This document shows positions 1 through 63,306 of a stretch of DNA of 63,306 nt, one piece after another (the stretch's first letter is position 1; the number at the start of each line of letters is the position of its first letter). The position numbers were made by a program, and so were the translations under genes. A model generated the notes under the pieces. The model saw only the letters and a program-made list of their open reading frames with translations. It was not told the DNA's origin and did no database searches. Source of the stretch: Paramagnetospirillum marisnigri (GTDB taxonomy: Bacteria > Pseudomonadota > Alphaproteobacteria > Rhodospirillales > Magnetospirillaceae); the NCBI RefSeq assembly GCF_001650715.1, contig NZ_LWQT01000049.1, forward strand, positions 1-63,306. Reading direction: 5' to 3'.

Positions 1-140
1 CTCCGTCGCCCCTGGCCAGGCAACATCAACCATGCTTCACTAACATTCGATCTGGAGCCGCCATTGGGGGCCGGTCACTATTCACATTTTGCCGTATATT
101 GGCGTTCTCTAATGTTGCTGTCAGCCCGTTGATTAAAGGC
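1..140. other. Chromosomal flank left of the element
   Basis: No convincing coding region or RNA gene is visible in these 140 bases. They lie outside the left copy of the 45-bp repeat and are read as host sequence. A gene whose end lies outside the window cannot be excluded. Confidence 0.4.
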
Positions 141-168
141 AAAAAAAACCGCTGGGTTGCCCCAGCGG
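141..168 (-). terminator. Intrinsic terminator inside left att core
   Basis: An 8-bp perfect stem, CCGCTGGG (149-156) and CCCAGCGG (161-168), has a TTGC loop. Read leftward it is followed by eight T (148-141), the classical rho-independent layout. It would stop leftward transcription leaving the element. On the plus strand the tail is only CTTGAGTTTT, so it is weaker in that direction. Confidence 0.75.
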
Positions 169-185
169 CTTGAGTTTTGGGAGGA
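141..185. repeat. attL candidate: left copy of 45-bp direct repeat
   Basis: This is identical over 45 bases to 9162-9206; the bases on either side differ between copies (ggc versus aat before, ttt versus aac after). It starts with eight A, contains the CCGCTGGG/CCCAGCGG hairpin and ends TTTTGGGAGGA. Its position next to the integrase gene fits an attachment-site core. Confidence 0.75.
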
Positions 186-230
186 TTTTTCGTTGCATAA
201 AAAAGTGAAAAAAAACAACGTATTCAATGG

Positions 231-269
231 TTGGTGACATGAGCAGGTCACATTTACAGGTCACATTTT
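231..269 (+). repeat. Left sub-terminal repeat (arm-type site candidate)
   Basis: This 39-bp block matches 9075-9113 at 32 of 39 positions in the same orientation. It contains three related motifs (TGGTGACAT, AGGTCACATTT, AGGTCACATTT). It sits 45 bp inside the left core, while its partner sits 48 bp inside the right core. This is consistent with arm-type sites for the element integrase; function is inferred from position only. Confidence 0.55.
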
Positions 270-325
270 GATTGATGTGCGGACGTTAAATAGGTAGGGT
301 TGGCACTCCATCGGAGTGTGGTGTC

Positions 326-2200
326 ATGCCCAAGGATAGCGGGCTTTCGAAGTATCTGTTTCGTAAGGGCGGCACATTTTACGTTCGAATGGCTGTTCCA
401 AAAGAAATAAGGGGGGCTTTTGGCGGTAAGGATATCCTCCTTCGCAGTCTCAGGACTGGTGATCCGAAAGTCGCCGAGATAAGAAAGGATATTGAGGTCG
501 GGAAAATAAAGGCCGATTTTCAGCGCCTTTCAAATCCTGACCATTTTGCACGCTCTTTGACATCATCATTACGGTGGTCACTCAACGCCGATGGAACTGC
601 TTCTATCATGGAGCCTGTTGAGACAAAGGCGACCGCCATTGGGGCGCTTTCTGTGCAAATCCTCCTGGAAGATGACCCGGAGAAGAGGGCCGAATTAGAG
701 GCCAGAAAGCAAGTCATGCTTGAAAAAATGCAGTCATCTGTTTCCGAATGGAAAGAGGACTTCCTGACGAGAAGAGGCCCTTTCGCCCGCGATCATATTG
801 ATGTAGCCAATCCAACGGACGTCCAGTCGTGGGTGCGAGACGCCAATAGGTTCTCCGAATTTATGGATGGCGGAAAGCCTCTCGATCAATCCATCCCCCT
901 TGATGCTCTCGCCGCCGAGATCAGTGGGCGGGACGTCAGCGAAACGGTAAGGGCGCAGATCGTCCAAGAGATTCCTTCCGCCTTGCTGCCCGAGCGCGCA
1001 TGGCCATACCTGTCCCGTGCCCGGTCGCCCAGTGTGCCGAACGCGGATAACATCACCTTGGGCGATCTCATCAAGCGGTTTTTCGCCGACGACAAACGTG
1101 CAAACCTCGATACTGCCACTCGGCGCAACTACAACACGACCATCGAGATCATGATTGATCTGCTTGGAGCGAATACGCCGCTTCGGGCAATAAAACGTGA
1201 CGATATTCGGAGGGTGCAGAGGGTCATAAGATACTTACCGCCCCGAGCCAAGGACTGCGAACGATTTCGTGAAATGACCTATCAACAGATTTCAGAGATC
1301 GCTGAGAAAGAGAAGATAACTGCTATTAAATCTGGAACCCGTAATAAATACATTCGTAACATTGGAACATTGTTCGCTTATGCATTAGAGGAGGAAAAGG
1401 TCGAGAGTAACCCTGCCCTTGGCCTTCTGCTACATCTTCCAGAAGACCGAAATGAGCAAGGAAAGGCTCCATTTGACTCGGATGATCTTCGGGCGATGTT
1501 TCCTAACACATACCAGATGATGGGATTAAATTGGCTTCCGTTGGTTATGCTCTTTCAAGGGTTCCGGCCAAACGAAGCCGCACAGTTGGATACCGCGGAC
1601 GTCATCAGGGTCGATGGCATTTGGGTATTTGACTTGACTGAGGAAACCAAGGGTCGGGTCGGTTCGGATCGCTGGGCCGACAAGTCATTGAAGAATGAAA
1701 CTTCGGCGGTGCGGCGGGTGCCAATACATCAAAAGTTGATCGATTTTGGATTTATTGATTATATTAAGTTGCGTATTGATGCAAATAAGCAAAAGTTGTT
1801 TGACGTAAAGCGGTATGGTCAGGCTGGATACTTTTTATCAGTCCAAGATCAGTTTGCCGCATGGCTTGAAGGTGTTGGCGTGAAAAATCCCAGCACATCG
1901 CCGCATTCGTTTCGCCATACTTGGGCGACGAAATCCTTTGGGGTCGTTCATGACGGTCTTCGGAAGATTATGGGTGGATGGACGCTAGGCAAAGGCGTCG
2001 ATGTTCAGACGTATCTTCATACAAATCTGCTTGATATCCATCGAATGAAGGCGGAACTGGACAAGGTGACGTTCGATATCTGCAACACCGATCCCGATCC
2101 TGCCCGAACTCATCCGGGGTTGATCGCGACCAAGTTAAAACGGCGGGCGACGCGGAACGGGAAGCGGCGCAGAACTATCCTTGCGGACACGCCCACTTGA
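326..2200 (+). CDS. Tyrosine-type site-specific integrase
   Basis: Integrase of the phage-type tyrosine recombinase family, predicted to catalyse insertion and excision of the surrounding element. The N-terminus (about residues 8-50, KYLFRKGGTFYVRMAVP) resembles the DUF6538 domain that often precedes such integrases. A SAM-like core-binding region lies around 245-365. The catalytic domain shows Arg414 in GFRPNEA, the H-x-x-R box His527/Arg530 (PHSFRHTW), a GGW motif near 550 and the nucleophile Tyr563 in TYLHT. At 624 aa it is long for the family, mainly from the N-terminal part. The ATG follows a GGAGTG ribosome site. The gene is AT-richer than the chromosome and lies about 140 bp inside the left 45-bp repeat, typical for an element integrase. 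Confidence 0.95.
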   Translation: MPKDSGLSKYLFRKGGTFYVRMAVPKEIRGAFGGKDILLRSLRTGDPKVAEIRKDIEVGKIKADFQRLSNPDHFARSLTSSLRWSLNADGTASIMEPVETKATAIGALSVQILLEDDPEKRAELEARKQVMLEKMQSSVSEWKEDFLTRRGPFARDHIDVANPTDVQSWVRDANRFSEFMDGGKPLDQSIPLDALAAEISGRDVSETVRAQIVQEIPSALLPERAWPYLSRARSPSVPNADNITLGDLIKRFFADDKRANLDTATRRNYNTTIEIMIDLLGANTPLRAIKRDDIRRVQRVIRYLPPRAKDCERFREMTYQQISEIAEKEKITAIKSGTRNKYIRNIGTLFAYALEEEKVESNPALGLLLHLPEDRNEQGKAPFDSDDLRAMFPNTYQMMGLNWLPLVMLFQGFRPNEAAQLDTADVIRVDGIWVFDLTEETKGRVGSDRWADKSLKNETSAVRRVPIHQKLIDFGFIDYIKLRIDANKQKLFDVKRYGQAGYFLSVQDQFAAWLEGVGVKNPSTSPHSFRHTWATKSFGVVHDGLRKIMGGWTLGKGVDVQTYLHTNLLDIHRMKAELDKVTFDICNTDPDPARTHPGLIATKLKRRATRNGKRRRTILADTPT

Positions 2201-2256
2201 TCCAATCCCATCTTCGGCAGTGATCAGCGGCCATCGCTCTCCGGTCATGTCATGGG

Positions 2257-2874
2257 TTATAGCGGGCCGTTGTTGTGGGAGTGACTCTCAAGCATGCCGA
2301 GCATCCTTTGATAACGCTCGTCTATGGATTGAACGTCCAATGCATTTCTGCATTTAATGTGTTTATTTTCCTTGATGAGGGCCTGACGCCATAGCGCCAG
2401 TACATCATGAAAAGACTCAGTTTTGGTGATAACGCTGTTGTGGAAGGCTCGAACGTGGGTCACCTCTTCCCCCACCCACGTTGGTAGCACTATGTCCTGC
2501 CAGGGATGGAGTAGCTCGACCTCGGCTACGACCAATCCAGTATGGCGTCCTTTGAATTCATCAATCTCCCAGGACAGGTCACCGACAATCCACACATGGC
2601 GGACTTTTTCCACTGGCCGATTGGGGCAAGTCGTGAGCAACTGCGCGGCGGTGTCCGGCGGAATTGAGCACTCTGCCTCCCATCTCGTTCCGGCAAAGAC
2701 CGGGGTTTTGACGGTGATAGTTCCCAGCTTCTCAGTCCAGCGGACGCGTAGGGTAATGCCGGGGGCAGAAGGCAGGTATCCCTGTCGGATGTAATGTCCC
2801 GGGGCATCACGGGGCCATCCATCGCGGACCAGGAACTTTCGTTCAGTCTCAGTACCGAGGATCATATTGTGCAT
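2257..2874 (-). CDS. CYTH domain protein (triphosphate tunnel metalloenzyme family)
   Basis: The protein begins with the family signature E-T-E-R-K-F-L (ExExK motif), followed by basic and acidic beta-strand pairs (LRVRW, TVKTP, RWEAE, WEIDEF, LVVAEVE) typical of the CYTH tunnel fold. Relatives hydrolyse inorganic triphosphate or thiamine triphosphate, or act as adenylate cyclases; substrate cannot be decided here. The start is uncertain: a GTG at 2922 gives 221 aa, but family members start just before ExExK, so ATG at 2874 (205 aa) or 2865 is preferred. It lies downstream of the histidine kinase on the same strand and could be the last gene of that leftward transcript, which would end at the terminator in the left att core. 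Confidence 0.8.
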   Translation of the reverse strand: MHNMILGTETERKFLVRDGWPRDAPGHYIRQGYLPSAPGITLRVRWTEKLGTITVKTPVFAGTRWEAECSIPPDTAAQLLTTCPNRPVEKVRHVWIVGDLSWEIDEFKGRHTGLVVAEVELLHPWQDIVLPTWVGEEVTHVRAFHNSVITKTESFHDVLALWRQALIKENKHIKCRNALDVQSIDERYQRMLGMLESHSHNNGPL

Positions 2875-3055
2875 GGACCGTAAATCCCGCCGGATGCAGC
2901 GCAAGTGTCCTCCCAGTGACACTGTGATTGCAATGGCCGATGCGGCAGATCGACTCTACTTTCCTGTCGATTTCCCCATTCGGGGCAACTTCTGACTTTC
3001 GGGCTGATCAACGTCAGAGCGGTCGGCTGCGGCACAGATGGACAGCAGGAACGGC

Positions 3056-4180
3056 TCATCTCAGGGATGTCGGAGCATCGGGCAATATGACCACAAACGT
3101 CGTTCCTTGGCCTTCCTTGCTATCGACCTCAATTCGACCGCCGTGGGCCTCAACTATCCGCGAGCAAATGTAAAGTCCAAGCCCGTTCGATCGCTCCCCT
3201 GCAGTCCCGATCTTACCTTTTACGAAGGGCTTGAAGAGATTAGCCATGACGTCTGGCGGAATGCCGCTACCGTGGTCAGAAACCGACAGTCGTTTACCGC
3301 CCTCGTCCTCGGACACTGAAACGGTGACGACATCACCGGCGCTGGAGAATTTGATCGCGTTGCAGATCAGGTTGTTGAGCACCTGCTTAACCTTCACAGC
3401 ATCCCCTTCGGTCCAAGCCGGTTTTGCATCAACGATAAGATGAACTTGCTTTTTTTCAGCGGCGACAGAGCCGATGGCAACGGCTTCTTCCGCTACAGCT
3501 ACAAGATTGATGCACTGCCAATTAACCTTAATGTCACCGGCATCGGCGATGGCCAGTTCCAGCACTTCCTCGATCAAATCGTTCATGAAGCTGGCTGCTT
3601 CGCGGATGGCTGTGAGCGAGCTGACCATTCGTGGCGACAGAGAGTTTTCTTCGGTCATTTCAAGGAATTCGGCATAGCCGCTGACCGCCCCAATGGGGTT
3701 CCTGAGGTCGTGTGCCAAAATCCCGAACAATTTGTTTTTCATCTCAACGGTGGCGCGGAGATCCTTGACCAAGGCTTCACGCTCTAGCATCAGGTTTATG
3801 CGGGTGATGGCGTAGCTGATCGCCCGCCACAGCATAGGACCAGTGAAGTACCCCTTTACCAGATAGTCCTGCGCCCCAAGGGCAACCGTCCGTTCGGCAA
3901 ACAAGGCGTCGTCTTGGCCGGTCATGATGATGATGGGAAGGCTTGGAGCCGCCTCGCGCATGCGCAGAAGCGTTTCCTCCCCCATCGCATCGGGGAGGGA
4001 AAGATCGAGCAGAACGATGTCCGGGCCGTTGCTGGAACCGAGATGACACCGCGCCTCCACCAGCGTCACTGCGAATGACACTTGGAACTCGGGCAGCGTC
4101 GATTCTGCGAGTGCGACCGCAATCAGTTCGGCATCACCAGGGTTGTCATCAACAACAAGGACCCGCAATGATTCTCTCAT
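3056..4180 (-). CDS. Hybrid response regulator-histidine kinase
   Basis: This 374-aa protein has an N-terminal receiver domain (residues 5-120; acidic pair Asp11/Asp12, phosphoacceptor Asp59 in LLDLSLPD, Thr87, Lys109). A HisKA dimerisation domain follows, with His157 in ILAHDLRNP, and then a HATPase domain (N box NLICNAIKF, G1 DHGSGIP, G2 GLGLYICSRI). It has no membrane segment or separate sensory domain, so input would come through phosphorylation of the receiver by another kinase or through partners. Its start overlaps the stop of the DUF2934 gene by four bases (ATGA), implying translational coupling. It belongs to a four-gene leftward cassette carried by the mobile element. Confidence 0.93.
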   Translation of the reverse strand: MRESLRVLVVDDNPGDAELIAVALAESTLPEFQVSFAVTLVEARCHLGSSNGPDIVLLDLSLPDAMGEETLLRMREAAPSLPIIIMTGQDDALFAERTVALGAQDYLVKGYFTGPMLWRAISYAITRINLMLEREALVKDLRATVEMKNKLFGILAHDLRNPIGAVSGYAEFLEMTEENSLSPRMVSSLTAIREAASFMNDLIEEVLELAIADAGDIKVNWQCINLVAVAEEAVAIGSVAAEKKQVHLIVDAKPAWTEGDAVKVKQVLNNLICNAIKFSSAGDVVTVSVSEDEGGKRLSVSDHGSGIPPDVMANLFKPFVKGKIGTAGERSNGLGLYICSRIVEAHGGRIEVDSKEGQGTTFVVILPDAPTSLR

Positions 4181-4383
4181 AGATCAATCCAGTTGCCGTC
4201 GATGGGGACATTCACGCTTGGAAAGGTAATTATTCGCTTGGACAGTTTTTTCTGACATGCGGCTTCCTGGAGCACCCAGCGTTCTGCCATACACCAGAAT
4301 TCCAGGTCTCGCCCCTCTGGCCGACCTGCAATTATCCAAAGTTTCCGAGCAATTTTTTCAATCTTCGCCTTATGATTGCTCAT
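4177..4383 (-). CDS. DUF2934 domain protein
   Basis: Small protein of 68 aa. The segment KIEKIARKLWIIAGRPEGRDLEFWCMAERWV matches the DUF2934 pattern (helix, then GRPEGRD and an E/W-rich helix), here in its shortened form. The function of DUF2934 is unknown; members often sit near signalling genes in alphaproteobacteria. An AAGGTGA ribosome site lies 5-6 bases upstream of the ATG at 4383, which is why this start is chosen over the upstream in-frame one at 4428. The stop overlaps the kinase start by four bases. Confidence 0.75.
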   Translation of the reverse strand: MSNHKAKIEKIARKLWIIAGRPEGRDLEFWCMAERWVLQEAACQKKLSKRIITFPSVNVPIDGNWIDL

Positions 4384-4393
4384 GGTATTCACC

Positions 4394-4654
4394 TTATGGT
4401 GAGGCATGAAACACGGGGCCTTCGCCACACGTGGCTACTTTGCCGCATAAAGGTTCCATTCCTGTCGATCTGCCCAGCCTGCATTCCTCGCAACGCCGGA
4501 GTAGCCGCAATGCCGTTTCGACGCCACGGACCGCCATGCAGACGAACTCCGCATCATATTTGTCACTGTGGCTGAGGATCGTCTGCGAGGCGGACATCAG
4601 CTCTTTGGCAGCTCGATGTCCATAGCAGTAGGATCGATCCAATTCACATTGCAT
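4394..4654 (-). CDS. Small hypothetical protein, CxxC motif
   Basis: Not recognised. The 86-aa frame fits between the receiver gene (ends 4670) and the DUF2934 gene (starts 4383) on the same strand with spacings of about 15 and 10 bases. It is largely helical, with a cysteine pair RRCEECRLG near residue 55 and further Cys at 3, 10, 39 and near the C-terminus. The ATG at 4654 has only a weak ribosome site, and no alternative in-frame start exists because of an upstream stop. Support comes from packing in the cassette rather than homology. Confidence 0.45.
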   Translation of the reverse strand: MQCELDRSYCYGHRAAKELMSASQTILSHSDKYDAEFVCMAVRGVETALRLLRRCEECRLGRSTGMEPLCGKVATCGEGPVFHASP

Positions 4655-4669
4655 GCGGCACCGTATTGC

Positions 4670-5185
4670 TCATGACAGTTTCTCCGCCGGGGCGAAGAAA
4701 CGCATTAACCGTGGCGCTTTCTCCTCCATGAATCGAGAAAAGCCAAAAGGAGCGACTATGTGCAGCTTCGGAACATGCTCCTCATGGGCCTGCTCCATGG
4801 CGCGGACGGCGACGGGAAAGAGCTTCCTGAGGGACAGCGGCTTGGATACGCGGGCGGTGGCTCCCGCCTCAATGACCTGACCTGCCATATAAGCCTCCAT
4901 CCATTCGTCCTTCTTGGGATCGGTCAGGACGATGATTGGGATGTTCCGCTTGCACCCGGCTTTGCCGTTGCGGATCTCGCGGACATGGTCGAGACCGCTG
5001 ACACCGTCGCTTTCATACTCGACGATCAGCAAATTGGGCTTGTAGGCCCGCAAGACACTCAAAGCTTCCTTGTGGTTTTCCACTTCAGTTATTTGGTGAT
5101 GGCCGGGGTAATTGAGAATCATCCCGATCAGGTGACGAAGTGGTCGGCTCTTTTCTTCAATGACGATGTGCTTGATTTTCGACAT
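4670..5185 (-). CDS. Response-regulator receiver protein with Glu at the phosphosite
   Basis: Stand-alone receiver-like protein of about 171 aa. The fold signature is present: IKHIVIEEK at the acidic pocket, NLLIVEYESDGVSGLDHV at the phosphorylation loop, IIVLTDP with the conserved Thr and VSKPLS with the conserved Lys. The phosphoacceptor Asp is replaced by Glu (residue 56 from the chosen start, 60 from the longer frame), so it may be a constitutive mimic or phosphorylation-independent. A C-terminal tail of about 40 residues has no DNA-binding motif. The ATG at 5185 follows a GAGGTG site, preferred over the ATG at 5197. First gene of the leftward signalling cassette. Confidence 0.85.
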   Translation of the reverse strand: MSKIKHIVIEEKSRPLRHLIGMILNYPGHHQITEVENHKEALSVLRAYKPNLLIVEYESDGVSGLDHVREIRNGKAGCKRNIPIIVLTDPKKDEWMEAYMAGQVIEAGATARVSKPLSLRKLFPVAVRAMEQAHEEHVPKLHIVAPFGFSRFMEEKAPRLMRFFAPAEKLS

Positions 5186-5365
5186 GCTACACCTCATTGC
5201 ATTCCAGTATCACTTGTGCGGCTCTTTATGCTGCGGCGCACACATCTTTTCAAGTTACCGTTATCTGGCCTTTATATGACGATCAAACTGCCAAATGATG
5301 GGTGGCGAGCAACTGGGTCATCGCCAGTCATTCCCCTCGACGGAAACAAGAACAGCACCAAGTCA

Positions 5366-5424
5366 GGTAGGCGGCGCATTTAGGCAAATGGGACAGGCCC
5401 ATTTGCGTGCGCCTCCCGCCTACC
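5366..5424 (+). other. Candidate origin of transfer (oriT), IncQ/MOBQ type
   Basis: Nested inverted repeats lie just upstream of the relaxase gene. The outer arms GGTAGGCGG (5366-5374) and CCGCCTACC (5416-5424) are perfect, as are the inner arms GCAAATGGG (5384-5392) and CCCATTTGC (5398-5406). Immediately after the inner hairpin comes GTGCGCCTCCC (5407-5417), which resembles the nick-region core of IncQ-type origins (GTGCGCCCT). In IncQ plasmids the relaxase recognises a hairpin adjacent to the nick in this arrangement. There is no T-run, so a terminator is unlikely. The assignment is inference from sequence and position. Confidence 0.6.
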
Positions 5425-5446
5425 GGCGGTCGATCCGGGGTGCGCC

Positions 5447-6583
5447 GTGGCGATCTACTCTTTCAGCGTCAAGCCGCTGGCGGCCGGAAAGGTCGGCCCG
5501 GCATTGGCCTACCAGACTCGCCAGCCATTGCGGCTGGACGCCCAGACATTCCGGCCATCCAAGACCGGCGGCTTGGCTGCCGAGGGCATCGTCTGGCCAC
5601 CGGGCGCTTCCGGGGACCTTATCTTCGGCGGGCGGGACGTCCTATGGGCCGCCGTGCTGGACGGCGAGCGCGTCCGTAAGCGCGGGCCACGACAAGGCGA
5701 CATCCGGCGAAGGGCCGTGGCCGGCCGCACCGCCATCGTGGCTCTTCCGCATGAACTGTCCGCCGCCCAGCGCCATACGCTGGTGGAGGAATTCGCACGG
5801 GAGATCGCGGAGAGATACGGGTGCGCCGTTGATTACGCGCTCCATGCTCCTGATGCCGCCGGAGACCACCGCAACCATCATGCCCACATCGCCCTGACCG
5901 AACGGGTCATCTGCGGCGATGGAACCGGCCCGAAAATAAGAGCTTTCGGCGGTAGCGACCGGGCCGAGGAACTGCGTCGGATACGACAGGCGTGGGAAGA
6001 CTGCTGCAACCGCCATCTCGCACGCGCCGGGTTTGTGGAACGGATCGATGCCCGATCACTGGAAGCGCAGGGAATTGGACGAAGGCCCACCCGCCACCGT
6101 GGCCCCGGACAGACCGCCATCGCCCGCAAGCGTCCAGCCGTTTCATGGGCGGTTGCGATGGTGCCCCATGACCGGCGATCAATGCGCAAGGACGCCCACA
6201 CCGCCGTCTTGGCGCTCGCCAGTGCCGTCCGGCTCGCCAATGACGAAGCCTCTCGGCTGGCCGCATGGAAGTCGCTCCTGACCAACTGTCGGGACGCGGT
6301 CAAGATGGGCCTCGCCCAAGGCGATGCTCTGGACTTGGCCAAGTGGGCGCTGAGGGCCGAGGCCGCAGCGGCATGCACGAAAGCATCGGCGCGGCCTTCC
6401 GGCACCCGCCTAGGTAAGCGTGTCGGGCAAGTGCTGGCCGAGGCCGCCGAGCCGATTAACGATGCGCGCACCGGAAGGATCAATGCCGAGGAATATCCCG
6501 CTGGCGAACTGGACCCAATCCTTACCGCATTGACTGCCGCGCACGGGGCGGTGCGGCGGTTCCACCGCCAGCGGGCACGGTAA
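5447..6583 (+). CDS. MobA/MobL-family relaxase (MOBQ type)
   Basis: DNA relaxase predicted to nick the element's oriT and remain covalently attached during conjugal mobilization. The N-terminus MAIYSFSVKPLAAG and Tyr22 align with the IncQ MobA start and its catalytic Tyr25. The metal-binding box is NHHAHIALTER (His145-x-His147), followed by WEDCCNRHLARAGF and RIDARSLEAQGIGR, a conserved MobA-type segment. At 378 aa it is close to a relaxase domain alone, without the fused primase of RSF1010 MobA. The GTG start follows a CCGGGG stretch. The gene ends convergently with, and overlaps by 62 bases, the gene at 6522-6965. A host plasmid or ICE would have to supply the mating pore. Confidence 0.9.
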   Translation: MAIYSFSVKPLAAGKVGPALAYQTRQPLRLDAQTFRPSKTGGLAAEGIVWPPGASGDLIFGGRDVLWAAVLDGERVRKRGPRQGDIRRRAVAGRTAIVALPHELSAAQRHTLVEEFAREIAERYGCAVDYALHAPDAAGDHRNHHAHIALTERVICGDGTGPKIRAFGGSDRAEELRRIRQAWEDCCNRHLARAGFVERIDARSLEAQGIGRRPTRHRGPGQTAIARKRPAVSWAVAMVPHDRRSMRKDAHTAVLALASAVRLANDEASRLAAWKSLLTNCRDAVKMGLAQGDALDLAKWALRAEAAAACTKASARPSGTRLGKRVGQVLAEAAEPINDARTGRINAEEYPAGELDPILTALTAAHGAVRRFHRQRAR

Positions 6584-6965
6584 AGCCAGCGGATTGGATT
6601 ACCAGCAGAACCAGTTGCAGTTCGGCTGTGGTCAATTCTCCGAACGCCCCGTTGCAATGCCAGCGGTGCAGATAAGCCGCCAACCTCGCTCTGTTCTGGA
6701 TCAGGATGCTCGGGTCGCGCAGTTTGTCGAGAGCACCGGGCAACAGCACCGCGACGCGGTTCCCGAGGGTGTATTCCACGTTTCGGCGCTGCGCTGCCCA
6801 CCATTCTGGACGATTTGCCCATCTTTGGGCGTCGGTGATCCCGCCGTCATCCCAGAATTCGGCATCGCCCGGCCCTTCGTCCCATGGGATGGGACGGCGC
6901 ATTGCAGCGGTTAGGCTGCGTTTGGGCTGTGGCTCGAATGCGGTGGGTTGTGCGTGGTGTTCCAT
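6522..6965 (-). CDS. Hypothetical protein in mobilization region
   Basis: Not recognised. This 147-aa soluble protein has an acidic, Trp-rich segment (IPWDEGPGDAEFW, RWANRPEWWAAQRR) followed by helices. The ATG at 6965 follows GGAGAA at good spacing and is preferred over the upstream start at 7004. Its 3-prime end overlaps the relaxase 3-prime end by 62 bases on the opposite strand. Because it lies beside the relaxase it could be an auxiliary mobilization protein, but no MobB/MobC signature is visible. Confidence 0.55.
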   Translation of the reverse strand: MEHHAQPTAFEPQPKRSLTAAMRRPIPWDEGPGDAEFWDDGGITDAQRWANRPEWWAAQRRNVEYTLGNRVAVLLPGALDKLRDPSILIQNRARLAAYLHRWHCNGAFGELTTAELQLVLLVIQSAGFTVPAGGGTAAPPRARQSMR

Positions 6966-7243
6966 GGTGTTCTCCGGGAGCGGCATTGCCCGCCAACCAT
7001 ACATAGGGCGACCTTCAAGGCCGGTAAGGGCAAGCCATCATCATCGGCTTTCTTTGCTTTCGGCTCCAAGAGCATGCGATTTCTAATGCGTGCTAGTTTG
7101 TGATTCAATTACAGCCTTAGCAAGCATTTTTCAAAAATTGTGCCCCGGCCCCATCGGATCGTGAGATCGCGAACACAGTATTCTGTCAGCAGGCCGGAAT
7201 GGTCCGGGCGCTGTGTGAGATTTCGGAAGAAGGGGAAGTAATC

Positions 7244-7636
7244 ATGAGCGCACATGATTTGATTGAAAAATGGTCCGCATTTGAAGAGGCCCTTGCGAGA
7301 TTTCGTAAAATATTAGTGGAAGCCCCGCCCATAGATGTGATGACCGAACACGCTAGAGGTAAGGCTATTAAATCGTTTCGACGATACGGTGATCCGCAAT
7401 GGCCATTAGAACTAGAATATGCAAAGAACAGAGTGTTGCAGGCTATGAAGGAGTTGTTAATTGCTGGCGGCGACATTAAAAAAATATTAAATAAGACAAA
7501 AGAACACGCAGTAATATCCGGTATAGCCAAGAGTATATCTAATGGAATAGACGCTTTTGAAACTACTTTTCCGGAATGGTTTTACATAGATTTAATCTTC
7601 GAGCGGTATCTGCCGCCAGACTTTTCCGATCCATGA
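7244..7636 (+). CDS. Orphan AT-rich hypothetical protein
   Basis: Not recognised. This 130-aa, mostly helical protein begins MSAHDLIEKWSAFEEALARF and has many Lys/Ile codons (ILNKTKEH, ISGIAKSISNGI). Codon use is strikingly AT-rich compared with everything around it, including most of the element, so it was probably acquired separately. The ATG at 7244 follows GGGGAAG. The opposite-strand frame at 7186-7530 is judged a shadow because it lacks a ribosome site. A hairpin terminator follows at 7735. Confidence 0.6.
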   Translation: MSAHDLIEKWSAFEEALARFRKILVEAPPIDVMTEHARGKAIKSFRRYGDPQWPLELEYAKNRVLQAMKELLIAGGDIKKILNKTKEHAVISGIAKSISNGIDAFETTFPEWFYIDLIFERYLPPDFSDP

Positions 7637-7734
7637 TTTTAGTAAAGAGAGAAAACGTCCTATATTGATACTGGCGCGGCAGGCTCCTTCGTCGCGGCCA
7701 AGGCGCTCTCGGATGCACCGTGAGCGAATGTGCG

Positions 7735-7762
7735 AAGGGCGGCCCATGGAGGCCGCCCTTTT
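7735..7762 (+). terminator. Intrinsic terminator
   Basis: A perfect 10-bp stem AAGGGCGGCC (7735-7744) and GGCCGCCCTT (7751-7760) with a 6-base loop leads into TTTT (7759-7762). It separates the rightward orphan gene from the convergent RepA-like gene and may serve both strands (AA at the far side). Confidence 0.65.
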
Positions 7763-7780
7763 CGGTGCCGGAGGACATCT

Positions 7781-8845
7781 TTATGCCGCAAGAAACCGGT
7801 CACCTTCGACCAACACCAAGCCGGCCTTTGTCAGGCCATCTCGCGCTTCGCGGAATGCCCGAGCCGGATTTGCCCCGCCGACCGCGCCGGACTCTTTGGC
7901 CACCTCCCGCCATTCGGCTTCGGTCAGACCGCCGTCGTGCTTGACCAGTATATCGAGCACCGCCTGCTGGTTTTTACCTCTGGGCTCGGTATCGTTCGCC
8001 GGTGCTGTGGCTGCGCGCTCTTCGCCGTCGAGGACTGCAACGAGACTGGTGATGGTTTCACCGTCCTCATCAATTCCGACCTCATGACTAAGCATTTCGA
8101 AGCCGAATGCGATGCCGGATGGGCCATCCTTCTGCTTTCGGATAAAGGCCTCAAAGCCCCGGTCCGACTTGCCGACCCGGACCACGAAGTCGCAGGCGCC
8201 TTCCAGCGCCCCGCTACCCCTCATGTCGTCAGCCTCTTTCGGGGTGTGGTGAATGATGATGATCGCACAGCCGAAGGTGCGACGCAGTAGATCGCACGCC
8301 TCGATAAAGCGAGCCATGTCAGGTTGGCGGTTCTCGTCGCCATCCCCGAAGCAGCGGGCTAGAGTATCGATTATTATCGCTCGCACCGGCTCGCCATCGA
8401 ACCGGTGGGCCATGTCTCTGACGAGGGCTTCGACGGCATCGGCATCCAGCAGATTGACGGGATGGGGTAGCACCTGCACGGTTGGGCACCGAGCCGCGTC
8501 GAGGCCATGATGATCGTGCCACGCCTTGACGCGATTGCGTAGGCCGCCAGCGCCCTCGCCAGCGATGATTGCAACTCCACCCTGAACGGTTCTGCGCCCG
8601 AAGCACTGTCGCCCGTGGCCAATGGATAGGGCCAGCGCCAAAGATAGGAAGGTTTTTCCAGCGCCGGGCTTGCCGTAAAAAACGCCGAGGCTTTCTCGAC
8701 CAATCAGGTGCTTGATGAGCCATGCCATAGACGGTTGGCTCAGGACATCTTCAAGGTTGAGGAACCTATGACGGGGGTGATGGCTCACGGGATTGGCCTT
8801 GGAAAGGTCAATGGTGATCGGGATTGGCTTTCGGTCGATGGTCAT
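7781..8845 (-). CDS. RepA-like AAA/RecA-fold ATPase (helicase)
   Basis: This 354-aa ATPase has Walker A GKPGAGKT, Walker B AIIIDTLARCF and a sensor stretch IIIIHHTPKEADDMRGSGAL. The arrangement is like IncQ RepA hexameric helicases and the AAA_25 family found in mobile elements. A C-terminal region (about 290-354, AVLDILVKHDGGLTEAEW) resembles a winged-helix domain. Its likely role is unwinding DNA for replication or maintenance of the excised element. The ATG at 8845 follows AAAGGAG and is chosen over the ORF start at 8974. Leftward, convergent with 7244-7636. No RepC initiator or primase is seen nearby. Confidence 0.85.
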   Translation of the reverse strand: MTIDRKPIPITIDLSKANPVSHHPRHRFLNLEDVLSQPSMAWLIKHLIGRESLGVFYGKPGAGKTFLSLALALSIGHGRQCFGRRTVQGGVAIIAGEGAGGLRNRVKAWHDHHGLDAARCPTVQVLPHPVNLLDADAVEALVRDMAHRFDGEPVRAIIIDTLARCFGDGDENRQPDMARFIEACDLLRRTFGCAIIIIHHTPKEADDMRGSGALEGACDFVVRVGKSDRGFEAFIRKQKDGPSGIAFGFEMLSHEVGIDEDGETITSLVAVLDGEERAATAPANDTEPRGKNQQAVLDILVKHDGGLTEAEWREVAKESGAVGGANPARAFREARDGLTKAGLVLVEGDRFLAA

Positions 8846-8997
8846 GGTGCGCTCCTTTCGCTTTTGCTTCGACGGGGTGACGAAGCAACGCACACCTAGG
8901 GGCGAAGCAGCAGATTGACGGCGCAGGGCGGCTATGATCCGACGGCATTTCGCCACCGCTAATCTTGACCCCATGTCCAGCGGTTATGCTGGCGGAA

Positions 8998-9050
8998 CGA
9001 TGGTGACGGACGGACGGTTTCTTTTGGAAACCGTCCGTCCGTCACCATCG
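8998..9050. repeat. Perfect long inverted repeat (24-bp arms, 5-base loop)
   Basis: Arms at 8998-9021 and 9027-9050 are perfectly complementary around TTTTG. Each arm contains a triplicated GGAC/GTCC-type unit (GACGGACGGACGG). There is no T-run after it. Placed upstream of the RepA-like ATPase and close to the element end, it could be a single-strand replication origin, a regulatory cruciform or a transcription barrier. Function unproven. Confidence 0.7.
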
Positions 9051-9074
9051 CCGGGCTCGCGAATTTTTATCCGT

Positions 9075-9113
9075 TTGGTCACATGGAGAAGTCACATTTC
9101 CAGGTCACATTTC
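9075..9113 (+). repeat. Right sub-terminal repeat (arm-type site candidate)
   Basis: Partner of 231-269, 32 of 39 positions identical and in the same orientation. It contains TGGTCACAT, AAGTCACATTT and AGGTCACATTT and lies 48 bp inside the right 45-bp core. Confidence 0.55.
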
Positions 9114-9161
9114 AGGTATATTAAAGAGTGCGAATATATGTGCTAATGCATTGAAAATAAT

Positions 9162-9189
9162 AAAAAAAACCGCTGGGTTGCCCCAGCGG
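9162..9189 (-). terminator. Intrinsic terminator inside right att core
   Basis: Same hairpin as at 149-168: CCGCTGGG (9170-9177), TTGC, CCCAGCGG (9182-9189), followed leftward by eight T. It would block leftward chromosomal transcription entering the element. Confidence 0.7.
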
Positions 9190-9206
9190 CTTGAGTTTTG
9201 GGAGGA
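9162..9206. repeat. attR candidate: right copy of 45-bp direct repeat
   Basis: Perfect copy of 141-185. It marks the right border of the element, after which the lytic transglycosylase region of the chromosome begins. Confidence 0.75.
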
Positions 9207-9455
9207 AACGTCCAAGAAAGACAACAAACTTAGGTCAGGAGACTTTCCGTTTGCTGCAGTGCAATATATAAAGGCTGGCGTTGCCGGGTGCAAGCGGAAA
9301 TATTGAGCACGCCACCCTGATTTCGAGAAAATGCCTGTTTTTCAGCCCCTTGCTGACGCAGATCAGGTATGACCACTTATCCTGGGCAAGATGGCGATTG
9401 CTGGCACGGGGGATGCAAGAGTAGGGTGGCGGCAATGCTCGGGAGCGGACCCATC

Positions 9456-10268
9456 ATGATGAAATGGCGGCAAGCGTGGACGGTGGTGGGATTGACCATC
9501 CTGTTGCTCGCCCCGGTCTCCGCCCGGGCGGTGACGCCGCCTGTCAACGAGGGGATCTGCGCCGCCGAGGTGGCGACTGCCGAACGCAGCTACGGCATTC
9601 CCCAGGCCTTGCTCCATTCCATATCCATCGTCGAATCCGGTCGCTACGACGCGGGGCACCGGGCAGTTATTGCCTGGCCCTGGACGGTGATGGCGGAAGG
9701 GCAGGGGCGATATTTTCCCAGCAAGGCCGAAGCCGTCGCCGAGGTGCGCAAGCTGAAGGCCCGCGGCGTGCAGAACATCGATGTGGGCTGCATGCAGGTC
9801 AACCTGCGCTATCACCCCACCGCTTTCGCCAATCTGGAAGAAGCGTTCGAGCCCAGCGCCAATATTGGCTATGCCGCCCGATTCCTGAAGGGCCTGTTCG
9901 ACGCCACCGGCCATTGGCCGACGGCGGCGTCCTATTACCACTCCCAGACCCCCAGTCTGGCCGCCATTTATCGCGAGAAGTTGATGAAGGTGTGGACCGG
10001 CACCGGCGCCAATACCCAACTGGCCTCGGCGGCTCCCCGGGGCGGCTACAAGACCGTTCCCCACGCGCCCAGCCTGAAGGCGGTGCCGGGCTCGCAGGAT
10101 GTGGAAGAGAAGCGCCGCGCCTGGCGCGAGCAGACCCTGGCCAGTCGCGACGAGGCCACGCGCATCGCCGCTGCCTACCGCCAGGCCCGGGTGTCGGAAT
10201 ATCAGATGCGCCGCGCCCGCTTCATGGAAGCCCGAGCCCAGCTCAATCCCGCCCTCAGGTCGCGCTGA
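9456..10268 (+). CDS. Lytic transglycosylase, SLT domain
   Basis: Periplasmic peptidoglycan lytic transglycosylase. A signal peptide (MMKWRQAWTVVGLTILLLAPVSA) precedes an SLT-type catalytic domain with the likely catalytic Glu in SIVESGRYD, then NIDVGCMQVNLRYH and YAARFLKGL...AASYYHSQTP. The C-terminal 60 residues are Arg/Ala-rich and helical. The ATG at 9456, preceded by GGGAGCGG, is preferred over an in-frame ATG at 9369 because it places the signal peptide at the N-terminus. It is the first chromosomal gene right of the element. Its end overlaps the convergent UDG gene by 14 bases. Confidence 0.88.
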   Translation: MMKWRQAWTVVGLTILLLAPVSARAVTPPVNEGICAAEVATAERSYGIPQALLHSISIVESGRYDAGHRAVIAWPWTVMAEGQGRYFPSKAEAVAEVRKLKARGVQNIDVGCMQVNLRYHPTAFANLEEAFEPSANIGYAARFLKGLFDATGHWPTAASYYHSQTPSLAAIYREKLMKVWTGTGANTQLASAAPRGGYKTVPHAPSLKAVPGSQDVEEKRRAWREQTLASRDEATRIAAAYRQARVSEYQMRRARFMEARAQLNPALRSR

Positions 10269-10914
10269 CCGCCGCCAGCAGAGCCTCGACCGCGGCCACG
10301 AACATGGCCTCGGTCAGTCGTCTGGTATTGGTGTTGTAGCGCGAGCAGTGATAACTGTCGGTCAGCACCAGTCCTCCGGGAAGTCGATGAACCGCCCCAT
10401 GGCCGAAGGGGTGGGCGGATTTACGCAGGCCCAGGGTGGTCAGCACCTGATCGTGGGATTCCCGCCCCAGGCAGAGAATTCCCTTCAGGCGGGGCATGGC
10501 GGCGATCTCGGCCGCCAGGAACGGGCGGCAGGCGGCGAATTCGGCGGGCAACGGCTTGTTGGCGGGGGGGGCGCAGCGCGCCGCATTGGTGATGCGGCAA
10601 TCGCCGAGGCCATAGCCGTCATCGGCGGTGGCGCCATAGCTGCCCTGCCCGAGACCCAGCCGTGACAGGGTGGCGTAAAGCAGATCGCCGGCATAGTCGC
10701 CGGTGAAGGGGCGTCCGGTGAAATTGGCGCCTTTCAGGCCCGGAGCCAGCCCCACCACCAGGATGCGGGCATCCAATCCGCCAAAGCTGGGGACTGGCGC
10801 GTTATGACGGTCGGGCCATGCGGCTCGGTTGGCGGCGCGATAGTCCACCAGTCGGGGGCAAAGGGGGCAATCCCGACCCGGCTGGGCCGGTTGGGCCTCA
10901 GTCGTCGATGGCAT
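10255..10914 (-). CDS. Uracil-DNA glycosylase, family 5 (UdgB-like)
   Basis: Base-excision repair enzyme removing uracil from DNA. An N-terminal CPLCPRL supplies two of the cysteines for a 4Fe-4S cluster. The active-site block GLAPGLKGANFTGRPFTGDYAG is characteristic of family 5, followed by NAARCAPPANKP and a C-terminal motif LTDSYHCSRYNT. Length 219 aa is normal. The start codon lies 17 bases inside the end of the upstream NYN gene, suggesting a two-gene operon of nucleic-acid enzymes. Confidence 0.88.
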   Translation of the reverse strand: MPSTTEAQPAQPGRDCPLCPRLVDYRAANRAAWPDRHNAPVPSFGGLDARILVVGLAPGLKGANFTGRPFTGDYAGDLLYATLSRLGLGQGSYGATADDGYGLGDCRITNAARCAPPANKPLPAEFAACRPFLAAEIAAMPRLKGILCLGRESHDQVLTTLGLRKSAHPFGHGAVHRLPGGLVLTDSYHCSRYNTNTRRLTEAMFVAAVEALLAAVSAT

Positions 10915-11458
10915 TGGGCTCGCGATGGCTGGGGGCGCGGGCGATCTGGGATTCCAGGTCCAGCAGTTCCAGGAAGACGTCGGCCTGACGGCGCAATTCG
11001 TCCGCCACCATGGGCGGTTGCGAGCGGATGGTGCTGACCACCGTGACCCGGACTCCCTTGCGCTGCACCGCCTCTACCAGGCGGCGGAAATCGCCGTCGC
11101 CGGAGAACAGGACCACATGGTCCAGGTGCTGGGCCATCTCCATCACGTCGATGGCCAGTTCGATATCCATGTTGCCCTTGATCTTGCGGCGACCCATGGC
11201 ATCGGTGAATTCCTTGGTCGGCTTGGTCACCATGGTGAAGCCGTTATAGTCCAGCCAGTCCACCAGCGGGCGAATGGGGGAGTATTCCTGGTCTTCCATC
11301 AGGGCGGTATAATAGAAGGCACGAATTAGCCGCCCCTTGGTGGCGAATAACGCCAGGAGCTTTTTATAGTCGATGTCGAACCCCAGGGCCCGCGCGGCGG
11401 AATACAGGTTGGACCCATCGATGAACAGGCCGACGCGCTCGGCCGAATAGAATTGCAT
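10898..11458 (-). CDS. NYN domain protein (LabA/DUF88 family)
   Basis: Putative PIN-like ribonuclease of 186 aa. It shows the family hallmarks VGLFIDGSNLY near the N-terminus, KGNMDIELAIDVMEMA and VVLFSGDGDFRRLVEAVQRKGVRVTVV with the conserved acidic residues. The ATG at 11458 directly precedes this domain; the longer frame to 11848 runs antisense through rpoZ and is rejected. Divergent from rpoZ, upstream of and overlapping the UDG gene. Confidence 0.88.
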   Translation of the reverse strand: MQFYSAERVGLFIDGSNLYSAARALGFDIDYKKLLALFATKGRLIRAFYYTALMEDQEYSPIRPLVDWLDYNGFTMVTKPTKEFTDAMGRRKIKGNMDIELAIDVMEMAQHLDHVVLFSGDGDFRRLVEAVQRKGVRVTVVSTIRSQPPMVADELRRQADVFLELLDLESQIARAPSHREPNAIDD

Positions 11459-11557
11459 GGGAAATCCCGCTATTGAAAATGTACTTGGCCACCTCATAGG
11501 TAGGACCAATAGGGCCAAGGTAGGGTGAAAACCCGATAAGCGCAAGAGGGTCGGCCC

Positions 11558-11586
11558 TTGCTTTCCCGAACGCATAGGATATATAA
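11558..11586 (+). promoter_or_regulatory. Candidate sigma-70 type promoter of rpoZ
   Basis: TTGCTT (11558-11563) and ATATAA (11581-11586) are separated by 17 bases, about 40 bases before the rpoZ ATG. Prediction by eye only. Confidence 0.45.
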
Positions 11587-11626
11587 CCACTCTCCCTTTT
11601 TTGATGGTCTTAGACAAGGATCGGCC

Positions 11627-12025
11627 ATGGCGCGCGTTACGGTAGAAGATTGCGTTCTGAAGGTTCCGAACCGGTTCGAGCTGGTGTTGATGGCCGGTCA
11701 GCGCGCTCGGGACATTTCCGCGGGCGGCAAGCTGACCGTCGAGCGCGACAACGATAAGAATCCGGTCGTGGCGTTGCGTGAAATCGCCGACGATACCATC
11801 TCCCTGGAAGCGCTGCAGAACGCGCTGATCCAGAGCCTCCAGAAGCATGTCGAGGTCGACGAGCCGGAAGAGGACGAGATGGAGGGCTTCATTCCCGATG
11901 GCGATCTCGCTTTCGAAACCGTCGCCAATGAAGACGAGATGGTCGAGGACGGCATGTCCATCAGCGATGACGGCGCCGATTTCGACCCCGAAGCGGCCGG
12001 TGATCTGGCCATCGGCGAGGATTGA
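11627..12025 (+). CDS. rpoZ: RNA polymerase omega subunit
   Basis: Omega subunit of RNA polymerase, helping beta-prime folding and ppGpp binding. [23 protein letters not shown] and the following RARDI and [10 protein letters not shown] segments are the conserved fold. The last 60 residues form an acidic Glu/Asp-rich tail common in alphaproteobacterial omegas. The start ATG at 11627 follows AAGGA; the ORF start at 11558 would precede the family N-terminus. It sits directly upstream of the ppGpp synthetase gene, the widespread rpoZ-spoT arrangement. Confidence 0.95.
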
Positions 12026-12112
12026 TCCGCTTTCCTCTTTTCCTTGGGGCCGTCACCGTTCACACTCTGAGACGGGGCGGCCCGGTGGCCGCCAGGCGAG
12101 GGCACTGACGGC

Positions 12113-14266
12113 ATGATGCGCCAATTCGAACTGGTGGAGCGCGTCAAGTCCTACGATCCGGGAGCGGATGAGGACGCCATCAACCGCGCCTATGTCTTCG
12201 CCATGAAGATGCATGGCTCGCAGTTGCGGGCCTCGGGCGATCCCTATTTCTCCCATCCCATCGAAGTGGCGGGCATCCTGACCAAATACCGGTTGGATGC
12301 TTCCTCGATCATTACCGCCCTGCTGCACGACACCATCGAGGATACCCCGGCGACGCTGGAGGATATCGAACGGCTGTTCGGGCGCGAGATCGGCCGCCTG
12401 GTGGACGGCGTCACCAAGCTGAACCGCATCGAGCTGCAAAGCGACCACGCCAAGCAGGCCGAGAACCTGCGCAAGCTGGTGCTGGCCATGAGCGAGGACA
12501 TCCGCGTCCTGCTGGTCAAGCTGGCGGATCGCATGCACAACATGCGCACGCTGCATTACATCAAGAACCCCGACAAGCGCCGCCGCATCGCCATGGAGAC
12601 CATGGAGATCTACGCGCCGCTGGCCGAACGCATCGGCATGCAGGGCATCAAGATGGAGCTGGAGGATCTGGCCTTCGCCGAGCTGCATCCCGATGCGCGC
12701 GGCTCCATCGTGGCGCGGCTGTCCTTCCTGCGCGAACAGGGCGGCGACCTGATCAGCCGCATCCTGGAGGAATTGCGCAAGATCCTGGGCGAGGCCGGGG
12801 TCAAGGCCACGGTCTCGGGGCGCGAGAAGACGCCTTATTCCATCTGGCAGAAGATGCAGCGCAAGAATGTCGGCTTCGAGCAGTTGTCCGACATCATGGC
12901 CTTCCGGGTGGCGGTGGACAGCATCGAGGACTGCTACCGGGCGCTGGGCGTGATCCATTCCAAGTATCCCATGGTCCCCAACCGCTTCAAGGACTACATC
13001 TCGACGCCCAAGCCCAACGGCTACCGCTCGCTGCATACCGGCGTGTTCGGCCCCGAGCGCCACCGCATCGAGGTGCAGATCCGCACCGTGGAAATGCACG
13101 AAGTGTCGGAACTGGGTGTCGCCGCCCACTGGAAATACAAGCAGGACGGCGGCAACCTCACAGATGGCCGCCAGTACCGCTGGCTGCGGGAACTGCTCGA
13201 CATCCTGGAACACGCCTCCAACCCCGAGGAATTCCTGGAGCACACCAAGCTGGAGATGTTCTCCGACCAGGTGTTCTGCTTCACGCCCAAGGGAGACCTG
13301 ATCTCGCTGCCGCGCGGCGCTTGTCCGGTGGACTTCGCCTATGCCGTCCACTCCCAGGTGGGCGACACCTGCGTCGGCGCCAAGGTCAACGGCCGCATCA
13401 TGCCGCTTCGGACCCAGCTCCAGAACGGCGATCAGGTCGACATCATCACGTCGAAGGCCCAGACGCCCAATCCCACCTGGGAACGCTTCGTCGTCACCGG
13501 CAAGGCCCGCGCCCGCATTCGCCGCTATATCCGCACCCAGCAGCGGGCGCAGTACACCGAACTGGGCCGCGCCATCCTGGTGCGCGGCTTCCGCCAGGAA
13601 GGCTACGACTTCACCGAAAAGGCGGTTGAGGGCGTTTTACGCATCTTCAAGGCCGCCACGGTGGACGACCTGCTGGCCATGGTGGGCGAGGGGACTCTGA
13701 CATCGCGCGACGTGGTGTCCTCGGTCTTCCCGGAATTGAAGAACCAGGCCAGCCGCGTCGACAACGTGGTGGCGCTGAAGGCCCGGCACAAGGCTTCGGG
13801 CGACAAGAAGGACAAGGGCAACGCCGTCCCCATCAAGGGCCTGATTCCCGGCATGGCCATGCACTTTGCCGGATGCTGTCATCCGCTGCCCGGCGACCGC
13901 ATCGTCGGCATCGTGTCCACCGGGCGCGGCGTCACCATCCACACCATCGACTGCGAGAATCTGGAACAGTTCGCCGACCAGCCCGAACGCTGGCTGGATC
14001 TGGCCTGGGACGAGGCTGATACCGATGGGCATGTGGGCCGCATCGATCTGGTGGTGACCAACGAACCCGGCGCCTTTGGCGCCATCTCCACGGTGATCGC
14101 CAAGAATATGGGCAATATCACCAATCTCAAGATCACCAATCGCACCACCGACTTCTTCGAGATGATCATCGATATCGAGGTGCGCGATGTGAAGCACCTG
14201 ACCAATGTCATCGCGGCGCTGCGCGCGACCCCCGCCATCAATTCCGTCGACCGCGCCCGCAACTGA
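12113..14266 (+). CDS. rsh: Bifunctional (p)ppGpp synthetase/hydrolase, RelA/SpoT homologue
   Basis: Stringent-response enzyme making and degrading (p)ppGpp. The HD hydrolase domain is intact (YFSHPIEVAGI, ALLHDTIEDT, about residues 45-150). The synthetase domain follows (TPYSIWQKMQ, DIMAFRV, NGYRSLHT, EVQIRT, about 230-350), then a TGS domain (DQVFCFTPKGDLISLPRGA, about 380-445) and a C-terminal ACT domain (about 640-715). Length 717 aa is typical for the single alphaproteobacterial Rsh. Both catalytic domains look complete, so bifunctionality is expected. Confidence 0.96.
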   Translation: MMRQFELVERVKSYDPGADEDAINRAYVFAMKMHGSQLRASGDPYFSHPIEVAGILTKYRLDASSIITALLHDTIEDTPATLEDIERLFGREIGRLVDGVTKLNRIELQSDHAKQAENLRKLVLAMSEDIRVLLVKLADRMHNMRTLHYIKNPDKRRRIAMETMEIYAPLAERIGMQGIKMELEDLAFAELHPDARGSIVARLSFLREQGGDLISRILEELRKILGEAGVKATVSGREKTPYSIWQKMQRKNVGFEQLSDIMAFRVAVDSIEDCYRALGVIHSKYPMVPNRFKDYISTPKPNGYRSLHTGVFGPERHRIEVQIRTVEMHEVSELGVAAHWKYKQDGGNLTDGRQYRWLRELLDILEHASNPEEFLEHTKLEMFSDQVFCFTPKGDLISLPRGACPVDFAYAVHSQVGDTCVGAKVNGRIMPLRTQLQNGDQVDIITSKAQTPNPTWERFVVTGKARARIRRYIRTQQRAQYTELGRAILVRGFRQEGYDFTEKAVEGVLRIFKAATVDDLLAMVGEGTLTSRDVVSSVFPELKNQASRVDNVVALKARHKASGDKKDKGNAVPIKGLIPGMAMHFAGCCHPLPGDRIVGIVSTGRGVTIHTIDCENLEQFADQPERWLDLAWDEADTDGHVGRIDLVVTNEPGAFGAISTVIAKNMGNITNLKITNRTTDFFEMIIDIEVRDVKHLTNVIAALRATPAINSVDRARN

Positions 14267-14335
14267 GCTTGGCGGCGGTTGCATTTGGCTGTTGGTCGGT
14301 TACCCTTCTCCCCACATTCCCCCCGGAGGTTCGCC

Positions 14336-14647
14336 ATGAAGGCAGTCCATTTTCTTCCCGCCCTTGCCGTGACCGTTCTACTGTCCTCGGCCGCCCTGGC
14401 CCAGCCCATGAGCGGCGGCGCGGGAGAGGCCAAGGTTTCGGCCCCGGCCCCGGCCCTGGCTCCGACGGTTACTCCGTCGCCCGCCTGCGTTCCCGGCGGC
14501 CTGATCGAGGCCTTCTCGGAAGGGGCCTGGTATCCCGCGGTGGCGTTGGACCAGTTGCGCGACGGCCGCTGCTTCGTCCATTACGACAATTACGGCCAGG
14601 ACGACGACGAAGCCCTGGCGCCCAAACATGTCCGCAGCCGGCGGTAG
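14336..14647 (+). CDS. Small exported protein with Tudor-like domain
   Basis: This 103-aa protein has a signal peptide (about residues 1-22, cleavage after ALA) and an Ala/Pro-rich linker. Its final domain ([34 protein letters not shown]) resembles Tudor/Agenet-like beta-barrels by its W-Y-P-A-x-V and V-H-Y-D pattern with an aromatic-acidic end. Such domains are unusual in periplasmic proteins; function unknown. The ATG at 14336 follows GGAGG. It lies between rsh and pdxJ, with 10 bases to the pdxJ start. Confidence 0.7.
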
Positions 14648-14657
14648 TTTCCCGACC

Positions 14658-15392
14658 ATGAGCCAGCGTCTGCGTCTCGGCGTGAATATCGACCACGTCG
14701 CCACCATCCGGAACGCCAGGGGCGGCCTGCATCCCGATCCGGTGCGGGCCGCCCATATGGCGGCAAGCGCCGGGGCCGATGGCATCACCGCCCATTTGCG
14801 CGAGGACCGCCGTCATATATCGGACCGCGATATGGAGCGCCTCGCCAACGAGATTACCCTGCCGCTGAACTTCGAGATGGCGGCCACCGAGGAAATGGTG
14901 GCCATCGCCCTGCGTCACCGCCCCCATGCCGCCTGCATCGTACCGGAAAAGCGCGAGGAACGGACCACCGAGGGCGGGCTGGACGTGGCGGCCCACCGGG
15001 CGAGCTTGGCTCCCATAGTGGCGCGGCTGGGCGAGGCGGGAATTCGCGTCTCCATGTTCATCGAGGCCGATCAGCGTCAGCTGGATGCCGCCAGGATCAT
15101 CGGCGCGCCGGTGGTGGAGCTTCATACCGGTGCCTATTGTGACGCCGAGGGCGAGGCCCGCGACCGGGAACTGGCGCGCATTATCAGCGCGGCCGCCCAT
15201 GCCGAATCCATCGGCCTGGAATGCCATGCCGGGCATGGCCTGTCCTATGACACGGTCAAGCCGGTGGCGGCCATCGCCTCCATCAGGGAGCTGAATATCG
15301 GACATTTCCTGGTGGGTGAGGCCATCTTCGTCGGACTGGAGGCTTCCATCCGCCATATGCGACGCCTGATGGACGAGGCCCGCGCCCGATGA
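14658..15392 (+). CDS. pdxJ: Pyridoxine 5-prime-phosphate synthase
   Basis: Condenses 1-deoxyxylulose 5-phosphate with amino-acetone phosphate in the DXP-dependent vitamin B6 pathway. The N-terminus [20 protein letters not shown], the [12 protein letters not shown] loop, NFEMAAT and the C-terminal [14 protein letters not shown] are diagnostic. The ATG at 14658 matches the family N-terminus; an upstream in-frame ATG at 14628 overlaps the previous gene. The stop overlaps the acpS start by four bases, so the two are coupled, as in many proteobacteria. Confidence 0.95.
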
Positions 15393-15793
15393 TCATCGGC
15401 CTGGGCAACGACCTGATCGACATTCGCCGCATCGAAAAGACCCTGGCCCGCTTCGGCGAGCGCTTCATCGCCCGGGTCTTCACCCAGGTGGAGCGGGACA
15501 AGGCCGAGCGGCGCACCGAGGCCATCCGCGCCGCCACCTATGCCAAGCGCTATGCCGCCAAGGAGGCCACCGCCAAGGCCCTGGGCACCGGCTTTCGCGA
15601 CGGGGTGTTCTGGCACGATATCGGTGTGGTCAACGATGCCCTAGGGCGGCCGACCATCGAGCTGACCGGCGGCGCGGCGGCGCGGTTGCAGCGCATGCTG
15701 CCGCCCGGCATGCGGGCCGATATCCGTCTCACCATGACCGACGAATATCCCATGGCCGAGGCGGTGGTGATCATCTCCGCCGTCGCGGCTTGA
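15389..15793 (+). CDS. acpS: Holo-[acyl-carrier-protein] synthase
   Basis: Transfers 4-phosphopantetheine from CoA to ACP. Family motifs [15 protein letters not shown] (metal-binding Asp) and [16 protein letters not shown] are present; length 134 aa is normal. Starts with the ATGA overlap from pdxJ. Confidence 0.94.
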
Positions 15794-15875
15794 CAGCCGC
15801 CTTGCGGGCTGGCTTGATCTGGCCGGAATTCCAAGCCGCCTGCTCGCGGCAAAATTTTATGTTTCAACAAGTTGC

Positions 15876-16628
15876 ATGGCGGTCTTGATGTCTAAGGAAA
15901 AGCCCGGTGGAATGATGGAGACGGTGCGGACCATCGTCTATGCCATGCTGATCGCCGCCGCCGTCCGCACCATCGCCTTCGAGCCCTTCAACATTCCTTC
16001 GGGGTCCATGATCCCGACCCTGCTGATCGGCGACTATCTGTTCGTGTCCAAATTCGCCTATGGCTATTCGCGCCATTCCATGCCGTTCAGCATCGGGCCG
16101 GGCGGTGGGCGCATCCTGGAATCGGTGCCCGAGCGCGGCGACGTCATCGTGTTCAAGAAGCCTACCGAGAACAAGGTGGACTACATCAAGCGCGTGGTCG
16201 GGCTGCCCGGCGACCGCATCCAGGTCACCGGCGGTATTCTGCACATCAATGGCGAGGCGGTGGAGAGGAAGCGGGTCGAGGACTTCATCGAGCGCGACCG
16301 TGACGGCAACATCATCCGCGCCGCCCAGTATATCGAGACCCTGCCCAATGGCCGCAAGCACCGGATCATCGAATTCATGGGCGATCGCGGCCTGGCCGAC
16401 AACACCGTCGAGTTCAAGGTTCCCGCCGGGCATTACTTCATGATGGGCGACAACCGCGACAATTCCACCGACTCCCGGTTCGCCGATGTGGGCTTCGTTC
16501 CGGCGGAAAATCTGGTGGGCCGCGCCGAGGTGCTGTTCTTCTCCAGCGACGGCTCCGCTGCCCTGTGGGAAGTGTGGCGCTGGCCCTGGGCCATCCGCTA
16601 CGCCCGCCTGTTCAAGGGAATCGAGTAG
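15876..16628 (+). CDS. lepB: Signal peptidase I
   Basis: Membrane serine protease that removes signal peptides. A single N-terminal membrane segment (about residues 14-32, TVRTIVYAMLIAAAVRTIAF) precedes the nucleophile Ser in IPSGSMIPTL and the general-base Lys in DYIKRVVGLPGD. The C-terminal box GHYFMMGDNRDNSTDSR is complete. Length 250 aa is typical of alphaproteobacteria. An alternative ATG at 15888 would shorten it by four residues. The rnc start follows its stop directly. Confidence 0.95.
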   Translation: MAVLMSKEKPGGMMETVRTIVYAMLIAAAVRTIAFEPFNIPSGSMIPTLLIGDYLFVSKFAYGYSRHSMPFSIGPGGGRILESVPERGDVIVFKKPTENKVDYIKRVVGLPGDRIQVTGGILHINGEAVERKRVEDFIERDRDGNIIRAAQYIETLPNGRKHRIIEFMGDRGLADNTVEFKVPAGHYFMMGDNRDNSTDSRFADVGFVPAENLVGRAEVLFFSSDGSAALWEVWRWPWAIRYARLFKGIE

Positions 16629-17308
16629 GTGACGGGGGCGCTCGGCCAGTTCGCCACGGTGCTGGGCCATCGCTTCGCCCGTCCCGAGCTGCTGACCCAG
16701 GCCCTGACCCATCCCAGCATCAGCCAGGGGCGCCGCAAGCAGTCGGCGCCCTATGAACGCCTGGAGTTCCTCGGCGACCGGGTGCTGGGTCTGGTGGTGG
16801 CCGACATGCTGTTCAACGCCTTTCCCGACGAGGCCGAGGGCGCCCTGGCCCGGCGCTTCACCGGTCTGGTACGGCGCGAGGCGGTGGCGCGGGTGGCTCT
16901 GGCCATCGGGCTGGACGACCGCCTGTCCATGGCCAAGGGCGACGAGGAGGCGGGCGGTCGTGCCAATCAGGGCATCCTGGCCGATGCCTGCGAGGCGGTG
17001 ATCGGAGCGATCTATGCCGATGGCGGCTTCGAGCCCGCCGCCCGATTCGTCCGCCGCCACTGGGCGGCTTTGATGGACGAGGCGGCAGCGCCGCCCAAGG
17101 ACGCCAAGACGGCGTTGCAGGAATGGGCCCAGGGACGCGGCAAGCCGCTGCCGATTTATACGGTGGCGGGCGCCGAGGGACCGCCGCATGAACCGATCTT
17201 CCTGGTGGAAGTGACGGTGGAGGGCGCAGGATCGGCCCAGGGGCGGGGAAGTTCGAAGCGTCTGGCGGAACAGTCCGCCGCCGCCGCCCTGTTGGAAAAG
17301 GTGACTGT

Positions 17309-17312
<4 letters not shown>
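16629..17312 (+). CDS. rnc: Ribonuclease III
   Basis: Double-strand-specific endoribonuclease for rRNA and mRNA processing. The signature ERLEFLGDRVLGL and the second metal motif LADACEAVIGAIYADGG are intact. The C-terminal dsRNA-binding domain runs from about residue 155 (DAKTALQEWAQG) to the SSKRLAEQSAAAALL helix. GTG start immediately after the lepB stop; overlaps era by four bases. The lepB-rnc-era-recO order is conserved. Confidence 0.95.
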
Positions 17313-18220
<908 letters not shown>

Positions 18221-18235
18221 GAGCGTCCCCCATCT

Positions 18236-18317
18236 CCCTCCCCCGCCTTGGTGGGGGAGGGGTGGGGTGGGGGCCAGCCCCCCTCTCGGTCTCCCCCCAT
18301 GCGCGGCACGGGGGGAG
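18236..18317. repeat. Cluster of G/C palindromes between era and the small membrane gene
   Basis: Three hairpins are packed into 82 bases: CCCTCCCCC (18236-18244) with GGGGGAGGG (18253-18261), a GGGGGC/GCCCCC type pair around 18270-18282, and CTCCCCCC (18291-18298) with GGGGGGAG (18310-18317). The appearance is that of a dispersed intergenic repeat; the last arm also serves as the ribosome site of the next gene. Confidence 0.6.
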
Positions 18318-18322
18318 AGGCC

Positions 18323-18544
18323 ATGACGCTCCGCGACCTGGCCATGGCCCTGGTCTGGGGCGGTGCGGCCTTGCTGCTGGCGGTGCTGATCCACCGCTTT
18401 CGCCGGGGCGCCTGGAGCCTGGAGGACGAGGATGTCCCCCATGCCTCGCTGGGCCAGCGCCTGCTGTTCGCCTTGGCGCTGCTGCTGGCCGCCGCCGGGA
18501 CCGCTCTTTTCATCTGGAGCTATCTAGGCCATGGAGTGGGATGA
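18323..18544 (+). CDS. Small two-helix membrane protein
   Basis: This 73-aa protein has two hydrophobic helices (LAMALVWGGAALLLAVLIH and LLFALALLLAAAGTALFIW) joined by a charged loop. No function recognised. The ATG at 18323 follows GGGGGAGAGG. Its end overlaps the recO start by 14 bases, so it is probably co-transcribed with era and recO. Confidence 0.65.
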   Translation: MTLRDLAMALVWGGAALLLAVLIHRFRRGAWSLEDEDVPHASLGQRLLFALALLLAAAGTALFIWSYLGHGVG

Positions 18545-19244
18545 CGAGGCCATCGTGCTGGCCGCCCGTCGCCATGGCGAGCATGGCGGCATCGTCAGTC
18601 TGTTGACCCGTTCCCACGGCCGTCATGCCGGTCTGGTGCACGGCGCCCAGTCCAAGGCCCACCGCGCCGCGGTGCAGCCCGGCAATCAGGTGCGGGCCTG
18701 CTGGAGCGGGCGACTGGCGGAGCAGTTGGGGACGTTCCGGCTGGAAGTGCTGTGCGCCCATGCCGGGCAGGTGCTGGACGATCCCGCCCGGCTGGCGGCC
18801 TTGTCCTCGGCCTGCGCCCTGGCGGAACTGGCGCTGCCCGAGCGCCAGCCCCATCCCGGCGCCCATGCCGCCCTGTCGGCGCTGCTGGGGGCCCTGACCG
18901 CCGAGTCCTGGCCCAGCGTCTATGTCCATTGGGAATTGGCGCTGCTGCGCGATCTCGGCTTCGGCCTTGATCTCACCGCCTGCGCCGCCACCGGGTCGAC
19001 CGAGGATCTGGGCTTTGTCAGCCCCAAGACCGGGCGTGCCGTGTCCCGCGCCGCCGCTGGACCGTGGAAGGACAAGCTGCTGGCGTTGCCCCGCTTCCTG
19101 GTGGAAGGCGGCGAGGGCGAGGCGGCGGACATCCATGCCGGGCTGACGCTGTCGGGTTTTTTCCTGGAACGTCACGTCCTGGCGGCTCATCATGCCGCCA
19201 TGCCCGCCGCCCGCATACGACTGGTTGACCGCTTCCGTGCTTGA
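18531..19244 (+). CDS. recO: DNA repair protein RecO
   Basis: Recombination mediator that loads RecA with RecR/RecF. An N-terminal OB-fold (MEWDDEAIVLAARRHGEHGGIVSLLTRSHGRHAGLVHGA) is followed by a helical domain with the FGLDLTACAATGSTEDLGFVSPKTGRAV segment. In place of four zinc cysteines only one is seen in this region, common in alphaproteobacteria. Length 237 aa is normal. Confidence 0.92.
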   Translation: MEWDDEAIVLAARRHGEHGGIVSLLTRSHGRHAGLVHGAQSKAHRAAVQPGNQVRACWSGRLAEQLGTFRLEVLCAHAGQVLDDPARLAALSSACALAELALPERQPHPGAHAALSALLGALTAESWPSVYVHWELALLRDLGFGLDLTACAATGSTEDLGFVSPKTGRAVSRAAAGPWKDKLLALPRFLVEGGEGEAADIHAGLTLSGFFLERHVLAAHHAAMPAARIRLVDRFRA

Positions 19245-19280
19245 GATACTATATCTCGCCTTCTGACCCTGGGATAAGAC

Positions 19281-21506
19281 ATGACCAAGCCCGCCGCGAC
19301 CACCGGTGAAATCCGCGAGACGCCCTTTGCCGAGGCGCTGGGCGAGCGCTATCTCGCCTATGCCATGTCCACCATCGTGTCGCGCTCGCTGCCCGATGTG
19401 CGTGACGGGCTGAAGCCGGTGCATCGCCGCCTGCTGTTCGCCATGCGCCAGCTGAAGCTGGACCCCGATGGCGGCTTCAAGAAATGCGCCCGCGTGGTCG
19501 GTGACGTCATCGGTAAATACCATCCCCATGGCGACGTGGCGGTCTACGACACCTTGGTGCGCCTGGCCCAGGACTTCGCCGTGCGCTATCCCCTGGTGGA
19601 GGGCCAGGGCAATTTCGGCAATATTGACGGCGATAACGCGGCGGCCATGCGCTATACCGAGGCCAAGCTGACCGCCGTCGCCGCCGCCCTGATGGATGGG
19701 CTGGACGAGGACAGCGTCGACTTCCGCCCCACCTATGACGGCACCGAGGAAGAGCCGGTGGTGATGCCCGCCGCCTTTCCCAATCTGCTGGCCAACGGCT
19801 CGGCCGGTATCGCGGTGGGCATGGCCACCAGCATCCCACCCCATAATCTGGGGGAAATCTGTGACGCGCTGGATCTCCTGATCGCTCGGCCCGACTGCGC
19901 GGTGGACGAACTGATCGAGCGGATGCCCGGCCCCGACTTCCCCACCGGCGGCGTGCTGGTGGAGACCCGCGAGGCGGTGGCCGAGGCCTATCGCACCGGC
20001 AAGGGCGGCTTTCGGGTGCGGGCCAAATGGGCGGTGGAAAAGCTCTCCCACGGCCTCTATCAGATCGTCATCACCGAGATTCCCTATCAGGTGCAGAAGT
20101 CCAAGCTGGTGGAGAAGATCGCCGAGCTGCTGTCTGAAAAGAAGCTGCCGCTGCTGGCCGATATCAGGGACGAATCCGCCGAGGACATCCGGCTGGTGCT
20201 GGAACCCCGGAACCGCACCGTGGAAGCCGAGCTGGTGATGGAACAGCTGTTCCGCCAGACCGATCTCGAGACCCGCTTCTCGCTCAACATGAATGTGCTC
20301 GACGCCCACGCGGTGCCGCGCGTCATGGATTTGAAGGAGGTGCTGCGCTGCTTCCTCGACCACCGCATGGAGGTGCTGGAACGGCGCTCACGCTTCCGCC
20401 TCGACAAGATCGCCAAGCGCCTCGAAGTGCTGGAAGGCTTCCTCAAGGTCTATGCCGACCTGGACAAGGTGATCAGGATCATACGCTTCGCCGACGAGCC
20501 CAAGGCCGAGCTGATCAAGACCTTCACGCTGTCCGAGGTCCAGGCCGAGGCTATCCTCAATATGCGCCTGCGGTCCTTGAACAAGCTGCAGGAAGTGGAG
20601 ATCAAGACCGAGCACGCGGCGCTTTCGGCGGAAAAGGCCGATCTCGACGCCTTGCTGGCCGATGAGGGGCGGCGTTGGCGCACCATCGCCGCGCAGGTGG
20701 CCGAGACCCGCAAAGCTTTCGGCGGCCATACCGCGCTCGGCAAGCGCCGCACCGAGCTGGGCGATGCCCCTTCCGCGGTGGTGGTGCCCATCGAGGCCTA
20801 TGTGGAGCGCGAGCCCATCACCCTGGTTCTGTCGGACAAGGGCTGGGTGCGGGCGCTCAAAGGTCATGCCGACAATCCGGAAGCGCTGAAGTTCAAGGAA
20901 GGCGACCAGTTGCGCTTCCTGCTCAAGACCTGGACCACTGACAAGATCCTGGTTTTCGCCACCGATGGCCGGTTCTACACCATCGGCGGCGACAAGCTGC
21001 CATCGGGGCGCGGCCATGGCGAGCCGCTGCGCCTGATGATCGATCTGGCCAATGACGTGGAGGTGGCCTGCGTCATGGTGCACAAGCCCGGCCGCAAGCT
21101 GCTGCTGGCCAGCAGCGGCGGGCGTGGCTTCGTGGTGGAGGAGAACGAGGTCCTGGCCCAGACCAGGGCTGGCAAGATGATCCTGAACACCGGCGATGGC
21201 GAGAAGGCGGCTTTCTGCCTGCCCATGGAGGGCGATGCCGTCGCCATCATGGGTGACAACCGCAAGCTCCTGGTGTTCATGGCAGAGGAAATCCCGGAAA
21301 TGAGCCGGGGCCGGGGCGTCATCCTGCAGAAATACCGCGATGGCGGCGCCGCCGACATCAAGGTCTTCACCCTGGCCGACGGTCTGACCTGGAGCCTGGG
21401 CGAGCGCACCCGCACCGAGGCCGACCTGACCCCCTGGCTGGGCAAGCGCGCCTCCATCGGCCGCCTGCCGCCCACCGGCTTCCCCAGGAACAACAAGTTC
21501 AGCTGA
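19281..21506 (+). CDS. parC: DNA topoisomerase IV subunit A
   Basis: Type IIA topoisomerase subunit that decatenates daughter chromosomes with ParE. The breakage-reunion domain shows [24 protein letters not shown] and catalytic Tyr125 in [11 protein letters not shown]-terminal beta-pinwheel repeats start near residue 500. Length 741 aa and the LRAL/NKLQ motifs fit ParC rather than GyrA; no GyrA box (QRRGGKG) is seen. The stop overlaps the convergent bpt gene by 8 bases. Confidence 0.94.
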
Positions 21507-22236
21507 CAAGGGCGGGGGGCAGCGGCCTCCAGCCATCGGGGCCGAAGGCCTCCAGCGGCTGGAAGCGGGTCTTGTAGGACATCTTGCGGCTTTCCTCGAT
21601 CCAATAGCCGAGATAGAGGTGCGGCAGGCCCAGGCGCTGGGCCTCGCCCACCAGCCACAGCACCACCAGGGTGCCCAGCGAGTGCGCCGCCAAGTCGGGC
21701 TCGAAGAAGCTGTAGACCGCCGACAAGCCGTCGCCGATACGATCGGCGAGGCAAACCGCCGTCAGCGTGGCATCGGGTTGGCGGAATTCCACCAGGAAGG
21801 TATCGACCGGGCTGTCCTCCACCATGGAGCGATAGTCGTAAAAACCCATCTGCGCCATGTCCCCCCCGGAATGGCGGGATTCCTGATAGCGGGCGAACAG
21901 GCGGAATTGCTCGGCGGTGGCCTTGGCGGGGACAACCGTTGCCGACAGTTCGGCATTGACGCGGGCGATGCGGCGCATGGTGCGGTTGGGCTGGAAGCTG
22001 TCCACCAGGATGCGCACGGGAATGCAGGCCGAGCAGCCGGGGCAGGCCGGGGTATAGGCGATGGAATGGCTGCGACGGAATCCCGCCCGGGACAAGGCCT
22101 CGTGCAGAGCGTCCGCATCGCTGCCGTTCAATTCGGTGACGATCTTGCGTTCCAGCCGCCCGCTCAGATAGGGGCAGGGCAGGGGCGCCGTGGTGAAGAA
22201 GAAATGCGGCCGCTTGAGGGGGAAATGGTCCATCAC
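21499..22236 (-). CDS. bpt: Aspartate/glutamate leucyltransferase (arginyltransferase family)
   Basis: N-end-rule aminoacyl-tRNA-protein transferase adding Leu (bacterial Bpt) to proteins with N-terminal Asp or Glu, marking them for ClpAP. CPYLSGR, the CPGCSACIPVRI cysteine cluster, RYQESRHSGGDM and YLGYWIEESRKMSYKTRF are family motifs. Length 245 aa. The second ATG at 22233 is equally possible. Confidence 0.9.
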   Translation of the reverse strand: MMDHFPLKRPHFFFTTAPLPCPYLSGRLERKIVTELNGSDADALHEALSRAGFRRSHSIAYTPACPGCSACIPVRILVDSFQPNRTMRRIARVNAELSATVVPAKATAEQFRLFARYQESRHSGGDMAQMGFYDYRSMVEDSPVDTFLVEFRQPDATLTAVCLADRIGDGLSAVYSFFEPDLAAHSLGTLVVLWLVGEAQRLGLPHLYLGYWIEESRKMSYKTRFQPLEAFGPDGWRPLPPALVS

Positions 22237-22302
22237 ATCTACTTCAGATCAGGCAATCTGCTTCACAATATAGGCGTCGGCGGAGCCTGCCGCCAGGGTA
22301 AC

Positions 22303-22827
22303 TCAGGCGCTGGGGCCGCCCCACTGGGCCGGATCATTGACCACCACCGTTCCCGCCAGCATATCGTGCAAGGTGCGTCGCCTCGGATTGAACAGCGCCA
22401 CCACCAGCACCAGGGTGCAGGTCAGGGCGATGGAAAAATAAAAGCCCAGGGTTTGGATCAGGGCCTGGACCAGGGGGGGGCGGCCCAAACTGGCCTCGGC
22501 TCCCGGGGCCACGGACATCACCTTGATCCCCGCCGCCCGCATGCCCCAGGTGGCGGATTTCGGCCCGGCGATGGTCAGGGTGTGATAGGCCACCGGCACC
22601 AGTCCAATCATCACCATCATGGGGGCCCACAGCAGCCCGAAGGAGAGGATGCCGAGAATCAGGCTAGCGATGAACATCAGGCCGCACAACAGCCCCACCA
22701 CCACCAGATCGAGAAGATAGGCATAGACCCGCTTGGGCGTGACGCCGAGATAGTAGCGGGCATGGCCCCAGGGATCGCCCCATTCCGGGACATGGTCCAT
22801 GGCGGTGATGTCCCGGCCGCCGGTCAT
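22303..22827 (-). CDS. RDD family membrane protein
   Basis: This 174-aa protein has the RDD signature in YAYLLDLVVVGLL, two further hydrophobic stretches (FGLLWAPMMVMIGLVPVAYHTLTI and ALIQTLGFYFSIALTCTLVLVVALF) and the terminal RRTLHDMLAGTVVV. Function of the family is unclear, possibly transport or antiporter-like. The ATG at 22827 follows the motB stop by one base; ATG 22800 is an alternative. Probably co-transcribed with motA-motB. Confidence 0.85.
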   Translation of the reverse strand: MTGGRDITAMDHVPEWGDPWGHARYYLGVTPKRVYAYLLDLVVVGLLCGLMFIASLILGILSFGLLWAPMMVMIGLVPVAYHTLTIAGPKSATWGMRAAGIKVMSVAPGAEASLGRPPLVQALIQTLGFYFSIALTCTLVLVVALFNPRRRTLHDMLAGTVVVNDPAQWGGPSA

Positions 22828-22828
22828 G

Positions 22829-23839
22829 CTAGCGCTTACCCAGGGGAACCGAGAGATTCTGGGAATTGGTGGGACCCAGGTCGTTCTCGCGCAGCAAGAT
22901 GATGCTGATGCGGCGATTGCGCAGTCCCTTGGGATCACCCTTGTCCAGCGGTTCCTGATCGGCGCGGCCGACCACGCGGTCGATGCGGCTTTCAGGTACA
23001 CCCGAAGCGATCAGGGCGCGGCGACTGGCCAGGGCGCGGTCGGCCGACAATTCCCAATTGGTGTAGCCCGACGGGTCCTTGAAGGGCACCGCGTCGGTGT
23101 GGCCGGAAATGGCGATCCGATTATCGGGCAACTGGCGGATGACGCGCGAGACCAGGTCAAGCATGGCGCGGGTATGGCCATAGGGCGCGCTGGACCCCGA
23201 GGGGAACATGGCCAGGCCTTCCTGGTCGGTGATCTGGATGCGCAGGCCTTCCGGGGTGTTGTCCACCAGCATGGAGCCCTGGAACTGCTTGAGTTCGGGA
23301 ATGCCCTTGACGGCGCCTTCCAGGATTTCCTTGGCCTTGTCGAACTTCTGCTGTTCGCGTTGGGCCTGGGCCTCCTTGAACTCCTGCTCGCTCATCCCCG
23401 ATTTGTCGTTGCCTTCCTTTTCCTTGCCGCTGCCCGATTCCTTGCCGTCCTTGCCCTCTTTTCCCTCGGCCTCGACCTCGGGGGCGAATTCCTTGGATCC
23501 GGTCAGGTCCTCGCCACCGGGGCCGATGGAGGTGGGGGGCAGGTGCTGCACCAGGGTGGGCGAGGAGGTGTTGGAGGTCTGGGCGCCCTCGCCGATCACC
23601 TTGCCGCCCAGCACGCCACCGGCGCCCGACGCGCTCTTCGAGGCCATGGTGGGGGCGAAGTAGTTGGAAACGCCGGTCAGCTGTTCCTCGGTGACGGCGT
23701 TGAGCAGCCACAACAGCAGGAAGAACGCCATCATGGCGGTCACGAAGTCGGCATAGGCCACCTTCCAGGCGCCACCATGATGGCCGCCCGCGACCTTCTT
23801 GACGCGCTTGATGATGATCTGGTTGCCGCCTTCGGCCAT
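22829..23839 (-). CDS. motB: Flagellar motor stator protein MotB
   Basis: Peptidoglycan-anchored stator subunit. The N-terminal membrane helix carries the proton-binding Asp31 in AYADFVTAMMAFFLLLWLL. A Lys/Glu-rich linker (about 110-150, EGKEGKDGKESGSG) is followed by an OmpA/MotB peptidoglycan-binding domain (AISGHTDAVPF ... NWELSADRALASRRAL ... RRISIILL). Length 336 aa. Downstream of motA on the same strand with a 25-base gap. Confidence 0.93.
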   Translation of the reverse strand: MAEGGNQIIIKRVKKVAGGHHGGAWKVAYADFVTAMMAFFLLLWLLNAVTEEQLTGVSNYFAPTMASKSASGAGGVLGGKVIGEGAQTSNTSSPTLVQHLPPTSIGPGGEDLTGSKEFAPEVEAEGKEGKDGKESGSGKEKEGNDKSGMSEQEFKEAQAQREQQKFDKAKEILEGAVKGIPELKQFQGSMLVDNTPEGLRIQITDQEGLAMFPSGSSAPYGHTRAMLDLVSRVIRQLPDNRIAISGHTDAVPFKDPSGYTNWELSADRALASRRALIASGVPESRIDRVVGRADQEPLDKGDPKGLRNRRISIILLRENDLGPTNSQNLSVPLGKR

Positions 23840-23864
23840 GACCCTCTATATCCCTCGGCCCGAG

Positions 23865-24725
23865 TCAGTCGGGCGGCAGATTGGTGACGGTCTCTTCCAG
23901 TTCCTGGAAGGTCGGGCGCAACTCGTCGGGCAGGACCTTGCGGGCGAATTCGATGGAGACCTGCGGGGCATAGCCCTGCATATGGCCCAGCAGCCCGGCC
24001 TTGATGGCGACGAAGTAGTAATGGTCCGAATCGAAACACAACTGCATGTTGCGCGAGATGGGCGCCACGAAGGCATAGGAAATCAGCACGCCGGTAAAGG
24101 TTCCCACCAGCGCGGCGCCGATCAGATGGCCCAGCACTTCGGGCGGCTCGGTGATGGAGCCCATGGTGTGGATCACGCCCAGCACCGCGGCGACGATACC
24201 CAGGGCGGGCATGGCGTCCGACATCAGCGCCACCGCGTGGGAAATCTCGTGATAGTGCTTGTGATGGGCTTCCAACTCGCCGTCGATGATGGATTCCAAC
24301 TCGTGGGCGTTGCTGGTGCCAAGGGTCAGCAGCCGCAGATAGTCGCAGAAGAAGGTGCGGGTGTGGTGGTCGCTGGAGAACTTGGGAAACTTGCCGAACA
24401 GCGGGCTTTCATCGGGTTTTTCCACATGGCTTTCCAGGGCAAGGTCGCCCTTGGTCTTGGCCAGCTTGAACACCGCGTACAGCACCGATAGCAATTCGAG
24501 GTAATCGTCCTTGCCGTGGTGGGCGCCCTTGAAGATCATCCCGATGTTCTTGATGATGCCGCTGATGATGGTCTTGGGATTGCCCAGCAGCAACGACCCA
24601 ACCGAGGCGCCGAGAATGATGATGAATTCGAAGGGCTGCCACAGAACGTTCAAATGGCCGCCTGGCGCGGCATAACCACCGATCACGCTAACGATTGTTA
24701 CGACGATCCCGACAATGGCGAACAT
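23865..24725 (-). CDS. motA: Flagellar motor stator protein MotA
   Basis: Proton-channel stator subunit, 286 aa, with four membrane helices (two at residues 1-55 and two at about 165-225 around ALMSDAMPALGIVAAVLGVIHTMG). The cytoplasmic loop contains the charged residues that engage FliG. Forms the motA-motB-RDD transcription unit, showing that the host is motile. Confidence 0.94.
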   Translation of the reverse strand: MFAIVGIVVTIVSVIGGYAAPGGHLNVLWQPFEFIIILGASVGSLLLGNPKTIISGIIKNIGMIFKGAHHGKDDYLELLSVLYAVFKLAKTKGDLALESHVEKPDESPLFGKFPKFSSDHHTRTFFCDYLRLLTLGTSNAHELESIIDGELEAHHKHYHEISHAVALMSDAMPALGIVAAVLGVIHTMGSITEPPEVLGHLIGAALVGTFTGVLISYAFVAPISRNMQLCFDSDHYYFVAIKAGLLGHMQGYAPQVSIEFARKVLPDELRPTFQELEETVTNLPPD

Positions 24726-24944
24726 TCGTATCCCCTGTTCCGCCGACAGACTGGGCCGGACAGATCATATTCCTTACCCGGAGAATGCTATAATTCCTGC
24801 CCGCTGTCGCGAGTCAACTGCGTTGTGGTGATGAAAAATGTCTCATTCCGTCGCCTTGGCCCGGGCGGTGAAGGCGGCATTTGACCATGGGGCCGAAACG
24901 CCGCTAATGTCGGACCTGTTCAATGGTTATATAGAGATCATGGC

Positions 24945-25451
24945 ATGTCGCTGGACTCCCGCTCGTTTCGCAAGGCCCTTGGCTGTTTCGCTTCCGGGGT
25001 GACGGTGGTGACCACCCTGGTTCCCGCCACCAAGGCGCCGGTGGGGGTAACGGTCAGCGCGTTCTCGTCGCTGTCGCTTGATCCGCCGCTGGTGCTGTTC
25101 TGCCTTGGCAACGGCACATCCTCCATGGCCGCCTTCAAGGAATTCGGCCATTTCGCCATCAATATCCTGACCGAGACCCAGCGTGACCTGTCGATCCGCT
25201 TCGCGAGCAGGTCCGAGGACAAATGGCAGGGAGTCGCCTGGTCGGCCTGGAACAGTGGCGTGCCGATCCTGCCCCAGTGCCTCGCCAGCCTCGAATGCTC
25301 GTTGGTGGAAGTGCTGGACGGCGGTGACCACCAGATTTTCGTCGGCCGCGTCGAAAAAATGAAGCACCAGGAAGGCGGCAGCCCGCTGCTGTACTTCAGG
25401 GGCAGCTATCTGGATACGGCGCCCCACGGGGCCATGACCGATGTGATCTAA
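24945..25451 (+). CDS. Flavin reductase-like, FMN-binding protein
   Basis: NAD(P)H-dependent flavin reductase family of 168 aa. The family pattern FASGVTVVTT near the N-terminus, PVGVTVSAFSSLSLDPPLVLFCL and FAINIL are present. Usually the reductase half of two-component monooxygenases, but no oxygenase partner is adjacent, so the partner is unknown. Divergent from motA with 219 bp between, which holds no other gene. Confidence 0.88.
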   Translation: MSLDSRSFRKALGCFASGVTVVTTLVPATKAPVGVTVSAFSSLSLDPPLVLFCLGNGTSSMAAFKEFGHFAINILTETQRDLSIRFASRSEDKWQGVAWSAWNSGVPILPQCLASLECSLVEVLDGGDHQIFVGRVEKMKHQEGGSPLLYFRGSYLDTAPHGAMTDVI

Positions 25452-25487
25452 TACCAAGCCGGACTCACCGGTAATTGGCATAAGGGC

Positions 25488-27806
25488 TCAGCGGTTGCGT
25501 TCCAGGGACAGGACGGCCTTGCCCTTGGCGGCCGTCGGCCAGGGCAGGTGGCCGTCGCGCCACTCCCTCAGCATGTCGTCATAGTGGCGCGACAGCGGCT
25601 GGCCGGACTGGCCGGTGGCGATGACGAAGCGGCTGGCGGAGAGATCGGATAGATCGAACACCACCCGCAGCCCGGCGCCATGAAGATGGGGGAAGACGGC
25701 GCCGCCCGCCTCGGCGCGATAGGTGCCCCGAGCAACCGTGTAATCATCACCATCCGTGGCCACGGCCAGGTTGGCCAGACGCCCCAGCAACGGTACCCGT
25801 CCCAAGACCGGATTGTCGAAGCGGGCCTGATGGGCCTTGCCCCATCTCCATTTGGCCTGGTCCGGCCCCCAGGCGGCGGTCAGGTCGCCCAAGGCCTGTT
25901 CCAGCGAGCGCTCGACCATCTCCTCGCAGCTTTCCGGTTCGGGGGTGGTGATGTCGTCGCACCAGTGGCGGCGGCGGGTCAGGGCTTCCATCAGCAGGGT
26001 GGGGCGGGGCTGGGCCACCGCCTCGAAGCGATCCTTCAGTTCGTCGGCGAAGATCGCTCGGTTAAGGCGGTTCAGCCAGGCGGCGAGGATCAGGGGTTCA
26101 GCCCGGTCTCGATCGGCGCGTCCATCCCACTCCAGCAAGCGCTGCGCCGCCTGGCGCGTGGCATCGGAGCGGAAGTCGTGGCCGTTCAGCAGTTCCTTCA
26201 ACTCCAAGGCCTGAAGCGACACGGCATCGGTCTGCAGGGCGGCCATCTCGGCCACCGAGGCGGGAGGGCGCCCCTTGGCTTCCAGCACGTCCTTGATCCG
26301 CTGGGCACGATAGGCCTCGGGCCAGGACGCGGTGATCAGATAGGGAAGCTTGTCGCCGCTGACCTTGTTGTTGGCGTTGATCAGCATCCCGGCCTTCGGG
26401 TTGAAGGCTTGGGGCAGCTTCGCCGTGGGAACCCAGCCGGTCCAGTCGCCCTCGACGGTCCAGCCCCGTGCCGGAATCGTGCCATTGCCCGATTTACGGT
26501 GGGGCAGACGCCCGGCGGTCATGAAGCCGATATTGCCATCCAGATCAGCGTAACCGACATTGAGCACCGGAGCGTGCAGGTCTTTCAGCGCGGCGGTGAA
26601 GCCGGTCCAGTCCCGCGCCGCCCCCATACGGCGCAAAGCCTGGGCGGTCAGGTCCTTCTCCGCCAGCAGGGTCGATGAAAACGCCACCACCTCGCCGGGG
26701 CCGGCCACGCCCTGCTGTCCGGCCAGGTCCGATATCACCGGCCCGTGACGGGTTTCACGCACCGTCAGGACGAGGTCGGCGGCGCCCTTGATCTTGATGA
26801 TTTCGTCACGGGTCTGGAACGGTCGGCTGCCCTCGGGGGTCTTGTAGGCGGTGTCGCTCGCCTGCTTCTCCACGAACAGGTCGACCGTGTCGGCCTGGGT
26901 GGAGGTAAACCCCCAGGCGATGCGGAAGTTATGGGCGATGATGTGGAACGGCACGCCCGGTACCGTCGCGCCCGTCAACCGGATAGCGGGTGCCTCGATC
27001 TCGGCCAGATACCACGGGATGGGAGCGCGGAAGCCCAGATGGGGGTCGTTGGCCAGCAAAGGCTTGCCCGTGGCGCTGTGCTTGCCGGACAGGACCCAGA
27101 TGTTGGAGGCGGGAGCGGTGGCGGCGGTGTCCGGCACTGCCTGGAGCAAGGCGCGCCCGCCCTCGGCCGACAGGGTGACCGGCGCGTCGGCCGGGGTGGC
27201 GGGGAACAGGTCCTGCACCCGCTTAGGATCGAGGCTGCGGAGCAGTTGGGCCCTCAGCACGTCGTCATGCCAGTTGCCCGCCAGTTGCAGGGCCATCAGC
27301 TTCTGCCAGACCAGGGAATCCGCCACGGTCCAGGGCTCGGGGCGCAGGCCGGTGGCGGTATATTCCATCGGCAGCCGGAGCCGATATTCCGTCAACCAGG
27401 CATTGACGCCCGCCGCGTAGGAGGACAGGGCATCGCGGGTGGGGCGGTCCAGATGCTCGAAATCCCGCTGGGCCTGGCGGTAGACCCCCAGGGTCCGCAT
27501 GAAGCGATCATTGGGCAGGCCAGCCTCACCCGCCAGTTCGGCCAATCGTCCGGCACCGACGCGGCGCTGAACCTCCATTTGCCACATGCGGTCCTGGGCA
27601 TGGACCCAGCCCAGGGCGAAATAGGCGTCGTGATCGGTCTTGGCCGCGATGCGCGGCACGCCCAGGGCGTCACGGGTGATGGTGGCGCCCAGCTGGATAC
27701 CGGCGACCGGTTGGCGGCCCTCGATTCGGGGCAGCGAACTCCAGACCACCACCCACGTCGCCGACAGCGCCAGCAGCAGCACCAGGCTGACCGACTGGAG
27801 GATCAT
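25488..27806 (-). CDS. Penicillin acylase family protein
   Basis: Ntn-hydrolase of the penicillin G acylase / acyl-homoserine-lactone acylase superfamily. An N-terminal hydrophobic segment (MILQSVSLVLLLALSATWVVVW) is followed by the alpha-subunit pattern LGVPRIAAKTDHDAYFALGWVHAQDRMWQME. The autoprocessing site is in APASNIWVLSGKHSATGKPLLANDPHLGF, where the Ser would be nucleophile. The beta-chain signatures NLNVGYAD-like (LNVGYADLDGNIGFM) follow. Substrate is not predictable. The frame runs on to 28103, but that would overlap the mce gene; ATG 27806 puts the anchor at the N-terminus (772 aa). Confidence 0.87.
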   Translation of the reverse strand: MILQSVSLVLLLALSATWVVVWSSLPRIEGRQPVAGIQLGATITRDALGVPRIAAKTDHDAYFALGWVHAQDRMWQMEVQRRVGAGRLAELAGEAGLPNDRFMRTLGVYRQAQRDFEHLDRPTRDALSSYAAGVNAWLTEYRLRLPMEYTATGLRPEPWTVADSLVWQKLMALQLAGNWHDDVLRAQLLRSLDPKRVQDLFPATPADAPVTLSAEGGRALLQAVPDTAATAPASNIWVLSGKHSATGKPLLANDPHLGFRAPIPWYLAEIEAPAIRLTGATVPGVPFHIIAHNFRIAWGFTSTQADTVDLFVEKQASDTAYKTPEGSRPFQTRDEIIKIKGAADLVLTVRETRHGPVISDLAGQQGVAGPGEVVAFSSTLLAEKDLTAQALRRMGAARDWTGFTAALKDLHAPVLNVGYADLDGNIGFMTAGRLPHRKSGNGTIPARGWTVEGDWTGWVPTAKLPQAFNPKAGMLINANNKVSGDKLPYLITASWPEAYRAQRIKDVLEAKGRPPASVAEMAALQTDAVSLQALELKELLNGHDFRSDATRQAAQRLLEWDGRADRDRAEPLILAAWLNRLNRAIFADELKDRFEAVAQPRPTLLMEALTRRRHWCDDITTPEPESCEEMVERSLEQALGDLTAAWGPDQAKWRWGKAHQARFDNPVLGRVPLLGRLANLAVATDGDDYTVARGTYRAEAGGAVFPHLHGAGLRVVFDLSDLSASRFVIATGQSGQPLSRHYDDMLREWRDGHLPWPTAAKGKAVLSLERNR

Positions 27807-28047
27807 GGATGTCCGTGAGATGCGGTGGCCAATGACTTGATAGCCGGGCTGGGCCGGAATTGCCGACCGCTCGGTCTGGTGGGGTGGGCTGGGCACGCCT
27901 TTGGCCAAGGTTTGGTCTCCGTCCGCGTCGGGGCGGTGCGACTGTGGTACCCTGGAGCATCGAAGCTGTAAAGCGCCCATCGGCTTTGGCGGAGCGTATG
28001 GCTCGTGATATAGCTGCCGCCAGCCAATTCTTTTCGCGAGGACATCC

Positions 28048-28452
28048 ATGATCGGAAAGCTGAACCACGTCGCCATCGCCGTGCCCGACCTGGCCGCCGC
28101 CACCGCCCTTTATCGTGACACCCTGGGAGCCAAGGTGTCCGATCCGGTGCCGCAACCGGCCCACGGCGTCACCGTGGTGTTCGTGGAATTGCCCAATACC
28201 AAGGTGGAACTGCTGCATCCCCTGGGGGAGAAGTCGCCCATCGCCGCCTTCCTGGAAAAGAACGCCAGCGGCGGCATTCACCATATCTGCTACGAGGTGG
28301 CTGACATCCTGGCCGCCCGTGACCAATTGAAGGCCAAGGGCGCCCGCGTTCTGGGCGATGGCGAGCCCAAGATCGGCGCTCACGACAAGCCGGTCCTGTT
28401 CCTGCACCCCAAGGACTTCGTCGGCACCCTGGTGGAACTGGAGCAGGCCTGA
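28048..28452 (+). CDS. mce: Methylmalonyl-CoA epimerase
   Basis: Vicinal-oxygen-chelate enzyme interconverting (R)- and (S)-methylmalonyl-CoA in propionyl-CoA catabolism. The metal ligands are visible in LNHVAIAV (His), KVELLHPL (Glu/His region), GIHHICYEV (His) and the C-terminal GTLVELEQ (Glu). Length 134 aa is standard. Confidence 0.94.
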   Translation: MIGKLNHVAIAVPDLAAATALYRDTLGAKVSDPVPQPAHGVTVVFVELPNTKVELLHPLGEKSPIAAFLEKNASGGIHHICYEVADILAARDQLKAKGARVLGDGEPKIGAHDKPVLFLHPKDFVGTLVELEQA

Positions 28453-28511
28453 GGGGGCGGGCGAGGGCGCCCGCGCTCCCTCCGCGTCCGGCAATTGAGG
28501 GGCTTGCAACA

Positions 28512-29072
28512 ATGAGCTGGTATTGCGACATCGCCCCCGGCCATCCCTTCCATGGTCCCTATCACGACCAGGAATACGGCTTTCCGCTGACCGATCAGCG
28601 GGCGCTGTTCGAACGGCTCTGCCTGGAGATTTTCCAGGCGGGGCTGTCCTGGCTGATCGTGCTGAAGAAGCGTCCGTCCCTGGCCCTCGCCTTTGACGGC
28701 TTCGATCCCGCCAAGGTCGCCGCCTATGGCGAGGCCGACATCGCCCGGCTGATGGCCGATGCCGGGATCATCCGCAACCGCCGCAAGATCGAGGCGGTGA
28801 TCGAGAATGCGCGGCGCCTGCTGCGGTTGTCCGAGGAATTCGGCTCGCTGGCGGCCTGGATCGCGGCCCATCATCCCCTGACCAAGCCCGGATGGATCAA
28901 GCTGTTCAAGTCGCGATTCGTCTTCATGGGGGGAGAGGTGGTGGGCGAGTTCCTGATGAGCATCGGCTATCTGCCGGGCGCCCATCGGGCGGACTGCCCA
29001 GTCTTCGCGCGTATCCATCCGCTTGACCCGCCGTGGATGCGGGTCGGCGCCGAATTCTATGCCAAGGCCTGA
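28512..29072 (+). CDS. tag: DNA-3-methyladenine glycosylase I
   Basis: Alkylation-repair glycosylase. YHDQEYGFPLTDQRALFERLCLEIFQAGLSW is the family signature with the conserved Glu, and the C-terminal GEFLMSIGYLPGAHRADCPVF retains His/Cys zinc ligands. An N-terminal Cys (WYCDI) completes the zinc snap. Length 186 aa is typical. Confidence 0.93.
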   Translation: MSWYCDIAPGHPFHGPYHDQEYGFPLTDQRALFERLCLEIFQAGLSWLIVLKKRPSLALAFDGFDPAKVAAYGEADIARLMADAGIIRNRRKIEAVIENARRLLRLSEEFGSLAAWIAAHHPLTKPGWIKLFKSRFVFMGGEVVGEFLMSIGYLPGAHRADCPVFARIHPLDPPWMRVGAEFYAKA

Positions 29073-29374
29073 AAATGCAAATGGCAAGATCAGCCATGTG
29101 ATCTTGCCACCCTTGCGTCTCCGGCGCCGACGGTCTCCCGTCGGCTGCCGCGTCGTTCCCCCCGAATCTCAAGCCGCTTGGAGCGACCAGTCTCCGGAAC
29201 AAGCGTTCGTTAACCGAACTTGCGGCGCAGTCTACGCAATCCCGTTGCATTCGTCACGACTATTTTTTGTTATAGTTTCGTATAATGAGGCATATGCGAA
29301 ACTCTCGAAGCCGGTGGCGGCAAGAGGGACGGTGTGGGACAGTATCGGGCGGAGAGAATTCGAAGGAGGCCGTC
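29073..29374. other. Intergenic region with two hairpins
   Basis: No gene is seen. It holds a perfect 11-bp stem hairpin (29082-29092 with 29099-29109), a second perfect 8-bp stem GCCGACGG/CCGTCGGC (29126-29133 and 29138-29145), and an AT-rich segment with TATAAT at 29281-29286 that may be the -10 of the next gene; no good -35 is visible. Confidence 0.5.
29082..29109 (+). terminator. Hairpin after tag (possible terminator)
   Basis: TGGCAAGATCA and TGATCTTGCCA form a perfect 11-bp stem with a 6-base loop, 10 bases after the tag stop. There is no U-run, so it may act as an mRNA 3-prime stabiliser or a factor-dependent stop. Confidence 0.45.
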
Positions 29375-29947
29375 ATGGCAATTCGTGGTGTGGCTTTCGC
29401 GGTCGTGGCCCTGTGCGGGGTAGCGGGTTCGGCCTGGGCGCAGCAGAAGGCGACGTCCAGCAGCGGCCCCATGGTGATTACCATCACCAAGACGGATTGC
29501 TCGCGCCTGATCCAGCACCAGCCCTCCGCCGATGTGGCCTATAAGCCCGGTGTCGATGTGCGCGGCCGCCCGGTGGCCTCGGCCGATGCCGATCCGGCGC
29601 GGGCGGAATTCGCCAGGAAGCTGGTCCCCGATGTGCTGGAATTCCCCATCACCATCAATCCCCTCAACTATGCGGGCCGCAATTCGGCCTATAAGTCCAA
29701 GGAAACCACCCAGGCCGCCATCGCCGCCGGGGGCGGCACCGCCACCGCCGCCCAGAGCCAGGCCCTGGCCAGCGCGGAAAGCAAGATCGCGGGCTATTCC
29801 GGCAAGGGATTGGACAACACCACCATGTCGGTGGGTACGGTGAAATACGACATGGCCAAGGGCAGCTTCCTGTTCAACGGCGAGCCGCTGTTGGGCGAGG
29901 ACCAGCAGAAACTGGCCGAGGCCTGCGCCAAGCGGGGCGTGAAGTAG
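29375..29947 (+). CDS. Exported hypothetical protein
   Basis: This 190-aa protein has a signal peptide ([22 protein letters not shown], cleavage before QQ). The mature part contains [32 protein letters not shown] and ends with a lone second cysteine (EACAKRG), so one disulfide is possible. A stretch [16 protein letters not shown] looks like beta structure. I do not recognise the family with certainty. The ATG at 29375 follows AAGGAGG. Confidence 0.7.
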
Positions 29948-30021
29948 GTCATCTCATTGCCAAGAACTGCTGTTGCGCCTATTGTCCCCGGCGGATTTCC
30001 CTTGCCGTTCCGAGGACACTC

Positions 30022-31311
30022 ATGCGCCGTTCCGCCTTTTTCCTGCCGACCCTCAAGGAAACGCCGTCCGAGGCTCAGATCGCCTCGCATCGCCTGATGC
30101 TGCGCGCGGGTATGATCCGCCAGTCGGCGGCCGGCATCTATTCCTGGCTGCCGCTGGGCTGGAAGGTGCTGCGCAAGATCGAGCAGATCGTGCGGGAAGA
30201 GCAGGATGCGGCGGGCGCCCAAGAACTGCTGATGCCCACCATCCAGTCCGCCGATATCTGGCGGGAGTCGGGGCGCTTTGACGCCTATGGCAAGGAGATG
30301 CTGCGCTTCAAGGATCGCCATGACCGCGAGATGCTGTATGGCCCCACCAACGAGGAACTGATCACCCAGCTGTTCCGCGACAATGTGCGCTCCTATCGCG
30401 ACCTGCCCAAGATCCTCTATCACATCCAGTGGAAGTTCCGCGACGAGGTCCGCCCCCGCTTCGGCGTCATGCGCGGCCGCGAATTCCTGATGAAGGACAG
30501 CTACTCCTTCGATCTGGATTTCGAAGGCGCGAAAATGTCTTATGAGGCGATGTTCACCGCTTATCTGAAGACATTCAAGCGCATGGGCCTGACCGCCATT
30601 CCCATGCAGGCGGATTCGGGCGCCATCGGCGGCAACCTGACCCACGAATTCCACGTCCTGGCCGAGACCGGCGAAAGCGGCGTGTTCTACGACATCGCTT
30701 ATGACGATCTGGCGGCCAAGGGCGAGATCGATCTGGCGGCGCTCAACAATCTGTACGCCGCCACCGACGAGAAGCATGTGCCCGGCGGCCCCAACGTGCC
30801 GCCGCCCGAACGCCTGCGGGAAGCGCGCGGCATCGAGGTTGGCCATATCTTCTATTTCGGCACCAAGTATTCCAAGGCCATGAACGCCCAGGTCCAGGGC
30901 AAGAACGGCGAGCCGGTCTTCGTGGAGATGGGCTCCTATGGCATCGGCGTTTCCCGCCTGGTTGGCGCCATCATCGAGGCCTATCACGATGATCGCGGCA
31001 TCAAATGGCCGGAATCGGTGGCGCCGTTCAAGGTGGGGCTGGTCAATCTGAAGACCGGCGATGCCACCTGCGACGCCACCTGCGACGACCTTTACGCCAA
31101 GCTCTCCGCCGCCGGGGTCGAGGTGCTGTACGACGACCGCGACGAGCGCGCGGGCGTCAAGTTCGCCGATATGGACCTGATCGGCCTGCCCTGGCAGTTG
31201 GTGGCCGGTCCCAAGGGCCTGGCCCAGGGTTTTGTGGAACTGAAGAACCGCGCTTCCGGCGAAAAGGTGGAGCTGTCGGTGGAGTCGGCTCTCTCGAAGC
31301 TGATCGGTTAA
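30022..31311 (+). CDS. proS: Prolyl-tRNA synthetase (short alphaproteobacterial type)
   Basis: Class II aminoacyl-tRNA synthetase charging tRNA-Pro. Motif 1 to 3 regions are present ([53 protein letters not shown]) with the C-terminal anticodon-binding domain. At 429 aa it lacks the INS editing insertion present in the 570-aa E. coli enzyme. A small internal duplication [11 protein letters not shown] is seen near residue 350. Confidence 0.95.
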
Positions 31312-31318
31312 GTGTTGT

Positions 31319-31378
31319 CGTCATGCCCGGACTTGATCCGGGCATCCATGGATTGCCGGGTCAAGCCCGGCAATGACG
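31319..31378. repeat. Dispersed palindromic intergenic repeat
   Basis: A 60-bp element bounded by CGTCAT and ATGACG, with two internal hairpins (GCCCGGACTTGATCCGGGC and TGCCGGGTCAAGCCCGGCA) around CATCCATGGA. It is the same family as 57632-57709. Such GATCCGGG-type repeats are scattered through many alphaproteobacterial genomes. Confidence 0.7.
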
Positions 31379-31390
31379 CTGGAGTAGGGC

Positions 31391-32635
31391 ATGATCTTCG
31401 ACGCCTTTGAACGGATGGTGGCGTTCCGGTATTTACGGGCGCGCAGGAAGGAAGGCTTCATCTCGGTGATCGCCGGTTTCTCGCTGGCAGGCATCGGGCT
31501 TGGCGTCGCCACCCTGATCGTGGTGATGGCGGTAATGAACGGCTTCCGCCATGAACTGCTGGGCCGCATCCTGGGGCTCAACGGCCATATCGGTGTCTAT
31601 GGTCAGGCGGGGGCCATGACCGAGTTCGATCCCCTGGCCCAATCCATCCGCGCCCTGCCGGGCGTGGTCCGAGTGATCCCCACGGTGGAAGGCCAGGTCT
31701 TCGCCACTTCGGGCGGCGGCGGCACCGGCGCCATCGTGCGCGGCGTGCGGCCCGAAGACATGTTCACCCGCGCCGTCTTCCAGAAGAACTATCGCGGCCG
31801 CCCCGACGATTTCACCGGCGATGACGCGGTGGTGATCGGCTATCGGCTGGCGGAAAAACTGGGGGTTCGCCTCGGCGACACCGTTTCCCTGATCTCGCCC
31901 AAGGGCAACGCCACCGCGTTCGGCACCGTGCCCCGCATGCGCGGCTATCGGGTGGTGGGCACCTTCAATGTCGGCATGTTCGAATACGATTCCGGTTTCG
32001 TCTTCATGCCCATGGAGGCGGCCCAGACCTATTTCCGCCTGCCGGGAGCGGTGACCCAGATCGAGGTGTTCATGGAGAACCCCGATATGGTTCCCGACGC
32101 CCGCAAATCCATCAACGAGCTGACCGGCGGCACGGCCCGCATTTATGACTGGCAGCAGGCCAACGCCAACTTTTTCAACGCCATCCAGGTGGAACGCAAC
32201 GTCATGTTCCTGATCCTGACCCTGATCATCCTGGTGGCGGCCTTCAACATCATCTCCAGCCTGATCATGCTGGTAAAGGACAAGGGCCGCGACATCGCCA
32301 TCCTGCGCACCATGGGGGCGAGCCGGGGGATGATCATGCGCATCTTCTTCCTGTCGGGGGCCTCGGTAGGGGTGGTGGGCACCTTGGCGGGCACCCTGCT
32401 CGGCGTCTGGTTCGCCACCCATATCGAGCAGATCCGCCAGTTCATCCAGTCCATCATCGGCCGCGAGCTCTTCGCCGCCGAAATCTATTTCCTGACCCAG
32501 CTGCCCGCCCGGGTCGAGCCCGGCGAGGTGGTCACCGTGGTGCTGATGGCGCTGGGCCTGTCCCTGGCCGCCACCATCTATCCGTCGTGGCGGGCCGCCA
32601 CCCTCGATCCGGTGGAGGCGCTTCGCTATGAGTGA
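31391..32635 (+). CDS. lolC: Lipoprotein-releasing ABC transporter permease LolC/E
   Basis: Inner-membrane subunit extracting outer-membrane lipoproteins for LolA. The N-terminal [47 protein letters not shown] is the family signature. A large periplasmic domain lies at about 50-265, and three further helices follow with the coupling motif [11 protein letters not shown]. Length 414 aa. Overlaps lolD by 8 bases. Only one permease gene is present, so it probably works as a homodimer (LolF-like arrangement), which is inference. Confidence 0.93.
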
Positions 32636-33311
32636 CGACGGTCTGAGGCTGGAAAACGTCCGGCGCAGCTTCAAGCAGGGCAAGGACAGCCTGGATGTGC
32701 TGCAAGGCGCCAACATGGCCATCAGGGGCGGCGAGATCGTCGCCCTGGTGGGGCCATCGGGGGCGGGCAAGTCGACCCTGCTGCATATCGCCGGTCTGCT
32801 GGAAAAGCCGGATTCCGGCGAGGTCTATCTGGCGGGCAACGCCGCCGGGGCTTTGGGCGAGGGCGAGCGCACCAAGCTGCGCCGCCTGCATCTCGGCTTC
32901 GTCTACCAGTACCATCACCTGCTGCCGGAATTCTCGGCGGTGGAGAATGTCGTCCTGCCGCAGATGATCGCCGGGGTGTCGCGCTCCAAGGCCAAGCTCC
33001 GGGCGCTGGACCTGCTGACTCGCATGGGACTGGCGGAGCGGGCCGAGCACCGGCCGGGGCAGTTGTCGGGCGGCGAGCAGCAGCGGGTCGCCATCTGCCG
33101 CGCCCTGGCCAACGCGCCCCGGGTGCTGCTGGCCGACGAGCCCACCGGCAATCTCGACCCCCATACCGCCGAGGGCGTGTTCGACGAACTGATCAAGCTG
33201 GTGCGGGGCTCCGGCGTCGCCGCCCTGATCGCCACCCACAATCCTGACCTGGCCCGGCGCATGGATCGTACCGTCAGACTTCAGGACGGACTGCTGGTGG
33301 AGGCGACGTAG
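32628..33311 (+). CDS. lolD: Lipoprotein-releasing ABC transporter ATPase
   Basis: ATPase of the Lol complex: Walker [11 protein letters not shown]-loop [10 protein letters not shown], signature [16 protein letters not shown], Walker [13 protein letters not shown] and H-loop ATHN. Length 227 aa is normal. Confidence 0.95.
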
Positions 33312-33359
33312 AAGGGGCCAGCCAAATTCGGAGCGCGAGCGCCGGCGCTCCGATTTCCG

Positions 33360-34208
33360 TCAGGTCTTCACCGCCGCCAGCACCGAGATGAACTGCAACC
33401 GGCTGGGCCCCTGGGAATACTGGTCGAAGGACAGGTTGACCGGCTCCATCAGCCCATCTGCCATGGCCTGCTGGAACAATCCGTAGAAGTTGGAGTTGAA
33501 GCCATGGCGGGCGGCGCCGTCCGAGGCTTCCACATGGGCTTTGGACCCCGGCACCTGATAGCCGATGGGTTCGATGAAGACGCAGGTGACGGCGCCGGGC
33601 AGGGCGGCCAGCCGCTTGAAGAAATCCGGATGCACGCTCGGCACCGCATAGGCGGCCCAGCAGGTGAAGACCAGGCTATCCTTGGCCTCGCCCACGAAGG
33701 ACAGATCGGGATCGGTGAAGGTGAAGGCGTGGCCGGACAGCGTTAGGCCCGGTTCGCGCTCCGCCAGGCGGCGTTGCAGGTCGCGTCCGGCGGCGCTGGG
33801 CTCGGCGCCGAGATAGCGGGCGTCCGATGGTCCGCCTTGCAGCCAGATCTCGAACAACTGGCGGCCATAGCCGCTGCCCAGTTCGACAATGCAATCGCGC
33901 CCCCGGGCCAGATCGGCCAGCAGCCGCGAGACATCGAAGCGCAGATAGGGGCTGACCGGCGTGGGGATGCCACGGATCAGCTTGGTGTCGAGCCGGTCGA
34001 GCCCGGCCAGGGGATCGGGATCGAAGCCCTTGACCGGCTCGTAGGCGGGCTCGTCGGAATTATCCAGGGATGCCGCCAGGGAGAAGCGGCGCTCGTGATC
34101 GTCGAACAGCGCCAGCAGCCGGGCCAGGGAGGGAGACCCCGCGTCCAACTGTTCGAACGCCTCGGCCCGCGCCCGCCAGGCCAGATCATAATAACGTTCC
34201 CAATCCAT
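33360..34208 (-). CDS. SAM-dependent methyltransferase-like protein
   Basis: This 282-aa soluble protein has a Rossmann motif I, CIVELGSGYGRQLFEIW, and a following acidic loop GAEPSAAGRDLQRRL. After a central strand (LVFTCWAAYAVPSVHPDFF) comes FIEPIGYQVP. It resembles putative sugar O-methyltransferases; substrate unknown. Divergent from dnaE with 47 bases between start codons, so the promoters overlap. Confidence 0.75.
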   Translation of the reverse strand: MDWERYYDLAWRARAEAFEQLDAGSPSLARLLALFDDHERRFSLAASLDNSDEPAYEPVKGFDPDPLAGLDRLDTKLIRGIPTPVSPYLRFDVSRLLADLARGRDCIVELGSGYGRQLFEIWLQGGPSDARYLGAEPSAAGRDLQRRLAEREPGLTLSGHAFTFTDPDLSFVGEAKDSLVFTCWAAYAVPSVHPDFFKRLAALPGAVTCVFIEPIGYQVPGSKAHVEASDGAARHGFNSNFYGLFQQAMADGLMEPVNLSFDQYSQGPSRLQFISVLAAVKT

Positions 34209-34255
34209 CCAGCCCTCCCGTGACAGCCCGGCCGTTCCAGGCTACTCTTTTGCCC

Positions 34256-37200
34256 ATGCCCAGCCACGCCGATTTTGTCCATCTCCGCGTCCACACCGCC
34301 TATTCCTTGTCGGAAGGGGCGATCAAGCTCAAGCAGTTGATCAAGCTGTGCGAGAAGATGGCCATGCCCGCCGTAGGCATCTGCGACACCGGCAATCTGT
34401 TCGGGGCGCTGGAATTCTCGGTTTCCTGCTCGGACGCGGGTATCCAGCCCATCGTTGGCGTCCAGATCGCGGTCCGGCGCGAGGATGGCGGCCCGTCCAA
34501 GGACGGCCGCAAGCCCGAGCCCGACTGGCTGGTGCTGCTGTGCCAGGACGAGGCGGGGTATCTCAACCTGCTGAAACTGGTGTCCAAGGCGTTCCTTGAG
34601 ACCGATTCGGGCGAGACGCCCCAGGTCACCCTGCACGACCTGGAAAGCCGCTCCGATGGGCTGATCGTGCTGACCGGCGGCCCGGCGGGAACGGTGGGGC
34701 GCCTGCTGGCCGAGGGCCAGGCCGACAAGGCCGAGATCATCCTGGCCCGCCTCGCCCGGGCCTATCCCGGCCGGGCCTATGTGGAACTGATGCGCCACGG
34801 ACTCGAGGTGGAGGACCGCATCGAACCGCTGCTGGTGGACCTGGCCTATAAGCACGAGCTGCCGCTGGTGGCCACCAACGAGCCCTTCTTCGCCGACCGG
34901 GGCATGTACGAGGCCCATGACGCCCTGATCTGCATCGCGGAAGGGGCCTATGTCAGCCAGGACGAGCGCCGTCGCCTGACCCCGGAGCACTATTTCAAGA
35001 CCCCGGCCGAGATGCGCGAGCTGTTCGCCGACCTGCCCGAGGCCTGCGACAATACCCTGGTGGTGGCGCGGCGCTGCGCCTATATGGCGGCCAAAAGGAA
35101 GCCGATCCTGCCGCCCTTCCGCATGGACGGCCTGACCGAGGCCGAGGTGCTGCGCAAGAAGACCTGGGACGGGCTGGAAAAGCGGCTGTGGAAGCATGTC
35201 TTCCAGCATGGCATGACCGACGAGGAGCGCGAGCACGCCGCCAAGCCCTATCGCGAGCGTATCGAGTTCGAACTGAACGTCATCGAGCAGATGGGCTTTC
35301 CCGGCTACTTCCTGATCGTGTCCGACTTCATCCAGTGGTCCAAGGCCCACGAAATCCCGGTGGGGCCGGGCCGTGGTTCGGGCGCCGGTTCGGCGGTGGC
35401 CTGGGCCCTGACCATCACCGATCTGGACCCGCTGCGCTGGGGGTTGCTGTTCGAGCGATTCCTCAATCCCGAACGCGTCTCCATGCCCGACTTCGATATC
35501 GACTTCTGCCAGGACCGCCGGGAAGAGACCATACGCTACGTGCAGGAGCGCTACGGCTACCATCAGGTGGCCCAGATCATCACCTTCGGAAAGCTGCAGG
35601 CCCGCGCCGTGCTGCGCGATGTCGGCCGCGTGCTGCAGATGCCCTATGGCCAGGTGGACCGGCTGTGCAAGATGGTCCCCAACAATCCCGCCAAGCCCAC
35701 CACCCTGGAGGAAGCGCTGCAGAGTGAGCCGGTCCTCAAGGAGATGAAGGACCGCGACGAGGCGATCAGCCATCTGCTCGACCTAGCCATGAAGCTGGAA
35801 GGCCTCTACCGCCACGCCTCCACCCATGCGGCGGGCGTGGTGATCGGCGACCGCCCGCTGGACGAACTGGTTCCGCTCTATCGCGATCCGCGCTCGGACA
35901 TGCCGGTGACCCAGTTCAACATGAAATGGGTGGAACCGGCCGGGCTGGTGAAGTTCGACTTCCTCGGCCTCAAGACGCTGACCGTCATGGTCACGGCGGT
36001 CAAGCACGTCAAGAAGACCAAGGGGCTCGATATCGACCTGTCGGCCATCCCCCTGGACGACGCCAAATCCTACGACCTGCTGCATCGGGGCGACGCCGCC
36101 GGGGTGTTCCAGCTGGAAAGTTCGGGCATGCGCGACGTGCTGCGCAAGATGGGTCCCAACCGGCTGGAAGACCTGATTGCGGTGGTGGCGCTGTACCGCC
36201 CCGGTCCCATGGACCAGATTCCGCGCTACATCGCCTGTAAGCATGGCAAGGAAGAGCCGGACTACATGCATCCGCTGCTGGAGCCGATCCTGAAGGAAAC
36301 CTTCGGGATCATGGTCTATCAGGAGCAGGTGATGCAGATCGCCCAGGTGCTGTCGGGCTATTCCCTGGGCGGCGCCGACCTGCTGCGCCGCGCCATGGGC
36401 AAGAAGGACAGGGAGGAAATGGACCGCCAGCGGGCCAAGTTCGTCGAGGGCGCCACGGCGCGCGGCGTCGACGGTGCCCAGGCCTCCATGATCTTCGACA
36501 AGGTGGCGAAGTTCGCCGAATACGGCTTCAACAAGTCCCATGCCGCCGCCTATGCCCTAATCGCCTATCAGACCGCCTGGCTGAAGGCCAATCACCCGGC
36601 CGAGTTCATGGCGGCGACCATGACCTACGACATGGGCAATACCGACAAGCTCAATTCGTTCCGCCAGGAGCTGGATCGCCTTGGGATTCCGCTGCTGCCG
36701 CCCGATATCAACCGCTCGCGGCCCGATTTCTCGGTGGAACTGATGCCCGATGGCGCCCAAGCGGTGCGCTACGCCCTGGCGGCGCTGAAGAATGTGGGCG
36801 AGGCCGCCATGAAAAGCCTGGTGGAGGAGCGCGATCGCGGCGGTCCGTTCAAGGATCTGGGCGATTTCGCCACCCGCATGGATGCCCGTGTTCTCAATCG
36901 CCGCCAGTTGGAAAACATGGTCAAGGCCGGGGTGTTCGACAGCCTGGACAAGAATCGGGGCCGTCTGTTCAAGAACGCCGATACCCTGACCCGCTATGCC
37001 GCCAGTGCTGCCGAGGACCGGGCGTCAAGCCAGATGAGCCTGTTGGGCGGTTCCAATGCTCCGACGCTGAAGCTGGAAAACTGCTCGGACTGGTCGCCGC
37101 ACGAGAAACTGAACCAGGAATTCGAGGCGGTGGGGTTCTATCTGTCCGCCCATCCGCTGGATGCCTATGCCAAGAGCATGAAGCGGCTGGGCGTGCTGAA

Positions 37201-37720
37201 AATCGCGGAATTGCCTCGCCATCTGCAAAGCGGCGGCAAGGGGCGGGTACGCCTGGCGGGCTCGCTGCTGTCCAAGCAGGAACGGGTCTCGGCCAAGGGC
37301 TCGCGCTATGCCTTCCTGCAATTCTCCGACGCGTCGGGTATGTTCGAGGTCACCTGCTTCTCGGAAATTCTCGCCGCGTCACGGGAACTGCTGGAGGCGG
37401 GGGGGCCGCTGCTGATCGATGTCGATGCCAAGCTGGAGGAAGACCAGTTGCGCATGACCTGCCAGCGCATCGCCTCGCTGGACCAGGAATCCGCCAAGGC
37501 CGCCGCCGGCATCCGCATCGTCATCGACAACGACGCCCCCATCCGCGATCTGCAGACCCTGATTAACGGCGAGGGCAGGGGCCGCAACCTGATCCGCATC
37601 GTCGCCCGTGCCGCCGGGCGCGAGGTGGAGTTGGGCCTGAAAGGCACCATCGCCATTACCCCGAAATTCATGAGCGCGCTCCGCTCGATCCCCGGCATCG
37701 CCGAGGTGGAGGAGATATGA
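34256..37720 (+). CDS. dnaE: DNA polymerase III alpha subunit
   Basis: Replicative polymerase of 1154 aa. An N-terminal PHP domain starts FVHLRVHTAYSLSEGAIK. The polymerase palm contains PDFDIDFCQDRR with catalytic Asp residues; GPGRGSGAGS, fingers, a helix-hairpin-helix region and a C-terminal OB fold (VRLAGSLLSKQERVSAKGSRYAFLQFSD) follow. The ATG at 34256 matches the family N-terminus; the frame extends upstream to 34070 only as an overlap with the divergent gene. Coupled to the next gene by an ATGA overlap. Confidence 0.96.
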   Translation: MPSHADFVHLRVHTAYSLSEGAIKLKQLIKLCEKMAMPAVGICDTGNLFGALEFSVSCSDAGIQPIVGVQIAVRREDGGPSKDGRKPEPDWLVLLCQDEAGYLNLLKLVSKAFLETDSGETPQVTLHDLESRSDGLIVLTGGPAGTVGRLLAEGQADKAEIILARLARAYPGRAYVELMRHGLEVEDRIEPLLVDLAYKHELPLVATNEPFFADRGMYEAHDALICIAEGAYVSQDERRRLTPEHYFKTPAEMRELFADLPEACDNTLVVARRCAYMAAKRKPILPPFRMDGLTEAEVLRKKTWDGLEKRLWKHVFQHGMTDEEREHAAKPYRERIEFELNVIEQMGFPGYFLIVSDFIQWSKAHEIPVGPGRGSGAGSAVAWALTITDLDPLRWGLLFERFLNPERVSMPDFDIDFCQDRREETIRYVQERYGYHQVAQIITFGKLQARAVLRDVGRVLQMPYGQVDRLCKMVPNNPAKPTTLEEALQSEPVLKEMKDRDEAISHLLDLAMKLEGLYRHASTHAAGVVIGDRPLDELVPLYRDPRSDMPVTQFNMKWVEPAGLVKFDFLGLKTLTVMVTAVKHVKKTKGLDIDLSAIPLDDAKSYDLLHRGDAAGVFQLESSGMRDVLRKMGPNRLEDLIAVVALYRPGPMDQIPRYIACKHGKEEPDYMHPLLEPILKETFGIMVYQEQVMQIAQVLSGYSLGGADLLRRAMGKKDREEMDRQRAKFVEGATARGVDGAQASMIFDKVAKFAEYGFNKSHAAAYALIAYQTAWLKANHPAEFMAATMTYDMGNTDKLNSFRQELDRLGIPLLPPDINRSRPDFSVELMPDGAQAVRYALAALKNVGEAAMKSLVEERDRGGPFKDLGDFATRMDARVLNRRQLENMVKAGVFDSLDKNRGRLFKNADTLTRYAASAAEDRASSQMSLLGGSNAPTLKLENCSDWSPHEKLNQEFEAVGFYLSAHPLDAYAKSMKRLGVLKIAELPRHLQSGGKGRVRLAGSLLSKQERVSAKGSRYAFLQFSDASGMFEVTCFSEILAASRELLEAGGPLLIDVDAKLEEDQLRMTCQRIASLDQESAKAAAGIRIVIDNDAPIRDLQTLINGEGRGRNLIRIVARAAGREVELGLKGTIAITPKFMSALRSIPGIAEVEEI

Positions 37721-38202
37721 TGTCAATCCGCCGGTTGACGGCCGCGTTCCTGATCCTTCTGCTCGCGGCCTGTACGCCATCAGAGTTTTCCGAGCCGCCC
37801 GAGGTCAGTCTGGTGGACTTGCGCCCGCTGGATGTGACGCTGTTCGAGCAACGTCTCGCCGTGGGCCTGCGTATCCGCAACCCCAATGATGCCGCCATGT
37901 CCATCGACGGAATGCGCTTCGCGCTGGAGGTCAACGGCCGCCCCTTCGCCAAGGGGATGGGTGACCAGACGATCACGGTGCCGCGCCTTTCGGAGGCGGT
38001 GACCGAGGGCGTGGCGGTGGTCGGCACCGCCGATCTGCTGCGCCAGCTCATGGGGGCGCCCGAGGCCAAGGGGCTGGACTACCATATCAGCGGCACGCTG
38101 TTCCTGAGCGGCGCCAGCCGTCGCAGCCTGCCTTTCGACTCGCAAGGATCCTTTGACCTGTTTTCCTCGTCCGTCTCCAAAACCAGGGGGGCAATGCCAT
38201 GA
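37717..38202 (+). CDS. LEA type 2 family lipoprotein
   Basis: This 161-aa protein has a lipoprotein signal (RRLTAAFLILLLAACTPSEF, Cys at the lipobox). A LEA14/WHy-like beta-sandwich follows (PEVSLVDLRPLDVTLFEQRLAVGLRIRNPNDAAMSIDGMRFALEVNGRPFAKG). Likely periplasmic and membrane-anchored; function unknown. Starts within the dnaE stop and ends within the next start, so the three genes form one translationally coupled unit. Confidence 0.85.
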   Translation: MMSIRRLTAAFLILLLAACTPSEFSEPPEVSLVDLRPLDVTLFEQRLAVGLRIRNPNDAAMSIDGMRFALEVNGRPFAKGMGDQTITVPRLSEAVTEGVAVVGTADLLRQLMGAPEAKGLDYHISGTLFLSGASRRSLPFDSQGSFDLFSSSVSKTRGAMP

Positions 38203-38609
38203 TGCCGATCCAGAAGCTAGATCACATTCTGAAAGGCCATGCCAAATGGCTGAAGGGGGACAGGGATGGGGTGCGCGCCATCCTTGACCACGCGGATTTG
38301 AGCGGCGCCGATCTGCGGGAGCGGGACCTGCGCAGCATCAGCCTCCGCGAGGCCGATCTCAGCCAGGCCGATCTGCGCGGTGCCAATCTCACCGACTGCA
38401 ATCTGTCTGGTGCCGATCTGCGCGGCGCCAATCTCGACCGTGCGGTGCTGCAACAGGCCGATATCTCCCACGCTGACCTGCGCGGCGCCTTCCTGGAGGG
38501 CGCCGATCTCGACGGCGCCGATATCTGGCGCAGCAACCTTTTCAGCGCGGTGATCAGCCCGGCCAAGCTGCACCGGGTGCTGGGCTGCGTCGATCCCAAG
38601 ACCCATTGA
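38199..38609 (+). CDS. Pentapeptide repeat protein
   Basis: This 136-aa protein has about 14 consecutive A(D/N)LxG(A/R)-type pentapeptides (residues about 28-120: LSGADL, LREADL, LSQADL, LRGANL, and so on), expected to form a right-handed quadrilateral beta-helix. Some relatives mimic DNA and protect gyrase, but that cannot be claimed here. Coupled to the lipoprotein gene by ATGA. Confidence 0.88.
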   Translation: MMPIQKLDHILKGHAKWLKGDRDGVRAILDHADLSGADLRERDLRSISLREADLSQADLRGANLTDCNLSGADLRGANLDRAVLQQADISHADLRGAFLEGADLDGADIWRSNLFSAVISPAKLHRVLGCVDPKTH

Positions 38610-38643
38610 TGCCCAATTCCCTTTAATGCCCAATTCCCTTTAA
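38610..38643. repeat. Perfect 17-bp tandem duplication
   Basis: TGCCCAATTCCCTTTAA occurs twice head to tail (38610-38626 and 38627-38643) in the short gap between the pentapeptide gene and the GH17 gene. It looks like a recent slippage or duplication event. Confidence 0.85.
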
Positions 38644-38650
38644 TGGAAGC

Positions 38651-40342
38651 ATGATGAATCGCGTTCTTGCCCTTGTCGTCGTCGCCATCCTGGCCGGGAT
38701 CAATATTGCCGGCTGGTGGTGGTTCAATCGCCCGGTGCCGGTGGAGCTGTCTTTCAACGAGCCGTTCCCCTCGGTTTCCTTCGCGCCTTTCCGCCGCGGC
38801 CAGGGGCCGATCACGCGGGTCTATCCGCCGCCCGAGCAGATCAAGGAAGACCTGCAAAGCCTGGTGGGGGTCGCCAGGGGCATCCGTACCTATACCAGCC
38901 TGGAAGGCATGCATGTGGTGCCGCCCGCCGCGGGCAAGCTGGGTCTGGAGGTCACTCATTCCGCCTGGCTGGGCCTGGAGCCCGAGGTCAACGACAAGGA
39001 GGTGGCGGCGCTGATCCAGGCCGCCAACCAGCATCCCGACGCCATCAAGCGGGTGATCGTCGGCAACGAGGTGCTGCTGCGCCAGGACCTCACCGCCGAC
39101 CAGTTGATCGCCCATATCCGCAAGGTGAAGGCGGCGGTGACGCAGCCGGTAAGCTATGCCGATGTCTGGGCCTTCTGGCTGAAGAATCCCCAGGTGGCCA
39201 AGGAGGTGGACTTCATCACCATCCACATCCTGCCCTATTGGGAGGATGAGCCCATCGCGGTGGAGCATGCCGCCCAGCATATCGTGAAGATCTATCGCAT
39301 GATGGCCGAGGCCTTTCCCGGCAAGCCCATCCTGATCGGCGAGGCGGGCTGGCCCACTTATGGCCGCACCCGTGGCCCGGCGGTGGCCAATATGGAAAAC
39401 GCGGCGCGCTTCGTCCGTACCCTGGCCCTGGTCTCCAAGGAAAACGGCTTCGACTACAACGTGGTGGAAGCCTTCGACCAGCCCTGGAAGGCCAAGCTGG
39501 AAGGCACCGTCGGCGCCAAATGGGGCGTGGTGGATGAGGAGCGGCGGGTGAAATACGCCATGTCGGGGCCGGTGGAGCCCAGCCCGCGCTGGCCGTGGCA
39601 CGCCGCCGCTTCCACTCTCCTGGGCGTTGCCGCCACCTTGATTTTCCTGCGCCGCTCCGACCGCTTCGATGCCAGGGCGATGGTGGCGGTGGCGGTGCTG
39701 GCCCAGATTTGCGCCGCCTTCGCGGTCTGGCAGGTGGTCTATGTCCGCGCCCTGGCCTATGACCTGGGCGAGGATATCTGGAGCGCGGCCCGTATCCTGG
39801 CCCACGGCGCCCTGGCGGTGCTGGTGGTCCGGGCGGCGGCGGAAAGCTTCGCCAAGGGGGCAACTCAGGCCAAGGCCGCCCTGGGGCAATGGCTGGTGGC
39901 GCTGTACGGCTTTTGCGCCATCTCCATTTCAGTGATGCTGCTGTTCAACGGCCGTTACCGCGACATTCCGCCGGTGGAATTCCTGGTGCCCTGCGTTGCC
40001 GTCACCCTCTATGCCCTGGCCCGCATGGCGCTGCTGCGGCTGGACTGGAAGCGCGCCTTCGCGGTGGGCTCGCTGTTCGGCGAGTCCTATCCCGGCGGGG
40101 TCTGCCCCAGCGGCAAGATCGCCGCCATGCTGGGCCTGTCGGTGCTGGCGGTGCCGCTGTCCGAGGCGGTGGCGTTGGCTCGGGGCGAGGATTTCGTGGT
40201 GTCTCACCCCAAATTCGCCGACCAGTTCCCCCTGCTGGTCCGTGCCTTGTGGGAAAATACCGAGATCGTGGTCTGGGCGGCGATGGTGGCGGTGATGATC
40301 CTGCCCTTCCTGGCCCAGTGGCTGCTGGAGCGGGAGCGCTAG
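38651..40342 (+). CDS. GH17-family membrane protein (beta-1,3-glucan related)
   Basis: This 563-aa protein has an N-terminal membrane anchor (residues 4-26) and a glycoside hydrolase family 17 domain (about 40-305). Acid/base Glu is in VIVGNEVLLR and nucleophile Glu in ILIGEAGWPTYGR. About seven membrane helices then run to the C-terminus (from RWPWHAAASTLLGVAATLIFL). GH17 enzymes cleave or transfer beta-1,3-glucans; this architecture suggests a role in glucan synthesis or remodelling at the membrane. Its TAG stop is part of the MITE-like repeat that begins at 40339. Confidence 0.83.
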   Translation: MMNRVLALVVVAILAGINIAGWWWFNRPVPVELSFNEPFPSVSFAPFRRGQGPITRVYPPPEQIKEDLQSLVGVARGIRTYTSLEGMHVVPPAAGKLGLEVTHSAWLGLEPEVNDKEVAALIQAANQHPDAIKRVIVGNEVLLRQDLTADQLIAHIRKVKAAVTQPVSYADVWAFWLKNPQVAKEVDFITIHILPYWEDEPIAVEHAAQHIVKIYRMMAEAFPGKPILIGEAGWPTYGRTRGPAVANMENAARFVRTLALVSKENGFDYNVVEAFDQPWKAKLEGTVGAKWGVVDEERRVKYAMSGPVEPSPRWPWHAAASTLLGVAATLIFLRRSDRFDARAMVAVAVLAQICAAFAVWQVVYVRALAYDLGEDIWSAARILAHGALAVLVVRAAAESFAKGATQAKAALGQWLVALYGFCAISISVMLLFNGRYRDIPPVEFLVPCVAVTLYALARMALLRLDWKRAFAVGSLFGESYPGGVCPSGKIAAMLGLSVLAVPLSEAVALARGEDFVVSHPKFADQFPLLVRALWENTEIVVWAAMVAVMILPFLAQWLLERER

Positions 40343-40415
40343 TGTGGTGAATTCGAGGTTCCTATAATGTCTCCGTACCCGACATTAGGAACTTCGAATT
40401 CGTAAACCACACTAG
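40339..40415. mobile_element. MITE-like palindromic element 1 (77 bp)
   Basis: Ends CTAGTGTGG (40339-40347) and CCACACTAG (40407-40415) are perfect inverted repeats. The imperfect stem continues inward (GAATTCGAGGTTCCTA versus TAGGAACTTCGAATTC) to a short loop TCCGTACCC. No coding capacity. Its first TAG supplies the stop codon of the GH17 gene. Shares the CTAGTGT terminus with element 2. Confidence 0.7.
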
Positions 40416-40428
40416 AAACAATAAGTTA

Positions 40429-40503
40429 CTAGTGTCCATATCGATTCTGAAATTCGAAAGGAGTTTGAATTGGATGCTGCGAATTTCAGAAGCGGGACAC
40501 TAG
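40429..40503. mobile_element. MITE-like palindromic element 2 (75 bp)
   Basis: Ends CTAGTGTCC (40429-40437) and GGACACTAG (40495-40503) are perfect, and the stem continues as TTCTGAAATTCG versus CGAATTTCAGAA around an AAAGGAG-containing loop. It abuts the FkbM gene start at 40505, so it supplies that gene's leader. A 9-codon ORF starting in the loop ends at the terminal TAG. Confidence 0.7.
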
Positions 40504-40504
40504 C

Positions 40505-41323
40505 ATGAAGCGGTCGCCGCGCTTCCAGCCGGTGTTGCCGGATTCCCTGGGCTGGTGCGCCGGGCGCCATGGTCCCATGGTGTTTCCGGCGAAGGACGCC
40601 TATGTGGGCCGCTCGCTGGCGGATTATCATGAATATTCCGAGGGCGAGGTGGACCTGTTCCGCCAGATGTTGCGTCCCGGCGACACGGTGGTGGAGGCAG
40701 GCGCCAATATCGGGGCGCTGACCGTGCCGCTGGCCCGGCTGGTGGGACCCAGGGGGCGGGTCTGGGCCTTCGAGCCGCAGCGGCCGGTGTTCGGCGTGCT
40801 GTGCACCAATCTGACCCTCAACGGCCAGGAGCACGTTCGGCCGGAGCGGGTGGCACTGGGAGAAGGCGAGGGCAGCATCAAAGTGCCGGTCATCCCCATG
40901 GGGGCCGAGGTCAATTTCGGCGGCCTGTCCCTGGGCGAGCTTGACGGCGAGCCCTGCCCGGTGCGCAGCCTGGATTCCTATGGCCTGCAATCCCTAAGGC
41001 TGATCAAGGCCGATGTGGAGGGCGCCGAGGTCCAGCTGATCCTGGGCGCCAAGGATACCATCCGGCGGCTGCGTCCCTTGCTCTACATGGAAAACGACCG
41101 TAAGGAACGCTCCGCCGCCCTGATCAAATCCATCATGGATCTGGGCTACCGGCTATGGTGGCATGTGGTGCCGCTGTTCAGCCCCAACAATTTCGCGGGA
41201 AATACCACCAACATCTTCGGCGCCATCGGCTCCAAGAACATGGTCTGCATCCCGGCCGAGCAGCAAGTCGACATGACTGCCTTTACCGAGATTCTTGGCC
41301 CCGACGCCCCGCATCCGTTCTGA
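40505..41323 (+). CDS. FkbM family methyltransferase
   Basis: SAM-dependent methyltransferase of 272 aa. Motif I is VVEAGANIGALTVPLARL, followed by GRVWAFEPQRPVF, and the FkbM-typical LIKADVEGAEVQLILGAKDTI. Substrates in this family are usually sugars of surface polysaccharides; the neighbouring GH17 protein makes a polysaccharide role plausible but unproven. No ribosome site directly precedes the ATG because the MITE ends there. Confidence 0.88.
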   Translation: MKRSPRFQPVLPDSLGWCAGRHGPMVFPAKDAYVGRSLADYHEYSEGEVDLFRQMLRPGDTVVEAGANIGALTVPLARLVGPRGRVWAFEPQRPVFGVLCTNLTLNGQEHVRPERVALGEGEGSIKVPVIPMGAEVNFGGLSLGELDGEPCPVRSLDSYGLQSLRLIKADVEGAEVQLILGAKDTIRRLRPLLYMENDRKERSAALIKSIMDLGYRLWWHVVPLFSPNNFAGNTTNIFGAIGSKNMVCIPAEQQVDMTAFTEILGPDAPHPF

Positions 41324-41326
41324 GGG

Positions 41327-42121
41327 TCAGGGCAGGCTCATGGCGAGGCGGAAGCCCAGATTGGCATTGTGCAGCGGTTGCTTCAGCGAGGCGCGATAGA
41401 AGGTGGTGGTGGCCATGGGCAGGTTCAGGGCCGAGCCGCCCCGGGTCACGCGATAGCAGCCCTTTTCCCAGTCGATGCCATGATCGGGCTTGGCCTTGGC
41501 GAAGAAGTCGGCCAGATAGCAGTCGCCGGTCCATTCCCAAACATTGCCCAGCATGTCGTAAAGGCCGAAGGCATTGGGTTTCTTCTGGCCCACCGGATGG
41601 GTGATTCCGCCCGAATTTTCCACATACCACGCGTAGTCTCCCAACTGACGCGCATCCTCGCCGAAGTAATAGCTGGCGGCGCTGCCAGCGCGGGCGGCGT
41701 ATTCCCATTCCTTCTCGGTGGGCAGGCGGAAGCTCTTGCCGGTCTTGGCGTTCAGCTTGGCGATGAAGTCCTGGATGATCTTCCAGTCCACATGGTCCAC
41801 CGGCAAGGTTGCGCCCTTGACGGCGCTGGGGTTGCTCCCCATCACCATTTCCCATTCCGCCTGGGTGACTTCGAAGCGGCCTAGCGCGAAGGTCTTGTCG
41901 ACGGCGATGACAGGGCGTTTCGGCGCGCCCGGTTCCGGGTCCTCGTAATCCTTGGGATTGCCCGCCGTCACCGATCCCGGCGGGATCAGCAGCATTTCCG
42001 GGCAAATGGGGCAGGGGCGGAAGGGCTGACCGGGAGGCGGAACCGGGTCGGCCGCGACCGGCGTCGAGGCCAGGACCACGAGGACGGCAAGCCTGGCGAG
42101 ACCTGGACTTGGGAAATTCAT
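41327..42121 (-). CDS. SUMF1/FGE-sulfatase domain exported protein
   Basis: This 264-aa protein has a signal peptide (LARLAVLVVLASTPVAA) and a formylglycine-generating-enzyme-like domain: MLLIPPGSV, ALGRFEVTQAEWEMVM, LPTEKEWEYAARAG, FGLYDMLGNVWEWTGD, RVTRGGSALN, NLGFRLAM. The two cysteines used by true FGE in its C-terminal catalytic region are not seen, so a structural or binding role is more likely than sulfatase activation. ATG at 42121 follows GGAGTGG. Convergent with the FkbM gene, 3 bases apart. Confidence 0.87.
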   Translation of the reverse strand: MNFPSPGLARLAVLVVLASTPVAADPVPPPGQPFRPCPICPEMLLIPPGSVTAGNPKDYEDPEPGAPKRPVIAVDKTFALGRFEVTQAEWEMVMGSNPSAVKGATLPVDHVDWKIIQDFIAKLNAKTGKSFRLPTEKEWEYAARAGSAASYYFGEDARQLGDYAWYVENSGGITHPVGQKKPNAFGLYDMLGNVWEWTGDCYLADFFAKAKPDHGIDWEKGCYRVTRGGSALNLPMATTTFYRASLKQPLHNANLGFRLAMSLP

Positions 42122-42272
42122 GGCCGCCACTCCGAATTGCACTGTTGAATTCAGATGGCATGTTGCCTGGAAATGGCAATGCCGACCTTGACATTGATCA
42201 ACAACAAAAATTTTGTGTGCAATGGCGAGGGGGAATCTGGAGCGCTGTTTGAAACAAACACCGAGCGCAGTA

Positions 42273-44577
<2,305 letters not shown>

Positions 44578-44676
44578 GGGCCTTTGGCTCCTGTGGAAGG
44601 TTGCGCCGCCGGTGGCGGGGTGGGGAATTCCTGGGCCGACAGCGTCCATCGCCGGACGCCGCGTGGCAATCTGGAA

Positions 44677-44723
44677 AATTTCACACCAAAAATTTTGGTG
44701 GTCAAGAAATTAGTACATAAATT
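44677..44723. promoter_or_regulatory. Divergent metY / hydrolase promoter region with palindromic operator candidate
   Basis: CACCAAAAATTTTGGTG (44684-44700) is a perfect palindrome. Leftward, TTGACC (44705-44700) and GAAATT (44682-44677) are 17 bases apart, with the palindrome filling the spacer. Rightward, TTGGTG (44695-44700) and TAAATT (44718-44723) are also 17 apart. A bound protein would block both promoters. Regulator unknown. Confidence 0.55.
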
Positions 44724-44743
44724 TGATATGGAATTAGGCGGCC

Positions 44744-45805
44744 ATGAGTGACGCGGAAACCATCATCAGCCAACAGGGCGGGGTCGGGCGAATCATCCTC
44801 AATCGCCCCAAGGTGCTCAACGCCCTGTCCCTGGCTCAGTATCACGACCTGACCCGTATCCTCGTTGCATGGGAGGAGGATGATTCCGTCCGCCTTGTCG
44901 TGCTGGAGGGTGCGGGCGAGCGCGCCTTCTGCGCCGGGGGCGACATCCGCGCGGTATGGGATGCGCAAAAACGCGGCGATCACGCCTTCAATCACGATAT
45001 CTTTCGTACCGAGTACCGCCTTAACCGTCGGATCCACCGCTTTCCCAAACCCTATGTCTCGCTGCTGGACGGGATTTGCATGGGCGGTGGCGCCGGTCTG
45101 TCGGTCAATGGCGGCTGGCGGGTGGCTACCGAGCGGACCCAGTTCGCCATGCCGGAAACCGGCATCGGCTTCTTCCCCGATGTGGGGGCCACCCATTTCC
45201 TCAACCGCTGCCCAGGTCGTTTAGGGCTGTATCTCGGGCTGACCGGCGCCCGGCTTGGTCCCGCCGACTGTGTCTGGGCCGGGATCGCCACTCACTTCGT
45301 TCCGGTCGAGCGTCTGGAAGCCCTGCGCGAGGCCTTGGCCCTTGCGTCCCGCGCCGCCGATGTCGCGGCCGAGGTCGAGGCGACCCTGGCGCGCTTTCAC
45401 GTCGATCCCGGCCCCGGCCCCATGGCGCTGCGGCGTGATCTGGTGGAGCACTGTTTCGGCGGCGACAGCCTGGATGGCATCATCGATGCCCTGCGTGCAG
45501 ACAAGTCGGAATGGGCCTGGGATAGTTTGGAAGCGCTGACGGGGCGTTCACCCACCAGCCTGACGGTGACCTTCCGCCAACTGACCGAGGGGCGAGGCAT
45601 GGCATTCGACAAGGCCATCGCCCGGGAATACCGTTTGGCCTGCCGCTTCCTGGCCGGGCGGGACCTCTATGAGGGCATCCGCGCCCAGGTGGTGGACAAG
45701 GACCGCAGCCCCCGCTGGTCACCCGCCAACCTGTCCGAGGTGGATGACTTGGCGGTGGAGGCATATTTCTCGCCGCTGGTCGGCGATGAATTGCCGTTGC
45801 CGTGA
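44744..45805 (+). CDS. 3-hydroxyisobutyryl-CoA hydrolase-type crotonase
   Basis: Crotonase-superfamily protein of 353 aa. RIILNRPKVLNALS, the oxyanion-hole segment AFCAGGDIRAV, GGGAGLSVNGGWRVATERTQFAMPETGIGFFPDVGATHFL and the long C-terminal part fit HIBYL-CoA hydrolase of valine catabolism better than short enoyl-CoA hydratases. Divergent from metY across a shared operator candidate. Confidence 0.88.
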   Translation: MSDAETIISQQGGVGRIILNRPKVLNALSLAQYHDLTRILVAWEEDDSVRLVVLEGAGERAFCAGGDIRAVWDAQKRGDHAFNHDIFRTEYRLNRRIHRFPKPYVSLLDGICMGGGAGLSVNGGWRVATERTQFAMPETGIGFFPDVGATHFLNRCPGRLGLYLGLTGARLGPADCVWAGIATHFVPVERLEALREALALASRAADVAAEVEATLARFHVDPGPGPMALRRDLVEHCFGGDSLDGIIDALRADKSEWAWDSLEALTGRSPTSLTVTFRQLTEGRGMAFDKAIAREYRLACRFLAGRDLYEGIRAQVVDKDRSPRWSPANLSEVDDLAVEAYFSPLVGDELPLP

Positions 45806-45815
45806 GGAGGCGGAC

Positions 45816-45998
45816 ATGGCGCTGAGCGGAGATGTACTGTTCGAACTGCGGCGATTGGGCAATGCGGTCAAGATCACCGCGTTTCATTGCGACAGTCTGA
45901 CCGAGGTTACGGTCATGGGGCCGGTCAATACCCCCGAGGCCCATCTCAAATTGCTGGCGCTGCGCAAGCTGGAATATGTCCTGGCGAAAAAGAAGTAG
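45816..45998 (+). CDS. DUF6898 small protein
   Basis: This 60-aa protein, VLFELRRLGNAVKITAFHCDSLTEVTVMGP...LLALRKLEYVLAKKK, resembles the small alphaproteobacterial DUF6898 family. Function unknown. The ATG at 45816 follows GAGGAGG and lies 10 bases after the hydrolase stop, so the two form an operon. Confidence 0.75.
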   Translation: MALSGDVLFELRRLGNAVKITAFHCDSLTEVTVMGPVNTPEAHLKLLALRKLEYVLAKKK

Positions 45999-46004
45999 CG
46001 GGCC

Positions 46005-46733
46005 TCAGCCTCGCGACGGCGCCAGTCGGAACTCAAGCAGTCCGTCGATCCCTTTCAGGGTTTCCACCAGCTTGGACGGGTCCAACGGACTGGTGGCGTG
46101 CAGGACCAGTTCGTATTCGAAACGGCTCCCCTGTTCGCCAAGATGGAAGCTCCAGTCTGACACCCGGTAGCCATGGGCCTCCATGATGCCCTGGATATTG
46201 GTCGTATCCGGAGCGTCTTCGGCGGGAAAGCGCAGGGTGAGATGGAGAAGCTCCTGATGGGGCAGGGCGCTTTCGATGCTGCGCACGCCGCTCATCAACA
46301 CCACGGTGATCACCGCCACCGAGATGGCGGCGCCATAGAATCCCAGGCCGATGATGATGCCGATGGCCGCCGTGATCCAGATGGAGGCGGCGGTGGAAAG
46401 CCCATGGATGGAAAAGCCGTTGCGCATGATGACCCCGGCTCCCAGGAAGCCGATGCCGGTCATGATTCCTTGCATCACCCGGGTCGGATCGGCCAGGGCG
46501 GTAGTGCCCTGGGCCGTGCCGCCGAACCACATGGCGGGATAGGCATTGACCACGGTCAGTGCGGTGGAGGCGACGCAGACCAGGGCATAGGTTCGGATTC
46601 CCGCCGCACGACCGTGATACGACCGCTCATAGCCGATGATGCAGCCGACCGCCAGGGCGCCCAGCAGATGCAGGGTGATCAGGCCGTTGGTGGCGAGTTC
46701 TCCCAGCGACCAATAGGACATCAGAATTTCCAC
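46005..46733 (-). CDS. MgtC/SapB family membrane protein
   Basis: This 242-aa protein has an MgtC domain of about five helices: ALAVGCIIGYERSYHGRAAGIRTYALVCVASTALTVV with the conserved E-R and R-T residues, then MTGIGFLGAGVIMR and GLSTAASIWITAAIGIIIGLGFY. A C-terminal soluble ACT-like domain follows (from about 160). Relatives affect Mg homeostasis or ATP synthase regulation. GTG 46733 or ATG 46721 could be the start. Confidence 0.88.
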   Translation of the reverse strand: MEILMSYWSLGELATNGLITLHLLGALAVGCIIGYERSYHGRAAGIRTYALVCVASTALTVVNAYPAMWFGGTAQGTTALADPTRVMQGIMTGIGFLGAGVIMRNGFSIHGLSTAASIWITAAIGIIIGLGFYGAAISVAVITVVLMSGVRSIESALPHQELLHLTLRFPAEDAPDTTNIQGIMEAHGYRVSDWSFHLGEQGSRFEYELVLHATSPLDPSKLVETLKGIDGLLEFRLAPSRG

Positions 46734-46812
46734 GGCGGGCGGATTCCTTGCCGGAAACGACGAAGGCCGACATCGGGCAATGTCGGCCTTGCGAAGACTG
46801 TGAACGGGAGGA

Positions 46813-47268
46813 TCAGCGCCGCGGCTTACGCACTGGCTTTTCCGCGGTTTCCCCCGCCTTGCGTCCCAGGCCGATTTTCTTGGCGAAGTCGGAGCGCTGG
46901 GCAGCGTAGTTGGGGGCCACCATGGGATAATCCGGGGGCAAGGCCCATTTGGCGCGGTATTCGTCCGGCGTCATGTTGTAGGTGGTCCGGAGATGACGCT
47001 TCAGCATCTTCAGCTTCTTTCCGTCCTCCAGACAGATGATGTAATCGGCGGTGACCGATTTCTTCACCGAAATGGCGGGCTTTGGCGCTTCGGACTTGGC
47101 CTCTGCCGGTCCACTTTCCAGAGAGGAGAGCGAACTGTAGATCGTATTGATCAGGTCCGGAAGCTGGCTCGCGGACACCGGGTTCTTGCCGACATAGGCG
47201 GCGACCACATCGGTGACCATGCGCAGCAGGTCATCACGATCGGCCTTATCGGAGTTTGCATCATTCAT
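46813..47268 (-). CDS. mucR: MucR family transcriptional regulator
   Basis: Ros/MucR zinc-finger regulator of 151 aa. The conserved core YIICLEDGKKLKMLKRHLRTTYNMTPDEYRAKWALPPDYPMVAPNYAAQRS carries the zinc ligands and recognition helix. MucR proteins silence AT-rich promoters and control exopolysaccharide, motility and cell-cycle genes in alphaproteobacteria. The ATG at 47268 is chosen; the frame begins at a TTG at 47280. The AT-rich upstream region suggests autoregulation. Confidence 0.92.
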   Translation of the reverse strand: MNDANSDKADRDDLLRMVTDVVAAYVGKNPVSASQLPDLINTIYSSLSSLESGPAEAKSEAPKPAISVKKSVTADYIICLEDGKKLKMLKRHLRTTYNMTPDEYRAKWALPPDYPMVAPNYAAQRSDFAKKIGLGRKAGETAEKPVRKPRR

Positions 47269-47608
47269 ATGACGATCCAACCAGAGTATGTTGCCATCAT
47301 TGAGTCAATGAATGCATAAGTCATCTTTGGCTGTCAATTCCAATCTGAATGCTATGAATATTGAATTCTTTCGCGGTTGCGTGATGGCAGTAATCATCCG
47401 GTCAGCATATGGCGAAATACGCATGGGCTACGTGGATGCAGGGCCATTTCTATTGATTAGAGTAAGGTAAAGGGCACGGGCCTCAGCCAAAAGCAATAAG
47501 CCGTCCGGGTCTCGCGGCAAGGGCCCATGAGGTTGTGGCGCATTGGCAAGAGCCTCCGATATATGGTATCTAGCGCGAATGTCATCAAGCCTGTCGGGGT
47601 GTTGTGGA
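47269..47608. other. AT-rich intergenic region between mucR and rpiB
   Basis: This 340-bp region has no supported gene. The part next to mucR (47281-47460) is AT-rich with several ATTGA/TGAAT motifs, as expected for MucR-bound control DNA. A 67-codon leftward frame (47428-47631) has no ribosome site and runs into rpiB, so it is not called. Confidence 0.5.
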
Positions 47609-48052
47609 ATGAGTGTCGGAACCATCGCCATCGCGTCGGATCACGGCGGCGTCGAATTGAAGGCGCTGCTGGCCAAGGACCTGGCCGAGTGGGGATGGAC
47701 GGTGCTCGACCTCGGGACCGATGGCCCCGCCTCGGTGGATTATCCCGATTATGCGGTCAAGGTGGCCGAAACCCTCAAATCCGGTCAGGCGGATCGCGCC
47801 GTGCTGCTGTGCGGCACCGGCATCGGCATTTCCATCGCCGCCAACCGCTTTGCCCATCTGCGCGCCGCCCTGGTGCACGACGCCTTTGGCGCCCGCATGT
47901 GCCGCCAGCATAATGACGCCAATGTCCTGGTCATGGGCGGCCGCACCGTCGGCCCGGAAGTGGCCCGCGACTGCCTGAAGATCTTTCTTGAGACCGATTT
48001 CGAGGGCGGCCGCCACGCCCGCCGGGTCGGCAAGCTTTCCGACATCGTCTAG
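47609..48052 (+). CDS. rpiB: Ribose 5-phosphate isomerase B
   Basis: Interconverts ribose and ribulose 5-phosphate. IAIASDHGGVELK at the N-terminus, the catalytic Cys in VLLCGTGIGISIAANR and the VHDAFGARMCRQHNDANVLVMGGR segment are diagnostic. The 147-aa form starts at ATG 47609. Next to glyA (24-base gap), a frequent alphaproteobacterial pair. Confidence 0.94.
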   Translation: MSVGTIAIASDHGGVELKALLAKDLAEWGWTVLDLGTDGPASVDYPDYAVKVAETLKSGQADRAVLLCGTGIGISIAANRFAHLRAALVHDAFGARMCRQHNDANVLVMGGRTVGPEVARDCLKIFLETDFEGGRHARRVGKLSDIV

Positions 48053-48076
48053 ACCGTTCCATCCGAAAGAAAATCC

Positions 48077-49360
<1,284 letters not shown>

Positions 49361-49384
49361 AACGACCGAAGGGGGGATAAAGTC

Positions 49385-49846
49385 ATGCGGTGTCCGTTCT
49401 GCGGCCACGAGGATACCCAGGTGAAGGACTCGCGTCCCACCGAGGATAATTCGGCCATCCGGCGGCGCCGGTCCTGCCCCGAATGCGGGTCGCGCTTCAC
49501 CACCTTCGAGCGGGTGCAGATCCGCGATCTGGTGGTGATCAAGAAGGATGGTTCGCGGTCGCCCTTCGACCGCGACAAGGTGCTGAAGTCGCTGAAGATC
49601 GCGCTGCGGAAACGTCCGGTGGACGAAGAACAGATCGAGCGCATCGTCAACGGCATCCATCGCCGCCTGGAAAGCATGGGCGAGAATGAGGTACCCTCCA
49701 AGTTCATCGGCGAACTGGTGATGGAGGTGCTGATGGACCTCGACAAGGTCGCCTATGTCCGTTACGCCTCGGTGTATCGTAATTTCCGCGAAGCCAAGGA
49801 CTTCGAGGATTTCCTGGGGAAGATGGTTGGCCCACGCCTCGACTGA
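49385..49846 (+). CDS. nrdR: Transcriptional repressor NrdR
   Basis: Zinc-ribbon/ATP-cone repressor of ribonucleotide reductase genes. [15 protein letters not shown] and [13 protein letters not shown] form the zinc ribbon; the ATP-cone covers about residues 49-139 ([16 protein letters not shown]). Length 153 aa. ribD starts inside its 3-prime end. Confidence 0.95.
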
Positions 49847-50954
49847 CGCCAAGCAGATCGACATCGACCGGGGGCATATGCGTGCCGCCCTGGCCCTGGC
49901 CCGGCGCGGGCTTGGCACGGTATGGCCCAATCCGGCGGTGGGATGCGTGATCGTGTCCCAGGGCCGGGTGGTGGGACGGGGCTGGACCCAGCCCGGCGGC
50001 CGCCCCCATGCCGAGACCGAGGCCCTGGCCATGGCTGGAGAGGCCGCGCGCGGTGGCACCGTCTATGTCACCCTGGAGCCCTGTGCCCATCACGGCAAGA
50101 CCCCGCCTTGCGCCGAGGCTTTGGTGTCGGCGGGAGTGGCCCGGGTGGTGGTGGCGGTGCAGGATCCCGATCCCCGGGTGGCGGGCAAGGGTGTCGCCCT
50201 GCTGTCCAAGGCCGGGGTCGAGGTGCTGGAGGGCTTGCTGGAGGACGAGGCCGCCGAGCTCAATGCCGGTTTCTTCCAGCGTGTCACCATTGGCCGTCCC
50301 CTGGTGACCCTGAAACTGGCGGGAACTCTCGATGGGCGCATCGCCACCCATTCCGGTGAAAGCCGCTGGATCACCGGCGAGGCCGCCCGCATGGCGGCCC
50401 ATCTGCTGCGCGCCGAGACCGATGTGATCATGGTGGGCAGCGGTACCGCGCTCTATGACGACCCGGACCTCACCTGCCGCCTGGGGGGTCTGTCCGAGCG
50501 CTCGCCGGTGCGGGTGGTGGTGGACGGGCGCCTGCGCCTGCCCCTGACCAGTCGGCTGGTGGCCAGTGCCAATGACATTCCCACCTGGGTGCTGACCCTG
50601 GAAGGCTGTGACGGCAATCGGCGCGAAGCCTTCATGGATGCCGGGGTCGATGTGGTGGAAATCCCCGCCGGGGCCGAGGGGTCCATCGACCTGGAGGCGG
50701 CCCTGGATGCGCTGGCGGAAAGCGGTGTCACCCGCGTTCTGGTGGAGGGCGGCGCCCATCTGTCGGCGGCGCTGCTGCGCGCCGGTCTGGTGGATCGGCT
50801 GATCTGGTTCCGGTCGCCGCGCATGATGGGCGGCGACGGCCTGGCCGCCGCCGTGGCCTTCGGGGTCGACCATCTGGCCCAGACGCCCCGTTTCGAACGC
50901 ATCGATGTCCGCCCGGTGGGCGACGACATCATGGAAACCTATTCTCGGCTCTGA
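49827..50954 (+). CDS. ribD: Bifunctional riboflavin deaminase-reductase RibD
   Basis: Deaminates and reduces the pyrimidine intermediate of riboflavin synthesis. The N-terminal deaminase has [10 protein letters not shown] (zinc His/Glu) and [19 protein letters not shown] (zinc Cys). The C-terminal reductase begins [19 protein letters not shown]. The start is uncertain: TTG 49827, preceded by GGGGAAG, gives the usual length before [15 protein letters not shown] 49878 would cut into the family N-terminus, and ATG 49755 lies deep in nrdR. Confidence 0.92.
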
Positions 50955-50971
50955 GAGGACGCGCGACTTCC

Positions 50972-51565
50972 ATGTTCACCGGCATCGTCACCGATTTTGG
51001 CGAGGTCCGGCGGGTGATTCGGGGCTTGGGCCGCGAAACCCGCTTCGAGATCGCCAGCCATTACGACTCCGCCACCATCGCCATCGGAGCCTCCATCGCC
51101 CATAACGGCGTCTGCCTGACGGTGATCGAGACCGGGCCGGGCTGGCACGCGGTGGAGGCCTCGGCCGAGACCCTGTCCAAGACCACCCTGGGCGGTTGGG
51201 TCGAGGGCAGCCGGGTCAACCTGGAACGTGCCCTGAAGCTGGGAGACGAGATGGGCGGGCATATCGTCTCGGGCCATGTGGACGGTATCGCCACGGTGGT
51301 GAGCATCACGCCCGAGAATGAATCCAAGCGCTATGTCTTCGAGACGCCGGTTGATCTGGCCAAATTCGTGGCGCCCAAGGGATCGGTGGCGCTGGACGGC
51401 GTATCGCTGACCGTCAACGAGGTGGAGGGGCGCCGTTTCGGGGTCAATATCATCCCCCATACCCAGGCGGTGACCACCTTCGGCAGCTACCGGCCGGGCG
51501 ATGCGGTCAATATGGAAATCGACATGCTGGCGCGCTATGTTGCGCGCCTCCTGGAACGGGAATAG
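50972..51565 (+). CDS. ribE: Riboflavin synthase alpha subunit
   Basis: Dismutates two lumazines to riboflavin. Two tandem lumazine-binding repeats start with MFTGIVTDFGEVRRV and GHIVSGHVDGIATVV; GVCLTV and GVSLTVN are the repeated cores. Length 197 aa. Confidence 0.95.
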   Translation: MFTGIVTDFGEVRRVIRGLGRETRFEIASHYDSATIAIGASIAHNGVCLTVIETGPGWHAVEASAETLSKTTLGGWVEGSRVNLERALKLGDEMGGHIVSGHVDGIATVVSITPENESKRYVFETPVDLAKFVAPKGSVALDGVSLTVNEVEGRRFGVNIIPHTQAVTTFGSYRPGDAVNMEIDMLARYVARLLERE

Positions 51566-51573
51566 GCCGCAAA

Positions 51574-52686
51574 GTGTCTGAATATCATCAATATCTGTCG
51601 AGCATCGAGGATATCATCGACGAGGCCCGGCAGGGTCGCATGTTCATCCTGGTGGACGACGAGGATCGCGAGAACGAGGGCGATCTGGTCATCCCCGCCG
51701 AGATGGCGACTCCGGAAGCGGTGAATTTCATGGCCCGTTACGGTCGCGGGCTGATCTGCCTGTCCATGACCCGGACCCGGGTGGAGGAGCTGGGGCTGAA
51801 GCTGATGAGCTCCGACAACGGGACTCGCATGCAGACGGCCTTCACTGTCTCCATCGAGGCCCGGGAAGGCGTCACCACCGGTATTTCCGCCGCCGATCGC
51901 TCGCGCACCGTCCAGGTGGCCATCGATCCGGCCAAGGGACGCCACGATATCGTGACGCCGGGCCATGTCTTTCCCCTGGTGGCCCGTGACGGCGGCGTAT
52001 TGGTCCGTGCCGGTCACACCGAGGCGGCGGTGGACATTTCGCGCCTGGCCGGGCTCAATCCCTCGGGCGTGATCTGCGAGATCATGAACGATGACGGCAC
52101 CATGGCGCGCATGCCCGATCTGGTGAAATTCGCGCAACATCATGGCCTCAAGATCGCCACCATCGCCGATCTCATCGCCTATCGCCGCCGCAACGACAAG
52201 ATCGTTGCGCGCGAGATGGAAGCCCCGTTCCATTCCAAATGGGGCGGCGACTGGACCATGATGGTCTATACCAACACCGTCGCCTATGCCGAGCACATCG
52301 CCCTGGTGAAGGGCGATCTGGGCGGTGACAAGCCGGTGATGGTGCGTGTCCATGCCGTCAACGTGCTGGACGACGTGCTGGGCGATCAAGGGTCGGGCAA
52401 GGCCGGCGAGCTCCATTCCGCCATGGAAATGATCGCGGCCCATGGCTCGGGCGTTGTGGTGCTGATCCGCGAGCCTCGCCCCACCAGCCTGTCGGATATG
52501 GTGCGCGCCCATCTGGAGCGGCGTCAGCCCGCTCCGGCGCTGCGCGATTACGGCGTCGGCGCCCAGATTCTTCTGGATCTGGGGATTCATGAAATGATTC
52601 TGCTGTCCAATACCAAGCGCTCCATCGTCGGCCTCGAGGGCTACGACATGAAGGTGGTGGAGCAGCGGCCGATTCCGGTCGGCTGA
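51574..52686 (+). CDS. ribB: 3,4-dihydroxy-2-butanone 4-phosphate synthase with degenerate GTP cyclohydrolase II domain
   Basis: The N-terminal half (residues 1-205) is an intact RibB: FILVDDEDRENEGDLVIPAEMAT, TGISAADRSRTV, GHVFPLVARDGGVLVRAGHTEAAVD. The C-terminal half has the RibA fold outline, but the zinc-binding stretch that is normally C-x10-C-x-C reads HAVNVLDDVLGDQGSGKAGEL with no cysteine, so GTP cyclohydrolase II activity is not expected. Such RibBX-like fusions are known in proteobacteria, and a true RibA must lie elsewhere. GTG start. Sits between ribE and ribH. Confidence 0.9.
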   Translation: MSEYHQYLSSIEDIIDEARQGRMFILVDDEDRENEGDLVIPAEMATPEAVNFMARYGRGLICLSMTRTRVEELGLKLMSSDNGTRMQTAFTVSIEAREGVTTGISAADRSRTVQVAIDPAKGRHDIVTPGHVFPLVARDGGVLVRAGHTEAAVDISRLAGLNPSGVICEIMNDDGTMARMPDLVKFAQHHGLKIATIADLIAYRRRNDKIVAREMEAPFHSKWGGDWTMMVYTNTVAYAEHIALVKGDLGGDKPVMVRVHAVNVLDDVLGDQGSGKAGELHSAMEMIAAHGSGVVVLIREPRPTSLSDMVRAHLERRQPAPALRDYGVGAQILLDLGIHEMILLSNTKRSIVGLEGYDMKVVEQRPIPVG

Positions 52687-52701
52687 GAAGGAGTGACTGC
52701 C

Positions 52702-53148
52702 ATGGCCCGCGTGCTGATTATCGAGGCCCGCTTCTACAATCACATCGCCGACGGCTTGCTGTCGGGCGCCCGTGCCGAGTTGGACAAGGCGGGGGTGGAA
52801 CACGACTTGCTGGTGGTTCCCGGCATTTTCGAGCTGCCCGCCGCGTTGAAGCTGGTGCTGACCGCCGCCGAGCAGGGCAACGAAACCGCCCGCTACGACG
52901 GCTTCGTCACCCTGGGCTGCGCCATCCGGGGCGAGTCCGACCATTACCACCATGTGGGAACCGAATGCATGCGGGGCATCGCCGACCTGTCCATGGCCTA
53001 TGATCTGGCGCTGGGCAATGGCGTGCTGACCGTTCACAACGAGGCCCAGGCCTTGGCCCGCTCCGATCCCAGCCGCAAGAATCTCGGCGGGCAGGCGGCG
53101 CGGGCCTGCCTGCGCATGATGGCGGTGAAGAAGGAATTGGGACTATGA
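52702..53148 (+). CDS. ribH: 6,7-dimethyl-8-ribityllumazine synthase
   Basis: Condenses the RibD and RibB products. VPGIFELPAALK, TLGCAIRGESDHYHHV (catalytic His) and GNGVLTVHNEAQALAR identify it. Length 148 aa from the ATG at 52702, which follows AAGGAG. Confidence 0.93.
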   Translation: MARVLIIEARFYNHIADGLLSGARAELDKAGVEHDLLVVPGIFELPAALKLVLTAAEQGNETARYDGFVTLGCAIRGESDHYHHVGTECMRGIADLSMAYDLALGNGVLTVHNEAQALARSDPSRKNLGGQAARACLRMMAVKKELGL

Positions 53149-53249
53149 GCGAGCATCGCGAGCGCGGCGCCATTGAGGCGCCCGGAGCGCAGCGGAGGAG
53201 CCAAGCGCCCGGATGGGCGCGCCCGGCGTTTGAGGGACAATCTAAATGA
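53145..53249 (+). CDS. Possible translationally coupled 34-codon ORF between ribH and nusB
   Basis: An ATG overlaps the ribH stop (TATGA), and the frame [16 protein letters not shown]...FEGQSK ends at a TGA that overlaps the nusB ATG. The exact fit at both ends is notable, but the DNA (about 53150-53240) is a GC-rich repeat-like stretch and the peptide has no recognised family, so it may only pass ribosomes on to nusB. Confidence 0.3.
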
Positions 53250-53731
53250 CTCCCAACCCCTCGGTCGCCAAGCGCAGTTCCGCTCGTCTGGCGGCGGTGC
53301 AGACCCTGTATCAGATGGACATGACCGGCGTTTCCGCCGAGCAGGCCCTGGCCGATGCCAAGGAGCGGCGGGCCAACGAGCCGCGTGGTCGCCTCGCCGA
53401 GCCCGATACATCCTTGCTGGGGCAGATCGTCCGCGGCGTCTCGACCGACAGTCAAAGCCTGGACGAGGCCATCGGCGGCGCGCTGACCGGCGACTGGACG
53501 GTGGAGCGGCTGGAAGCGGTGCTGCGGGCCATCATCCGGGCGGGGGCCTGGGAACTGTCGGCCAAGCCGCAGACGCCGACCCGCGTCTGCATCTCGGAAT
53601 GGGTCGATGTCGCCCACGCGTTTTATTCCGGCCCCGAACCGGGACTGGTCAATGCCGTACTGGACCGTCTGGCCCAGTCGCTGCGGCCCGAGGGACCTGG
53701 GCGCGGGGACCTGGGGCGCGCGGGGGGATGA
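53246..53731 (+). CDS. nusB: Transcription antitermination factor NusB
   Basis: All-helical antitermination factor acting with NusE on box[22 protein letters not shown] at the N-terminus, [18 protein letters not shown] and [28 protein letters not shown] are the conserved segments. Coupled to thiL by a four-base overlap. Confidence 0.94.
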
Positions 53732-54732
53732 GCACGACGGGCGCCCAGGCTCCCGATGAATTCGGCCTGATCGCCGAACTGTTCGCGCCGTTGTCGGCGG
53801 GCTGCCCAGGTGCCCTGAACCTGACCGACGACGCCGCCTTTCTTGCGGCGGAGCCGGGCTTTGACACCGTCGCCACCATGGACGCCATGGTGGCCGGGGT
53901 CCACTTCCTGCCCGACGACCCGCCCGAGTTGATCGCCCGCAAGCTGGTGCGGGTCAATCTGTCCGATCTGGCCGCCAAGGGCGCCGTGCCCCGGCATCTG
54001 ATGCTGGCCGCCGCCTTTCCCAAGGGCACCGGCATGGACTGGCTGCGGGCCTTCGCCGAGGGATTGCGCCAGGATGTCGAGGAATTCGGCGTGTCCCTGA
54101 TCGGCGGCGACACTGTGGCGACGCCCGGGCCGCTGACCCTGAGCCTTACCGCCCTGGGCCGGGTGGAGGCGGGCAGGGGGCTGCGGCGCTCCGGCGCGGT
54201 TCCCGGCGATCATGTCTATGTCAGTGGCAGCATCGGTGACGGAGCCCTGGGTCTGCTGGCGGTGCAAGGCCGCCTGGCGGGATTGCCCCCCGATGCTGTG
54301 GCCACCCTGGCCGGGCGCTATCGCCTGCCCCAGCCTCGCATTGTCCTTGGCCCCGCCCTGGTGGGGTTGGCCCGCGCCAGCATGGATGTGTCCGATGGGC
54401 TGGTGCAGGATCTGGGACATATCTGTCGCGTCTCCGGCGTCTCGGCGGTCATCGAGGCGGAGCGGGTGCCGCTGTCGGATGCGGCGCGGGCGGCGGTGGC
54501 CATGGATCAGTCGCTGCTTGCCCTCGTGCTGACGGGAGGCGATGATTACGAATTGCTGTTCACCGTTCCGGCCGGCGCGGCACGGGGGATCGAGTCTCTG
54601 GCGCGGCGAACCGGAGTCGCCCTGACCCGGATCGGACGCATCGAGGCCGCCACCCAGGCGGCAGGCGTTTCGGTTGTGGACGCCGATGGCGTGGTCGTGC
54701 CGTTGCCCCGGGGCGGATGGCGACATTTTTGA
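53728..54732 (+). CDS. thiL: Thiamine-monophosphate kinase
   Basis: Phosphorylates TMP to [50 protein letters not shown] and [13 protein letters not shown] are diagnostic metal and nucleotide motifs. The 334-aa protein starts at ATG 53728 overlapping the nusB stop; the longer frame from 53173 runs through nusB and is rejected. Confidence 0.95.
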
Positions 54733-54761
54733 CGGCCTCGGCCGGTTGAGGGGGAAGAGGT

Positions 54762-55220
54762 TTGGTCCGCTTGATCATCATTGTCGTGGTGCTGCTGCTG
54801 CTGGGCGGTGGAACTGTCGGCGGACTCTATTTCTTCGGCATTGATCCCCTGGCCAAGCTGGGGATCACCGCCCCCGTGGTGCAGAAGGACGCGCCTCCGC
54901 CGCCACCGCCTCCGCCCAGCTATGTGGAGTTCGGCGTTCTCATCATCCCGGTCATCCAGGACCGCGAAGTCAAGAAACAGGCGGAAATGATTGTTCGTCT
55001 GGAAGTCGAGCCCAAGAACAAGGAAATCGTGGCTCGCAACCTGCCCCGGCTCCAGAATGCCTTCCTCGGCGACATGATCGGCTTTCTCAGCGTCACGGTG
55101 CGAGAAGGCCAGCCGCTGGATGTGGGGGCCATCCAGAATCGGCTGAAGATGGTGTCGGACAAGGCATTGGGCGGCGTCTACGTCAAGGATGTCATTATCG
55201 AGAACGCGGTGTTGAAATAG
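54762..55220 (+). CDS. FliL-like membrane protein
   Basis: This 152-aa protein has one N-terminal membrane helix (LIIIVVVLLLLGGGTVGGLYFF), a proline run (APPPPPPPPS, about 44-53) and a periplasmic domain (EFGVLIIPVIQDREVKKQAEMIVRLEVEPKNKEIVARNLPRLQNAFLGDMIGFL) resembling FliL/stomatin-type domains. Start appears to be TTG at 54762 after GGGGAAGAGG. FliL assists flagellar stators, but no flagellar gene is adjacent, so the assignment is moderate. Confidence 0.65.
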   Translation: MVRLIIIVVVLLLLGGGTVGGLYFFGIDPLAKLGITAPVVQKDAPPPPPPPPSYVEFGVLIIPVIQDREVKKQAEMIVRLEVEPKNKEIVARNLPRLQNAFLGDMIGFLSVTVREGQPLDVGAIQNRLKMVSDKALGGVYVKDVIIENAVLK

Positions 55221-55496
55221 GTCGCGGCGCCTACCCGATTGGACGGGGAGAGAGTTGGCCGCTTCCCGCCCGGTGCCGTCGCGCGGATTTGCGCCAGGGC
55301 AGGAAGTTTCGTAAGGAACCTTGGAATTAGATCAATTATTCCAGGGTAGGGGTTCAACCACAGCATTTTATTGCATCACACCGCCTTATCTGGCAGTTTC
55401 TCCTCGCTTCCGTCCTCCTCCTCACGCCCCAGCACTGTTCGCCGGACGTTATGCGGGATGCGACGCTAAGAAGACTCATCAGGGGACTCGAACCAA
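55221..55496. other. Leader region of hppA
   Basis: This 276-bp region has no gene. An imperfect hairpin TTGGAATTAGATCAATTATTCCA lies at about 55320-55343. The long AT-richer leader presumably holds the hppA promoter; no confident -35/-10 pair was found. Confidence 0.4.
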
Positions 55497-57581
55497 ATGA
55501 CAAACCTCTTCGTGATCGCATGCGGCGTCTTGGCGCTGCTGTACGGGGTCTACGCCATCCGATCGGTGATGGCGACCTCGGCCGGCACCGCCCGGATGCA
55601 GGAAATCGCTGCCGCCGTGCAGGAAGGCGCCGCCGCCTACCTGAACCGCCAGTACACCACCATTGCTTACGCCGGCGTCGCCGTGACCATTATCCTGGCC
55701 TGGCGTCTTGGCATTTATCAGGCCGTCGGCTTCGTCATCGGCGCCGTGCTTTCGGGCGCCGCCGGTTACGTGGGCATGAACGTTTCCGTTCGTGCCAATG
55801 TCCGCACCGCCGAGGCCGCTCGTTCCAGCGGCATGCAGGCTGCCTTGGACGTGGCCTTCAAGTCGGGCGCCATCACCGGTCTGCTGGTGGTCGGTCTCGG
55901 CCTGATCGGCGTCGCCGGATACTACATGGTGCTGAAGAATGTCGTCAGCGACCAGCGCGTCCTGCTCGAGGCCCTGGTGGCCTTGTCCTTCGGCGCCTCG
56001 CTGATCTCCATCTTCGCCCGTCTGGGCGGTGGCATCTTCACCAAGGGTGCCGATGTGGGCGCCGACCTGGTGGGTAAGGTCGAAGCCGGTATCCCCGAGG
56101 ATGACCCCCGTAACCCGGCCGTGATCGCCGACAACGTGGGCGACAATGTGGGCGATTGCGCCGGCATGGCCGCCGATCTGTTCGAAACCTATGCGGTGAC
56201 CGTTGTCGGTACCATGCTGCTGGGCTCGATCTTCTTTACCGACGCGACTCGCGACGCCATGATGATGCTGCCGCTGGTTATCTGCGGCGTCTGCATCTTC
56301 GCCTCCATCATCGGCACCTTCTTCGTCAAGCTGGATGCCAGCCAGAACATCATGAAGGCGCTGTACAAGGGCGTCATCGTCACCGCCGTCATTTCGGCGA
56401 TCCTGATCGCCGTCATCATCAACGTCACCTTCGAAGGCGGCTTCGCGGCCAAGTTCATGGCGGCGGGCAAGGAGATCACCGGCATGGGGCTGTATATCTG
56501 CTCCCTGATCGGCCTGATCGTCACTGGCCTGCTGGTGTGGATCACCGAATACTACACCGGTACCGACTATCGTCCGGTCAAGTCGGTGGCCCAGGCCTCG
56601 ACCACCGGCCACGGCACCAACGTCATCCAGGGTCTGGCGGTTTCCATGGAAGCCTGCGCCCTGCCGGTCATCGTGATTTCGGTGGCCATCATCGTCTCCT
56701 ACAAGATCGCCGGCCTGTTCGGCATCTCGGTGGCGGCGACCACCATGCTGGCCCTGGCCGGCATGATCGTGGCCCTGGACGCCTATGGCCCCGTCACCGA
56801 CAATGCCGGTGGCATCGCCGAAATGGCGGAACTGCCCAAGGAAGTCCGCAAGGTCACCGACGCGCTCGACGCCGTCGGCAACACCACCAAGGCGGTCACC
56901 AAGGGCTACGCCATCGGTTCGGCCGGTCTGGCCTCGCTGGTGCTGTTCGCCGCCTATACTGAGGACCTGCACCACTACTTCCCGCAGTTGAACGTCACGT
57001 TCAGCCTGGAAGATCCCTATGTGGTGATCGGCCTGTTCCTCGGTGGTCTGCTGCCCTACCTGTTCGGTGCCATGGGCATGCAGGCGGTCGGTCGCGCCGC
57101 CGGTTCCGTGGTGGTGGAAGTCCGTCGCCAGTTCAAGGAAATCCCCGGCATCATGGAAGGCACCGCCAAGCCCGACTACGGTCGTGCGGTGGACATGCTG
57201 ACCAAGGCCGCCATCAAGGAGATGATTGTCCCCTCGATGCTGCCGGTTCTTTCCCCGGTGGTGCTGTACTTCGTCATCCTGCTGGCTGCCGATCAGAAGG
57301 CCGCCTTCACCGCCATGGGCGCCATGCTGCTGGGCACCATCGTGACCGGCCTGTTCGTGGCCATCTCGATGACCTCGGGCGGCGGTGCCTGGGATAATGC
57401 CAAGAAGTACATCGAGGACGGCCATCATGGTGGCAAGGGGTCCGACGCCCACAAGGCGGCGGTCACCGGCGACACCGTCGGCGATCCCTACAAGGATACC
57501 GCTGGTCCGGCCGTCAACCCGATGATCAAGATCATCAACATCGTCGCCATCCTGTTGCTGGCGATGGTCGCGGGTCACTGA
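55497..57581 (+). CDS. hppA: K+-insensitive pyrophosphate-energised proton pump
   Basis: Membrane H+-pyrophosphatase of 694 aa with about 16 helices. The substrate loop [54 protein letters not shown] is complete. Lys465 in [16 protein letters not shown] is at the position where Lys marks K+-independent enzymes and Ala marks K+-dependent ones. Couples PPi hydrolysis to proton transport, saving energy in phototrophic or microaerobic relatives. Ends with a dispersed repeat and a strong terminator downstream. Confidence 0.95.
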
Positions 57582-57631
57582 TCCTCGATAGGCTGGAGTC
57601 TGTTTGAGTTAGGATGAAGTGTTCCTTTTGC

Positions 57632-57709
57632 CGTCATGGCCGGCCCCCGGATCAAGTCCGGGGGTGACCCGGCCATCCATGGACCCCCGGGCCAAGCCCG
57701 GGGGTGACG
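57632..57709. repeat. Dispersed palindromic intergenic repeat (second copy)
   Basis: A 78-bp element between CGTCA and TGACG with hairpins CCCCCGGATCAAGTCCGGGGG and CCCCCGGGCCAAGCCCGGGGG around CATCCATGGA, related to 31319-31378. Confidence 0.7.
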
Positions 57710-57754
57710 AAAACCGGGAACCGATTTCACATTCCGACAGACCCTGAAAACGAT

Positions 57755-57785
57755 AAACCCCGGTCGGAAACGACCGGGGTTTTTT
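57755..57785 (+). terminator. Strong intrinsic terminator after hppA
   Basis: AAACCCCGGTCG (57755-57766), a GAAA tetraloop and CGACCGGGGTTT (57771-57782) form a perfect 12-bp stem ending in a run of six T. It lies between convergent hppA and bamE. Confidence 0.85.
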
Positions 57786-57834
57786 GTTGCTCGACAGCGA
57801 TGGCGTCAGGCGGGGCGGGGAAGGGCGGTTCCGC

Positions 57835-58290
57835 CTACTTCGCCTTGCTCTCCTTGGAGAAGCGGCCGACATTGCCGACCATCTGCTGGATGATATTCAT
57901 TTCCTTGCCCGCGGTCGGGGTTTCCCGATCCACCGTCACCAGCTGCTTGCCATCGGCCAAGCCCTTGGTATCCACGGCGCGGACCAGACCCGCGCGGTCG
58001 AACACCACGGTCAGGACCTTGCGTTCCTTGATTTCGGGCTCGAAGAAAGCCTTGCGGTGGGTGACGGACGAAATGTAGTGCCAGGTCTCGTCACCAAAGG
58101 GGGTGACGTTGGACGGCGTGCCCAGCAGGGCCTGGACATCATCGCGGGTGGTGGTTCCCACCTTGATCTGGTCGATCTGTTCCTGCGGCGGCAGATTGCC
58201 GCGCAGTTCAATGATGGGGTCGCAAGCAGTGGCGGCCAGGGTGGCCGACAGCGCGATCAGGGACAGACGGGCGGAGTGAAGCTTTTTCAT
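57835..58290 (-). CDS. bamE: Outer membrane assembly lipoprotein BamE
   Basis: SmpA/BamE-family component of the beta-barrel assembly machine. A lipoprotein signal (LSLIALSATLAATACDP) precedes IDQIKVGTTTRDDVQALLGTPSNVTPFGDETWHYIS and KVLTVVFDRAGLV, the BamE core. The 151-aa form starts at ATG 58290. Confidence 0.9.
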   Translation of the reverse strand: MKKLHSARLSLIALSATLAATACDPIIELRGNLPPQEQIDQIKVGTTTRDDVQALLGTPSNVTPFGDETWHYISSVTHRKAFFEPEIKERKVLTVVFDRAGLVRAVDTKGLADGKQLVTVDRETPTAGKEMNIIQQMVGNVGRFSKESKAK

Positions 58291-58418
58291 TGGCACCGAA
58301 GCCGAAGCATTGACGGACTTGGCCCTCAACGGCCAATGTGGGGAGAGATTGCACCTCGCCCCTTCGTCTTGTCAACGTCGCCGCCACGTCAGGTCGGCCA
58401 CGTCCCCGGGAAAGTATC

Positions 58419-58979
58419 ATGTCCTTCTTTAAAATCGGCGAGCGCCGCCGTCGCGAGCAAATCGCCCACGCCCTTTACGTCACCATTATCGACCAATCCC
58501 GCCTGCCCGGATTCTACACCCGGTTCGGAGTGCCCGATACCCTGGACGGCCGTTTCGACCTGATCGTGCTTAACGCCTTCCTGGTGATGCGGCGCTTCAA
58601 GCGGGTCGAGGCCCGTCTGGCGGACGAGGCCCGCGAACTGTCGCAGGCCTTGTTCGATCTGATGTTCGACGACATGGACCAGAACCTGCGCGAACTGGGC
58701 GCGGGCGACATGTCGGTGGGCAAGAAGGTGAAGCAGATGGCGCGGGCCTTCTATGGCCGGGCGACAGCCTATGAGGAGGGGCTGGACGGCGACGGGCTGG
58801 TGGATGCCCTGATCCGCAACCTGTTTGGCACCGTGGAAGGGGCGCTGGCTCCCGACCATCCCATCGCCATGGCCCATTATATGAAATTGTGTGATGCCGC
58901 CCTGGCGGCTCAGGCTGACGGTGACGTGATGGAGGGGCGGGTGGTGTTCGTGGCCCCGGAGAGCAATGATGACACCTGA
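58419..58979 (+). CDS. Ubiquinol-cytochrome c chaperone family protein
   Basis: This 186-aa protein matches the bacterial counterpart of Cbp3/UQCC1, which assists cytochrome bc1 assembly: LYVTIIDQSRLPGFYTRFGVPDTLDGRFDLIVLNAFLVMRRF and DQNLRELGAGDMSVGKKVKQMARAFYGRATAYEEGL. The ATG at 58419 follows GGGAAAG. Overlaps yceD by 14 bases; divergent from bamE. Confidence 0.9.
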   Translation: MSFFKIGERRRREQIAHALYVTIIDQSRLPGFYTRFGVPDTLDGRFDLIVLNAFLVMRRFKRVEARLADEARELSQALFDLMFDDMDQNLRELGAGDMSVGKKVKQMARAFYGRATAYEEGLDGDGLVDALIRNLFGTVEGALAPDHPIAMAHYMKLCDAALAAQADGDVMEGRVVFVAPESNDDT

Positions 58980-59511
58980 ATTCTCCCGCCCGGTGCTGGT
59001 GGACCAGCTTCCCGCCAAGACCAGCCGCCGCGCCATCGAGGCGGAACCGGCCGAGCGCGCGGCCGTCGCGCGGCGTCTCGATCTGGTGGAGCTGACGTCC
59101 CTGGTCGCCATGGTCGAGCTTAAGCCCTTGGCCCGCAGTGGTTTTATTGCTGTAAACGGTCGGTTGACGGCCCGGGTTGTCCAGACCTGCGGTGTCAGCC
59201 TGCTGCCGGTGGCGGCGGTGGTGGAGGAAGAGTTTCACCTGACTTTCGCGCCGCCGGAAGCGATGCTGGAAGAAGCCGAGGAAATAGAGCTATCATTGGA
59301 CGCGGAAGATCCGCCTGATCCCATCGAGGATGGGATCATCGATATCGGCGAGGTGGTGGTGGAACATCTGGCGTTGGCTCTCGACCCGTTTCCGAGGGCG
59401 CCGGGTGTGACGTTCGAGGCTCCCCCCGAACCCGAAGACGAGCCGGAAACCAAGCCGAATCCCTTTGCCGTGTTGGCAAGGTTGCATCCACGAAAGGGCG
59501 GGAAAAGTTAA
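58966..59511 (+). CDS. yceD: DUF177/YceD family protein
   Basis: This 181-aa acidic protein of the YceD family is linked to 23S rRNA maturation and usually precedes rpmF. The conserved cysteine segment GRLTARVVQTCGVSLLPVAAVVEEEFHLTF and the DIGEVVVEHLALALDPFPRAPG block are present. Confidence 0.9.
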   Translation: MMTPEFSRPVLVDQLPAKTSRRAIEAEPAERAAVARRLDLVELTSLVAMVELKPLARSGFIAVNGRLTARVVQTCGVSLLPVAAVVEEEFHLTFAPPEAMLEEAEEIELSLDAEDPPDPIEDGIIDIGEVVVEHLALALDPFPRAPGVTFEAPPEPEDEPETKPNPFAVLARLHPRKGGKS

Positions 59512-59605
59512 AAAGATCGGCGGGGGAAAGCATCCCCTTGCTCTGGCCGGGCTTTTTGGCTAATAAACCACCCTTTCCCATCTCGGGTCGAAGTGAGTAG
59601 ACGAA

Positions 59606-59788
59606 ATGGCTGTTCCTAAGAAGAAGACCTCCAAGTCCCGTCGCGACATGCGCCGCTCCCATCACGCGCTGGTGAACGTGACCGGCGCCGAATGCCCCAA
59701 TTGCGGCGAAGTGAAGCTGCCGCACCACGTCTGTGGCTCTTGTGGCCACTATGACGGCCGTGAAGTGGTTGCCCAGGCTGAAGCCTGA
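59606..59788 (+). CDS. rpmF: Ribosomal protein L32
   Basis: 60-aa large-subunit protein: [21 protein letters not shown] and a zinc-ribbon [25 protein letters not shown]. The yceD-rpmF-plsX-fabH order is conserved. Confidence 0.97.
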
Positions 59789-59825
59789 TCGGCAATCCTA
59801 GGCTCATGCAGGGGAGGGCGGGCCG

Positions 59826-60881
59826 GTGAGTGTTGCCGTCACCATTTCCATCGACGCCATGGGGGGCGATGCCGCCCCCGACATGGTCCTGGAAGGGGTG
59901 CGCATGGCTCACGAGCGCCTGCCCCATGTCCGCTACCTGTTGTTCGGCGATTCCGCGCTGATCGAGCCGCTGTTGGCGCGCTATCCGGAGATGAAGGGCG
60001 TCTGTACCGTCCGTCATGCCGAGGACTCGGTATCCAATGACGCCAAGCCCAGTCTGGTGTTGCGCTCGGGGCGCAAGTCCAGCATGTGGCTGGCGGTGGA
60101 CGCCGTTCACAAGGGCGAGGCGGCGGGCGTGGTGTCGGCGGGTAATACCGGCGCCTTGATGGCGGTGTCCAAATTCGTGCTCCGCACCCTGCCGGGCATC
60201 GACCGTCCTGCCATCGCCGGCATGTTCCCCACCGTCAAGGGCGAGACGTTGATGCTCGACCTGGGCGCCAATGTGGATTGCAATTCCAACAACCTGGTGG
60301 AATTCGCCGTGATGGGCGAAGTCTATGCCCGCGCGGTTCTCGGGTTGGAAAAGCCCAGCATCGGCCTGCTCAATGTCGGCTCCGAGGACATGAAGGGCAA
60401 TGACGCGGTCAAGGCCGCGGCAGCCGCCTTGCGCGACTCTCATCTGCCCATTAGCTTCCATGGCTTCGTGGAAGGCAATGACATCTGCGGCGGTACCGTC
60501 GATGTGGTGGTGACCGATGGTTTCACCGGCAATATCGCGCTGAAGACCGCCGAGGGCACGGTGAAGCTGTATTCCACCTTGCTGAAAGAGGGCTTCAACA
60601 GCTCGCTTCCCGCCAAGCTGGGTTATCTGTTCGCCCGGCACGCCCTGAACAAGGTCAAGGTCCGCACCGATCCGCGACGCTATAACGGTGCCATGTTCCT
60701 GGGGCTCAACGGTATCGCGGTCAAAAGCCATGGCGGCACCGACGCCTTTGGCTTCGCCAATGCGGTCGGCGTGGCGGTGGAACTGGTAACCCATGGCTAT
60801 AACGACCGCATCCGCAAGGAATTCGACCGCCTGAAGCCGGCCGAGACCTCCGCTTCGCAACTCGCTGCCGGAACACGGTGA
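59826..60881 (+). CDS. plsX: Phosphate acyltransferase PlsX
   Basis: Makes acyl-phosphate from acyl-ACP for phospholipid synthesis. [45 protein letters not shown] and [28 protein letters not shown] are diagnostic. Length 351 aa, GTG start. Confidence 0.95.
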
Positions 60882-60885
60882 ACAG

Positions 60886-61860
60886 ATGATCGTGCGATCC
60901 CAGATCGTCGGCTGCGGCAGCTATCTGCCCGCCCGGAAAGTCGACAACGCCGAGCTGGCCGCCCGCATGGACACCACCGACGACTGGATCGTCGAGCGCA
61001 GCGGGATTCGCCAGCGCTTCATCGCCGCCGAAGGCGAACTGACCTCGGACCTGGCGTTCAATGCCGCCGAGCGCGCCCTGGCCGCCGCCGGAATTGCCGG
61101 ATCGGCCGTGGATCTGATCGTGCTGGCCACCGCCACCCCCGACCACACATTTCCCGCCACCGCCACCAAGGTTCAGCGCCGCATCGGAATGAAGCACGGC
61201 TTCGCCTTCGATCTGCAGGCGGTCTGTTCCGGCTTTGTCTATGCCCTGTCGGTGGCCGACAATTTCATCAAGTCCGGTCAGGTCCAGACCGCCCTGGTGA
61301 TCGGCGCCGAGACCTTCTCGCGCATCCTCGACTGGAACGACCGCACCACCAGCGTCCTGTTCGGCGACGGAGCGGGGGCGGTGGTCCTGCGCGCCAATCG
61401 CGGCAAGGGCAGCACTCAGGATCGTGGCATCCTGTCCACCCATCTGCACTCCGATGGGACCCATCACGACTTGCTCTATGTGGATGGCGGGCCGTCCAGC
61501 ACCCAGACGGTGGGACATCTGCGCATGGAAGGCCGTGAGGTGTTCCGTCACGCGGTGATCAATCTGGCGTCGGTGGTGGGCGAGGCTCTCGCCGCCAACG
61601 ACCTGACCGCCGCCGATATCGACTGGGTGGTGCCGCATCAGGCCAACCGCCGCATCATCGAGGGTACCGCCAAGAAGCTGGGCTTCCCGCTGGATCGCAT
61701 GGTGGTCACCGTGGACCGTCACGCCAATACCTCCGCGGCTTCCATTCCCCTGGCCCTGACCGAGGCCGTGACCGATGGCCGTATCAAGCCGGGGCAACTG
61801 GTGCTGCTGGAAGCCATGGGCGGTGGTTTTACCTGGGGCTCCGCCCTGGTGCGGATGTAG
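60886..61860 (+). CDS. fabH: 3-oxoacyl-ACP synthase III
   Basis: Initiates fatty-acid synthesis from acetyl-CoA and malonyl-ACP. Catalytic Cys114 is in [14 protein letters not shown], the His in PHQANRRII and the Asn in [13 protein letters not shown]. Length 324 aa. Four bases after plsX. Confidence 0.96.
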
Positions 61861-61977
61861 TCCCGGCCTCTTGCTCGGGCGCTGCAACGCCGCGCCGCAT
61901 CCCTTTGATATTGACGGTTTTCGCGCGACGCGTTAGGGTCGCTGGCGATGGGGAAGCTTTCGTAGATGCGGGGCGGT

Positions 61978-62295
61978 ATGAGCGAAAAGACCATTACGCG
62001 GGCGCAACTGAGCGAGGCGGTCTACCAGGAGGTCGGCCTGTCCCGTAATGAATCCGCTGATCTGCTTGAAGCGGTGCTGGATGAAATTTCCGATGCGCTT
62101 GGCCAGGGCCAGACGGTGAAGATTTCGTCTTTTGGCAGCTTTTCCGTGCGCTCGAAGGGGCAGCGCGTCGGGCGCAATCCCAAGACCGGCGAGGAGGTGC
62201 CGATTCTTCCCCGCCGGGTTCTGGTGTTCCGGCCGTCACAGCTGCTGAAGAAGCGCATCAATGACGGCTATTCCAGCCTGCGTGGCAAGAAATGA
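61978..62295 (+). CDS. ihfA: Integration host factor alpha subunit
   Basis: Nucleoid DNA-bending protein: [33 protein letters not shown] and [30 protein letters not shown], including the NPKTG turn. The ATG at 61978 with GGGGCGG upstream fits the family N-terminus better than 61966. Coupled to the MerR gene by ATGA. Confidence 0.94.
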
Positions 62296-62858
62296 CCGAC
62301 GACGCCGAGCTTTCCTCGGTCCGCCGCGGCGGCAAGTCGGAGGCGGCGTTTCGGACCATCAGCGAGGTTTCCGACGAATTGGACGTGCCGCAGCACGTCC
62401 TGCGGTTCTGGGAGGGCAAGTTCCCCCAGGTCAAGCCGTTGAAGCGCGGTGGTGGGCGGCGCTATTACCGTCCCGACGATGTGGCGTTGCTGCGTCGCAT
62501 CCGCGATCTGCTCTACAGCGAAGGCTATACCATCAAGGGTGTGCAGAAGCTGTTGAAAGAGGGGGGAAGCAGTTCCCCATCCGCGCGAGAGGGCGCGCCC
62601 ACCTCGCGTCCGGCCGATGCCGAACCGCAATTGGGCCTGGATATCCACGATCCCGATGCGGATGCCGGTGACGAGGATTTGGCGGATGAGGATGACATTC
62701 CCGTGGCGGCGACCGCTGGCGGCGGGATGGTCCCGGCCGCCCGGGGCGAGCCTGCCATTGCCGGTGATTCCGCGCGTCTCAGCCCGTCGGTCCGCCGCGA
62801 GTTGGAGGACCTGCTGACCGAGTTGGAGCAATTGCGCAGCTTGTTGCAGCCGCGTTAA
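62292..62858 (+). CDS. MerR family transcriptional regulator
   Basis: This 188-aa protein has an N-terminal MerR winged helix ([69 protein letters not shown]), a low-complexity acidic middle and a C-terminal coiled-coil ([18 protein letters not shown]). It commonly follows ihfA in alphaproteobacteria; ligand unknown. Confidence 0.92.
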
Positions 62859-62991
62859 GAAGGTGGTTGCAAGCACGGGGCGGCCTGACTATAGTGCGCC
62901 CCTCTCCCGGCACACCCCGCCGGTTTCTTCCCCCTCCCGGGGCGGTTCTCCGCCCGGGATCATCGATTTCGGTGGCCTCGGCCATCGCGGT

Positions 62992-63068
62992 CGGAGCGTA
63001 GCGCAGCCCGGTAGCGCATCAGTCTGGGGGACTGGGGGTCGCAGGTTCGAATCCTGTCGCTCCGACCA
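62992..63068 (+). tRNA. tRNA-Pro (anticodon GGG)
   Basis: 77-base cloverleaf with encoded CCA. Acceptor CGGAGCG pairs with CGCTCCG, the D-arm is GCGCAGCCCGGTAGCGC, and anticodon stem TCAGT/ACTGG encloses loop CTGGGGG, giving anticodon GGG. T-arm CAGGTTCGAATCCTG is canonical. Confidence 0.95.
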
Positions 63069-63075
63069 ATTCTTC

Positions 63076-63105
63076 ACGGCCCGGCTTCATGCGAAGCCGG
63101 GCCGT
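63076..63105 (+). terminator. Hairpin downstream of tRNA-Pro
   Basis: ACGGCCCGGCTTC (63076-63088) and GAAGCCGGGCCGT (63093-63105) form a perfect 13-bp stem with an ATGC loop right after the tRNA. The following AATCGTTTC is a weak U-tract, so termination is probable but not classical. Confidence 0.6.
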
Positions 63106-63306
63106 AATCGTTTCGGGGCCGGGCCATGCCCGATAGTGGTGTATTCGCTGGCGACTCCGCTTTTCCGAAATGGGTGGCTTGGCTATTGTGGCTGAAGGGC
63201 CGGGTGGGGGCAGGCGCCGCGCTCCCAGGCTAGCACTACTTTGGCATATTTTAGCTACGGGCGGTTTTTTGGGGTTCCCAAGAGCAAGTTTGCGTGATTC
63301 ATAAGA
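63106..63306. other. Right end of window, nothing identified
   Basis: About 200 bases with a short AT-rich patch near 63240-63255. No gene, RNA or repeat could be supported. Confidence 0.4.

Follow-up and report, generated by a model that had tools for sequence, protein, structure and literature searches.

The locus at the left end of the window (the whole stretch of DNA analysed here, 63,306 nucleotides) raises the question of what kind of element lies there and what sequence it has entered. Positions 141-185 and 9162-9206 form a perfect 45-bp direct repeat, with attL and attR identical at 45/45 positions, and the 9.0 kb element has a G+C content of 55.6% against 64.5% in the remaining window. 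The ORFs between the two copies are intact, including those for the integrase, relaxase and helicase, and Pfam searches inside the element detected a DUF6538 integrase, CYTH, receiver-histidine kinase, DUF2934, receiver, MobA_MobL and AAA_25 domains. A single unoccupied site is present in relatives of other species than the host; in one of them (G011) the chromosomal flank is joined directly to the 45 bp. The repeat is not due to chance, because the single copy in relatives is the orthologous, conserved 3' end of the sRNA gene mmgR. The element thus has its own site-specific recombinase, attL and attR, with a single unoccupied site in relatives, together with its own relaxase and an oriT recognised by conservation, and no mating-pair-formation family was found in the 10 ORFs scanned; no excisionase was recognised among the same ORFs. 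Window positions 141-9206 are therefore very probably a chromosomal IME that recombines a 45-bp core with the mmgR 3' end. The first-pass annotation had proposed a chromosomal IME bracketed by a perfect 45-bp repeat and carrying an integrase, a relaxase, an oriT-like structure, a RepA-like helicase and a cassette of signalling genes; the repeat was borne out, the gene content is supported by domains and conservation, and the comparison it suggested for the empty site found the joined single 45-bp site in relatives. An IME is a known kind of element; its target site here is the 3' end of an sRNA gene.

The repeat, anonymous in that annotation, exists and is perfect, but it is part of a gene: it corresponds to the 3' 45 nt, terminator included, of the alpha-r8 sRNA gene mmgR/suhB (RF00519). 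At attR (9162-9206, minus strand), it forms the 3' end of a complete mmgR/suhB gene (9153-9229, minus strand), which scores 53.7 bits over model positions 1-77 against a gathering score of 41. At attL (141-185, minus strand), the copy of the same 45 nt with its terminator reaches just 24.8 bits, under the 41-bit threshold, and the conserved 5' portion of the gene is missing. The mmgR gene exceeds the RF00519 gathering threshold in all 17 genus genomes and is whole at the unoccupied sites of relatives; a second, weaker match of about 80 nt occurs elsewhere in 16 of the 17. The terminator held by the core consists of an 8-bp inverted repeat round a short centre, followed by a T tract. According to the available text of PMC7143759 and PMC12559287, alpha-r8 sRNA relatives are transcribed and Hfq-bound in S. 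meliloti and C. crescentus.

Next to attL lies a tyrosine integrase of 624 aa (326-2200, plus strand) with a DUF6538 domain, whose Phage_integrase score is 20.4 bits, under the cut-off of 27.1. Its identity with the G014, G010 and G002 integrases is 57-58%. The same lineage stands beside attL in the mmgR islands of G014 and G010, and the G002 integrase (58%) lies beside an aroE-like gene without an adjoining mmgR 3' end; site choice is therefore not fixed in this lineage. A search of 289 class genomes at E ≤ 1e-40, a sample evidently without G014, G010 and G002, returned the element's own copy only, and viral contigs contained neither the integrase nor the exact att pattern. Arm-type repeats spaced by 13 bp are located just inside both ends, on the left as CAGGTCACATTT repeats (231-268, plus strand) and on the right at 9075-9117 (plus strand); the two sets are identical at 32/38 positions, against a maximum of 24 in 60 single-base shuffles. 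In the proposed mechanism, the integrase would recombine the 45-bp core with the identical mmgR 3' end, the terminator hairpin may act as the core-type inverted repeat, and the element would supply a new mmgR 3' end, so that the sRNA would therefore stay functional.

Only 140 bp of the contig (C49) precede attL, and this stretch is something other than plain chromosome. Positions 1-77, at the contig start, are the end of an IS-like repeat, whose IS nature is judged by copy number, with no transposase read: 77-80 bp of it are found at 15 further places (99-100% identity) and at one more with 84%. Positions 78-140 match the sequence immediately internal to attR in the G014 island (L069 17150-17212) at 76% identity, share the signature TATTCACATTTTGCC..TATAT with it, and are assigned on this likeness to the right end of a second element, which the repeat at 1-77 truncates. 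Judged by sequence, the window IME lies in tandem with a second mmgR island, directly next to that island's right end. Contig C60, which has an exact 39-bp att copy, was considered as the direct neighbour and rejected, its chromosomal flank lying 8.1 kb from the att copy; this flank is the orthologous one, and C60 is presumably linked to C49.

The same site is occupied elsewhere in the genus. Copies of att flank inserted DNA in 7/17 genomes, and at least two copies are present in 8/17 (none with a reversed-pattern control), the eighth genome, G007, being outside the count of flanked inserts. Six att pairs lie each on one contig; in the seventh case (G009) attL, with the integrase next to it, is on a different contig. 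The copies of the six other pairs have 1 to 4 mismatches between them, as compared with 45/45 identical positions in the window element. Insert sizes at mmgR differ between species, the cargo includes restriction-modification and an AbiJ-type gene, and a second integrase lineage (32% identity) is found at mmgR in G008, G016 and G009. These results indicate that mmgR is a landing site used repeatedly by genomic islands in the genus. The first-pass annotation was right to place an element at the 45-bp repeat, and did not recognise the sRNA gene as its target, the site as a hotspot or the tandem arrangement.

Outside the genus, none of 60 mmgR places in 59 class-level genomes had a repeated terminator at a limit of 34/48 ungapped or 17 exact positions; the places were picked from a listing, with stretches of 19-20 kb in 53/60 and 3-12 kb in 7, and the sample is blind to islands above 20 kb, a size reached by 3/6 of the same-contig genus islands. 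One weak match to the integrase profile was obtained among these places (L237, E 1.1e-6), with a profile whose two positive controls also belonged to its training set. A wider reading, possible yet slightly on the doubtful side, is that the Rho-independent terminators found at regulatory sRNA genes form an integration niche of their own. Two or more integrase lineages, which share only about 32% identity and differ in their arm sites, would read the same hairpin as core; defence and signalling islands would accumulate behind a single sRNA from a carbon/nitrogen-regulatory family, whose 3' end would be replaced whenever an island is gained or lost.

The cargo of the window element begins with a CYTH-domain protein (PF01928; 2257-2922, minus strand) and a receiver-histidine kinase (3056-4180, minus strand) that has HisKA and HATPase_c domains and canonical D and H motifs, including LAHDLRNP and the receiver Asp; its Pfam matches include no membrane domain. 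These are followed by a DUF2934 protein (PF11154; 4177-4428, minus strand), a putative 86-aa ORF of uncertain reality taken from the ORF list (4394-4654, minus strand) and a solo receiver of 175 aa (4670-5197, minus strand). In this two-component pair, the kinase has its phospho-acceptor His and ATPase domain, and the receiver is a pseudo-receiver without the phospho-acceptor Asp, which is replaced by Glu, with EE in place of DD. The signalling cargo is genuine, and its genes would be passengers; the suggestion of the first-pass annotation that the element may rewire host signalling is not supported, the solo receiver having Glu at the acceptor position. A defence role was considered and set aside, as the PADLOC matches were weak or short (relaxase to DpdH, 64 residues, E 1.5e-13; kinase and helicase weaker).

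It is also conceivable, and in our view unlikely, that the element is a decayed, immobile island kept for its signalling genes. A VirB4-type gene, searched with one family (PF03135), had no match in the host assembly of 131 contigs, and therefore no resident helper is seen; the tandem partner is cut by the IS-like repeat, and many tandem IMEs adjoin decayed elements according to the available text of PMC5704250. On the other hand, attL and attR have not diverged as the six other pairs have, and neither the integrase ORF nor that of the relaxase or the helicase is disrupted. The reading as a mobilizable element is preferred. The relaxase of 378 aa (5447-6583, plus strand) is predicted to be of the MobQ/Ti-TraA type, with an NCBIfam MobQ score of 117.5 bits, under the 200-bit cut-off. 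Just upstream of mobA, an oriT-like block (5373-5440, plus strand) has a 9-bp inverted repeat followed by GTGCGCCTCCC; the nic-like GTGCGCC-CCC motif 3' of the inverted repeat presumably resembles that of the RSF1010 oriT. The stem-loop is conserved in five elements, and two of its pairs changed on both sides, a number reached by 60/500 shuffles, so that the putative oriT stem is moderately supported. A conserved backbone protein of 160 aa (6522-7004, minus strand) overlaps the mobA 3' end; its changes are biased to the third codon position against two relatives, with no clear bias against a third, and its predicted structure has a mean pLDDT of 52.7. After excision, the MobQ relaxase would nick at oriT, and the element may leave through a type IV system supplied by a conjugative element, either incoming or unseen.

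The helicase of 397 aa (7781-8974, minus strand) was assigned by Pfam to the RepA fold (AAA_25). Just upstream of its gene, a 24-bp perfect palindrome (8998-9050) is a candidate replication or single-strand initiation site; the hairpin is 100% paired in five elements, with compensatory change at five pairs. Helicase and hairpin may permit transient replication of the excised circle. An ORF of 145 aa (7199-7636, plus strand) has a low G+C of 42.5%. The combination of a MobA_MobL relaxase with a RepA-fold helicase had led to the view that an IncQ plasmid backbone was captured into the chromosome, and two PDB matches agree with it, as does the likeness of the nic-like motif to the RSF1010 oriT. 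In PDB, the helicase matches RSF1010 RepA best (E 1.3e-6, a weak 30.7 bits in a single-sequence search), and R1162 MobA matches the relaxase weakly (E 0.0036), after a nicking enzyme (E 1.5e-5). In IncQ backbones, MobA is fused to a RepB-type primase, and replication depends on a RepC initiator and an iteron oriV. The present relaxase has no fused primase, MobA_MobL (residues 33-228) being its sole domain; no recognisable RepC family was found among the ORFs, of which those of 86, 145 and 160 aa might encode a very divergent initiator, and the only repeats found were the 13-bp arm repeats, with no iterons. No plasmid match reached 60% identity, either for the helicase (18 records) or for the relaxase (4374 records), whose top-ranked matches are Rhizobium TraA at 37-39% (38.7% for the first). 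The helicase also matches phage families, with 600 phage records and 176.5 bits to the phage family profile phrog_2850, a search of another kind than that giving 30.7 bits for RSF1010 RepA; in named genome contigs, none of 48 pattern stretches was confirmed as this helicase. Captured IncQ origin is accordingly improbable, and this part of the earlier view was not upheld. That the two 45-bp copies stem from duplication of the sRNA gene, and not from site-specific recombination, can practically be dismissed, since, despite alpha-r8 sRNAs being multicopy in many genera (PMC12559287, available text) and the weaker RF00519 match in most genus genomes, attL lacks the sRNA 5' part (24.8 versus 53.7 bits), the integrase adjoins attL, arm sites are present at either end, and insert sizes vary by species at one site.

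The backbone of the IME, comprising MobQ relaxase, oriT, 160-aa protein, AAA_25 helicase and hairpin, recurs within the genus. Its kin are C120/C109 and C44 of the same genome and C2 of G001, which resemble the window element in the relaxase (84-86% identity) and the 160-aa protein (73-88%), with a helicase 59-61% identical in C109 and G001, but differ from it in integrase, target and cargo. Their targets are tRNA-Ser (G001), tRNA-Asn (C120/C109) and probably tRNA-Gln (C44), and the tRNA-gene kin are bounded by 19- and 23-bp repeats. The window-type relaxase was not found in G014 and G010, the mmgR islands with the same integrase lineage. With a backbone from a genus family of IMEs, two of them in tRNA genes, and an integrase of a family also present in mmgR islands, the element is therefore a modular recombinant. 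This is a clean case of module swapping, in which one mob/rep backbone is joined to different integrases at tRNA-Ser, tRNA-Asn, probably tRNA-Gln, and mmgR. An alphaproteobacterial sRNA 3' end that is reused as an integration site also offers a new anchor for precise island mapping in magnetospirilla, and raises the question of whether integration is neutral for a metabolic sRNA or whether the swap of terminator and downstream sequence changes its level.

No description of an island at mmgR was found in the literature searched, a search whose reach mostly excluded subscription papers. The closest systems described share parts of this arrangement. According to the available text of PMC5704250, tandem accretion is frequent for IMEs, and the IncP island and GIsul2 are IMEs with a RepA-type protein at the 3' end of guaA. 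They share with the window element a tyrosine integrase, a regenerated gene 3' end and a RepA-type maintenance gene, but their target is a protein gene; moreover, the relaxase of the IncP island is of the MobP type and accompanied by Trb proteins, and GIsul2 has no relaxase, whereas the window element has a MobQ relaxase and no MPF family in the ORFs scanned. Islander maps islands at tRNA and tmRNA genes (PMC4383910), and in these, as in the window element, the RNA gene is regenerated and the fragment displaced to the other end. The terms sRNA, small RNA, ncRNA, non-coding and other RNA are absent from the available text of that paper, and the window element differs in using the 3' end of a regulatory sRNA gene. 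In the available part of PMC3161016, small RNA genes are named as attachment sites in a passage concerned with tRNA. The pneumococcal prophage phiOXC141, which integrates at attB-OXC inside the csRNA3 gene (PMC9764711, available text), likewise uses a regulatory sRNA gene as attB; that prophage alters the sRNA (csRNA3L), with a measured effect on competence, whereas the window element keeps the sRNA sequence whole at attR.

Rfam analysis revealed that the perfect 45-bp direct repeat bracketing the candidate IME (attL, 141-185; attR, 9162-9206) is the 3' part of mmgR/suhB, an alpha-r8 sRNA gene, including its terminator and T tract. The RF00519 model matched positions 9153-9229 on the minus strand over its whole length (53.7 bits; threshold 41), and a weak match of 24.8 bits, under the same threshold, was obtained at 134-220. 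Since the repeat leaves out the gene's first 23 nt, attR holds the entire gene and attL the 3' part only. In relatives, the 45 bp adjoin the same conserved upstream part of mmgR, and in G011, a genome of the same genus, the chromosomal flank reaches to 6 bp from the 45 bp with nothing in between. The unoccupied site for which the first-pass annotation had looked to related genomes is thus present.

Each of the 17 genomes of the genus has one over-threshold mmgR. Another RF00519-like match, of about 80 nt and lower score (29-37 bits; 19232-19311 of the host contig C59), with similar matches in 16 of the 17 genomes, is possibly a second alpha-r8-type sRNA. The att-core pattern, allowing up to three mismatches, was detected in 12 of the 17 genomes, with at least two copies in eight and a single copy in four (G001, G004, G011, and G012, the last on a 4.3-kb contig); a reversed control pattern gave no matches. 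Copies are spaced by 9.0 kb in the window, 16.5 kb in G014, 20.5 kb in G010, 33.4 kb in G008, 39.4 kb in G016, and 1.27 kb in G013. In G009 the second copy and an integrase are on a different contig, and G007 has one copy at each of two contig ends that may overlap, in which case both are the same site. Across seven attL/attR pairs, between 41 and 45 of the 45 positions are identical. No match to the pattern was found in G002, G003, G005, G006, and G015, though all five have mmgR; in G002 and G006 the stem has a different sequence. In G007, the att sequence at the start of contig C55 and the end of C153 shows a paired change in the terminator stem (CTCGG with CCGAG) compared with the genus, so that the stem is kept despite the altered sequence.

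Two integrase lineages were found at these sites. In the first, which has TCACATTT-type arms, the G014 and G010 proteins match that of the window at 57-58%; the second, matching it at 32%, is found in G008, G016, and G009 and has GTGGGGGA-type arms. The residues R, HxxR, and Y, which we take to be catalytic in the window integrase, are unchanged between this protein and two 57% relatives. Directly inside each end of the window element lie CAGGTCACATTT-type direct repeats, predicted to be arm-type integrase sites; left and right are identical at 32 of 38 positions, against at most 24 in the best of 60 shuffles. An integrase relative in G002 (58%) also has arm-type repeats, but its neighbour is a gene that looked aroE-like on inspection of the ORF list, and no mmgR 3' end lies beside the integrase. 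A protein of 743-763 aa is encoded directly after the integrase gene in G010 (stretch L070, 16495-18786) and G014 (L069, 2874-5105); neither copy matched Pfam, the G010 copy had no PHROGs match, and no ORF of this size follows the integrase gene of the window element. Cargo varies between the islands: that of the 20.5-kb G010 island (L070/L071) includes a type I restriction-modification cluster together with RhuM, a protein kinase, HipA, and an ISL3-type transposase, and the G014 cargo includes a helicase-methyltransferase-PLD protein. The 1.27-kb G013 insert (L082, 17201-18516), with GTGGGG-type repeats at both ends, holds a single gene (AbiJ_NTD4 plus DUF7014) and no integrase, and is a minimal defence island, apparently non-autonomous.

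Left of attL, the 140 bp do not represent plain chromosomal flank. Positions 1-77 are the end of an IS-like repeat with 15 further places in the host assembly at 99-100%, at least seven of them contig ends (six begin at base 1 and contig C109 stops at its last base), and positions 78-140 match, at 76%, the sequence just inside the right end of the G014 island. Together, these indicate that a second mmgR element stood to the left and was cut by the IS-like repeat. The chromosomal flank seen 3' of mmgR is held by another host contig, C60 (76-83% to six relatives; 78% to G007). G011 and G014 have this flank immediately next to the att copy, whereas it is 1.6 kb away in G010, 2.6 kb in G013, and some 7 kb in G007; in C60, a 39-bp exact att copy follows 8.1 kb beyond the flank. 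We infer a link to the window contig in which C60 would probably form the far side of the mmgR array. An ORF to the right of the C60 att copy (L024, 12810-13997) has, by eye in the ORF lists, an N-terminal sequence nearly as in an ORF of the G010 island.

The window element has a G+C content of 55.6% vs 64.5% in the remaining window. From the left repeat, it encodes the integrase, then a block of genes pointing leftward (CYTH, receiver-kinase, DUF2934, an ORF of 86 aa, and the solo receiver), and after these a relaxase (rightward), a 160-aa ORF (leftward), a 145-aa ORF (rightward), and an AAA_25 helicase (leftward). A mobA family search of 55 genomes gave matches in five (E<=1e-15), of which two were remote; window-type mobA is present on this contig (C49), on the host contigs C44 and C120/C109, and in G001, with a more distant form in G007. 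The 160-aa protein shares 73-88% identity in three mobA-bearing elements, and the helicase 59-61% in G001, G007, G020, and C109. The C44 element encodes a DUF3987 protein, with no match to the window helicase within 19.9 kb. Wherever the target was readable, backbone relatives are at tRNA genes: tRNA-Ser in G001 (19-bp repeat), tRNA-Asn in C120/C109 (23-bp repeat), and, in C44, an integrase adjoining tRNA-Gln, where no repeat was found within the stretch compared. On this comparison, the window element is best read as a recombinant of the mob/rep backbone and an mmgR-type integrase.

The oriT block has a 9-bp stem followed by GTGCGCCTCCC, with the variants GTGCGTCGCCC in two and GCGCGCCTCCC in one of five elements. 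Standard pairs fill 44 of 45 cells and two pairs are altered on both sides; shuffles reached the observed pairing and covariation score in 8/500, both-side-changed pairs in 60/500, and pair types in 324/500, and, given the last two values, conservation lends the predicted stem moderate support. Five elements share a palindrome (8998-9050 in the window) that lies 24 bp ahead of the helicase start; it is paired in 120 of 120 cells with compensatory change in five pairs (shuffles reaching observed: compensatory pairs 1/500, covariation score 0/500, pair types 17/500). These five related sequences give good evidence for a selected inverted repeat, which might act as an origin or single-strand initiation site.

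Regarding the signalling cargo, the cassette kinase has canonical motifs. In the solo receiver, Glu replaces the acceptor Asp and EE the acidic pair, which probably makes the protein either a pseudo-receiver or permanently 'on'. Its closest relative (83%) is in G006, where the cassette kinase and mob genes are absent from the 10.9 kb read, on a contig that stops 0.7 kb past the receiver. A LuxR-type response regulator occupies the matching position before mobA in C120/C109; regulatory cargo thus recurs among backbone elements, and any effect on the host would be hypothetical.

Outside the genus, none of 60 sampled mmgR places had the hotspot signature, in stretches of up to 20 kb, so longer islands would escape, as would three of the six same-contig genus islands. 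A weak tyrosine-recombinase profile match lies about 2 kb past mmgR in G204, from another family of the class (L237, 2123-2884); both positive controls of this profile also belonged to its training set. The literature searched contained no report of an island hotspot at an alpha-r8 gene. In S. meliloti, MmgR limits the storage of polyhydroxybutyrate, and the alpha-r8 sRNAs of C. crescentus work together with Hfq (PMC7143759, PMC12559287). IMEs are a known kind of element, and so are their insertion at the 3' ends of genes, their RepA genes, and their tandem accretion (PMC5704250); prophage integration into the sRNA gene csRNA3, altering the sRNA, is likewise known (PMC9764711). The mmgR site resembles the islands of tRNA genes in having the whole gene at one end and a fragment at the other.
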